Shown here one piece after another: positions 1-35,036 of a DNA stretch of 35,036 nucleotides. Made by a program: the position numbers and the translations under genes. Within the stretch, counting starts at the first letter, position 1, and each line of letters begins with the position of its first letter. Source of the DNA: Candidatus Aquidulcis sp. (GTDB lineage Bacteria > Chloroflexota > Anaerolineae > Anaerolineales > UBA4823). Under the pieces are notes generated by a model. That model did no database searches and was not told the DNA's origin. It saw nothing but the letters and a program-made list of their open reading frames with translations. Location of the stretch: NCBI GenBank assembly GCA_020723385.1, contig DYIZ01000041.1, positions 1 through 35,036 on the forward strand, written 5' to 3'.

Positions 1-966
1 ATGATCGCCCAGGCCGATGATCAACACTACCTTAGCCTGCGTGATCCGGTGACGCTGGAATACCAAATTCGCAACGGCGAGCCGCATCGCCCCTTCGAGC
101 GCGGCGAGATTATCCGTTATGAACGCAATGGGCAGGCCTTCGAGCTGAAGTTCAAGCCCACCAGCCGGCTGCGCCTGTTCTTGCCGGAAGTCGGCCACCT
201 GGTCGCTTTCGAGATCAAGACCAGGGCTTTCTATGACCGGGAATTCATCAAGCAGCAGCTTGGGGCGATCCAGGCCGTCGCCGATGCGCTGAATGGCGGC
301 AACGCCGCTGGCGCCCCGTTCTATGTTTACCGGCTGGAACGGGAAGTGCCGTTTGTCAAGAACGGAAAAACCATTCGGGTTAAGAAGTGGTTCATCCACA
401 TCGAAGCCGATCCCGAATGGGTGAAGGCAGTCACAGCCCGGATGAGCAACTTCGCTTTCACCGGCCAAACATTCAGCGGGCAGGTCAAGCCGCTGGATGT
501 GGCCGATCCGCTAATCGTGCCTGAAGGTGCGGAAGTGGATGATGAGGACGATGACGAAGACGAAGGCGCTCTCGAAAGCAAGGCTGGCGATACCACTGCC
601 TCGACCCCTGCGCTTCCTGCCGCGCCTGCCTCGGCCATTCCGCCCCAGCAGGCAGTGAAAGCGCCGGTGCCCGCCCAGCCGCTTCCTGCTGCGCCTCCCC
701 CGGCCGTTCCGCCCCGGCAGCCAGCGAGCGCCCCGGCACCCGTTCAGCCTGCGCCGCCGCCGGCCAGTCTGCCGGCTGCCCCGCAACCGGCAGACCCCAC
801 TCCCGCGCCTCGCCCAGATATTGCCCCGAAAGATGGCAAGGACTGGACGACCTTCTGGACCAAGACCGTCCCTGGCCTGGGCGTTTCCCGCGACAAAGCG
901 GCCGAGGCCGTGAAGCAGGCCGACAACGATGCAGAGGCAGCCTACCAGATTTTAAGCAACGGCTGA
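1..966 (+). CDS. Putative phage RDF-like protein with proline-rich linker and UBA-like tail
   Basis: 321 residues starting at the first base of the window, so the true start could lie upstream. Residues 1-165 form a compact domain with the pattern VGHLVAFEIKT, then a G-x-P-F-Y-V-Y-R-L run and a KKWFIHIEADPEW motif. From memory this resembles proteins annotated as phage recombination directionality factor-like in Chloroflexota and actinophages. Residues about 180-190 are acidic and 197-275 are Ala/Pro-rich, a flexible linker. The last 40 residues (DWTTFW to EAAYQILSNG) look like a small UBA-like helical domain. If the RDF reading holds it would control integrase direction, but no integrase is visible here. 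The family assignment is tentative; the coding call is firm. Confidence 0.5.
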   Translation: MIAQADDQHYLSLRDPVTLEYQIRNGEPHRPFERGEIIRYERNGQAFELKFKPTSRLRLFLPEVGHLVAFEIKTRAFYDREFIKQQLGAIQAVADALNGGNAAGAPFYVYRLEREVPFVKNGKTIRVKKWFIHIEADPEWVKAVTARMSNFAFTGQTFSGQVKPLDVADPLIVPEGAEVDDEDDDEDEGALESKAGDTTASTPALPAAPASAIPPQQAVKAPVPAQPLPAAPPPAVPPRQPASAPAPVQPAPPPASLPAAPQPADPTPAPRPDIAPKDGKDWTTFWTKTVPGLGVSRDKAAEAVKQADNDAEAAYQILSNG

Positions 967-994
967 CGATAGTCTCAGGCGAGCCGGTTTCGTT

Positions 995-1000
995 TATAAT
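995..1000 (+). promoter_or_regulatory. Perfect -10 box upstream of the UPF0175/DUF3368 module
   Basis: TATAAT lies 35 bases before the antitoxin ATG at 1035, between that gene and the stop of the previous gene at 966. No good TTGACA-like -35 is seen at 17 bp; only GTCTCA is present. It probably drives the toxin-antitoxin pair. Confidence 0.5.
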
Positions 1001-1034
1001 ATCGCGGCGCGGAATTACCGTGGAAAGGATCATC

Positions 1035-1316
1035 ATGAACACGACCACTTTACACCTCACTCTCCCGAAAGACCTGGCCGATTTACTTGGGCCAGCTCAA
1101 GGGCAGGCTGCTGAGAATGTCAAAGAATTCGCTGTGATTGGCCTGTTCCAGGAAGGGCGAATCTCTGCGGGCAAAGCTGCTGAACTGCTGGGACTAACCT
1201 TGCCTGGTTTTGCTTCCCTGCTTGCGCGGAAGGGCATAGATTACTTCCGTTTCGATGAACAAGATTGGGCGAATGAGGTAGCTGCTGTGCAGAACTGGGA
1301 GACAGGCCGTGCCTAA
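1035..1316 (+). CDS. UPF0175 family antitoxin
   Basis: 93 residues from ATG 1035, preceded by GGAAAGGA at 1022-1029; an in-frame GTG at 1020 sits inside that ribosome site and is less likely. The sequence shows the UPF0175 layout: a beta-strand start (LHLTLPKDLADLL), then GRISAGKAAELLGLTLPGFASLLARKGI, which is the conserved helical DNA-binding part. Members are small antitoxins paired with PIN-like DUF3368 proteins, exactly the gene that follows with an 8-base overlap. It probably represses its own promoter (TATAAT at 995) and neutralises the partner. It acts as an addiction or stability module for the element. Confidence 0.85.
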   Translation: MNTTTLHLTLPKDLADLLGPAQGQAAENVKEFAVIGLFQEGRISAGKAAELLGLTLPGFASLLARKGIDYFRFDEQDWANEVAAVQNWETGRA

Positions 1317-1782
1317 AGCGGTTTCGGACTCCGGGCCGATTATTGCCCTGGCAAGTATTGGCCAATTGGAACTGCTACATCAATTGTTCGATGAGGTTCT
1401 GGTCCCGCCGGCAGCGCGCGGCGAAATACTGGACGAAACTAGCGCAGCAGCGCTTTCGGCAGCTGGCTGGGTCAAAATCCAGCCTCCACAAGATAATCTG
1501 GCGGTTCTATTCTTGCGCAACGATTTCGGAGCTGGCGAAAGTGAAACTATCGTTGTCGCCAAGGAAATCGGTGCAGACTGGACTTTGTTGGACGATCTAA
1601 CCGCCCGACGCAAAGCTCAGACGATTGGTCTAAGCGTGATCGGTACGCTGGGATTGCTATTGATGGCAAAAACATCGGGCTACTTGCCAACCATCAAGCC
1701 TTTGGTTGATGATCTAAAACTGAATGGTTTTCGGATGAGTGCTGAGCTTTATACCAGGGTGCTACAACAAGCATCCGAATAA
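1309..1782 (+). CDS. DUF3368 PIN-like toxin
   Basis: 157 residues from GTG 1309, overlapping the antitoxin stop, so the two are translationally coupled. The N-terminal [18 protein letters not shown], the middle [13 protein letters not shown] and [12 protein letters not shown] carry the acidic residues expected of a PIN-type ribonuclease pocket (D7, the E of GAGESE, the DD of LLDD). [14 protein letters not shown] near the C-terminus is also typical of DUF3368. By family analogy it cleaves RNA when freed from the UPF0175 protein. Length is normal and no key acidic residue is missing. Confidence 0.85.
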
Positions 1783-1813
1783 ACAAAATTCGCCACAATT
1801 ACTTTCTAACCAC

Positions 1814-1841
1814 GAGAGGGCAGGATTCTTCCTGCCCTCTC
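1814..1841 (+). promoter_or_regulatory. Perfect 12-bp inverted repeat ahead of ssb
   Basis: Arms GAGAGGGCAGGA (1814-1825) and TCCTGCCCTCTC (1830-1841) enclose a 4-base loop. No T-run follows directly. It lies between the DUF3368 stop (1782) and ssb (1919) and belongs to a series of leader hairpins in this element. Confidence 0.7.
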
Positions 1842-1918
1842 TGCATTTAACTAGCTGCCAGACGCGGCTATGTTCAAGCCCGTTTCAATTTCCAAAAAAT
1901 AGAAAGGAAGGTGACATT

Positions 1919-2359
1919 ATGTCTTTCCACACGATCATCATCGTCGGCAACCTCGGCCGCGATCCCGAAATGCGCTATACACCCGCCGGCCAAGCGGTGA
2001 CCAATTTCTCGGTCGCCAGTAGCCGCAAATACACCAACTCGAACGGCCAGCTCGTCGAGGAGACGATCTGGTTCCGCATCGCGGTCTGGGGCAAACAAGC
2101 CGAAACCTGCAACCAGTATCTCAAGAAAGGCAGCAAGGTGCTGGTAGAAGGCCGCCTGGTGCCCGATGCCAAAACCGGCTGCCCGCGTATCTGGCAAGGG
2201 CAGAACGGGCCAGGCGCTTCGTTCGAGGTCAGCGCCTTAACGGTGCGTTTCCTGTCATCCTCTGGCCGCAGCGAAAGCGAAGGCGACAACGGGCACGAAA
2301 ACGAGCAATATGACAACGGGACCGGCGGGGCTTCCTCGGACGATAATATCCCCTTCTAG
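1919..2359 (+). CDS. ssb: Single-stranded DNA-binding protein
   Basis: 146 residues from ATG 1919, with GGAAGGTGA at 1906-1914. The OB fold is clear: [20 protein letters not shown] at the start, the [12 protein letters not shown] strand, [33 protein letters not shown] in the core. After a short Ser/Asn/Gly-rich linker the protein ends in DDNIPF, the canonical acidic tip that recruits replication and repair partners. It coats single-stranded DNA during replication or transfer of the element. dnaN follows about 120 bases downstream, so the two form a small replication block. Host chromosomal ssb would normally sit with rpsF/rpsR, which are absent, so this is an element copy. Confidence 0.95.
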
Positions 2360-2430
2360 CGACCCGGTGCCACGCCTTTGTGTCTAAAACAGGGGGTTCT
2401 ATGACGATTTTGGTAATCCTATCCTTTTAC

Positions 2431-2460
2431 AGCAGCGGCCACTATCTGGTAGCCGCTGCT
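2431..2460 (+). promoter_or_regulatory. Leader hairpin ahead of dnaN
   Basis: AGCAGCGGC (2431-2439) pairs with GCCGCTGCT (2452-2460). Only 21 bases separate it from the dnaN ATG, of which eight are the ribosome site GGAGGTGA, leaving no room for a promoter in between. Confidence 0.65.
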
Positions 2461-2481
2461 ATTTCATTCACGGAGGTGACC

Positions 2482-3633
2482 ATGAAAATTCAAGTTCTGC
2501 AAGAAAACCTGGCCCACGGCCTGGCGATCGTCAGCCGCGCCGCCAAAACCAACTCGACCCTGCCGGTACTGCAAAACGTGCTGCTCGCTGCCGAAGGCGG
2601 GCAGCTCAAGCTGGCTGCCACCGACCTCGAGGTGGCGATTACCTGCCAGGTGGGGGCCAAGATCGAAGCCGAGGGAGCGGTGACCATCCCGGCCAAGACG
2701 CTCGAAGACCTGGTGAAGACCCTGCCGCCCGAGGCGGTCAGCCTGGCGCTTGACGTGGAAACCCAGACGCTGCACGTGCGCTGCGGGAAGTCGAAGACCC
2801 AAATCAAGGGCATTGACGCCCAGGAGTTCCCGCCCCTGCCCTCCGCCGCCGGCCAGGAGGTCGTGATCGCCGTCGGCGAGCTCAAGGCGGCCATTTCACA
2901 GGTCACACCTTCGGCATCCGACGAGGAATCCCGCCCGGTGCTCACTGGTGTTTACATCCTGGTCAGCGGCAGCCAGGCGACCCTGGATGCCGCCGATGGA
3001 TACCGCCTGACCCGCAAAAGGATCGATCTTTCTTCGCCAGTGAAGCAGGCTGTGGGAGCCATCATCCCGGCCAGGGCGCTGGAAATGCTGGCGCGCATCC
3101 TGCCGGACGAGGGCGACCCTTCGACAGGCTCAGGGCAGGCTGTGACTATTGCCATCTCCGCTACTCAGGTCTTCTTCAAGGCCGGCAACGTGGAGCTGGT
3201 CTCACAGCGCATCGAAGGCCAGTATCCCAATATCAACGATGTGATCCCAAAGACGCATGCCACCCGCTCGACCCTCGCGACGGCGGCTTTCCTGAACGCC
3301 TGCAAGCAAGCCAACATCTTCGCCCGCGAGGGCCAGGGGCTGGTGCAGCTGAACGTGACGTCCAACAATGGCGCGCCGGGCAGCCTGGCGCTCCTGGCGC
3401 AGGCCGAAGAGACCGGACAGATCGAGACGGTCATCGAGGGAGCCAACGTCGAAGGCGGCGAGTTGATGATCGGCGTCAACGTGCGCTTCCTGCGCGAGAT
3501 CCTGGGGACGATCAAGACTCCCAGCGTGGCGATGGAAACCAACCAGCCCACCACTCCGATCATTTTTCGACCGGTGGGCGACGACAGCCTGCTGCACGTG
3601 CTGATGCCTATGCACGTGCAGGCAGCCAGTTGA
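2482..3633 (+). CDS. dnaN: DNA polymerase III beta subunit (sliding clamp)
   Basis: 383 residues from ATG 2482, chosen because GGAGGTGA (2472-2479) sits just upstream; the open frame extends further 5' but through the leader hairpin. Family marks: MKIQVLQENLAHGLAIVSRAA, NSTLPVLQNVLLAA, EEFPPLP-like QEFPPLP, SDEESRPVLTGVYI, the DGYRLTR strand and a C-terminal hydrophobic HVLMPMHV tail. The three-domain clamp encircles DNA and tethers polymerases through QLxLF-type peptides. At residues about 213-220 a copy of the TTCGACARGCTCAGGGCAGG repeat is inserted in frame (peptide PSTGSGQA), in a region that should tolerate a loop. A clamp encoded beside ssb on an element lacking a visible replicase suggests it modifies host replication or serves element-specific partners. 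Confidence 0.95.
   Translation: MKIQVLQENLAHGLAIVSRAAKTNSTLPVLQNVLLAAEGGQLKLAATDLEVAITCQVGAKIEAEGAVTIPAKTLEDLVKTLPPEAVSLALDVETQTLHVRCGKSKTQIKGIDAQEFPPLPSAAGQEVVIAVGELKAAISQVTPSASDEESRPVLTGVYILVSGSQATLDAADGYRLTRKRIDLSSPVKQAVGAIIPARALEMLARILPDEGDPSTGSGQAVTIAISATQVFFKAGNVELVSQRIEGQYPNINDVIPKTHATRSTLATAAFLNACKQANIFAREGQGLVQLNVTSNNGAPGSLALLAQAEETGQIETVIEGANVEGGELMIGVNVRFLREILGTIKTPSVAMETNQPTTPIIFRPVGDDSLLHVLMPMHVQAAS
3118..3141 (+). repeat. In-frame TTCGACAGGCTCAGGGCAGG repeat inside dnaN
   Basis: One of three copies in the window (others 26225 and 29375). It reads as PSTGSGQA in the dnaN frame and replaces no recognisable clamp motif. Confidence 0.8.
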
Positions 3634-3643
3634 GGTTATTCTA

Positions 3644-3871
3644 TTGTCAGCCAACAGCATTTCACTGCGACGCCTGATCCGGCGCGGCGACCTGAGCATC
3701 TACGAGGCAGTTGGGACGGTTTTCCGCGTCCATCTTGGCTGCCCGACGCAGTATGGCCTATCCTACGCCATTCTGCGAGGCCGCAAGTGTGTTTTCTCTG
3801 GCCGGTGCAGGAAGGCAAGAGAAGCCTTGAATCAGGCGATGCAGTGGATCCAAACAGGAGGTGGAAAATAG
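3644..3871 (+). CDS. Small unknown protein (75 aa)
   Basis: Starts with TTG at 3644; a GAGG overlapping the dnaN stop provides a plausible ribosome site 7-8 bases upstream, so it would be co-translated with the clamp. The product is short and basic, with an SLRRLIRRGDLSIYEAVGTVFRVHLG start, two cysteines (CVFSGRC) and a C-terminal helix (ALNQAMQWIQ). I do not recognise a family. Codon use matches its neighbours and a leader-hairpin region begins right after it, supporting a real gene. No function is proposed. Confidence 0.5.
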   Translation: MSANSISLRRLIRRGDLSIYEAVGTVFRVHLGCPTQYGLSYAILRGRKCVFSGRCRKAREALNQAMQWIQTGGGK

Positions 3872-3900
3872 GGATAACCACACAACGAAATCCCACGATT

Positions 3901-3953
3901 ATCAACCAGGGCCTTCGAGCGCGCTTTCTCGCTTCGAAGGCCCTGGCTTTGAT
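3901..3953 (+). promoter_or_regulatory. Long leader hairpin
   Basis: Perfect 13-bp stem 3906-3918 with 3934-3946 (arm CCAGGGCCTTCGA), extended outward by ATCAA/TTGAT across a 2-base bulge. It is followed at once by a second hairpin and then the gene at 4040. Confidence 0.7.
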
Positions 3954-3969
3954 TGACCACCAATAGCAA

Positions 3970-3996
3970 CCGGGAGGCGCTAGAGACGCCTCCCGG
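3970..3996 (+). promoter_or_regulatory. Second leader hairpin
   Basis: Perfect 10-bp stem: 3970-3979 (CCGGGAGGCG) with 3987-3996, 7-base loop. It lies 44 bases before the ATG at 4040. Two consecutive hairpins here may mean one ends the previous transcript and one belongs to the next leader. Confidence 0.65.
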
Positions 3997-4039
3997 CTGC
4001 GATGAACCAGATATCACCAAACTACGAAAGGATTCTAAC

Positions 4040-4189
4040 ATGAACGCAACAAATCGTAACCCAAATCTCAACACCCAGGCGCTGCGCGGCGTGCGCCGTG
4101 CGGAAAAGCGCGACCGCAAGATACAGAAACGCTTCGCGCGCAAGATGGCCCGCAAGGCCTTGCGTGAAGAAGAGAAAGAAACCTGGTGA
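4040..4189 (+). CDS. Small highly basic protein (49 aa)
   Basis: ATG 4040 follows AAAGGA at 4027-4032. The product is Asn-rich at the start (NATNRNPNLNTQ), then almost entirely Arg/Lys/Ala/Glu helix (RRAEKRDRKIQKRFARKMARKALREEEKE). Such short charged helices often bind nucleic acid, but no family is recognised. The next gene starts 4 bases after its stop, so they form a unit. Confidence 0.5.
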   Translation: MNATNRNPNLNTQALRGVRRAEKRDRKIQKRFARKMARKALREEEKETW

Positions 4190-4193
4190 ACCT

Positions 4194-4709
4194 ATGTCAT
4201 CTGTTCAAGATATCGAGGAATGCCCGCAGTGCGGGTTCACCGAAGCGATCTACGAGCTGAATACGCGCACGCTTGAGGAATGGCTGTCATGCCCGCTATG
4301 CGGGTACTGGTCGGCCCTGCGCGCCCTCGTGGACCGCAAGCGCCAGGCTGCCGATCCGCAGCGCCGGCCATTCTACAAAAAGACCGCTTCCGGTCACCTG
4401 ATCCACCGCCGTATCACACGCGCCGGTTTCGGCGTCCTCTACGTGGCCTACGCTCGAATGGGCGTCCAGCGTCGCTTCACCCATCCCCCAACTCCTGAAC
4501 TTATCTCGGAGATCGTCGCCGGGCTGAAAGCCGACCCGGAGGTGATCTTTGACCACTGCTATATCACCACCTGGGATGTTGACGAATTCCGGGTGAACGG
4601 CGCAAAAGAACTGCGCGGCGCAAAAGAACTGCGCTCTGTGCTTGGGGAATTGCCGGAAGCGGAATGTACCGTGGAGGATCCAGCCCTGGCGTTTGAACTC
4701 GAGCAATAA
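4194..4709 (+). CDS. Zinc-ribbon protein of unknown function (171 aa)
   Basis: Begins at ATG 4194, four bases after the preceding gene. Two CxxC knuckles (C10/C13 in CPQCG and C33/C36 in CPLCG) form a likely N-terminal zinc ribbon. The middle (RRPFYKKTASGHLIHRR, then GFGVLYVAYARMGVQRRFTHP) and the DPEVIFDHCYITTWDVDEF stretch match nothing I know. Residues about 136-147 contain an exact six-residue duplication, GAKELR twice, created by two tandem 17-bp micro-hairpins with an 18-bp period. Zinc-ribbon proteins of this size on elements often bind nucleic acid, but that is only a guess. Confidence 0.7.
   Translation: MSSVQDIEECPQCGFTEAIYELNTRTLEEWLSCPLCGYWSALRALVDRKRQAADPQRRPFYKKTASGHLIHRRITRAGFGVLYVAYARMGVQRRFTHPPTPELISEIVAGLKADPEVIFDHCYITTWDVDEFRVNGAKELRGAKELRSVLGELPEAECTVEDPALAFELEQ
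4599..4634 (+). repeat. Tandem micro-hairpins (GTTCTNT-loop family, inverted)
   Basis: Two identical 18-base units. Each holds GCGCA-AAAGAAC-TGCGC (4600-4616 and 4618-4634), a 5-bp stem with a 7-base loop that reads GTTCTTT on the other strand. Confidence 0.75.
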
Positions 4710-4750
4710 CCGATGACGGCTTCAACCGAGGCCGAGAAAGGAATAATCCG

Positions 4751-5641
4751 ATGTCACTGACCGAAGAAAAACTGGCCCAATTACGGCAGGTGCTGGCCGA
4801 CTGCCGTGCCGCGATCTCGCCGCACGTACCGGCAGCCGACCCACCCGAAACCACCGACCAGGCTTTTCTGCAAATCCTGGCTGCCAGATTGGATCTCTGG
4901 GTGGGCGAATTGGATGGAACTGCCGTGATCTCCGACCGCCCGATGCGGACGTGCGCTCACTGCGGCCAGGCAGCCGCCCCGATGGCTTCATCCGAAACCC
5001 GGTGCGGGGCGGTCTGCCACGATCAGGATTGCCTGGCTGCCCACGCCCGAACCTGCCCTGAATGCCGGGATGACGCTTGCGAGTCTGTGGGCAGTCCGCA
5101 GATGCCGGTCGTGCTCTCTAACCTGTTTTGGGACTGCGAGTGCGCCGAGAAATTCATCAAGCCCTGGTTCCAGGAAACCTGCCCGAACTGCAGGGCGCGC
5201 CAGAAAGATCAGCCGGACAGCCGCGTTGACGAGGTGTTGGCGCACGCCGCCGATCTGTCCGATGAGCTGGTCGAAGATGTCCGGTGTCTGGTTTTCCGTT
5301 CCGCCCATCAGGGCGCGCTCATCGAGCGGGCGAAGGCGCTGCTCTACGACCCGGCCGATCATGGCCTGGAAATCACCTGGGCGGCCGTCCTGGATGAACT
5401 GCTGGACTGGCTGGCCGGACAGAAGATCGAACCCGAGACGCTCTCTGACGGCGACCTGGCAGACCTGCTGGACTGCGCCGCAGATACCCTCGAAGAGTTG
5501 GACTGGCCCCGACAACTTGAATACGCCTGGGATGATCAACTGCTTGTTCTGAAAGGCGATCATTGCCCACCCACGCCTGCCCCGGATGCTCATCTCGAAC
5601 AAGACTACGAGGATCGGGTATCTGGCGGGGAGCGGGAATAA
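4751..5641 (+). CDS. Cysteine-rich unknown protein (296 aa)
   Basis: ATG 4751 after GAAAGGAA at 4736-4743. Residues 1-60 are helical. Residues 68-110 hold clustered cysteines (CAHCG at 68-71, C85, C89, C94, CPEC at 102-105, C110), and further pairs occur at DCECAEKF and CPNCRARQ, so at least two zinc sites are likely. The C-terminal half is acidic and helical (DEVLAHAADLSDELVEDV, LDELLDWLAGQKIEPETL). No named family is recognised. It is the last gene before a strong terminator at 5650, so it closes the transcription unit that begins near 4040. Confidence 0.7.
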   Translation: MSLTEEKLAQLRQVLADCRAAISPHVPAADPPETTDQAFLQILAARLDLWVGELDGTAVISDRPMRTCAHCGQAAAPMASSETRCGAVCHDQDCLAAHARTCPECRDDACESVGSPQMPVVLSNLFWDCECAEKFIKPWFQETCPNCRARQKDQPDSRVDEVLAHAADLSDELVEDVRCLVFRSAHQGALIERAKALLYDPADHGLEITWAAVLDELLDWLAGQKIEPETLSDGDLADLLDCAADTLEELDWPRQLEYAWDDQLLVLKGDHCPPTPAPDAHLEQDYEDRVSGGERE

Positions 5642-5649
5642 CCATCATG

Positions 5650-5690
5650 GGACCCTCGGCCTGTGTAAGTACAAGCCGAGGGTCCTTTTT
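5650..5690 (+). terminator. Rho-independent terminator
   Basis: GGACCCTCGGC (5650-5660) pairs with GCCGAGGGTCC (5675-5685), extendable inward across one mismatch by TGT/ACA, and is followed directly by TTTTT. It also acts as the leader hairpin for the gene at 5724. Confidence 0.8.
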
Positions 5691-5723
5691 GTAATCCCCC
5701 CAAAAAAACAGGAGGTGAACCTT

Positions 5724-6323
5724 ATGGACATTCAGATCGAGATCAACGGCGAGCCGTATACCGGCAAGGCGTACAAGGCCGGCAACGGCATCATCATCCA
5801 CCTGCCCGGTGTGCAGGCTCCTAACGCCGCCCCATTCGAGAGCCTCTTCCAGGCGATGCCTGACGGCAAGATGAGCGGCGGCTTTCTGGAAGTTGGCGAG
5901 TGGAAGGCGATGAAAGAGCCATCGCGCCAGGAATATCCATTCGAGACCCAGGTCAATTTCGTCGTTGGCCCGGACAGCAAGGTCTGGGCGCTGGTGTGTG
6001 ACAGCCTGGACGAGTTGCCTGAGATCGGCGATCCTCTGCCACAGGCTTCAAGCGAAGAGATCGCTCGCCGAATCCTGAACGAGGCTGAAGAAGCCTACGG
6101 CGCGACCAGCATGGCAAAGGAGCGTGCTGCTTGCAGTGGGTGGCCTGAGCCGAAATTGGTCCCGGAGATGCTCTTCTGGATCGAGGATGAAGCCAGCGTG
6201 CAGGAAGAGATCGCCGAAGAACCGGCCTACGCTCGCGCCCTGCGTGGGGTAGCCAACGAGTTGCGCGCCCTGGGCTTTGAGCCATCACCCGCCCCCTGGG
6301 CGGTGAGCCAGGCGCGGCAATAA
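5724..6323 (+). CDS. Unknown acidic protein (199 aa)
   Basis: ATG 5724 with a strong AGGAGGTGA at 5710-5718. The start MDIQIEINGEPYTGKAYKAGNGIIIHLPG is beta-rich, followed by NAAPFESLFQAMPDGKMSGGFLEVGEWKAMK and a C-terminal helical part with ANELRALGFEPSPAPWAV. It has no signal peptide, no membrane segment and few cysteines. I do not recognise it. It stands alone between two terminator-like hairpins (5650 and 6349), so it appears to be a single-gene unit. Confidence 0.65.
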   Translation: MDIQIEINGEPYTGKAYKAGNGIIIHLPGVQAPNAAPFESLFQAMPDGKMSGGFLEVGEWKAMKEPSRQEYPFETQVNFVVGPDSKVWALVCDSLDELPEIGDPLPQASSEEIARRILNEAEEAYGATSMAKERAACSGWPEPKLVPEMLFWIEDEASVQEEIAEEPAYARALRGVANELRALGFEPSPAPWAVSQARQ

Positions 6324-6348
6324 CGACAACCCAAACAACCCCTTTTAC

Positions 6349-6387
6349 GAAAAGGCCGCATTCCCGGATCGGGAGTGCGGCCTTTTC
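6349..6387 (+). terminator. Strong bidirectional terminator-like hairpin
   Basis: 18-bp stem with one G-U pair (6349-6366 with 6370-6387), 3-base loop, flanked by GAAAA on the left and TTTTC on the right, so it could terminate transcription on either strand. It is 24 bases from the next start codon. Confidence 0.8.
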
Positions 6388-6410
6388 ATTTCCACCTATG
6401 GAGGTGAACC

Positions 6411-7202
6411 TTGAATACCAAATCCACGTTTGTCCCGACTTTCTTGATCGCACTGCTACTGGCAGCCTTGACCGTCCTGTTTCTGGCTGGCTGCGGGCAA
6501 GATGACCGGCAGCCATCCGGCGAACTGCCGCCACCCGGAATGATCGTCTACGTCGGACGGGTGACCGTCCTGGCCGGGCTGCCTGCCGGTGCAGATGGTT
6601 GTGAGCCATCCTTGTACGCCGCCGAGTGGGAAAAGGCCGGCTGGAAGGTCTCGCTCACGCCTAAGAATTCTGATGAGCTGACGCCCGATTGCACCATCTA
6701 TCCCAACGCCGGCGTCCCGAACCAGTGGTTCGGGATGTGCGAGGGGGCGGTCAACGTGCCTCGCGATGGCGCGCCGCTCATCACCGTCATCCTCGACGAC
6801 GGCGATGAGCGGCGCGCCATCGCCTGCCCTGAGGCAGCGATGAGCCAGGCCCACGCCCCGCCCGCTGTGATCGAGTTAGGGAGCAAAGATCAGTTGATGA
6901 TGTATGCCCTGCTCCCTAACTCGCCCATCGAGCAGACTTGCACTGAGTGCAGCGAACGTGTCGCTGTTGTCTTGCTTCAGCTTTCGCCCGAAGCCCGGCA
7001 GGAGGTGTTGGAGTACGCCCTGGCGCTGCTGGGCGAGACTGAGCTGGAAGAGCCGCAGCCGGCGCAACGCGCCGAATCCAGGCCGGGCAATGGCGGCGGC
7101 TATATCGAGATCAAAACCATCAAAGGCCACCGCTATGCCTACCGCCGCTGGCGGGAAGGCGGCGTTCTGAAGTCCCAGTACATCGGGAAAGTGAAATCCT
7201 GA
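6411..7202 (+). CDS. Putative lipoprotein with C-terminal DUF6788-like tail
   Basis: 263 residues from TTG 6411, fixed by GGAGGTGAACC immediately upstream. Residues 1-28 are a lipoprotein signal: hydrophobic TFLIALLLAALTVLFLAGC with lipobox LAGC, C28 as the lipid site. The mature part begins Gln/Asp/Pro-rich and carries several Cys residues (CEPSLY, CTIYP, CEGAV, CTECSE), perhaps disulfides. The last 36 residues (GYIEIKTIKGHRYAYRRWREGG to YIGK) resemble the short basic DUF6788-like domain. Residues about 155-171 are encoded by a GTTAGGGAGC palindromic repeat inserted in frame. It would be anchored outside the membrane; its role is unknown. Confidence 0.7.
   Translation: MNTKSTFVPTFLIALLLAALTVLFLAGCGQDDRQPSGELPPPGMIVYVGRVTVLAGLPAGADGCEPSLYAAEWEKAGWKVSLTPKNSDELTPDCTIYPNAGVPNQWFGMCEGAVNVPRDGAPLITVILDDGDERRAIACPEAAMSQAHAPPAVIELGSKDQLMMYALLPNSPIEQTCTECSERVAVVLLQLSPEARQEVLEYALALLGETELEEPQPAQRAESRPGNGGGYIEIKTIKGHRYAYRRWREGGVLKSQYIGKVKS
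6872..6923 (+). repeat. GTTAGGGAGC palindromic repeat, copy 1 (intragenic)
   Basis: 14-bp arms: 6872-6885 (CGAGTTAGGGAGCA) with 6910-6923, 24-base interior. It adds in-frame codons to the lipoprotein gene. Related copies are at 13378 and 28804, and a half-site is at 28563. Confidence 0.75.
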
Positions 7203-7209
7203 CCATTCA

Positions 7210-7241
7210 CCGTTCCCCGGCCAGAATTGTCCGGGGAACGG
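7210..7241 (+). promoter_or_regulatory. Leader hairpin ahead of radC
   Basis: Perfect 11-bp arms 7210-7220 (CCGTTCCCCGG) and 7231-7241, 10-base loop, 21 bases before the radC ATG. Confidence 0.7.
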
Positions 7242-7262
7242 CGCTTTGTTACGAGGAGGAAC

Positions 7263-7943
7263 ATGGACAACATGGACCACAAATTATCTTATCTGCCCCC
7301 GCGCGACCGCCCGGCGCGGCGCGTGGCTGAATCGGCTGCGGCCTGCAACACCGGTGAGCTGCTGGCTGCCCTGATCGGCGGCCCCCGGCAAATCGAGATT
7401 GCCGAGGCGCTGCTGGCCCGCTTCGACTCGCTGCGCGCTATCCGCCTGGCTTCAGCTGGCGAGATCGCCGGTGTGCGAGGCATCGGCCCCAAGATGGCTT
7501 CCCGGCTGCTTTCCGCCCTGGAATTGGGCAAGCGCCTGGCGACAGAGGCCGAAGGTGAGCGCCCTTCGGTGCACAGCCCGGCTGACGCAGCCGCGCTTAT
7601 CCAGCACGAGATGTCCCTTCTGGATCAGGAGGAACTCTGGGTGCTGCTGCTCGACGTACGCAACCATCTCATCGCCATTGATAGGTTGTATCGCGGCTCA
7701 GTCAACCAGACGCAGATCCGGGTGGGCGAGATTTTCAAGGCAGCCATCCGGCGCAACGCTGTGTCTATACTGGTCGCACATAACCATCCGTCCGGGGATC
7801 CAACGCCAAGCCCGGACGATGTCGCAGTCACTCGCGCCCTGGTGCAGGCTGGCAAGCTCGTCGAAATCGAAATCCTCGATCACGTCACCATTGGGCAGGG
7901 GGGGCGCTACGTCAGCATGAAGGAGCGAGGTTTGGGTTTTTAG
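7263..7943 (+). CDS. radC: RadC-family JAMM (MPN) domain protein
   Basis: 226 residues from ATG 7263; GAGGAGGA at 7253-7260 is close, and ATG 7272 is the alternative. An N-terminal helix-hairpin-helix (AGVRGIGPKMASRLLSALELG, residues about 69-90) precedes the MPN domain. The metal motif is intact: H173-N-H175, S183 and D186 in AHNHPSGDPTPSPDD. RadC proteins are common on plasmids, phages and integrative elements; the once-claimed repair role is unproven and the enzymatic activity is undefined. The window also has a second JAMM protein in the PRTRC operon (26119). The next gene starts 9 bases downstream. Confidence 0.93.
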   Translation: MDNMDHKLSYLPPRDRPARRVAESAAACNTGELLAALIGGPRQIEIAEALLARFDSLRAIRLASAGEIAGVRGIGPKMASRLLSALELGKRLATEAEGERPSVHSPADAAALIQHEMSLLDQEELWVLLLDVRNHLIAIDRLYRGSVNQTQIRVGEIFKAAIRRNAVSILVAHNHPSGDPTPSPDDVAVTRALVQAGKLVEIEILDHVTIGQGGRYVSMKERGLGF

Positions 7944-7952
7944 GAGGAAATG

Positions 7953-8483
7953 ATGACAACACTCGATATCAGCGCATTCAAGTTCAAGCTCGACCCCACC
8001 GCCCTGCAGATGGCTTTGCAGGAAGTCAAAGTCACGCTCTCCGGCTACTTCTACGCCGTTGACTTCGGCCCCGGCATGCGCCCGCAGCATCACCGGGTGG
8101 ACAAACACCGCCGCTGCTCCTGCTACCTGGGCGAGGCCTGCCCGGCGGTGCAGGCTGTGGCCGATTATCTGCGCGCAGGCGGCGAGCGCGCCCCCGACCC
8201 GCCGCCGGGCTACTACCCGGTCGCGCCGGTAGCCTGCCCAATCTGCGGCGCGGCGACGATCTTCGACAACAGTCTGTCGTCCAAACGGCGCGGCGCCGGC
8301 TGGCGCTGCACGAAAGGCGGCGCCGGTCACTACTGGCAGGCTCAGGTAAAGGTTCTGAAGGAAAAAGCTGCCGCCAACCCCTGGATATTCCCTCCGGTGG
8401 TGGTTCGCGGCGGCCGGCAGATCAACGCTTGGGACGGCATCCAAACCGGCGACCAGGTGCTCTATTCGGGCGTACCGAAGTGA
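7953..8483 (+). CDS. SWIM-like / zinc-ribbon unknown protein (176 aa)
   Basis: I prefer ATG 7953 over 7950 because AGGAGG (7942-7947) is then 5 bases away. A first cysteine group, C55-S-C57 with C63 in RCSCYLGEACPAVQAV, resembles the start of a SWIM zinc motif. A second, C95/C98 (CPICG) with C119 and H126, looks like a zinc ribbon. ERAPDPPPGYYPV links them. The C-terminus is PWIFPPVVVRGGRQINAWDGIQTGDQVL. It is probably DNA- or protein-binding and co-transcribed with radC. Confidence 0.7.
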   Translation: MTTLDISAFKFKLDPTALQMALQEVKVTLSGYFYAVDFGPGMRPQHHRVDKHRRCSCYLGEACPAVQAVADYLRAGGERAPDPPPGYYPVAPVACPICGAATIFDNSLSSKRRGAGWRCTKGGAGHYWQAQVKVLKEKAAANPWIFPPVVVRGGRQINAWDGIQTGDQVLYSGVPK

Positions 8484-8484
8484 T

Positions 8485-8817
8485 TTATCGCTTGAGCAGC
8501 CGGATTACAGCCAGGAAGTCTTGCCCGCACGCGGTAAGCCACGAGAGCGCAAAAACGATCCAGAGCAGCCAGGCCGTGCGCTGCTCGGAGGTTATCGCCT
8601 TCGTGAAATATCCCCAAACAAAGAACGACAACATCACCAGCCCCACGAAAGCCGGCGCAAGCGCCGCCAGCAGGCTTTTCCAACGCGGCCCCTTGCGAAC
8701 CCAGGTGATGCCTGCATCCAGGTAGGTTTCCAGGCCAAGCAGGCGTGCAGCAAGGTAGTGAAAGATCTCGTGGGGCAGTGCAGCCCAAAAAACCAGCTTA
8801 CGAAAGGAGGTCAGCAT
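8485..8817 (-). CDS. Small membrane protein with HExxH (zincin-like) motif
   Basis: 110 residues on the minus strand from ATG 8817 (a TTG at 8829 is possible; a stop lies just upstream). Residues 16-20 are H-E-I-F-H in LPHEIFHYLAARLLGLE, typical of membrane-associated zinc peptidases. Two hydrophobic stretches follow (SLLAALAPAFVGLVMLSFFVW and WLLWIVFALSWLTACG). It ends KRLLR-like in IRLLKR. The stop abuts that of the convergent gene at 8483. No Shine-Dalgarno is seen on this strand, so initiation is unclear. It resembles DUF3267/M50-type fragments but lacks a recognisable third metal ligand. Confidence 0.65.
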   Translation of the reverse strand: MLTSFRKLVFWAALPHEIFHYLAARLLGLETYLDAGITWVRKGPRWKSLLAALAPAFVGLVMLSFFVWGYFTKAITSEQRTAWLLWIVFALSWLTACGQDFLAVIRLLKR

Positions 8818-8878
8818 GTTCGGAAACAACGGTCACAAGCCCAGGCGGAAGGACGAATTCGATGCCATGGTCAGATAA
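8816..8878 (+). CDS. Possible 20-residue micro-ORF
   Basis: AAAGGAGG (8803-8810) is followed by ATG 8816 and an open frame to TAA 8876-8878. The peptide starts MFGNNGHKPRRKDEF. The ribosome site looks like those of real genes here, but the frame is tiny and overlaps the 5' end of the opposite-strand HExxH gene. It may be the remnant of a longer gene. Confidence 0.25.
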   Translation: MFGNNGHKPRRKDEFDAMVR

Positions 8879-9032
8879 CTTCTGATACTGTCGGCGAATT
8901 TGATTTCGCCCCCTTCCGGTTCCCCAAAATGCTGTGCTGTTCAGCATTTGAGGGAGGATCGGCGCCATCTGAAATTTGCCAACAGAATTAACTTTTGCAT
9001 GCACGCTCTATCCGTACAGGCGGAAATTTTGC

Positions 9033-9061
9033 TTGACTTCGCCTTTGATTTCAGCCATAAT
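9033..9061 (+). promoter_or_regulatory. Sigma70-type promoter of the metallopeptidase gene
   Basis: TTGACT (9033-9038), a 17-base spacer and CATAAT (9056-9061), ending 64 bases before the ATG at 9126. It is the best two-box promoter in the window. The rest of 8880-9125 holds only a weak stem (AAATGCTG 8927-8934 with 8942-8949). Confidence 0.75.
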
Positions 9062-9125
9062 ATCAGCGTGGGAAATGAGATCAATGGTCAATCCAACGCA
9101 CCATAATTGAGCAAAGGAGGACACA

Positions 9126-12100
9126 ATGAAACGCAGGTTGATGCATGTCGTGATCTGGTTGGCAATCGCCAGCCTGCTGCTTCCTGCCTGTCAGGGAGGA
9201 GATGTTTCATCCAGCGAACAAGTATGTCAAGAAGGTATCTGTGTGACGGCGCAACTCGTCGGGCCTATCCTGTTCGACCAACCGGTAGATATGATCATCA
9301 CAGTAGAGACCGATGAGGACATTCCAAAATTGCAGGTCATTGCAGGAGAAACCGCCGCAACAGGGTATCACGAACCATCGGTCATCGTGGAGGGCGAGTA
9401 TGAATGGACTCTTGAAAACGTCGCTGCCCATACCCCTGTTCAGCGCAAGACCACAGTGCGCTTCACGGCAGAAGGATTGCGGAGCGTTCTCTATAGAGTC
9501 TACGATCCTCAACTGGGGAGAGGGGTATTTGGTGAAATAAACGTGCAGGTCACCTCGCTTGGCGGCACGGCTAATCCTACAATAGAAGTCTCACCAATCG
9601 GCACAACTGAAGGATATACCATTGGGTCAACCCCGCCTCCTGGCCCTCCCGATAATTGGGAGCGTTGGATACCCTATCTCAAGCCGGAAGAAGTGCTCAA
9701 GGCTTGCGGTTGGGAGCCTGGCGAAGTACCACTGGCCTCCTGGGGAGCAGAAGAAGCCCATATCTGGGTCGAAGTGCCCCGAACTGTGCCTCTCGACACG
9801 CCTGTGCCGGTGCAGATCGGCGTCGAGTTTCCTGAGGAGCAAGCACAAGTCCAGGTCAATCTGGCCTTGTGCCTGCCGGGGCCGGATTTGGAGCCGGGAG
9901 AACAAACAGGTGTTGTTATGGAAGGGGAACGGGCATGGCAGATCGAGGCAGCGCCTGGAGAGATTGTGACTTTCACCACAACGCTGCGCTTCACCCAGGA
10001 AGGGGAAATCCCCCTTCGCGCCGGGGCGTATGCGCCTGATACCGGTCAGGCGATGAGCGATGGAGAACGCACCTGGATTATCAAACAGGAAACGAGGCAG
10101 AATAACAACACAGGTTGGGTTTGGATCAATTCCGAAGATTTCGAGAGCGGGTTCCCCTCGGACAAGTGGGCTGTAGTCCATCTGGACGAAAGCGTAGATG
10201 CAGTATGGGATGATGATAATTATCGCCCAAATCCTCACCCCTGGGATCCAGAAGGTTATGCAATCTGGCCAGCCAGAGGCGGATCAGATGGGATTAATCC
10301 CGTAGCAGGCCGTGATCATTACCTCGACAACATGGATACGAGGATGGTCTACGGCCCTTTTGATTTAGGCGATGCCGTTGCAGTCGAAATGTGGTTCTCC
10401 CTTTGGTATGACATAGAGACAGGCTATGATTTTTTGAAGCTGGAAGCATCTAACGACGGCATCGCTTTCGACACTCTCGAAACCTGGTCGAACTCAGACA
10501 TTGGTAAGAATTGGCAGCAGATTGACGTTGATCTGAGCAATTACATTGGCGACGATGATGTGTGGGTAGCCTGGCATTTCACCAGCGATGGAAGCGTCAC
10601 AAAAGGCGGCCCCTGGATAGACGATCTGGGTATTCAAAAATACGTCCCTGGTTGGGTCACAACTCAAGGCACCTTTTTCTACTATGATCGCCACGATCAG
10701 TGGATACCGGCGCATTATACGAATGTCTATCTCTATGATGATGATGGCGCTCCCGGCCCAGACAGCAGCGATGACCAATTGGCTCGAACGTCCGTTGACG
10801 ATAACGGCTATTTCTCCTTTGCCCCTCGCCGGAATTGGGATACGGATGGCCTGGAATCTGACGTGTCTGAACGCTTGCTGGATCTTTACGTGGTCGCCGA
10901 AACGGACTTTGATGATAATGGCGATTCGCGACAATGGGTGGCCAATTATGATAGTGATGTCTATATGTGGCCTACTGATATCGTGACAAATGTCTCAGAC
11001 GGTGTCAGAGATTTTATTTTTTGGATTCCAAATGATGAGGCAAACGAAGGCGCCATGTGGATTTTCCAGGATATGCGGCGGGCCTGGGAATACATTTACC
11101 AGGAAACAGGCGACGATCCAGGGCCATCGAAGGCTATCTGGCAACGTTCGGGCAGGCCGCCCTTGCCTCCTGCGCCTCTTGCCCCTTCCAGTCTATTCTG
11201 GCCGTATGAGCCGGTAGAAGGAATTCAGCTAATGCCTGATACACGCCATCAACCTGATAACGTGATTCACGAACTCGCTCACCAATATATGTATAATGCC
11301 AACGGATTTTGGTTCTGGGATGATTTATATTCTTCTCTTTTGTGCTTGAACCATGATGTATGGACTGTCGAGGAGCCACTGTGCGCCTGGACCGAGGGAT
11401 GGGCTGATTATTTTCCTATGGCTGTCAGCGGCTTGTCAAGTTATGATTGGAAAGATCTTGAGACGCCCACCTGGGGAGATGGTCATCCACTTGGTGATAC
11501 AGTCGAAGGCCGCGTTGCCGGGGCGCTCTATGATTTGTTCGATGACAATGTGGGTGAAGTGCATGATAGCGCTGCATTCGGCTTTGCACCGATCTGGGAT
11601 ATTGTGGGCGATAACAGCGTCGAGTGGTCATTCTATGATTTCTGGCAGCATTTCGGAAACAACAATGATAAACATACTGCCGTCCAGTCAATTTACCAAA
11701 ACACAATCGTATACAATACCGCGCCTGTGATGAGCCTGCCCAACGTCACCGCCAGGGCTGGCTCTCAGCCCTTGATCCACGCCGTTGACCTATGGGCGAA
11801 GACCACCGATAACGAGAGCGACGACTCGCAGTTGATCTGGACGATCACTGATGTAAATAACTGGCAATGCAGCGTCACCCTCGACGGTCAATACGCGAAT
11901 ATCCAATTCAACGGGCCACCCTCCTTTGGCAGTTGCATCGTGACCATCCAGGTCAGCGATGGGATTGTTACGGTCAGCGACACATTCAACATCATCGAAG
12001 TCTCCCCGCAGGCTTACCTGCCCATGTCTCTCACCGATGACTCTGGCGCAGCCGGGATGAACGGCGGCGAGTCGTCCGGCCCCTATCCGCCGCCAGAGAG

Positions 12101-12137
12101 TATTCCCGTAATCACATCATCCACCCCTTACCCTTAG
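9126..12137 (+). CDS. Secreted lipoprotein metallopeptidase, gluzincin-like (1003 aa)
   Basis: AAAGGAGG precedes ATG 9126. Residues 1-22 are a lipoprotein signal (LLLPAC, C22). Two beta-rich domains (about 33-140 and 200-320) look Ig-like. Residues about 338-512 (FESGFPSDKW to GGPWIDDLGI) resemble the MAM/jelly-roll region of immune-inhibitor-A-type proteases. The catalytic site is H715-E-L-A-H719 with a downstream E757 in WTEGWADYF, the gluzincin arrangement. A cadherin-like domain (NTAPVMSLPNVTARAGS, ISDGIVTVSDTF-like) follows before a Pro-rich tail. It is an extracellular surface protease. Its lower GC content, Asn/Asp-rich composition and separate promoter mark it as cargo distinct from the replication genes around it. 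Confidence 0.85.
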   Translation: MKRRLMHVVIWLAIASLLLPACQGGDVSSSEQVCQEGICVTAQLVGPILFDQPVDMIITVETDEDIPKLQVIAGETAATGYHEPSVIVEGEYEWTLENVAAHTPVQRKTTVRFTAEGLRSVLYRVYDPQLGRGVFGEINVQVTSLGGTANPTIEVSPIGTTEGYTIGSTPPPGPPDNWERWIPYLKPEEVLKACGWEPGEVPLASWGAEEAHIWVEVPRTVPLDTPVPVQIGVEFPEEQAQVQVNLALCLPGPDLEPGEQTGVVMEGERAWQIEAAPGEIVTFTTTLRFTQEGEIPLRAGAYAPDTGQAMSDGERTWIIKQETRQNNNTGWVWINSEDFESGFPSDKWAVVHLDESVDAVWDDDNYRPNPHPWDPEGYAIWPARGGSDGINPVAGRDHYLDNMDTRMVYGPFDLGDAVAVEMWFSLWYDIETGYDFLKLEASNDGIAFDTLETWSNSDIGKNWQQIDVDLSNYIGDDDVWVAWHFTSDGSVTKGGPWIDDLGIQKYVPGWVTTQGTFFYYDRHDQWIPAHYTNVYLYDDDGAPGPDSSDDQLARTSVDDNGYFSFAPRRNWDTDGLESDVSERLLDLYVVAETDFDDNGDSRQWVANYDSDVYMWPTDIVTNVSDGVRDFIFWIPNDEANEGAMWIFQDMRRAWEYIYQETGDDPGPSKAIWQRSGRPPLPPAPLAPSSLFWPYEPVEGIQLMPDTRHQPDNVIHELAHQYMYNANGFWFWDDLYSSLLCLNHDVWTVEEPLCAWTEGWADYFPMAVSGLSSYDWKDLETPTWGDGHPLGDTVEGRVAGALYDLFDDNVGEVHDSAAFGFAPIWDIVGDNSVEWSFYDFWQHFGNNNDKHTAVQSIYQNTIVYNTAPVMSLPNVTARAGSQPLIHAVDLWAKTTDNESDDSQLIWTITDVNNWQCSVTLDGQYANIQFNGPPSFGSCIVTIQVSDGIVTVSDTFNIIEVSPQAYLPMSLTDDSGAAGMNGGESSGPYPPPESIPVITSSTPYP

Positions 12138-12354
12138 TTTTATGCACGCAATGTGTGATCGCCGGTTGGTTTTTCAAACGTTCGAGTGCATTCCTATCAT
12201 GCCAGCGGCCGAATACTGCTGCAGTCGGGGGCGGCTGTGTCTTTTGAAACCGCAGCGCTGGCCCACCTTGAAGCCGCATATAACATACTCAAAGCGCAGT
12301 CCACGCCGCGCTGCTGAATTCCCCCGTCAATAACACAATATCAAATCTTGAGAG
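12138..12354 (+). other. Intergenic stretch with possible coding relic
   Basis: No convincing gene. In one frame, about 12230-12320 reads AVSFETAALAHLEAAYNILKAQ before a stop, coding-like in composition and slightly like the UBA-like tail of the first gene. It has no start or ribosome site, so it may be the end of a deleted gene. Confidence 0.3.
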
Positions 12355-12382
12355 CGCCCCTGGCGATCAACCGCCAGGGGCG
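12355..12382 (+). terminator. Hairpin, terminator-like
   Basis: Perfect 11-bp arms CGCCCCTGGCG (12355-12365) and 12372-12382 with a 6-base loop, followed by TTGTCGTTT. It lies downstream of the metallopeptidase and upstream of the gene at 12471. Confidence 0.65.
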
Positions 12383-12470
12383 TTGTCGTTTAATCCCACC
12401 CCAAAGTGCGCGGCGCACCACCAGCGTCGCGCATTTTTCATTTCCCCTGACCGAAAGGAGAACCACAATC

Positions 12471-13109
12471 TTGAAAATCCCCAAATCCTTCACCCTGACC
12501 GCGATGGCGGCTTTCGTCCTCATCCTCCTCGGCCTGGCTCTGCTGAGCCTGACCTGCCGCGCCGTCGCTACCCCCACTCCCACCCCTCCCCCCCCCCCCA
12601 CTCACACGCCCTCGCCGCAGCCCACACCCACCTCGTCGCCCAGCCAGCCAACCGTTCTTGATCTGGGCAAAGGGGCGGTATGCGATGTTCTGTATCGCCG
12701 CTTCCCGGCCAGCGCCGAGATCATCCCCGCCGAGGTAGTCAATTCCAACGGCGCCGATCTTATGGTGACGATTGCCGGCTCGTACCGGCGGGTCAGCTTC
12801 CTCGGCATCATCGTTCCGGGTGATACCGAAGATACGATCAACGGCCTGATGGCCGAGACCGAGATCAACAACCTTCTGCCGCAGAGCAAGGCGATCCTGC
12901 TGGTGGATGACCCGCTGCTGCCCGGCACGGTGGACAGCCTCGGACGCGAGCTGCTGTACGTTGTCGCCGACGGCGTTTTCGTCAACCACCGCCTGGCCGG
13001 GCTGGGCCTGGCTGCGGTCGTGGACGGCGAAGCGCCAGCCTGCAACACACTGCTCTTGCAGGCGCAGTCCAGTGCACAGTTGATGTTGCGCGGGGTGTGG
13101 GTGCCGTGA
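12471..13109 (+). CDS. Membrane-anchored SNase-like protein, probably inactive
   Basis: 212 residues from TTG 12471 with AAGGAGA at 12455-12461. Residues 12-29 form a hydrophobic anchor ending LSLTC (a poor lipobox), then a Thr/Pro linker to about 60. Residues about 85-212 follow the staphylococcal-nuclease fold order: YRRVSFLGIIVPG, TEINNLLPQSKAILLVDD, DSLGRELLYVVADGVFVNHRLAGLGLA, and a final AQLMLRGVW. In the family's V-R-L-I-G-I-D-T-P-E strand the Arg, Asp and Glu are replaced here (Ser109, Ile, Gly117), though R159 of GRELLYV remains, so nuclease activity is doubtful. A micro-hairpin repeat encodes the DVLYR region near residue 72. Confidence 0.7.
   Translation: MKIPKSFTLTAMAAFVLILLGLALLSLTCRAVATPTPTPPPPPTHTPSPQPTPTSSPSQPTVLDLGKGAVCDVLYRRFPASAEIIPAEVVNSNGADLMVTIAGSYRRVSFLGIIVPGDTEDTINGLMAETEINNLLPQSKAILLVDDPLLPGTVDSLGRELLYVVADGVFVNHRLAGLGLAAVVDGEAPACNTLLLQAQSSAQLMLRGVWVP
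12682..12698 (+). repeat. Micro-hairpin GCGAT-GTTCTGT-ATCGC
   Basis: Perfect 5-bp stem around the family loop GTTCTGT, inside the SNase-like gene. Confidence 0.7.
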
Positions 13110-13423
13110 TGGCCGAAGCCATACCGCCGCTATCCATGACGTTCGAGCAGCGCACGAACGAGCTGCTGCGCAATCCAAAGCCAATCCTAACGGTGCAGCT
13201 CGAAGAAATCGCTGCCATCGCTGCCCAATTCAGCGGCGACGAGGCGCGGCTGGCGGCGCTGGAAGCTCTCATCCGGCCTCGCCTGGCCTACGAGTGGCGG
13301 CAGGCAGGCGGGCCAGCCAGCGCCTTCGCCGACGTGAGCGCCGAGGCGCTGGCGGCAGCCCGAGACTATTACCGGAAAGTTAGGGAGCGCCGGGGGCTGA
13401 AATCAGCCCAGGCTGCTCCCTAA
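13109..13423 (+). CDS. Small unknown protein (104 aa)
   Basis: ATG 13109 overlaps the stop of the SNase-like gene (TGATG), indicating translational coupling. The product is mostly helical (TFEQRTNELLRNPKPILTVQLEEIAAIAAQF, DEARLAALEALIRPRLAYEWRQ). No family is recognised. Its last codons and stop are supplied by the right arm of a GTTAGGGAGC repeat, so the natural C-terminus may have been changed by that insertion. Confidence 0.6.
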   Translation: MAEAIPPLSMTFEQRTNELLRNPKPILTVQLEEIAAIAAQFSGDEARLAALEALIRPRLAYEWRQAGGPASAFADVSAEALAAARDYYRKVRERRGLKSAQAAP

Positions 13424-13425
13424 CT
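13378..13425 (+). repeat. GTTAGGGAGC palindromic repeat, copy 2
   Basis: 11-bp arms 13378-13388 and 13415-13425 with a 26-base interior. The TAA of the preceding gene falls inside the right arm GCTCCCTAAC. Confidence 0.75.
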
Positions 13426-13435
13426 GAACTCTCGA

Positions 13436-13465
13436 ACCGGGGCGGGCCGTCCAGCCTGCCCCGGT
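13436..13465 (+). promoter_or_regulatory. Leader hairpin ahead of the methylase fusion
   Basis: ACCGGGGCGGGC (13436-13447) pairs with 13454-13465 (one G-U), 6-base loop; the next ATG is 22 bases away. Confidence 0.7.
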
Positions 13466-13487
13466 CATTCCTTACAAGGAGGTTTCG

Positions 13488-16400
13488 ATGTCAATGCACT
13501 GGACAGAAAAGCAAGCCGCCGTGGCCCGCATCGGCGAGGAGCTGGGGTGCCGCGGCTGGACGTTGTTCGGTTATTCGCCTGACCGCTCCGACGGCAGGAC
13601 GGATTACTACTGCCCTGCCAGTTGGGACGGGATCGCTACTCACCCCGAACATCCCGGCGTCGTTGTGTGCGTGGCGGTGGATAGCGACTGTCTTCAGCGC
13701 CTGCCCGATGACTGGCCCGCAGTCGAGAACCCCACTCCGAAGGGGCGCGCCTGGCACGTCGAGATTGGTGGTCGGATCATGAGTTCAGGCACAGGGTTGT
13801 CTGACGCCATTCGTGGGGGCGACAAAGGCAAGGGCGCTGCCCGGATCTGCGACCAGATCGAGGCGGCTGCCTTTGCGAAGCCGGCCTCGGTGGAAAGCAC
13901 AGCCCAGATCGGGGATACAAACGTCAGCCGCGAGCGTGACTGGACCTGGCTCACCTTCCCAGCCAAACCCGACGAGGCGGTACGCGGCGCTCTCAAATCT
14001 GCCGGGGCAAGATGGAGCAAGAAACGCGCCGCCTGGTTCTTCATCCGCACGGTCTCCGACGAGGAGATTGCGGCGCTGCTCAACAAGACCGGCGGCAGTC
14101 AGATCGAGAATAACTGCGATGATGACCTGCCCCCAACCCACACCCTCACGCCCGAGGAAGCTGCGGCGCGCTGCTGGCGTGACCCCGGCCTGCCGCAGTA
14201 CATCGTCTCCATGAGCGATGTGGATCGTCTGCCGTACACGATGAACGATATAAGCCGCATCGAGGTGTACTGCATGGGGCGTGATGTGGTTCTCACAACC
14301 GGCGAGATGGTTGCCATCGCCGGGTTCGTGACCACCAGCGGACATCCATACATCGAAGTCCTGGCCGATGGCAAGGAAAGCCTTTTTGCACCTGCTCACA
14401 TCTGCGAGCCGCCCGAGGGCCGCCGCCTCGTCGCCAGGCAGTTCATCAAGGGAGTGCTGCTCGATGAAAACCAGGTGACAGCGCTGGAACGGCACATTGC
14501 TATGCTGCCCGAGGTAGCACGGCCCTGGCTGGATCTTGGCCGGCGGGATGCCGTGCTGCCTGAAGGGAAACGGACTACGCTGGTGGAAACGCCGGCAGCC
14601 GAGGTTGCCCAGACTTTTCCACCCGGGTGTTCTTTACCCGCCGGGTGTTCTGTACCCGCACTTACAGTTGGCGCTGTTCTGGAAAGCAAAAGTTGGAATG
14701 GCGGCGGTACAGAACACCGCTTTGGAATCTCGCTTCCTTCTCCAGAGCTGGAGGATATCTGGACTGCCAATCTCAGCGTAGGCAGCGCGTATGACTATAT
14801 CCCTGAATGGGCCAGGCCGCATATCCCGAAGCTGTATGCCTGCGAAAAGGCCGCGGAGACGAGGGAAACCCCCTTGGCCTATATCAAGCTGTTCACGCCC
14901 GATAGCAGTTGGACCTGGTACATCATGGAATATGACCCCGCCGAAGAGCTGTGTTTCGGCCTGATCATTGGCCACGAGACCGAGCGTGGCTACTTCTCGC
15001 TCAAAGAACTGCGCCAGGTACGCGGCAAACTTGGCCTGCCCATCGAGCGGGAACTGTGGACAAGGCCCACGCCAGTCAACGAGTTGCCTGAATACCAGGA
15101 GGAATGGGGCGACGGCGGCCCGTATCCGAGAAAAACGCCTGCGGGCTTGACCCAGGCGCAAGAGCCGGTCGAGAGCCAGCCCGCAGAATTTGACACGCCT
15201 CCCACTCCCGAATCGCTCGCCTGGCACATCCTGCGTGAAACCGAAGACACAGACTTTCTGATGACCTTGGCCCGCCAGTGCGCCAGGGATGCCGGCGAGA
15301 CTGAACCGGCCGCGATCCCCGACTACCTGCGCCTGCTCGAAGCGGAGCGCGACTTTCGGGAGATGAGCGGCCAGGCTGCGCTTTGCCAGGCGATTGGCGA
15401 CCTGATCGAGCGTCTGGCTGATCTGGGTTTCACGTCTGAGGGCTTCCAGGAGAAAGCCTCCCCTGCCGCGTCGCAGGTGAGCGAGACCAGAGAGCCGGCA
15501 GCAGCCGGGACGACTGAACCGCGAGCCGACCAGTCTGTCGTTGGTGTCGCACCCACCAATGGGGGCGAGGGCGCTACAGAACTGCGCACCAGTACGCTTC
15601 CCCAACTCTCTGCTGATGTAGTTGGGCCGGAGCCGTTAAAGCCAGCCGTGGCCGCAGCGGCAGCGCCTCTCCCCGACCGCTGGACTGTGGACGATGTGCG
15701 CTTCCTGTTGAACAAGCTGGACGAGGGCGTGCGAGCGCTTGTCTCCGACACGCAGCTTGGCCTCCCCACCATCCACAGCATTGGGGGCGAGGTCGAACAC
15801 TGCGGCTATGGCCTGATGTGCCTGAAAACGCCTGAGGTGGAGTTGACCTTCGATGCCGGCGGGGCGATGCAGCGCACACCCTCCGGGCAGGGCTGGTCTC
15901 AGCTGCGGGTCAACCGTGGCGAGTATCCGTATGACTTCGAGGCGGCGAAGGCGAAGCTGGCCGCGTACCTGCCATCGCCTGATGTCGCCGCCGCGCCCGC
16001 CGCGCCACGCGCAGCCGCTGAACGCAGCGCGCCGCTTGCCAGGGCACACACAGGCAGCCAGCTCGATCCAGACGTTCTCGACGCTTTGTCTCACTCGACC
16101 TGCACCGATCACCGGCTGATCCTGCCTGCCCAGCTCGAAAGAAAGCTGTATGATCGGGTAAACGAAGTCCTTACCCGCCTGGGCGGGCAGTGGAAGAGCG
16201 GCAAGGTAAAGGCGCACGTCTTCGAGGAAGACCCAGCGCCGCTGGTGGCCGAAGTTCTGGCCACCGGTATCATGCCGCCTAAGAACCCGCTGGGTTTCTA
16301 CCCCACGCCGGACGACCTGGTTGACGAAGTTATCGGCCAGATCACAGTCGGGTCGCCAGAAGCAATCCTAGAACCCTCTGCGGGCGAAGGCGCCTTTGTC

Positions 16401-17180
16401 AAAGCGCTGCTTGCCAGGTTCCCCAGTACCCGAATCGTTGCAGTGGAACTCGACCCGAAACGGGCAGCGAAGCTGCGCCAGCTTGGGCCGCGAGTGCAGG
16501 TGGTCGAGGGCGACTTCCTGCAATACAACGCCTGTGGGTACGATCTCGTCGTGATGAACCCGCCCTTCGCCGTCGAACGGGATGCTCTCGAATACATCGA
16601 ACATATCAGGCACGCGCTCGCCTTACTAACACCCGCCGGCCAGCTGCTCGCAATCGTCCCCGCTGGGCTGAAATTCCGCAGGGACCGGCGCACGAGCGAG
16701 CTGCGCGCTCTAATCGAGCAGAACGGCCAGATCGAAGATATTCGGGCTGGGGCATTCGATGTATCGGGTACAAGCGTCTCTACTGTGCTGGTAGAGATGC
16801 AGAAGCCGGCGGCCGCCTCGCAAGGAGCGGCGATCATGCCGGATCAGCCTGCCTATCCCTTCACCAAGCAGATTTTCGGCAAGGATGCCATAGACTTGCT
16901 CCGCCAGGCGGCGGCGATTGTGCCGGACATGACTGGTTTTGGCAGCGAGTGGACGCCGGAAGACGGTGCAGTGTTCAACCAGTGGGAACTGGAGCTGGTC
17001 ACCGGGCGCACAGACAAGAAGGCCAGCGCCTTCTACAAGGCCTTGACCGAAATCCATACCCCCGGCGCGCTGCACATCGCCCTGACCCGCATCAACACGG
17101 TGTTCTTTACCGCCGGCGACCGCCGCCGGCGGGAGGCCATCGAAGCCCGGCTGGCGGCCATCGAGAAGGCACTGGCATGA
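13488..17180 (+). CDS. Giant DUF2958 / N6-adenine methyltransferase fusion (1230 aa)
   Basis: ATG 13488 after AAGGAGGT. Segments in order: an N-terminal domain (1-130, unknown); a short WTWLTFPAKPDEAVRGALKSAGARW module (about 148-205) seen in plasmid proteins; a DUF2958-like domain (about 440-545: PHIPKLYACEKA, SSWTWYIMEYD, LCFGLIIGHE, GYFSLKEL); a low-complexity linker; a middle domain (about 720-830); a class I methylase (about 930-1110) with motif I E962-P-S-A-G-E-G and catalytic N1024-P-P-F, specific for adenine N6 by family rule; and a helical tail. Micro-hairpin repeats encode residues about 380-391. It likely modifies element DNA, for example as an anti-restriction methylase. No cognate nuclease is adjacent. 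Confidence 0.85.
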   Translation: MSMHWTEKQAAVARIGEELGCRGWTLFGYSPDRSDGRTDYYCPASWDGIATHPEHPGVVVCVAVDSDCLQRLPDDWPAVENPTPKGRAWHVEIGGRIMSSGTGLSDAIRGGDKGKGAARICDQIEAAAFAKPASVESTAQIGDTNVSRERDWTWLTFPAKPDEAVRGALKSAGARWSKKRAAWFFIRTVSDEEIAALLNKTGGSQIENNCDDDLPPTHTLTPEEAAARCWRDPGLPQYIVSMSDVDRLPYTMNDISRIEVYCMGRDVVLTTGEMVAIAGFVTTSGHPYIEVLADGKESLFAPAHICEPPEGRRLVARQFIKGVLLDENQVTALERHIAMLPEVARPWLDLGRRDAVLPEGKRTTLVETPAAEVAQTFPPGCSLPAGCSVPALTVGAVLESKSWNGGGTEHRFGISLPSPELEDIWTANLSVGSAYDYIPEWARPHIPKLYACEKAAETRETPLAYIKLFTPDSSWTWYIMEYDPAEELCFGLIIGHETERGYFSLKELRQVRGKLGLPIERELWTRPTPVNELPEYQEEWGDGGPYPRKTPAGLTQAQEPVESQPAEFDTPPTPESLAWHILRETEDTDFLMTLARQCARDAGETEPAAIPDYLRLLEAERDFREMSGQAALCQAIGDLIERLADLGFTSEGFQEKASPAASQVSETREPAAAGTTEPRADQSVVGVAPTNGGEGATELRTSTLPQLSADVVGPEPLKPAVAAAAAPLPDRWTVDDVRFLLNKLDEGVRALVSDTQLGLPTIHSIGGEVEHCGYGLMCLKTPEVELTFDAGGAMQRTPSGQGWSQLRVNRGEYPYDFEAAKAKLAAYLPSPDVAAAPAAPRAAAERSAPLARAHTGSQLDPDVLDALSHSTCTDHRLILPAQLERKLYDRVNEVLTRLGGQWKSGKVKAHVFEEDPAPLVAEVLATGIMPPKNPLGFYPTPDDLVDEVIGQITVGSPEAILEPSAGEGAFVKALLARFPSTRIVAVELDPKRAAKLRQLGPRVQVVEGDFLQYNACGYDLVVMNPPFAVERDALEYIEHIRHALALLTPAGQLLAIVPAGLKFRRDRRTSELRALIEQNGQIEDIRAGAFDVSGTSVSTVLVEMQKPAAASQGAAIMPDQPAYPFTKQIFGKDAIDLLRQAAAIVPDMTGFGSEWTPEDGAVFNQWELELVTGRTDKKASAFYKALTEIHTPGALHIALTRINTVFFTAGDRRRREAIEARLAAIEKALA
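14624..14658 (+). repeat. Tandem micro-hairpins, GTTCTTT and GTTCTGT loops
   Basis: CGGGT-GTTCTTT-ACCCG (14624-14640) and CGGGT-GTTCTGT-ACCCG (14642-14658), one base apart, 18-base period, in frame. Confidence 0.8.
14704..14720 (+). repeat. Micro-hairpin, inverted orientation
   Basis: GCGGT-ACAGAAC-ACCGC, loop GTTCTGT on the minus strand, 45 bases after the tandem pair. Confidence 0.75.
15571..15587 (+). repeat. Degenerate micro-hairpin, inverted
   Basis: GCGCT-ACAGAAC-TGCGC; four of five stem pairs hold. It lies in a linker of the methylase fusion. Confidence 0.45.
17098..17112 (+). repeat. Degenerate micro-hairpin
   Basis: CGGT-GTTCTTT-ACCG, 4-bp stem, near the 3' end of the methylase gene. 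Confidence 0.45.
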
Positions 17181-17521
17181 TCCCCTTCCCCACCACCATC
17201 GAAGTAGCTGCCAATGTCTTTGTGGCGGTCCGGGATGGCGGGCTTTGTCGCTTCGACGACAACCCCGGCGCGTTCTGCCCAGCGCAGACCTGCTTCGACG
17301 ACCAGGCCAATTTCCTGGTGTTAGTTGCCCTTCTCTCTCCGCAACTGCTCGGTGGAGAAGGGCAGACGCCGCCTGAGCGCCGCGCGCAGTGGGCTTATCA
17401 AACGAGCTACGCGCGCCGGTTTCTTCAGCGCACCTTGCCTGCACTCAAAGCCCGCCTGGCGGCGCTGGGCGAGGCGGATGCTGTAAAGACGGCTATAATC
17501 CACCCAGGAGCAAACCGATGA
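17177..17521 (+). CDS. Small unknown protein (114 aa)
   Basis: ATG 17177 overlaps the methylase stop by ATGA, so it is translationally coupled. The product begins IPFPTTIEVAANVFVAVRDGGLCRFDD with cysteines in LCRF, FCPAQTC, followed by a hydrophobic NFLVLVALLSPQLLGG and a basic helical end (RRAQWAYQTSYARRFLQRTLPALKARLAALG). No family is recognised. It forms a three-gene unit with the methylase and the DUF4160-like gene. Confidence 0.65.
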   Translation: MIPFPTTIEVAANVFVAVRDGGLCRFDDNPGAFCPAQTCFDDQANFLVLVALLSPQLLGGEGQTPPERRAQWAYQTSYARRFLQRTLPALKARLAALGEADAVKTAIIHPGANR

Positions 17522-17784
17522 GCCAAACTGTCTTGCAGGCCGGCAGCCTGGTTTTCTGGCTGCACACCTACGATGTGGTCAATGACGAGCGCCCCAGCGT
17601 CAATGTGGGGAAAAACGCGCCGGACGCTCGCCGGGATGCCAAGCTCTGGCTGGAGCCGGAGATCGAGATTGATCTCCCTGGCAGCACGCTGAGTGTCAGC
17701 GATCTGCGCAGAGCGATCAAGGCGACTCAGAAGAACCGCCAGGCTTTGATCGAAGCCTGGAAAGCTTCTCGGTGCGAAAGCTGA
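17518..17784 (+). CDS. DUF4160-like protein (88 aa)
   Basis: ATG 17518 overlaps the previous stop by ATGA; AGGAG at 17506-17510 supports it. SVNVGKNAPDARRDAKLWLEPEIEID followed by SDLRRAIKATQKNRQALIEAWKA matches the DUF4160 pattern (small sheet with AKIWLEPEIE-like strand, then a long helix ending near a Trp). DUF4160 proteins often accompany a DUF2442 partner in presumed toxin-antitoxin pairs; none is present here. It is the last gene before a terminator. Confidence 0.7.
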   Translation: MSQTVLQAGSLVFWLHTYDVVNDERPSVNVGKNAPDARRDAKLWLEPEIEIDLPGSTLSVSDLRRAIKATQKNRQALIEAWKASRCES

Positions 17785-17824
17785 GCCGCCGGCGAGTGAA
17801 GCCGGATCGAGCCATCAAGTCAAT

Positions 17825-17880
17825 GCCCCGCCCTGAGCGTCGAGCCAACTGGCTTGCCGCAGGGCGGGGCGTTTTAGTCT
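17825..17880 (+). terminator. Terminator of the methylase operon
   Basis: GCCCCGCCCTG (17825-17835) pairs with CAGGGCGGGGC (17860-17870), enclosing a smaller AGCC/GGCT hairpin; GTTTTAGTCTTT follows. Confidence 0.75.
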
Positions 17881-17885
17881 TTGAA

Positions 17886-18014
17886 CTATAACAGGTCGAA
17901 CTCGAAGGCAGCCACGGCTTCCGGGTCGCGCTTGGCCTTGCGAGCGGCGCGGTAGGCCTGGTATAGGTTGCTAAACTCGCAGATTTGCGGATAGAGGTTC
18001 TTGTAGATATTCAA
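17886..18014 (-). pseudogene. N-terminal stub of a DGR-type reverse transcriptase
   Basis: On the minus strand a TTG at 18014 opens a 42-codon frame beginning MNIYKNLYPQICEFSNLY, continuing QAYRAARKAKR and ending AAFEFDLL at a TAG (17886-17888). This is the characteristic first segment of reverse transcriptases of diversity-generating retroelements and related group II-like RTs (YKNLYPQIC, NLYxAYRxARKxKR, FEFxL). The catalytic domain with YxDD is missing: after FEFDL the reading frame stops and a terminator for the opposite strand follows. It lies 125 bases downstream of the kinase-FGE gene in the same orientation, the usual place for a DGR RT. It cannot be functional as it stands. Confidence 0.75.
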
Positions 18015-18139
18015 GGCTCAAAATGCCACAAAATCCCGCCCATCTGCTGTTCTTTGGTTGCAGAACACGGATGGGTGAATTGCAACGGATAAGACACTGG
18101 GCAGAAGGTCATCCGTTCAATTCCGCCAATCCGCTGTTC

Positions 18140-20182
18140 TCATGGGGAAGCGGCGCAACGAAAACCAATGTGGAGGCCTCTGCCACCCTGAATACCATTA
18201 TAGCGATCGGATGTACGAACAAATTCCCCATCATAATACCAACTTCCCCCGCGCAATCCCCGATAGCTGCCGCTGGATGGGCCAGTAGGGTTTTTGTACG
18301 GTGCTGATAAATAATAAATTGAAACATACCAGTCGTTTATCCACTCCCATACGTTACCTGCCATATCATAAACTTGATAGGGGCTAACTCCCGATTGAAA
18401 TGAGCCAACAGGAGCAGTCTCCAGATAATTATCACAGTTTGGGCCTCCTGGAACAACATAACTATCGAACTGTGTCTCATCATCAAAATTTCCTTTGCGA
18501 CAGTCAAATTTATTACCCCACGGGTAAATGCGTTCATCTGTCCCGCGTGCAGCCTTTTCCCACTCTGCCTCTGTTGGCAGCCGTCTTCCAGCCCATTCAC
18601 AATAAGTTTTGGCATCATTCCAACTTACCTGTACGACGGGGTAATCTATTAATCCACTTGTACCGCTAGATGGCCCATGTGGGTGTTGCCAGTTTGCACC
18701 ATTCACCTCTACCCACCCATTGCCCAACCATGCGATAGCCCATCCTTGGATTTCGGAATCCGTTTGGTAATCAGTAGCAGCTACGAATTCTGCAAACATG
18801 GCGTTGGTTACCTCAACTTGATCTATCCAGTAGGCGTCCAGGTAGACAGTATGAATAGGCTTTTCGTCGTCGGCACCATCGTTGGAACCCATCGTGAAAT
18901 CTCCGGCCGGCACGTACACCAGCGTCATGCCATCCTTGGGCGAAATCAGCGTCGAGCCAATCCCCGGCCTGAGGGTCGGGGTGGCAGTAATCGGCAATGG
19001 CTTCGGTGTGGCCGTCGGCGTGCGCGTCAAACTGAGCGCCAGGGCCGTTAGAGTGCCGTGAACGTCAACTGTTGGGGTCGGATGGATGAACATACTCCCT
19101 ATAACCACCGTCAACACCACAACCAGAAGCGCCAGCGCGCCCCCGCCTGCCCCAATCCAGCCCCACGGCAGGCGGCGTTTCTGCGTCAGCGGCGCGTAAG
19201 CCGTGCCTGGCGCAGCAACTTGCGGGGCGGCTGTTGGCTGTACGGTCGGGTACACCGTCATCAGCGGTTTTGCAGGCGGCGGCGTTGATGGATGACCGGC
19301 GACCGATGACGGTAGACCGTTGACCGCCGACGGCTGACCGCTGACCGCAGCTTTCAATTCAGCCGCGCTCTGAAACCGCTGGTCAGGCAGGAGCGCCATG
19401 GCTTTCAAGATCACGGCTTCGGCCTGGATAGAAATGGCTGGATTCAGGCTGCGCGGCGTGGGTAGCGGTCTGCCCCCTATACGAGCGATACTCTCGACCG
19501 GCGTTTGCCCGGTCAGCGCGGTATACACCGTGGCCCCCAGGGCATACACATCCGTGCGGCTGTCGGTAGGTTCCTGCCCATACTGCTCGAAAGGTGCGTA
19601 GCCCGGCGTCACCGCCCGCGCCCCCAGCGTTGTACGCTTCAGCGGATCATACAGCTTGGCGATACCAAAATCCACCAGCATGGCGGTTCCATCCGGGCAA
19701 ATACGAATATTGGCCGGTTTCAAATCGCGGTGGATGATGGGCGGCGTACGCGTGTGCAAATAAGTGAGCGCGTCGCAAATCTGAGCAAACCAGGGTAATA
19801 CCTGCGCCTCCGGCAATCCGCTGACCGCTGAACGCTGAACGCTGACCCCGGTGTTCTGTACCGGCGCTTCCAGCTTCGTCTGCAAATCCTCCCCCTCAAC
19901 GTACTCCATGACGAGATACTGCCCCTGTCCCTGCACCGAGAAGTGATCCATCACCTTTGGCAGGTTGGGGTGGCGCAGGTTGGCAAGGATGGAAGCCTCG
20001 CGGGCAAACTGCCGCGCGGCTTCCTCCCCAATCTCGAAATTCTCCTTGACGGCGCAAGGGGCATTCAAACGGGTATCCCAGGCTTTGTACACCGCCCCAA
20101 ATCCGCCCTGACCAAGCATTTTGACGATGCGGTAACGACCGATCAGCACCGCTCCGGTTTGTAATGGCGCATCAATTGGCAT
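18140..20182 (-). CDS. Ser/Thr kinase - FGE-sulfatase fusion; candidate DGR variable protein
   Basis: 680 residues from ATG 20182, with CTGGAGGG upstream on the minus strand. Kinase domain 17-275: glycine loop GQGGFGAVY, K46, E64, H151-R-D153 and D171-F-G, APE-like APFEQYG, all intact. A Pro/Thr linker precedes one membrane span (about 341-364), then FGE-sulfatase (C-type lectin fold) 417-680 with GMTLVYVPAGDFTMGS, RRLPTEAEWEKAARG, AGNVWEW and final IGFRC. The kinase is thus cytoplasmic and the lectin-like domain outside. The C-terminal segment GGSWYYDGEFVRTSDRYN (645-662) has the form of a DGR variable region. Heptamer repeats encode two loops (about 113-124 and 280-298). Confidence 0.85.
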   Translation of the reverse strand: MPIDAPLQTGAVLIGRYRIVKMLGQGGFGAVYKAWDTRLNAPCAVKENFEIGEEAARQFAREASILANLRHPNLPKVMDHFSVQGQGQYLVMEYVEGEDLQTKLEAPVQNTGVSVQRSAVSGLPEAQVLPWFAQICDALTYLHTRTPPIIHRDLKPANIRICPDGTAMLVDFGIAKLYDPLKRTTLGARAVTPGYAPFEQYGQEPTDSRTDVYALGATVYTALTGQTPVESIARIGGRPLPTPRSLNPAISIQAEAVILKAMALLPDQRFQSAAELKAAVSGQPSAVNGLPSSVAGHPSTPPPAKPLMTVYPTVQPTAAPQVAAPGTAYAPLTQKRRLPWGWIGAGGGALALLVVVLTVVIGSMFIHPTPTVDVHGTLTALALSLTRTPTATPKPLPITATPTLRPGIGSTLISPKDGMTLVYVPAGDFTMGSNDGADDEKPIHTVYLDAYWIDQVEVTNAMFAEFVAATDYQTDSEIQGWAIAWLGNGWVEVNGANWQHPHGPSSGTSGLIDYPVVQVSWNDAKTYCEWAGRRLPTEAEWEKAARGTDERIYPWGNKFDCRKGNFDDETQFDSYVVPGGPNCDNYLETAPVGSFQSGVSPYQVYDMAGNVWEWINDWYVSIYYLSAPYKNPTGPSSGSYRGLRGGSWYYDGEFVRTSDRYNGIQGGRGLHIGFRCAASP
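18152..18250 (-). other. Putative DGR variable region (VR)
   Basis: Encodes residues 645-677 of the kinase-FGE protein. Codons TAT TAT GAT, GAT, TAT AAT GGT share third base T and differ at positions 1-2, as expected from adenine-directed mutagenesis of AAT codons. A 5-bp stem (18131-18135 with 18149-18153) surrounds the stop codon. No matching template repeat was seen in the window. Confidence 0.5.
19291..19346 (-). repeat. Degenerate heptamer array (eight units)
   Basis: Eight consecutive 7-base units close to GCTGACC on the plus strand. It encodes the VSGQPSAVNGLPSSVAGHP linker of the kinase gene. Confidence 0.7.
19819..19846 (-). repeat. Heptamer array (four units)
   Basis: CGCTGAC, CGCTGAA, CGCTGAA, CGCTGAC on the plus strand, directly followed by a micro-hairpin. 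It encodes an insert in the kinase domain. Confidence 0.7.
19848..19864 (+). repeat. Micro-hairpin CCGGT-GTTCTGT-ACCGG
   Basis: Perfect 5-bp stem with the family loop. It joins the heptamer array and encodes PVQNTG on the minus strand. Confidence 0.75.
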
Positions 20183-20262
20183 TCTTCACAGCCCTCCAGG
20201 TCAATCCATACCCATCGCGATCACGTTATTTGTATCACAATCCACAAAATCACGAAAGGCGC

Positions 20263-20283
20263 ACCAGGTAGCGAATACCTGGT
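20263..20283 (+). promoter_or_regulatory. Inverted repeat in the divergent kinase/parB region
   Basis: ACCAGGTA (20263-20270) pairs with TACCTGGT (20276-20283), 5-base loop. It lies between divergent genes and could be an operator or ParB-related site. The 213-base region has no clear two-box promoter. Confidence 0.45.
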
Positions 20284-20344
20284 CGTCGCCTGTTCACCCA
20301 ACCAGGCTCGTTTCAGCCCTGGCTACACAAATACCATCATTCAA

Positions 20345-20372
20345 GCAGCCCCGCCCACCCCGGCGGGGCTGC
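20345..20372 (+). promoter_or_regulatory. Leader hairpin ahead of parB
   Basis: Perfect 11-bp arms GCAGCCCCGCC (20345-20355) and 20362-20372, 6-base loop, 23 bases before the parB ATG. Confidence 0.7.
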
Positions 20373-20395
20373 GCCATTTCCAGGAGGTGAAAAAC

Positions 20396-21289
20396 ATGCA
20401 AATACCGATCTCCAAAATCCACCCCAACCCCGACCAGCCCCGCAAGCACTTTGATCCGGACGAGTTGGCCGCCGTGGCTGCCACGATGCGCCAGCACGGC
20501 GTTCTCCAGCCAATAACCGTGTTCGAGGTCGAAGGGGAATACATCCTCGAAGACGGCGAGCGGCGCGTGCGCGCCGCGAAGCTGGCCGGCCTGGCGGAGG
20601 TTCCGGCCCGTATCCTGCCGCCGAAACCGGGCGGGTACGACAGCCTGGTACGCGCGGCCATCGCCAACATCCAGCGGGCGCGGCTCACGCCATCCGAGGA
20701 AGGCCATACCTTCAAACGCCTGCAGGACGAGCGCGGCTGGCGCGTGGCGCAGATCGCCGCCGAGTTCGGCCTGTGCGAGCCGACGGTCAAGAACCGCCTG
20801 GCGGTCGCCCGGCTGGACGAGCCGATCCAGCAGTGGATAGACCAGGGCCGCCTGCCCTCCGACCAGCGGGTAGTCGAGGCATTACTGGCAATCCCCGATG
20901 CACAGATGCGCCTGGCGCTGGCCGGGAAGCTGGCCGAGCGCAAGGCTGCCATCAAAGTGTGCTTGGCAGCCTGCACGAAGCTGAACGCGCCGAAACCGAA
21001 GGCCCGCACCGCGAGCCGCATCGCTCGATCCACGCCCGCCGAAGGCCAGGCGCGCTGGAACGCGTTCAGCCAGGCCGGGCAGCTCCCGCCCTGGCCGATG
21101 TTCAACCGGGCAGTGGCTGCGGCTTGCGAGAAGACCTGCACGCTGGCCGGCGAAGCCGACGGTGCGGTCTGTAAGGATTGCCCGATGGCGCTCATGGTCG
21201 TGGGCTTGATCGAGGCCGCCGCTGCGGGAGCGAAGCCTGCCTGGCCGGTGAAGGAAGGATGCTCCAACCGGGCGTCTGCGCGACCATGA
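20396..21289 (+). CDS. parB: ParB family protein (PRTRC-associated type)
   Basis: 297 residues from ATG 20396 with AGGAGGTGA upstream. The ParB/Spo0J nuclease-like fold is clear: ISKIHPNPDQPRKHF, the Q39-P-I strand and the G54-E-R-R-V-R-A box that binds CTP in ParB relatives. A helix-turn-helix follows (VAQIAAEFGLCEPTVKNRLAVARL, about 115-138). The C-terminus holds four cysteines (C-x3-C and CKDC), a probable zinc site not typical of chromosomal ParB. No parA is nearby. A ParB relative heading a ThiF/JAMM cassette is the definition of PRTRC systems, and that cassette follows at 23623. Confidence 0.9.
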   Translation: MQIPISKIHPNPDQPRKHFDPDELAAVAATMRQHGVLQPITVFEVEGEYILEDGERRVRAAKLAGLAEVPARILPPKPGGYDSLVRAAIANIQRARLTPSEEGHTFKRLQDERGWRVAQIAAEFGLCEPTVKNRLAVARLDEPIQQWIDQGRLPSDQRVVEALLAIPDAQMRLALAGKLAERKAAIKVCLAACTKLNAPKPKARTASRIARSTPAEGQARWNAFSQAGQLPPWPMFNRAVAAACEKTCTLAGEADGAVCKDCPMALMVVGLIEAAAAGAKPAWPVKEGCSNRASARP

Positions 21290-22575
21290 TGGCCCTTCCA
21301 ACGCTTGACTATCTGATCGAGCGGGCAGTCGCCGCCGCCGAGCTGGAAGCCGGCCAGCCTGCGGCGCTCGTGGCCGCTCGCAGCACACTGCCCCTGGCGC
21401 TGTGCGCTTTCCGCCAACCTGCCCGGAAGGCCAAAAGCCCGGCCTGGTCTCAGCCGGAAGAGGCTTTCCTGGCCGAGAGCCTGGGGCGGTTGACCGAAGA
21501 CGACATCGCCCGCCGCCTGGGGCGCACGCCGGTTGCCGTCCGCCTGCGCTGGAAACGCCTGCGTCTGCCCGCGCCCAGCAAACATCCCGACTACTTGACC
21601 GCCCGCAAAGCAGCCGACCTGCTGGGAATTGACGTTCACAAGGTTGCCGGCTGGGGGGACTACGGCATCCTGCCCGGCGATTTGATGGCCGGAAAACGCC
21701 GCATCCGGCGCATTCACAAGACCGCCCTGAAGCGCTGGCTGGTGCGGCCGGAAAGCTGGGTGTACTTCGACTACCGAAAGATCTGCGACTCGCGCCTGCG
21801 GCGGTTGGTCGAACTGGCTCTGGCGCGCTGGGGCGACGAATGGTGGAGTGTGCGTCAGGTTGCTGACTACCACCACGCCGAGACGAAAGATGTGCAGCGA
21901 TATATCTACCGGGGTGAGCTGCCGGCCATCCAGGCGATCAATCAGGGCGGTCGCGGCCAGGCCGGGTGGAGCTTCTGGTACGTGCGCAAATCAGACGCGC
22001 TGAAACTCATTATCCGTCGGGGACGCGGCGCGGGACACGATCTGCCCCACAACCCCGCCGCCGACGCCTACCTCCTGCTCGGTCGGGCGATCGGCCTCTC
22101 GACGAACGCGCTCGCTCACCGGCTGGGCCAAAACGCCAAACAGGTCTCATATCGTCTGGCGGTTCTGCGCCGGCAGGGTGAAATCCCGGCGCTCATCGAG
22201 CGGTACAAGCTGCCGGTTGCTTATGATCCTGCCACCGGCGCACTGTTCGCCGACTGGCGGGAATGTCCGGGCAAGTTTCCACGCCTGGAGCGGGCCATCG
22301 CCCGATTCCTGGGCTGGCTGAACGGGATGGCGAAACCGCCAGCCCGCCCTGACTGCCTGCTGGTCGCCAATGTGCTGCGCTGTTATATAGCGCCGCGCTG
22401 TTTTGTAGCGCCGTGCGCTTGGGCCGAACATATCGGGAGTCCGGCAGTCGCCCGGATATTGGGCGGCAGACAAATCAACCCGAAGAACCTGGAACGCGCA
22501 TACAACGCGCTGCGCACCCAGGGCTGTGATCCACTTCAACCTTATCCAAAAGAAGGAGGTGTTTATGCCCATTAA
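21286..22575 (+). CDS. Multi-HTH DNA-binding protein (429 aa)
   Basis: ATG 21286 overlaps the parB stop; ATG 21259 upstream is an alternative. Residues about 53-92 (SQPEEAFLAESLGRLTEDDIARRLGRTPVAVRLRWKRL) look like a Myb/SANT-type helix triplet. Residues 102-130 (YLTARKAADLLGIDVHKVAGWGDYGILP) resemble an excisionase/MerR winged helix, and a second such unit follows (WSVRQVADYHHAETKDVQRYIYRGELPAIQ). A third HTH-like stretch is GLSTNALAHRLGQNAKQVSYRLAVLRRQG. It probably binds several sites on the element with ParB. Two micro-hairpins encode RCYIAPRCFVAP near residue 370. Confidence 0.75.
   Translation: MMALPTLDYLIERAVAAAELEAGQPAALVAARSTLPLALCAFRQPARKAKSPAWSQPEEAFLAESLGRLTEDDIARRLGRTPVAVRLRWKRLRLPAPSKHPDYLTARKAADLLGIDVHKVAGWGDYGILPGDLMAGKRRIRRIHKTALKRWLVRPESWVYFDYRKICDSRLRRLVELALARWGDEWWSVRQVADYHHAETKDVQRYIYRGELPAIQAINQGGRGQAGWSFWYVRKSDALKLIIRRGRGAGHDLPHNPAADAYLLLGRAIGLSTNALAHRLGQNAKQVSYRLAVLRRQGEIPALIERYKLPVAYDPATGALFADWRECPGKFPRLERAIARFLGWLNGMAKPPARPDCLLVANVLRCYIAPRCFVAPCAWAEHIGSPAVARILGGRQINPKNLERAYNALRTQGCDPLQPYPKEGGVYAH
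22377..22411 (+). repeat. Tandem micro-hairpins, GTTATAT and GTTTTGT loops
   Basis: GCGCT-GTTATAT-AGCGC (22377-22393) and GCGCT-GTTTTGT-AGCGC (22395-22411), one base apart with the same 18-base period as the other tandem pairs. Confidence 0.75.
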
Positions 22576-22837
22576 TCCCCCATTGATGGCCTGCGGTCAC
22601 ACGGCCAATGCCCACGACGAGCAAGGAAATCCCGTCTGCGTGATCTGCACCGGGATCCACCCCGGCGCTGACCAGGTGGCCGAGAAACCCGACCTGACCG
22701 GGCGGATGGCGGAATGCCTGGGATGCCGCCATACTCCGCCCACCCAAACTCAATCATCATGGAATCTGCCGTTCTTTCGGTACCAGCCTGGGCAGCAAAC
22801 CGATAGCTACGACTGCGGCTGTTACGGATGGGATTGA
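22565..22837 (+). CDS. Small cysteine-rich protein (90 aa)
   Basis: ATG 22565 after AAGGAGGT, overlapping the previous gene by 11 bases. Metal-binding candidates are C10-x-H12, C25/C28 (CVIC), C51/C54 (CLGC) and a terminal C-G-C near the end, enough for two zinc sites. Aromatic NLPFFRYQPGQQTDSYDCGCYGWD closes it. Not recognised beyond that. Confidence 0.6.
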   Translation: MPINPPLMACGHTANAHDEQGNPVCVICTGIHPGADQVAEKPDLTGRMAECLGCRHTPPTQTQSSWNLPFFRYQPGQQTDSYDCGCYGWD

Positions 22838-22840
22838 CCG

Positions 22841-23128
22841 ATGGCAGATATAACTACAACTACAGCCGAAACCACCATCCCCTCCGACATTGCAGAGGTA
22901 TTCGGCACGCTCGGTATTCTGCTGCTCGACCTGACCGACACGATGGCCGAGGATGTCAAGGAATGGCGCAGCGACTTGCGTCAGGCTGTTCGGGAGTGGA
23001 AAGCCGGCGGCAAAGAGCCGGACTGGCAATCCTTCCGCGAGTGGATGAACGACATCTGCCAGGACGACGGCATGCCCGGCCTGTTCGCTGCGGAGGCGGA
23101 AAATGAGCCAGCCGCAGCCGTGGCTTGA
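22841..23128 (+). CDS. Small acidic unknown protein (95 aa)
   Basis: ATG 22841, three bases after the previous stop. A Thr-rich start (ADITTTTAETTIPSD) is followed by a hydrophobic helix (VFGTLGILLLDLTDTM) and an acidic, tryptophan-containing helical part (EWRSDLRQAVREWKAGG, EWMNDICQDD). It overlaps the next gene by 26 bases. No family recognised. Confidence 0.6.
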   Translation: MADITTTTAETTIPSDIAEVFGTLGILLLDLTDTMAEDVKEWRSDLRQAVREWKAGGKEPDWQSFREWMNDICQDDGMPGLFAAEAENEPAAAVA

Positions 23129-23534
23129 CGACTACAAAGCCATCATCCTGGCCGCCGTCGAGGAGCTGGCCTGCGAAACCGGCGTCATCGAAGGCGACCC
23201 CGGCCCATGGACGGCGCGCATCTGCCGCTGCCTGAATGATTTGCCGGAGACGCCTGCCAGCGTAGCCTGGTGCGGCCTTTGCCCGGCATACATGAACCCG
23301 CTCAAGCGCGCCCGCGCCGCCCGGCTGCCTCAGCCACTTCCCGGCTTCGAGCAGACCGGCGGCGCATACCAGGCTCACGCCGCCTGCTGGAAGATGCCGT
23401 TTGGCCGGCTGAAGCAGCTGCTGCACAGCATGGAGACGAGCGGCCTGGTGTATGCGCAGCCGCTCACGCGCATCCCCGACAGCCGCAACTACCGGGGTTG
23501 GGACTTCGCCACCGTCTGGCGGCCGTGCGAATAA
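23103..23534 (+). CDS. Unknown protein, possibly winged-helix (143 aa)
   Basis: ATG 23103 lies inside the previous gene. The N-terminal helices (WLDDYKAIILAAVEELACETGVI) and C-terminal FGRLKQLLHSMETSGLVYAQPLTRIPDSRNYRG suggest a small winged-helix fold: recognition helix then a beta wing. Cysteines occur in ICRCL, WCGLC and ACW. It closes the parB-led operon; a strong terminator follows. Confidence 0.6.
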   Translation: MSQPQPWLDDYKAIILAAVEELACETGVIEGDPGPWTARICRCLNDLPETPASVAWCGLCPAYMNPLKRARAARLPQPLPGFEQTGGAYQAHAACWKMPFGRLKQLLHSMETSGLVYAQPLTRIPDSRNYRGWDFATVWRPCE

Positions 23535-23550
23535 TCCCGAAACCCGACGC

Positions 23551-23585
23551 ACCGAGAGGAGGCAAATGCCTCCTCTCGGTTTTTT
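23551..23585 (+). terminator. Rho-independent terminator before the PRTRC operon
   Basis: ACCGAGAGGAGGC (23551-23563) pairs with GCCTCCTCTCGGT (23568-23580), 4-base loop AAAT, then TTTTT. It separates parB and its partners from the PRTRC genes. Confidence 0.85.
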
Positions 23586-23622
23586 CTTCCAACCCACCCA
23601 CATTCACAAGGAGGTACGAACC

Positions 23623-24138
23623 ATGACTGACTTCTTCACCACCCCCGACAACGCCGCGCCAAATGAAGCGACGGAACTCGAAGACCCCACCCTGCCGGTC
23701 GAAATCGAACCGGAAGCGGACGATGAGCAGCCCGAACCGGGCGAGACGCCGGCTGAACCCGAAGCGCAGGCTCCAAAGCCCGTAGAGATCGGTAAGGTAG
23801 ACCCGGAAGCCGCCCTCAAAGGCACGCTCTCGGTCACCTTCACCTTCATGCCCGAAGACGATGACCCCCTGGGCCGGCGCGTCGTGGCGACCATCCGCGT
23901 TGACCAGGCGCTGCCGGCCTCGATCAAAACCTTCCGGGAAAGCGACCTGACCGGCGATGACGGCCAGTATCTCGGCCGCTTGCCTGAAATCGTTCAGAGC
24001 CTGCGCGCCGAGCTGGAGCAGGTCTTGCTCAAACAGGCGGCCGCCAGCAGGAAACCGGCCCGGACGATCACCATCGAGAAACCCAAAGCCAAAGAAGCCT
24101 CGGCCGAGAAACCCACCGGCCAGCTTGGCCTGTTCTAG
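23623..24138 (+). CDS. PRTRC protein E-like, with C-terminal QLGLF
   Basis: 171 residues from ATG 23623 with AAGGAGGT. Residues 1-60 are acidic and Pro/Glu-rich, probably disordered. The middle (LKGTLSVTFTFMPEDDD, RRVVATIRVDQALP, LPEIVQSLRAELEQVLL) has the strand-strand-helix layout I associate with PRTRC E. A Lys/Ala-rich tail leads to the final GQLGLF. That terminal pentapeptide fits the QL[SD]LF beta-clamp-binding consensus. Assignment rests mainly on position as first gene of the cassette, followed by C, F, B, A and ThiF in the usual order. The role of PRTRC E is unknown. Confidence 0.6.
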   Translation: MTDFFTTPDNAAPNEATELEDPTLPVEIEPEADDEQPEPGETPAEPEAQAPKPVEIGKVDPEAALKGTLSVTFTFMPEDDDPLGRRVVATIRVDQALPASIKTFRESDLTGDDGQYLGRLPEIVQSLRAELEQVLLKQAAASRKPARTITIEKPKAKEASAEKPTGQLGLF

Positions 24139-24151
24139 GAAGGAGGAGCCT

Positions 24152-24598
24152 ATGACAACACTGTACAAAATCCGCGTTGACGGCAGCAACCTGATTGACA
24201 TCGCCGCCGAGATCGCTGAAAGCGATGAACTCCTGAAAGCCACCATCGGAGCGGCCATGCCGGAGCTTGCCAATGCCACCATCCAGCGCTGCCCCGAGCA
24301 AGATGGGGTGGTGGTGATCGAATTGGTCAAGCGCGCGGCAGACAAGGGGAACGGCGCGCCGCTCGGCCACCTCACGGCGTGCGAAGGCGGGGTCAACCCT
24401 GCCCTGACCCTTTGGCAGCGCCTGGCCGGGGATGACCCCGACATCGGGACGCTCATGCCAGAGGATGTGCTGGCGCTCAACGCCGAGATCGAGCAGGCGC
24501 TCGAAGCCGGCGCGCGCGACGCCGGGCGGATGACCGCAGCCGTGGGTCGCCTGACATACGCCCGCCCGGCCGCGGCCGGTTTGCCTGTTGTGATGTGA
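24152..24598 (+). CDS. PRTRC protein C: ubiquitin-like domain with C-terminal extension
   Basis: 148 residues from ATG 24152 after AGGAGG. Residues 1-66 match the ubiquitin-like Prok_Ub/PRTRC C family: a strand (TTLYKIRVDGSNLID), then LLKATIGAAMPELANATIQ corresponding to the family's Y-P-E-L-T-x-A helix, and VVIELVKRAADKG aligned with the usual C-terminal RRAVGTKG. Family members end near this Gly (about 70-75 residues). Here about 80 more residues follow, with a helical LMPEDVLALNAEIEQALEAG part. The extension could be a fusion or a cleavable tail. By family precedent it is the modifier, or sulfur-carrier-like protein, of the cassette. Confidence 0.7.
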   Translation: MTTLYKIRVDGSNLIDIAAEIAESDELLKATIGAAMPELANATIQRCPEQDGVVVIELVKRAADKGNGAPLGHLTACEGGVNPALTLWQRLAGDDPDIGTLMPEDVLALNAEIEQALEAGARDAGRMTAAVGRLTYARPAAAGLPVVM

Positions 24599-25437
24599 TG
24601 GACGGCCACATCCCTTTTAGCCAGACCCGCGCCCGCCTGCGGCGACTCGCTACCCCAAAGATCGGGACGGCGCTCGATGAGCTGCAAAACGTGAGCAGCC
24701 TGCTCAACCTGATCGCGGTCGGCGCTGAATTGGGCGTCAGCCGGGCGATGACCTTGCACTTCTCGAATCTGGCGCAAGATGACAGCCGGCAGTGGGAACC
24801 GCTGGCCGAGGCGGTATACGACGAAATGGGCAAGCGCATTCCGCTCAACGACTTTTGGGCGGAAGGGATCATGGAAGGCGACGGCCCACCTGATTACATC
24901 CCGATTGCCCTGGGCAACCTGGCGACCAGTTGGGACGCGTTCGACGAGGTGGCCAACAATCCCGAAGACATCTCCCCCGACTGGGCCAGCGTCGCCTTTG
25001 CCTTCTGGCTCAATCACAGCCTGCTGGACGAGTATTGGGAGACGGCCGCCGCTCACTTCGGCTGGCCGGTTGACCAGTTGCCCGACTTTCTCAAGGCCGA
25101 CCCCGCCCCCGGACACAGGCGCTATATTGACTGTGAGCGCCTGCTCGTTTTGCTGGAAGAGGCGGGGTTATCCGAGTTTGGGGCAGCTTTTTCGATGAGC
25201 TGGTTCGAGACCGGCTCCCGGTTTCTCGACCTGGACGATCAGCGCCTTTCCGATGGGGGCGAAGCGCCCGAGCTGACCGTCGCTGCGCTGCGCTCCCTGA
25301 CCGCTGAAGCGAATATCGCCCGCACGACCATCGAGCAGGCCGAAGCGGCCAGCCAGCGCGCGGCAGACGATCCACAAATCTATCTGTGGCTGCTCGATCT
25401 CTACCGGGCAGCCTTGACGGAGGAAACAGATGATTGA
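24598..25437 (+). CDS. PRTRC protein F-like (279 aa)
   Basis: ATG 24598 overlaps the stop of protein C (TGATG). Helical throughout, with acidic and aromatic segments (PDYIPIALGNLATSWDAFDEV, WASVAFAFWLNHSLLDEYWETAAAHFGWP, GAAFSMSWFETGSRFL). No catalytic motif is visible. It occupies the F position in the cassette between C and B, and this synteny is the main basis for the call; the sequence similarity itself I cannot confirm. It ends with an 8-base overlap into the E2-like gene. Confidence 0.55.
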   Translation: MDGHIPFSQTRARLRRLATPKIGTALDELQNVSSLLNLIAVGAELGVSRAMTLHFSNLAQDDSRQWEPLAEAVYDEMGKRIPLNDFWAEGIMEGDGPPDYIPIALGNLATSWDAFDEVANNPEDISPDWASVAFAFWLNHSLLDEYWETAAAHFGWPVDQLPDFLKADPAPGHRRYIDCERLLVLLEEAGLSEFGAAFSMSWFETGSRFLDLDDQRLSDGGEAPELTVAALRSLTAEANIARTTIEQAEAASQRAADDPQIYLWLLDLYRAALTEETDD

Positions 25438-26122
25438 CTTCTTGATCTCACCCCCGCTGCAGCCGCCCTTCACGGCGATTGCCGAGCTGTATTGGCTCCC
25501 GGCGGGGCACTTCTTGTTCAGGCGGCGCGATGAGGGTCAGGTGATCTCGAAATTCGTGACCCTGGCCGATGTGTCCGCCGCTTTCACCGGCGTCGAGACC
25601 GACACCGGCTGGCTCCCGCCCGGCGTCGTGCGGGTCGGGTTTTGTAAGCATGGGCATTTTGCGGTCTATGCCGCGCCCGCCCAGACCATCACCTTGAGCC
25701 TGGTGGGTAACGGGGAAGAGGCGGCCATCATCGCACCCATCCCGGCGACGGTCATGCTGGGCGTCGGGCGCTCGTACTATATCACCGCCCTCCTGGCTGG
25801 CGAATTCTTGCCGGGCGCAGCGGCCTGCCATGCCCCGTTCCCGAACGTGCATCCCGATGGCGAGATTTGCTGGGGCGGCAACCACCCGCCGGAGGCCGAG
25901 CCGGAAAGCCTGCCCAAGGCGTGGGCGCTCTTTATGCAGTCGCCGTTCAACGATCACCTGATGGAAGGCAAATCTCGCAAGTTCTCTCTCGATGTGCGTA
26001 TCCAGTTACGCACGCTGGCGCAGAAGAAAGCCCGGCGCTACCCGGCCAAAGACCTTATAGAGCGCCGCAAGACGGTTTCAGCCTGGCTGGACGGGATTTT
26101 GGGAACAGGAGGGCGGTTATGA
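25430..26122 (+). CDS. PRTRC protein B: E2-like (Prok-E2_D) protein
   Basis: 230 residues from ATG 25430 after GGAGG. The central block HAPFPNVHPDGEICWGGNHPP (about 134-154) is the active-site segment of prokaryotic E2 family D: H134, P138-N139, and C147 as the likely thioester cysteine, comparable to the N-V-x-x-D-G-x-V-C-x-G pattern. Upstream strands (FGHFAVYAAPAQTITL-like) and a C-terminal helix complete the fold. In the family model it would receive the ubiquitin-like protein from the E1-like ThiF and transfer it. Stop and next start overlap as ATGA. Confidence 0.8.
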   Translation: MIDFLISPPLQPPFTAIAELYWLPAGHFLFRRRDEGQVISKFVTLADVSAAFTGVETDTGWLPPGVVRVGFCKHGHFAVYAAPAQTITLSLVGNGEEAAIIAPIPATVMLGVGRSYYITALLAGEFLPGAAACHAPFPNVHPDGEICWGGNHPPEAEPESLPKAWALFMQSPFNDHLMEGKSRKFSLDVRIQLRTLAQKKARRYPAKDLIERRKTVSAWLDGILGTGGRL

Positions 26123-26775
26123 TCGGCTACCTGATTGCCAAAGACCCTCTGCCCCCCTTCGACCGGAGCAAGCTCTACGAATACATCCTGGCGGGAAACG
26201 GCATCTTTATCCGGGCCGAGCGGCCCTTCGACAGGCTCAGGGCAGGCTCCGGGCTGGCCGTGCTGCTCCAACGAGTCTCATGCGAAGTGCGCGGCCTGCC
26301 CAGCCTGGACGAGTACGTCCACATCGAGCGCCTGCCGGAGGTGAGTCTCGACCTCATGCTGGCCGAGGTCGCCGACGCCCACCCCAACGAGGCACTGTTC
26401 TACGTGGTTGATAACGGCGGATCGTGGGACATCGTGATCCCGGAGCAGGTGCGCTCACCCAATCGCGTTGCGCCGGTCAACCCGGATGATCCGGCGGTGC
26501 AGCGCGCCATCGTCGAAATCCACTCGCACGGAAACAATGCCACGTTCCCATCGGACGACGATGACAGGGACGAGGCTTTCGGTTTCCGCATCTTCGTCAT
26601 CCTCGGTCGCCACCAGGAAGGATACCCTCTGATCTTCTGCCGGGTGGGAGTGTACGGGCAGTTCCAGGAAATCCCGGCTGAGTGGGTTTTCGAGAGTCTG
26701 CCGCACGATGTGAAGGATGTCTTCAGCCCTCAGGCGTGGGCGTGTCCCGAGGAGACGTGCGATGGACGCGATTGA
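26119..26775 (+). CDS. PRTRC protein A: JAMM/JAB metallopeptidase
   Basis: 218 residues from ATG 26119, overlapping protein B by ATGA. The metal motif is complete: H135-S-H137, seven residues, S145-x2-D148 in EIHSHGNNATFPSDDDD. This family removes ubiquitin-like tags or trims their precursors. Residues about 36-44 (PFDRLRAGS) come from an in-frame TTCGACARGCTCAGGGCAGG repeat near the N-terminus, away from the catalytic site. The gene overlaps the ThiF gene by 14 bases, so stoichiometry is probably controlled by coupling. Confidence 0.88.
   Translation: MIGYLIAKDPLPPFDRSKLYEYILAGNGIFIRAERPFDRLRAGSGLAVLLQRVSCEVRGLPSLDEYVHIERLPEVSLDLMLAEVADAHPNEALFYVVDNGGSWDIVIPEQVRSPNRVAPVNPDDPAVQRAIVEIHSHGNNATFPSDDDDRDEAFGFRIFVILGRHQEGYPLIFCRVGVYGQFQEIPAEWVFESLPHDVKDVFSPQAWACPEETCDGRD
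26225..26248 (+). repeat. In-frame TTCGACAGGCTCAGGGCAGG repeat in the JAMM gene
   Basis: Matches the dnaN copy at 3118-3141 base for base across CCTTCGACAGG and CTCAGGGCAGGCT. It encodes PFDRLRAGS here because the reading frame differs. Confidence 0.8.
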
Positions 26776-27565
26776 TATCACATTTGCCCAGGCCCGCAGG
26801 GTGATGGCTCCACACACCGAATGGGCCATCACCCTGTGCGGCTGCGGCGGAACGGGATCCTGGCTTGCGCCGCACATCGCCCGGCTGGCGCGGGTGATCC
26901 TGGACAAGACCGGGCGCAAAGTCCCGGTCGTTTTCTGCGATCCGGATGTGGTCGAGGCGAAGAACTGCTACCGGCAGAATTTCTCGTTTGCCGAAGTGGG
27001 GTGGAACAAATCGGAAGCCCTGGCCTTCCGATTGAACGCCGCCTGGGGGCTGGATATCGAGGCTTTCACCGGGCAGGTCAAAGACCTGCCCTACCAGCGT
27101 GAGCGGGTATTCGTCGGGTGCGTGGATAAGCCCGAAGGGCGGCGGCAGATCGCCGGGAAGCTCCAGAGCACGAGCTGGTGGCTGGACTGCGGCAACAGCC
27201 GCGACTGCGGGCAGGTGCTTCTCGGGCGCAAGGAGCGGCTGAAAAACGAGCAGCCGCTGGCCCTGGCTGGTTACTGCACCTGGCTGCCCAGCCCGGTCGT
27301 CCAGCACCCGGAGCTGCTTGAGGATGAGTCCGTCACAGATATCACCGATGATACCGCCGGGCTGTCGTGCATTGACCTGGCGCTGCGTGACGCGCAGTCG
27401 CTCTCGATCAACGCCCGCATCGCCGGTGAGTCCGCCGATTTCCTGTTTCGGTTTCTCTTGACCGGCAGCCTGCGGCGGTTTGCGACTTACATCAACCTGC
27501 AATCAGGCAGCGCCAGCTCGCGGTACATCACCTATGAGGAGATCAGTAAGTACCTGGCGGGCTGA
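26762..27565 (+). CDS. PRTRC ThiF-family E1-like protein
   Basis: 267 residues from ATG 26762. Nucleotide loop G27-C-G-G-T-G-S, D60 and D62 in FCDPDVVEAKN, then N68, R71-Q72-N73 and K83, all expected for E1/ThiF/MoeB adenylation of a C-terminal glycine. Later cysteines in GYCTW and GLSCIDLAL could carry the thioester; the SC-x-A-x-Q-x-L-x-IN stretch matches PRTRC ThiF proteins. No zinc CxxC pairs are evident. It is last in the cassette, followed by a terminator. It would activate the ubiquitin-like protein from 24152. Confidence 0.88.
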   Translation: MDAIDITFAQARRVMAPHTEWAITLCGCGGTGSWLAPHIARLARVILDKTGRKVPVVFCDPDVVEAKNCYRQNFSFAEVGWNKSEALAFRLNAAWGLDIEAFTGQVKDLPYQRERVFVGCVDKPEGRRQIAGKLQSTSWWLDCGNSRDCGQVLLGRKERLKNEQPLALAGYCTWLPSPVVQHPELLEDESVTDITDDTAGLSCIDLALRDAQSLSINARIAGESADFLFRFLLTGSLRRFATYINLQSGSASSRYITYEEISKYLAG

Positions 27566-27584
27566 CTGGCTGCCAATCACAAGA

Positions 27585-27633
27585 CCATCGGACGGTGAAC
27601 GGTTATTCTGCTCACCGTCCGATGGCCCTTTTT
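27585..27633 (+). terminator. Terminator of the PRTRC operon
   Basis: Perfect 14-bp stem CCATCGGACGGTGA (27585-27598) with 27612-27625, 13-base loop, then CCCTTTTT. Confidence 0.85.
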
Positions 27634-27647
27634 CGAGGAAGTGAACC

Positions 27648-27956
27648 TTGCTGCAAATCCAAACCGGCTACCAGAAATGGGTGAACGAACCCAAACGCAA
27701 AGCCAGCGCCGAGGTAGATTTCGGCGCCTGGTGGACGCTGCACGGCGGCGAAAACGAGTACCCTCGCTGGCGGGTATCCTGGATTATCAGAACCGGCGAG
27801 CTGTATGCCGTGCAGCCGGGGGGCGGGCAGCATATCCTGCTGGGCGTCTTTGCTTCCCGCCAGGAGGTCGAGCAGGCCATGAACGGTTGGGCCGATCCCG
27901 AATCGCCTGTCTACCACAACCTGGCGGCGCTGGCCGAGAGGCTGGAAGAGAGCTAA
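27648..27956 (+). CDS. Small unknown protein (102 aa)
   Basis: Starts with TTG 27648 behind GAGGAAGTGAACC. Aromatic-rich: GYQKWVNEP, FGAWWTLHGGENEYPRWRVSWIIRTGELYAV, then a helix QEVEQAMNGWADPES and NLAALAERLEES. It resembles small proteins that display cell or gene data (WRVSWI, GELYAV strands) but I recognise no family. The following gene begins 2 bases after its stop. Confidence 0.6.
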   Translation: MLQIQTGYQKWVNEPKRKASAEVDFGAWWTLHGGENEYPRWRVSWIIRTGELYAVQPGGGQHILLGVFASRQEVEQAMNGWADPESPVYHNLAALAERLEES

Positions 27957-27958
27957 CC

Positions 27959-28339
27959 ATGGATCTGACGAGTTTTCATGTCGTCAAGGCTCAGCTTCCG
28001 AAGGACTTCGGCGCTGCCGTTGCCTTGCTTCGCCGCCCTTACTATCCAATCCCAAAATCCGAGTACTATGACCTGCTCGAGCGGCTGAAGTTAGCGAAAG
28101 CTGATTTCTTCCTGTGGGACGAACAACGAATCCTTGTAACCATCGGAAATGCTGACGGAGGCTACGCCGTAATGCCGCTTTGCGCGAGCGAACAAAGCCG
28201 CCTGCTGGGAAACCTGCCTGGTTGCCTTCGGGAGATTTCCGGGGCGCTGTGCAGACTATCGCCTGTTCAAGCAGAGGAATTGAGGGTGCGTAAGGATAAG
28301 ATTCTTGCCATGCTCGCGGAAAATGCCCCAGTGGTGTGA
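27959..28339 (+). CDS. Small unknown protein (126 aa)
   Basis: ATG 27959, coupled to the preceding gene. DLTSFHVVKAQLPKDFGAAVALLRRPYYPIPKSEYYDLLERLKLAKADFFLWDEQRILVTIG suggests an alpha/beta fold, ending in a helical LSPVQAEELRVRKDKILAMLAEN. No motif or membrane segment. Its GC is a little lower than its neighbours. Confidence 0.55.
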   Translation: MDLTSFHVVKAQLPKDFGAAVALLRRPYYPIPKSEYYDLLERLKLAKADFFLWDEQRILVTIGNADGGYAVMPLCASEQSRLLGNLPGCLREISGALCRLSPVQAEELRVRKDKILAMLAENAPVV

Positions 28340-28396
28340 ACGATGGCCGTCGAGACCATGGAAATGCTAAACCAGTCCTGAAGACAAGGAGATGAT

Positions 28397-28513
28397 GTGA
28401 CGCCAAAATCTAAAGAGCCGAAACCCCCACTCTATCTGTGCCAGTTCCGCAATTTCGACCAGACTGGCTACGTGACCGACTGCGGTTTCTACACGCTGAT
28501 GAGCGTCAGGTAG
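28397..28513 (+). CDS. Probable very small protein (38 aa)
   Basis: GTG 28397 preceded by AAGGAG (28386-28391) at good spacing, open to TAG 28511-28513. The peptide starts MTPKSKEPKPPLYLCQFRNF and contains a second Cys (TDCGFY). Spacing and codon use look genuine, but the length is minimal. Confidence 0.45.
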   Translation: MTPKSKEPKPPLYLCQFRNFDQTGYVTDCGFYTLMSVR

Positions 28514-28535
28514 ATTATATTCAAAGATTCCACTT

Positions 28536-28554
28536 GCCTGCGCTTGTCGCAGGC
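28536..28554 (+). repeat. GCCTGC palindrome, copy 1
   Basis: GCCTGCG (28536-28542) pairs with CGCAGGC (28548-28554), followed by AGTCAATTC. A related copy is at 31095. Confidence 0.5.
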
Positions 28555-28577
28555 AGTCAATTCGAGTTAGGGAGCTT

Positions 28578-28793
28578 ATGATGACAGATGTCGAAATCGT
28601 AATCAAACTTGTGGCCGACTTAGCCGACCTATATCCATTTGGTGGCTCAGATGATGACATTATCGCCTACGTGCATGGTTGGCGCAAAGGTCAAAGGTCC
28701 GTCGCTATTACGTTGGGGCAGTTGCGAGCAGCGAAACGCGCCCAACAAGGGCTTGCGCGCCGGCCCGCCGCCAGCAGCGCGGCAGACGGGTAA
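28578..28793 (+). CDS. Small unknown protein (71 aa)
   Basis: ATG 28578 (28581 also possible). The only ribosome site is GGGAG within a half-copy of the GTTAGGGAGC repeat at 28563-28575, so the repeat appears to have supplied the translation signal. The product is an acidic helix then a basic tail (RAAKRAQQGLARRPAASSAADG). No family recognised. Confidence 0.45.
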   Translation: MMTDVEIVIKLVADLADLYPFGGSDDDIIAYVHGWRKGQRSVAITLGQLRAAKRAQQGLARRPAASSAADG

Positions 28794-28803
28794 AGCCCCT
28801 GCC

Positions 28804-28850
28804 GTTAGGGAGCAGATAGGGGGTAATAAGTTCCTTATCTGCTCCCTAAC
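28804..28850 (+). repeat. GTTAGGGAGC palindromic repeat, copy 3, also leader hairpin
   Basis: 15-bp arms: GTTAGGGAGCAGATA (28804-28818) with 28836-28850, extendable by G-U and G-C pairs. It precedes the gene at 28903. Confidence 0.75.
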
Positions 28851-28902
28851 TGACCCCCTCGGCCTATACGCCGGGATTTCATTTTCCCCTCAGGAGGTGA
28901 AC

Positions 28903-29937
28903 ATGCACGCTGAAATCATCCCCCGCCAGGAAGCCATCGCCTTCCTGGCCCATCCCCAGCCGGCCTGGCTGGACAAGATCTGGACCGGCGCTACCCTGGG
29001 CCGGCTGAAGGTCAAAGTCCCACGCAACCGGCGCGGGCCAGGGCCTTCAGCCGACCTGATCAACTACGGCGCATATCTCAATGGCAAGGTCTCGGCGAGC
29101 TCGACCCGACGGCTGGTCGCTGTACTGCGCGTCGCCCCCTGCCCGTATGGAAACGCCCCGGCAAAGGCCGCTCTCGGCGCTGACCTCGCCCCACACACTG
29201 CCTACCTCTCCCGCCTGGGGGCTGCCGGGATCAGTCACACTGATTTGGTAGCCTTTTTGCAATCAGCCCTTGCCCGACTGCGCTCTGACCTGCGGGAGCG
29301 CGGCAAGGACTATCGCTATCTGCTCTCGCTCGACGACCCAACCGCCCGGCTGATCGAAATGCCGGGCGGTTTTCCCTTCGACAAGCTCAGGGCAGGCCTG
29401 TCAGGCGGGAACGGCGTGACCGGCAAGGTGTACGTCGAAGCCGGCGCGCTGGATGCCGGAGCCACCCGCGCCTGCGAGCCTACCCGCTACGTGGACAACC
29501 AGGGCCGCCTGCGCTCGGTGTACCAGTCCGGCAAGAACGTCGCCGCCAAAGCCGCCGCTGACGGCCTGCGCCTGATACGCGAAGGTCCGAAGCGGCGCTT
29601 CGTCTTCATCCTCGCTCCTGCTGGCTCGGTCGAATATGCCACATGGCGGCAGGCGCTGCCCGTGTGGGTGCGAGAGCCAACCTGGGGCGACAATGGCCTG
29701 GGCTGGGTGCAGCCGAGGTTGTTGATCCGGCGCACACACCTGGGCGTGCAGGCGGCCGGCGTCATTGACGACCTGGTGGAACTGGCAATCCACTGCTTCG
29801 GATTTCTGCTCCACCCTGGCGAGACGCTGACCCGCGAGCAGTTTGCCGACCGCATTCAGGCGGTGTATGACGCCCAAAACCCCCGCACAGCCGCCATCCT
29901 GGGCGCGCTCAGGAGACCGCTGCCATGCCCGGCCTGA
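28903..29937 (+). CDS. Unknown protein (344 aa)
   Basis: ATG 28903 with AGGAGGTGA. The N-terminus (IIPRQEAIAFLAHPQPAWLDKIWTGATLGRLKVKVPRNRRGPG) is basic. A repeat-encoded PFDKLRAGL insert lies at about 158-166. The rest includes VDNQGRLRSVYQSGKNVAAKAA, RRFVFILAPAGSVEYATWRQALPVWVREPTW and a helical end with IDDLVELAIHCFGFLLHPGETLTREQFADRI. No catalytic motif is visible. It overlaps the following gene by 13 bases. Gene is certain; function unknown. Confidence 0.65.
   Translation: MHAEIIPRQEAIAFLAHPQPAWLDKIWTGATLGRLKVKVPRNRRGPGPSADLINYGAYLNGKVSASSTRRLVAVLRVAPCPYGNAPAKAALGADLAPHTAYLSRLGAAGISHTDLVAFLQSALARLRSDLRERGKDYRYLLSLDDPTARLIEMPGGFPFDKLRAGLSGGNGVTGKVYVEAGALDAGATRACEPTRYVDNQGRLRSVYQSGKNVAAKAAADGLRLIREGPKRRFVFILAPAGSVEYATWRQALPVWVREPTWGDNGLGWVQPRLLIRRTHLGVQAAGVIDDLVELAIHCFGFLLHPGETLTREQFADRIQAVYDAQNPRTAAILGALRRPLPCPA
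29375..29398 (+). repeat. In-frame TTCGACAAGCTCAGGGCAGG repeat
   Basis: Third copy; one internal difference (A for G) from the copies at 3118 and 26225. Confidence 0.8.
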
Positions 29938-30623
29938 CGCCTGAGGCTATCAGCCGCGCAAGCCAGGCGGCCCAGACGATCCAGGACGTGTACTGGCCGG
30001 CCTGGCAGTCTCACCCGGATTTCGCCGCAGCTTCCCGCTGGTGCGAGCAGGATCCGAATGATCCGGCGGCGGTTGCGCTCTACCGCCACGAGCCATTCCA
30101 TGGCCACCGCTACTCCTACATGATCGCTCCGGTATTCGACCTGCTCGCACCGGCGCAGCTCACCTGGGGAGAAAAGACTTTGGGGGAGTTTGTGTGTATC
30201 CTGCCGATTCGCGACGATCTCCCCGTTCATCCCACCCGGATTGGCTACATCAGATGGTCGCTCAAGGGGGCAGGGAAAGCGTTCCGGGCGCGGCAGGTCC
30301 TTCGGGAAATGCTGCCGGCGAAGTACCGCCCCTTGATCAGCCTGGCGCGCTCGTTTGCCCGCACGCCGAAGTCGGCCTATTTGCCCATCGAGTGGAAATT
30401 GGCCCATCGGGGGCAAGTGTGGCGGCAAAGCGAAATGCCGGAATGGTACCGGTACAAGACCCGTGACCGGCTCAACTTCGAGTCGTTTTGCGAAAAATAC
30501 AGAGAGCGTCTCGCCGGCATCGAAGCGCACATCGGCCGGGAATCGTTTTGGATATGTGCTACCGGCCAGATACACCCGGACGATGTTTTCAAACATCTGA
30601 CCTACCAGCTGCAAATCTGGTAG
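29925..30623 (+). CDS. Unknown protein (232 aa)
   Basis: ATG 29925 inside the end of the previous gene. Mixed alpha/beta, with many aromatic and basic residues: FHGHRYSYMIAPVFDLLAPAQ, EKTLGEFVCILPIRDDLPVHPTRIGYIRW, then basic AGKAFRARQVLREMLPAKYRPL. It ends HLTYQLQIW; the QLxIW end faintly echoes the clamp-type QLxLF tails of two other genes. No family recognised. Confidence 0.6.
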   Translation: MPGLTPEAISRASQAAQTIQDVYWPAWQSHPDFAAASRWCEQDPNDPAAVALYRHEPFHGHRYSYMIAPVFDLLAPAQLTWGEKTLGEFVCILPIRDDLPVHPTRIGYIRWSLKGAGKAFRARQVLREMLPAKYRPLISLARSFARTPKSAYLPIEWKLAHRGQVWRQSEMPEWYRYKTRDRLNFESFCEKYRERLAGIEAHIGRESFWICATGQIHPDDVFKHLTYQLQIW

Positions 30624-30644
30624 GCAGGAGAAAGGAAGGAAAAC

Positions 30645-30860
30645 ATGACTCCCAAACAACAATCCATGCTTGCCCAAAATCCCCATCTGGTTGTGGCAGC
30701 AACGTTGGAAGATGGCGACATGCTGGTACTGGATAACCAGCCTGCCGCCAACTTCCCAAGCGGCCACTTCGGACCATATATCCTCACAAAGTCAGGCGCG
30801 CTCCAGGATGTCAACTACCACTACAGCCAGCAGCACGGCAAAGCCGTGCCTTGGAAGTAG
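30645..30860 (+). CDS. Small unknown protein (71 aa)
   Basis: ATG 30645 after GGAGAAAGGAAGG. Contains a short sheet (HLVVAATLEDGDMLVLDN) and NFPSGHFGPYILTKSG. Next ATG is 2 bases after its stop. No family recognised. Confidence 0.5.
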   Translation: MTPKQQSMLAQNPHLVVAATLEDGDMLVLDNQPAANFPSGHFGPYILTKSGALQDVNYHYSQQHGKAVPWK

Positions 30861-30862
30861 CC

Positions 30863-31189
30863 ATGTCCAGTCTGACTGCCGCCGGAAAGCCCGGCCAGCC
30901 TGTGGGCTGCGCTGCCTGCGGACACGAATTTCCGCAGGATCCGTGCTTCTCGGTCGCCTGTCCGGATTGCAGCGCGCCGCCTGGCCAGTATTGCCGCCGC
31001 CCGTCAGGTCACTCCGGGCCGCTCGTCTCGTTCCACGCTGCACGCGACCTGGCTGCACTGGCCGCCGGCTTCTACGACCATACAAACGATCAAGGCCTGC
31101 CGTGCGGCAGGCAGTCGAATGATGTCACCGCGCAGGCTGATCAGCCGGTCGAAATGGGGGTAATGCCGGCGCAGCTGCTGCTGTTTTGA
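30863..31189 (+). CDS. Zinc-finger protein ending in QLLLF (108 aa)
   Basis: ATG 30863. Two knuckles, C16/C19 (CAAC) and C33/C36 (CPDC), with C44 and H50/H58, fit the phage/plasmid pattern CPxCxAxPGxxCxxPSGH then FHAAR. Residues about 75-90 include a repeat-derived stretch (DQGLPCGRQSND). The protein ends PAQLLLF, close to the beta-clamp-binding consensus. It may therefore be a DNA-binding adaptor that can touch a sliding clamp. Confidence 0.65.
   Translation: MSSLTAAGKPGQPVGCAACGHEFPQDPCFSVACPDCSAPPGQYCRRPSGHSGPLVSFHAARDLAALAAGFYDHTNDQGLPCGRQSNDVTAQADQPVEMGVMPAQLLLF
31095..31112 (+). repeat. GCCTGC palindrome, copy 2
   Basis: GCCTGCC-GTGC-GGCAGGC followed by AGTCGAAT, resembling 28536-28554 with its AGTCAATTC flank. 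Confidence 0.5.
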
Positions 31190-31225
31190 AATCCCAGACC
31201 AGAAACTTCAACCCAGGAGGATCTT

Positions 31226-32155
31226 ATGGATATTCCACCCGTCATCGCGGCGGCCTTGTCGCGCGGTGCGGTGATTGCTTTGAGCGTGTCCGCAGGCAAG
31301 GATTCTCAGGCAACCGAGCGCGTCCTTTCCGGGATGCGCGAGAAGCACAACTGGCCTGGCCCGTTCTTCGCCATCCACGCCGACATCGGCCAGCCGTTTG
31401 ACTGGCCCTGGACACTCGCCCTCTGCGAGCGCAACGCCAAAACTTTGGGCCATCCATTGCACATCGTCCGGCGCAGCGACGGCGCGACGCTGCTGGATAC
31501 CATCCGGCAGCGGGCAGTCACGACCGCAGGAACCAGGCCCCCCTTCCCCTCCGCCGCCTGCCGGTACTGCACGCGGGCAGCAAAGACCGACCCGATCAAC
31601 AAATTCCTGCGGCGTGTCGGCGATTTGGTGATCAATGTGATGGGCTTACGCGCCGAAGAGTCGCGCAGCCGGGCCAAGTTGCCGCAAGTCAGCGTCCGCC
31701 GCGAGATCACCGCCGAGCGGCTGAAAGACCTGCTGCCCGAGGATGCCCTGGCAGCCTGGCGGCCCGGTAAGGAACGCCTGGCTCTGGACTGGAACCCGAT
31801 TCTGGACTGGACGCTCGACCAGGTGTGGGACGCCTGCGGAACCAGCCAGGCTGCGCTGGATGCGCGCCGGCAGTGGTTCGAGCTGGGCTGCTATGAGATG
31901 GCGTTCACCGGTTGGCCGGCCAGCCCGACCTACATCTTCGGGCTGAACCGGCACAGCTGCGCCATCTGCTGTATGTCGCGGCGCGCCGAAATCCCGCTCG
32001 CCGGGCGCTTCAAGCCCGAATTGCTCCAGGCGATTGCCGAATTGGAGCATCTCAGCGGCTTTGCCTGGCAGCAAGGTTATCCAATCGCCAATATCCACGT
32101 TCGACATCAACCTATCCCGCCAGCGGCGTACTATATCCAGCCGATGGCGGGTTGA
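31226..32155 (+). CDS. PAPS-reductase/DndC-like PP-loop protein (309 aa)
   Basis: ATG 31226 after CCCAGGAGG. The PP-loop is VSAGKDSQA (S22, K25-D-S27), which binds ATP pyrophosphate in adenylating enzymes. Typical further marks are the ADIGQ strand and MGLRAEESRSRA. Two cysteine groups, C112/C115 (CRYC) and C245/C248/C249 (CAICC), could bind an iron-sulfur cluster as in DndC and related sulfur-transfer enzymes. Such genes are common on phages and plasmids. No dndB/D/E partner is nearby, so phosphorothioation is unproven; sulfur or nucleotide chemistry on DNA or RNA is the broad inference. Confidence 0.85.
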   Translation: MDIPPVIAAALSRGAVIALSVSAGKDSQATERVLSGMREKHNWPGPFFAIHADIGQPFDWPWTLALCERNAKTLGHPLHIVRRSDGATLLDTIRQRAVTTAGTRPPFPSAACRYCTRAAKTDPINKFLRRVGDLVINVMGLRAEESRSRAKLPQVSVRREITAERLKDLLPEDALAAWRPGKERLALDWNPILDWTLDQVWDACGTSQAALDARRQWFELGCYEMAFTGWPASPTYIFGLNRHSCAICCMSRRAEIPLAGRFKPELLQAIAELEHLSGFAWQQGYPIANIHVRHQPIPPAAYYIQPMAG

Positions 32156-32174
32156 GCCACTATTTACGATTGCC

Positions 32175-32197
32175 GGTTTGGAGTTTTGCTCCAAACC
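32175..32197 (+). promoter_or_regulatory. Leader hairpin
   Basis: GGTTTGGAG (32175-32183) pairs with CTCCAAACC (32189-32197), 5-base loop, 26 bases before ATG 32224. Confidence 0.65.
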
Positions 32198-32223
32198 AGC
32201 AAAATTGCGCCAAGGAGGTGTGT

Positions 32224-32499
32224 ATGCCTGATTTGCAAATCGGTGAAATCGTTTCCTGGACCCACGTTGCTGGCTCCGGCCGCACGATCTCGATGCGCGT
32301 GCGGCAGGGCGTGGTCGAAGCCATAAATGGCGAGACCGCGACCGTGCGTATGCTCTACGATCAAGGCCGCGGCAAGTTCAAGAAAGGCAGGCAGGTGACA
32401 GTCCCGCTTGCGGCTTTGACCCGCCAGGGCGAGAAGACCAATCTGACGAAATTTGTCGAGGCAGTTGCTACAGCGGCCCGCGCGGGAGGCCTGCCGTGA
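32224..32499 (+). CDS. Small SH3-like unknown protein (91 aa)
   Basis: ATG 32224 with AAGGAGGT. The first 60 residues are short beta strands (IGEIVSWTHV, RVRQGVVEAINGETATVRML, KGRQVTVPLAAL), as in KOW/SH3-like barrels, then a basic helix (LTKFVEAVATAARAGG). Such folds often bind RNA or protein. Its stop overlaps a GTG start. Confidence 0.6.
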   Translation: MPDLQIGEIVSWTHVAGSGRTISMRVRQGVVEAINGETATVRMLYDQGRGKFKKGRQVTVPLAALTRQGEKTNLTKFVEAVATAARAGGLP

Positions 32500-32621
32500 T
32501 CTATCCATCCGAGTGCCGGCGCATGGAGCCGGTGTTGAGAAAAGCCAGCGAGCTGGACATTGCCACGAACCCTGACCCCAAAGCAATCTTCGAGGTAGGC
32601 AGCAGTGGCTTCCAGATCTAG
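32496..32621 (+). CDS. Probable very small protein (41 aa)
   Basis: GTG 32496 overlaps the previous TGA as GTGA; GGGAGG (32484-32489) gives good spacing. The peptide starts MIYPSECRRMEPVLRKASEL and ends at TAG 32619-32621. The overlap geometry matches other coupled pairs here. Confidence 0.45.
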   Translation: MIYPSECRRMEPVLRKASELDIATNPDPKAIFEVGSSGFQI

Positions 32622-32663
32622 TGTACGCCAACTGATCTTCCGAAAAGTTGGGATGGCATCGAG

Positions 32664-32867
32664 ATGATTGCCGGGGTGTTCGCCAAGCCCTGCGAGTTCG
32701 TCGCCTCGGTCTGGTGGGGATGGGATGATGAGACTAAAACTATCACCCACCTGTGCCTTGAAACCGACGCCTATGCCATTGGAGATCGTGATCCCTGGCA
32801 GTACTACCGCCGCCGAAAGGTTTACCGGCGCAAGAACATCCGCAACCGCCCGGCAGACATTGCTTGA
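32664..32867 (+). CDS. Small unknown protein (67 aa)
   Basis: ATG 32664 with only a weak upstream ribosome site. Contains two Trp-rich strands (FVASVWWGWDDETKTITHLCLETDAY) and a strongly basic tail (YYRRRKVYRRKNIRNRP). No family recognised. Confidence 0.45.
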   Translation: MIAGVFAKPCEFVASVWWGWDDETKTITHLCLETDAYAIGDRDPWQYYRRRKVYRRKNIRNRPADIA

Positions 32868-32936
32868 GCCAAGAAGAAAATCCGCTGGCTGTTCGAGCAA
32901 GCGGGAGTTTCCTGCCCTCCGATACAGATGGAGGGG

Positions 32937-32942
32937 TAAAAT
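32937..32942 (+). promoter_or_regulatory. -10 box for a leaderless transcript
   Basis: TAAAAT ends exactly 6 bases before GTG 32949. The surrounding GGTAAAATAT is repeated at 33539-33548 with the same distance to a start codon. Confidence 0.55.
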
Positions 32943-32948
32943 ATAGGT

Positions 32949-33461
32949 GTGATTTCTCCTGACGTACTGACCGCATCAATCAATAACCACGGGCTTCACT
33001 TCGTTGTGGGGGGAATTTCCTCCGATGAGCCGTTACCCCGGTTGTCACCGGCGGCGATCCTGGCTGGTTTATCAGAGCAAAGCGATGCCCGACTGCGCAT
33101 GGCGATCATCGCCCTGTTGCTCTACCGGCCCGATCTGGCTGCTTTTATTCCTACCGCGATCGGTATGTTGGATGGGGCTGGTCAGCAGGCTCTCAAGCTG
33201 TTCTGCACTGCGGCTGTATTATTACAACAAATACATGATGAACGTCTCAAGCGTCTCATTCCGCAGTGGCAGGTGCTCCCCGACTATTTTTCCCAAGAAT
33301 TGAATTTGCCCCAGACCGGATCGCCTCAGGATCGACTGTTCAGCTTGAGCCTGATCCACCGCAGGTTGAGTGGCCTGGCCGCTAACTGGATGGGGACTTA
33401 CCAGTATGCCGCCGAGCGATTGATGATAGGTCTGGAAAAGGAGGTTTCATGGAAAACATAG
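32949..33461 (+). CDS. Presumed antitoxin-side protein of the first module (170 aa)
   Basis: GTG 32949, 7 bases after a TAAAAT box, so translation is probably leaderless. Helical repeats (SPAAILAGLSEQSDARLRMAIIALLLYRPDLAAFIPTAI and AVLLQQIHDERLKRLIPQW) resemble proteins I remember upstream of DUF6036-type nucleotidyltransferases. It overlaps the truncated nucleotidyltransferase gene by 13 bases. It is apparently intact although its partner is lost. Confidence 0.6.
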   Translation: MISPDVLTASINNHGLHFVVGGISSDEPLPRLSPAAILAGLSEQSDARLRMAIIALLLYRPDLAAFIPTAIGMLDGAGQQALKLFCTAAVLLQQIHDERLKRLIPQWQVLPDYFSQELNLPQTGSPQDRLFSLSLIHRRLSGLAANWMGTYQYAAERLMIGLEKEVSWKT

Positions 33462-33556
33462 CTGCCGAAGAAATTCGCGTCTTCCTCAAGCAATTCAGTG
33501 AACGTTATATCCGACCGATCACTCTGTACCTTTTGGGCGGTAAAATATGGGCATGA
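33449..33556 (+). pseudogene. Truncated nucleotidyltransferase (DUF6036-like)
   Basis: ATG 33449 with AAAAGGAGGT. The 35-residue product reads FLKQFSERYIRPITLYLLGG and then KIWA before a stop. The family continues LLGGSALCLLG with the catalytic D-x-D downstream. The break falls at the GG of that motif, exactly where GGTAAAATAT of the next module begins, so a deletion joined the two modules here. Confidence 0.65.
33541..33546 (+). promoter_or_regulatory. -10 box of the second module
   Basis: TAAAAT, again 6 bases before the preferred start ATG 33553, inside the truncated toxin gene's last codons. Confidence 0.55.
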
Positions 33557-33816
33557 GTACTATCCCTGTCAGTTTATCGCCCTTCTTCCAGGAATATGAT
33601 CTGGCGCATCTCGATCTTGAGCGTTCAGCCAGCACGATCATTGAGCGCACACTACACTATGGCACCCGGGTCGAGTTGCGATGGCTGTTTTCATGCTATC
33701 CCCTGGCGGTGGTTGCCAGGTGGGTGCGCCAGTGGGGACATTATGGCCTCCCTGAACCTCACCTGACTTTCTGGAGACTCATTTTGGACACTGAAGGACC
33801 CGCGACCCATGACTGA
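33553..33816 (+). CDS. DUF6922-like antitoxin candidate (87 aa)
   Basis: I choose ATG 33553 because its spacing to TAAAAT equals that of the first module; ATG 33547 is the alternative. SPFFQEYDLAHLDLERSASTIIERTLHYGTRVELRWLFSCYP and FWRLILD match the DUF6922 outline (PxLFWD-like start, IIERVLxxGTxxxxxWLxxxY, FWxLIL). DUF6922 genes commonly precede AbiEii-type nucleotidyltransferases. It overlaps the next gene by 8 bases. Confidence 0.7.
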   Translation: MSTIPVSLSPFFQEYDLAHLDLERSASTIIERTLHYGTRVELRWLFSCYPLAVVARWVRQWGHYGLPEPHLTFWRLILDTEGPATHD

Positions 33817-34453
33817 CTTGCACTGGGAAACGATTACACGAGAAATGCGCCAGGTAATGATCCACTTCGAGCAAAGCGATCTGACCGCACAGTTTTATCT
33901 GGGTGGCGGAACCGCCTTGGCTCTGCAATTAGGCCACCGCCGCTCAGTAGATCTGGACTTCTTCACACCGACCGAAGACGTTCCCACTATCCGGGAACGC
34001 ATCCTGGCCGCGTTCAAAGTTTACCAACCCATCGTAGCCGATCAATCGTGGGGCAATCTGGCGCTTTTGGTCAACAATGTTCGGGTGGGTTTTTATGGAT
34101 ACGGTTACGATATGGTTGCACCATTTATCCTGGCGGACGGTCTGCGACTTGCAAGCATTGCCGACATTGGCTTAATGAAACTGGACGCTCTGCGATCCCG
34201 CGCCAGCCGCAAGGACTTCCATGATCTGTATGCCATCGCCCAGGCGCTTCCCTTGCGGCAACTGCTCGACCTGGCTCCGGACAAATATCCATCCAGCCGG
34301 GACTTCGAGGCGCAAGTTGTGCGCTTTCTGGTGTTCTTCGATCGCGCCGAAGCCGAGGAGCCGCTCCCGTTAATGCAAGAAGTTCCCTGGGAAACTGTGA
34401 AGGATTTCTTTCGCCAACAGGCCATCTCCCTGGCAAAGAGCTGGCTGAAATAG
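33809..34453 (+). CDS. AbiEii/AbiGii-type nucleotidyltransferase toxin
   Basis: 214 residues from ATG 33809. FYLGGGTALALQLGHRRSVDLDFF holds the nucleotidyltransferase signature: GGG at 32-34 and D48-x-D50. KLDALRSRASRKDFHDLY is the conserved downstream helix of the AbiEii family. By family precedent it transfers nucleotides to RNA targets, giving phage abortive infection or plasmid addiction. The partner is the preceding DUF6922-like gene. A 19-bp hairpin follows. Confidence 0.85.
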   Translation: MTDLHWETITREMRQVMIHFEQSDLTAQFYLGGGTALALQLGHRRSVDLDFFTPTEDVPTIRERILAAFKVYQPIVADQSWGNLALLVNNVRVGFYGYGYDMVAPFILADGLRLASIADIGLMKLDALRSRASRKDFHDLYAIAQALPLRQLLDLAPDKYPSSRDFEAQVVRFLVFFDRAEAEEPLPLMQEVPWETVKDFFRQQAISLAKSWLK

Positions 34454-34474
34454 CCGCCTGCTAACCCATTCGTT

Positions 34475-34517
34475 TTTAAACGCAAGAGACCCCGGTATGG
34501 GGTCTCTTGCGTTTAAA
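34475..34517 (+). terminator. 19-bp perfect hairpin after the AbiEii-type gene
   Basis: TTTAAACGCAAGAGACCCC (34475-34493) pairs with 34499-34517, 5-base loop. It lacks a T-run after the stem and is 29 bases from the next ATG, so it serves both as an end and as a leader hairpin. Confidence 0.7.
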
Positions 34518-34546
34518 CGACCTTTGCTTTGGAAAAGGAGGATCTC

Positions 34547-35036
34547 ATGGATATGCAAGTTGACAATACTCAAATCTACGCCCATCTCATCGCTTGCCTG
34601 ATGCCGCCGGCAACGATCCCGCCCACCATCAGCCTGGCCGAGCTGCGCAGCCTCAAGCAAGTCTGGCTGGAACAGGCGATCCAGGCTGGTTATCCACAGA
34701 CCTGCCTCAAAGTGACCCGTGAATTGGGCCAGCCATACACCTTGCGCGGGCGCTCACACTACCCGGCGCGGCTCTGGCAATGCGGGCTGCCGACCGACAA
34801 TGGCGCTCCGCAATTCGTCCGGGCGCTGTGGTACGCGCACACTGGCAGCTACCTGGGCTTTTACCAGGAAGAGGGCGAAGAAAAACCATCTCATCACTAC
34901 GCCCGTTATCAAACCGTCGTTGTTGCCATCGGCGGCGCTGAGTGGTGGCAAGGGGTTCGGGTGTGCTCGTATACCGAGACCAACCACCCGGCGCCGGAAA
35001 CGTCGCACCACCTGTTCATTCCCGGACGCTGGATCG
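34547..35036 (+). CDS. Unknown protein, partial (runs off the window)
   Basis: ATG 34547 after AAAAGGAGG; the frame stays open to the last base (163 codons). Begins MDMQVDNTQIYAHLIACLMP, with LAELRSLKQVWLEQAIQAGYP and later LRGRSHYPARLWQCGLPTDN, VVVAIGGAEWWQGVRVCSY, HHLFIPGRWI. Aromatic and His-rich, no membrane segment. No family recognised from this part. Confidence 0.65.
   Translation, partial: MDMQVDNTQIYAHLIACLMPPATIPPTISLAELRSLKQVWLEQAIQAGYPQTCLKVTRELGQPYTLRGRSHYPARLWQCGLPTDNGAPQFVRALWYAHTGSYLGFYQEEGEEKPSHHYARYQTVVVAIGGAEWWQGVRVCSYTETNHPAPETSHHLFIPGRWI

Follow-up and report, generated by a model that had tools for sequence, protein, structure and literature searches.

The question raised by this locus is how an intact kinase-FGE gene, ending in a C-type-lectin segment in the style of a variable region (VR), came to be followed on the same strand by a frame of only 42 codons, and whether its binding surface is still being rewritten. 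It lies in the window, which here means the whole 35,036-nucleotide stretch of a Candidatus Aquidulcis sp. contig that was analysed. An earlier note had read the pair as a decayed diversity-generating retroelement (DGR) around a kinase-FGE receptor, and this reading is supported by the reverse transcriptase (RT) identity of the stub, by its distance from the target, which is canonical, and by a hairpin that follows the target gene. The explanation favored here, at a probability of about 85%, is a degenerate DGR that travels as cargo of a PRTRC-like mobile element and in which a single 3' truncation would have removed the machinery, with the target kept and its surface fixed. The features are collected in Table 1.

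Table 1. Features of the kinase-FGE locus, in coordinates of the window.
Feature	Position	Strand	Remarks
Terminator-like inverted repeat just past the stub, before a convergent + strand gene (17518-17784)	17822..17873	.	arms 17822-17835 / 17860-17873, 93% complementary
RT stub	17886..18014	-	42 codons: TTG start, 41 RT-like residues, one further codon, stop
Long imperfect hairpin, beginning directly behind the stop codon of the target	18063..18139	-	shuffle fold test
Kinase-FGE ORF, intact; probable former DGR target	18140..20182	-	680 aa; Pkinase residues 17-230, FGE-sulfatase residues 420-677
C-terminal tail GGSWYYDGEFVRTSDRYNGIQGGRGLHIGFRCAASP, candidate former VR	18143..18250	-	length as in 15/16 TR translations; core TR Asn columns all NNC/NNT
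Candidate variable codons within the tail	18170-18238	-	columns compared with relatives' TRs

Judged by homology, the 42-codon frame is the N-terminus of a DGR reverse transcriptase. Its first 41 residues align without gaps to the N-termini of DGR-type RTs at 48-62% identity (alignment A1, 21 rows), and the stub matched the PHROG family phrog_1423 (reverse transcriptase) at E=2.3e-6. The top foreign match in a search of 400 genomes of the order was a 355-aa RT frame in another genome at E=3.4e-12. With the stub as the query, 29 of these 400 genomes matched at E<=1e-6, with identities of 48-67%, as did 14/61 relatives at E<=0.01, the own genome being included in both counts. Pfam and NCBIfam gave no match for so short a piece, and no stub match was found in phage records. 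The DGR RT signature that the earlier note had read at the N-terminus of this frame is thus borne out, and the failure to match DGR RTs in a profile search, which would have told against it, did not occur. An RT remnant homologous to DGR RTs therefore lies beside the kinase-FGE gene, as expected of a degenerate DGR; of the RT with a catalytic core that a functional DGR would carry, the locus retains 41 RT-like residues, and the remainder of the assembly yielded none.

The kinase-FGE gene itself is intact, and its protein matched Pkinase at E=2e-37 and FGE-sulfatase at E=7.6e-69 in profile searches. FGE sulfatase-modifying enzymes carry an active-site cysteine pair in the C-terminal segment. 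This pair is absent from the kinase-FGE protein, in whose 36-residue tail the sole cysteine, by reading, is that of GFRC. GC3 is 0.45 in the FGE part versus about 0.69 in the kinase and linker parts, so that the history of the gene may be composite. The product would consist of a Hanks-type kinase in the cytosol, a putative membrane-spanning stretch at about residues 340-365, as read from the sequence, and a lectin-type domain on the outside, the loops of which the DGR would formerly have rewritten, as suggested by DGR biology and by the kinase-CLec targets described in the available part of PMC7517822. Among plasmid records 1171 matched the kinase-FGE protein, none over 80% of its length, and the FGE pattern gave no match in viral contigs. 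Another contig of the own genome, C163, carries a gene with two FGE domains (L003 42-1667, G000:C163), the resemblance of which to the kinase-FGE tail DNA is weak (75% over 52 bp).

The nearest FGE homologue outside the own genome (G052:C8, 57% identity) lies directly upstream of a DGR RT cut at residue ~198. The earlier note had held its reading open to doubt if the tails of close orthologues should prove invariant and never linked to an RT. This does not hold in full, because the nearest homologue precedes a truncated RT, but such linkage is rare, being found in 2/29 loci of related genomes (G052 and G013, in stretches of <=1.5 kb per side) and 0/53 genome_contigs loci.

The anatomy of DGRs in relatives shows how the remains may be read. 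Adenine-weighted self-comparison revealed pairs of template repeat (TR) and VR in 19 of the 37 scanned loci, L039 having been left out of the 38 as it gave no RT match. Sixteen of the 19 pairs were used for anatomy and as a control, with L038, L041 and L137, which are split or otherwise arranged, omitted. In 12/16 the order is target, a gap of 66-153 bp, RT and TR; in L028, L035 and L037 the target is separated from the RT by the TR, and in the stub locus L040 the TR is found upstream of the target. At the kinase-FGE locus the distance from target stop to stub start is 125 bp. As this gap falls within the range of the 12 relatives with the target-RT-TR order, one 3' truncation explains the remains. 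Three other orders of the parts occur among the relatives, so the place of the lost TR, which would have been downstream of the RT, is uncertain; deletion of a TR from between target and RT was considered and dropped because most TR-bearing relatives have the TR downstream of the RT. Over 96 loci (L027-L122), the RT aligned along at least 340 residues in 24. In the one relative tested, L028, the RT matched RVT_1 and phrog_1423 and is followed by a gene matching bAvd and 'Avd protein of DGR'.

The hairpin that follows the target folds as well or better in 5/200 shuffled sequences (z -2.28). It bears, together with the spacing, on the proposal that the kinase-FGE gene was never a DGR target and that a piece of an RT came to rest next to an FGE gene of the ordinary kind. 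Most related FGE genes indeed have no adjoining RT, and NNY codons are common in FGE tails; however, strand, spacing and order match those of the 12 relatives with TR/VR pairs, the hairpin begins immediately at the target stop, and an FGE-type gene precedes the stub at 12 other stub loci too, which makes such an accident highly improbable. A 22-bp near-repeat (18032-18053/18119-18140) was also weighed as a possible IMH pair but set aside, since the sequence before its second copy is unlike a VR end. Past the stub, the inverted repeat may serve as a terminator. A MITE-like replacement of the RT was rejected, the own genome containing no strong second copy of the post-stub sequence.

The C-terminal tail of the kinase-FGE protein would correspond to a VR of C-type-lectin fold at the 3' end of the target, with the hairpin next to it, as in DGR targets. 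It has the length of the TR translations of 15/16 relatives, that of L136 being one residue longer, and it matches the TRs column by column when 12 of the 16 TR strings are compared (L028, L035, L037 and L136 omitted). At the 10 core columns, those with Asn in at least 9/12 TR strings, 10/10 tail codons have C or T in third position (p=0.0017 relative to the background of the FGE part itself). In a comparison of 38 FGE tails of one fixed length, the window's included, the mean was 8.2/10 and 7/38 reached 10, so that 6/37 other tails score as high, one of which (L206) has an RT stub itself. The earlier note had pointed to NNT codons at candidate positions. The observation stands, but as an argument it is weak: codon form alone shows little because NNY codons are common also in FGE tails without an adjoining RT, and NNT codons as proof of diversification were rejected on this ground. 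With no TR left for comparison, adenine-directed change in this VR is putative.

The rest of the machinery was sought in the own genome, a MAG of 95.55% completeness and 4.5% contamination. PF00078, which scores 62 bits on an intact relative, had no match at E<=1, and the A1 profile of RTs recovered the stub only. A blastn search of the genome for a TR with the DNA of tail plus gap gave, besides itself, a best match of E=0.0189; this and another at E=0.46 both fall on the double-FGE gene of C163. As a control, comparable local blastn in the search space of the own genome recovered 16/16 known TRs at E<=1.12e-27. Neither an adenine-weighted scan of 40 kb of the contig nor an adenine-weighted self-comparison at the window disclosed a TR or a TR/VR pair, respectively. 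The bAvd profile matched above its cut-off on contig C6 and below it on C63 and C221, but these three look like S23-type four-helix proteins from their sequences, and no convincing TR/VR pair was found near them apart from one weak 50-bp pair on C221. A matching TR and an accessory Avd gene, both expected of a functional DGR, were thus not found in the assembly. The near-repeat of the tail and the full DGR RT that the earlier note had proposed to look for were not found in this genome, in agreement with its statement that RT core and TR are missing. With the assembly 95.55% complete, their absence is strong, not final, as either may sit in the missing part.

These searches also bear on how the tail should be regarded, whether frozen or mutated in trans, which the earlier note had left undecided. 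The kinase-FGE gene and stub might represent a dispersed cassette, the VR of which is rewritten by an intact DGR that escaped assembly. Such service in trans would agree with the retained hairpin and VR-like tail, with about 4.5% of the genome that may be missing, and with remote targets lacking their own RT as published for cyanobacteria (PMC7517822, available in part). With no other DGR RT, no TR and no TR-like copy in the own assembly, it is not supported. Moreover, G245, G031 and G261 each possess a stub besides an intact RT, and adenine-weighted alignment of the stub tails there gave no fit to a TR of the intact locus, the best alignments having 19 non-adenine mismatches or none being found. 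Diversification in trans is accordingly improbable, and the frozen state holds as far as one assembly allows. Since the RT after its first 41 codons is gone beside the target, the binding surface, in all probability subject to rapid diversification in the past, is probably fixed at present; the ORF remains uninterrupted, and its product is most likely still a receptor kinase of the membrane whose lectin-type binding surface no longer changes.

Remnants of this kind recur. Beyond the window, RT N-termini cut after 23-198 residues are present at 12 loci of 9 other genomes, the contig extending at least 1.4 kb past the RT start in each (L030, L031, L032, L033, L039, L040, L042, L124, L125, L126, L127 and L184). 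L039 is weak, with E=0.0033 for its genome and no match to full RT queries. By reading of the tails, an FGE-type frame precedes the RT start by 75-331 bp in all 12. One of them, L040 (G013:C5, oriented), keeps a TR at 3853-3950 and a VR at 6999-7096 with an RT stub only, and a short-repeat array runs from 7249 on; between this TR and the nearby VR there are 15 differences at adenines and 3 elsewhere. TR and VR can therefore outlive the RT.

Breakpoints at or before RT residue 80 were found in 10/13 truncated RTs, the window included, from 10 genomes (naive uniform p=5.5e-6), or in 9/12 without L039, in a count where fragments shorter than about 23 residues are invisible, cut-offs differed between searches and several loci share a genome. 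L034 (N run at the break), L123 (contig end) and L036 and L043 (internal deletions) were left out, and the breakpoint of L126 was entered as 53, another alignment giving 64. This clustering could indicate that the N-terminal piece is retained because it is itself functional, either as a small protein or as a DNA/RNA element. However, conservation at third positions is no higher over the first 42 columns of the RT (0.355 vs 0.409 elsewhere, 46/53 windows scoring as high or higher), so that an RNA/DNA element in the RT 5' end is not supported; the stub of the window begins with TTG and, on reading, is preceded by no obvious ribosome-binding site, and C-terminal RT fragments occur as well, among the matches listed in a class-wide RT search. 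Such a function is exceedingly unlikely. A repeated path of DGR loss in this lineage, in which the receptor is kept and fixed and the RT is broken somewhere among its first ~80 codons, can be proposed only tentatively and is itself rather unlikely. If true, either a common mechanism of deletion would be indicated or selection by which useful receptor variants are locked time and again; the window would then be one such case, located on a mobile element.

The surroundings of the locus resemble a PRTRC-type mobile element in gene content. The PRTRC-like backbone of the window (2380-3633, 13488-17180, 20387-21289, 25430-26122, 26717-27565 and 33809-34453) comprises genes for ParB, an extra DnaN clamp, AbiEii and DUF2958 with a methyltransferase as well as matches to PRTRC_B and PRTRC_ThiF, both under the NCBIfam cut-offs; Prok-E2_D occurs in the window too. 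ParB was found at E<=1e-50 in two other genomes of the 400, and the stretches compared there (15.9 and 18.0 kb) gave no kinase-FGE match, so the kinase-FGE gene looks like cargo.

Based on these data, a course of events is proposed for the degenerate DGR. Ancestrally, the kinase-FGE gene with its C-terminal VR would have been followed by the hairpin, the RT and the further DGR parts including the TR. One 3' truncation after RT codon ~41 would then have taken the core of the RT together with the TR and any accessory gene, and would have brought the stub up against the terminator-like repeat that belongs to the convergent gene next to it. Deprived of this machinery, the receptor would keep one specificity. 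The locus shows a receptor kinase probably locked after losing its diversifying machinery, on an apparent mobile element, and the dozen similar remnants in related genomes make it possible to measure how DGRs die and whether selection on their targets persists afterwards.

Active and inactive DGRs are described in the available part of PMC8144416. Degenerate DGR loci have already been published, and the kinase-FGE gene with its stub is one more example; among the matches listed in a search of open-licence papers, none was on RT stubs in Anaerolineae. In Thiohalocapsa PB-PSB1, the accessible part of PMC10907252 describes degenerate DGR loci with RT or TR missing or pseudogenised. As at the kinase-FGE locus, machinery was lost there beside targets of C-type-lectin fold, one target set having FGE domains. 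In PB-PSB1, every class is also represented by a complete locus of the same genome, and parts were replaced by transposon or MITE-like arrays; for the window, the searches yielded no complete locus, and the post-stub sequence lacks a strong second copy. In Treponema denticola isolates, targets with RT and TR absent were likewise called remnants of core DGR components, but the portion available of PMC4891356 mentions no RT stub, and target type and host are different. Cyanobacterial kinase-CLec variable proteins share the C-terminal CLec domain on a Ser/Thr kinase, and one paralogue has remnant TR-VR homology and no nearby RT; it differs from the kinase-FGE locus in its cyanobacterial host and, as far as the excerpt of PMC7517822 goes, in having no RT stub left. 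Finally, the inverted repeat just past the VR recalls the target-site hairpin of the BPP-1 DGR, for which a requirement is reported in the part available of PMC3240598: the BPP-1 stem is of 8 bp with a proven role, whereas the hairpin after the kinase-FGE gene is long and imperfect, with a putative one.
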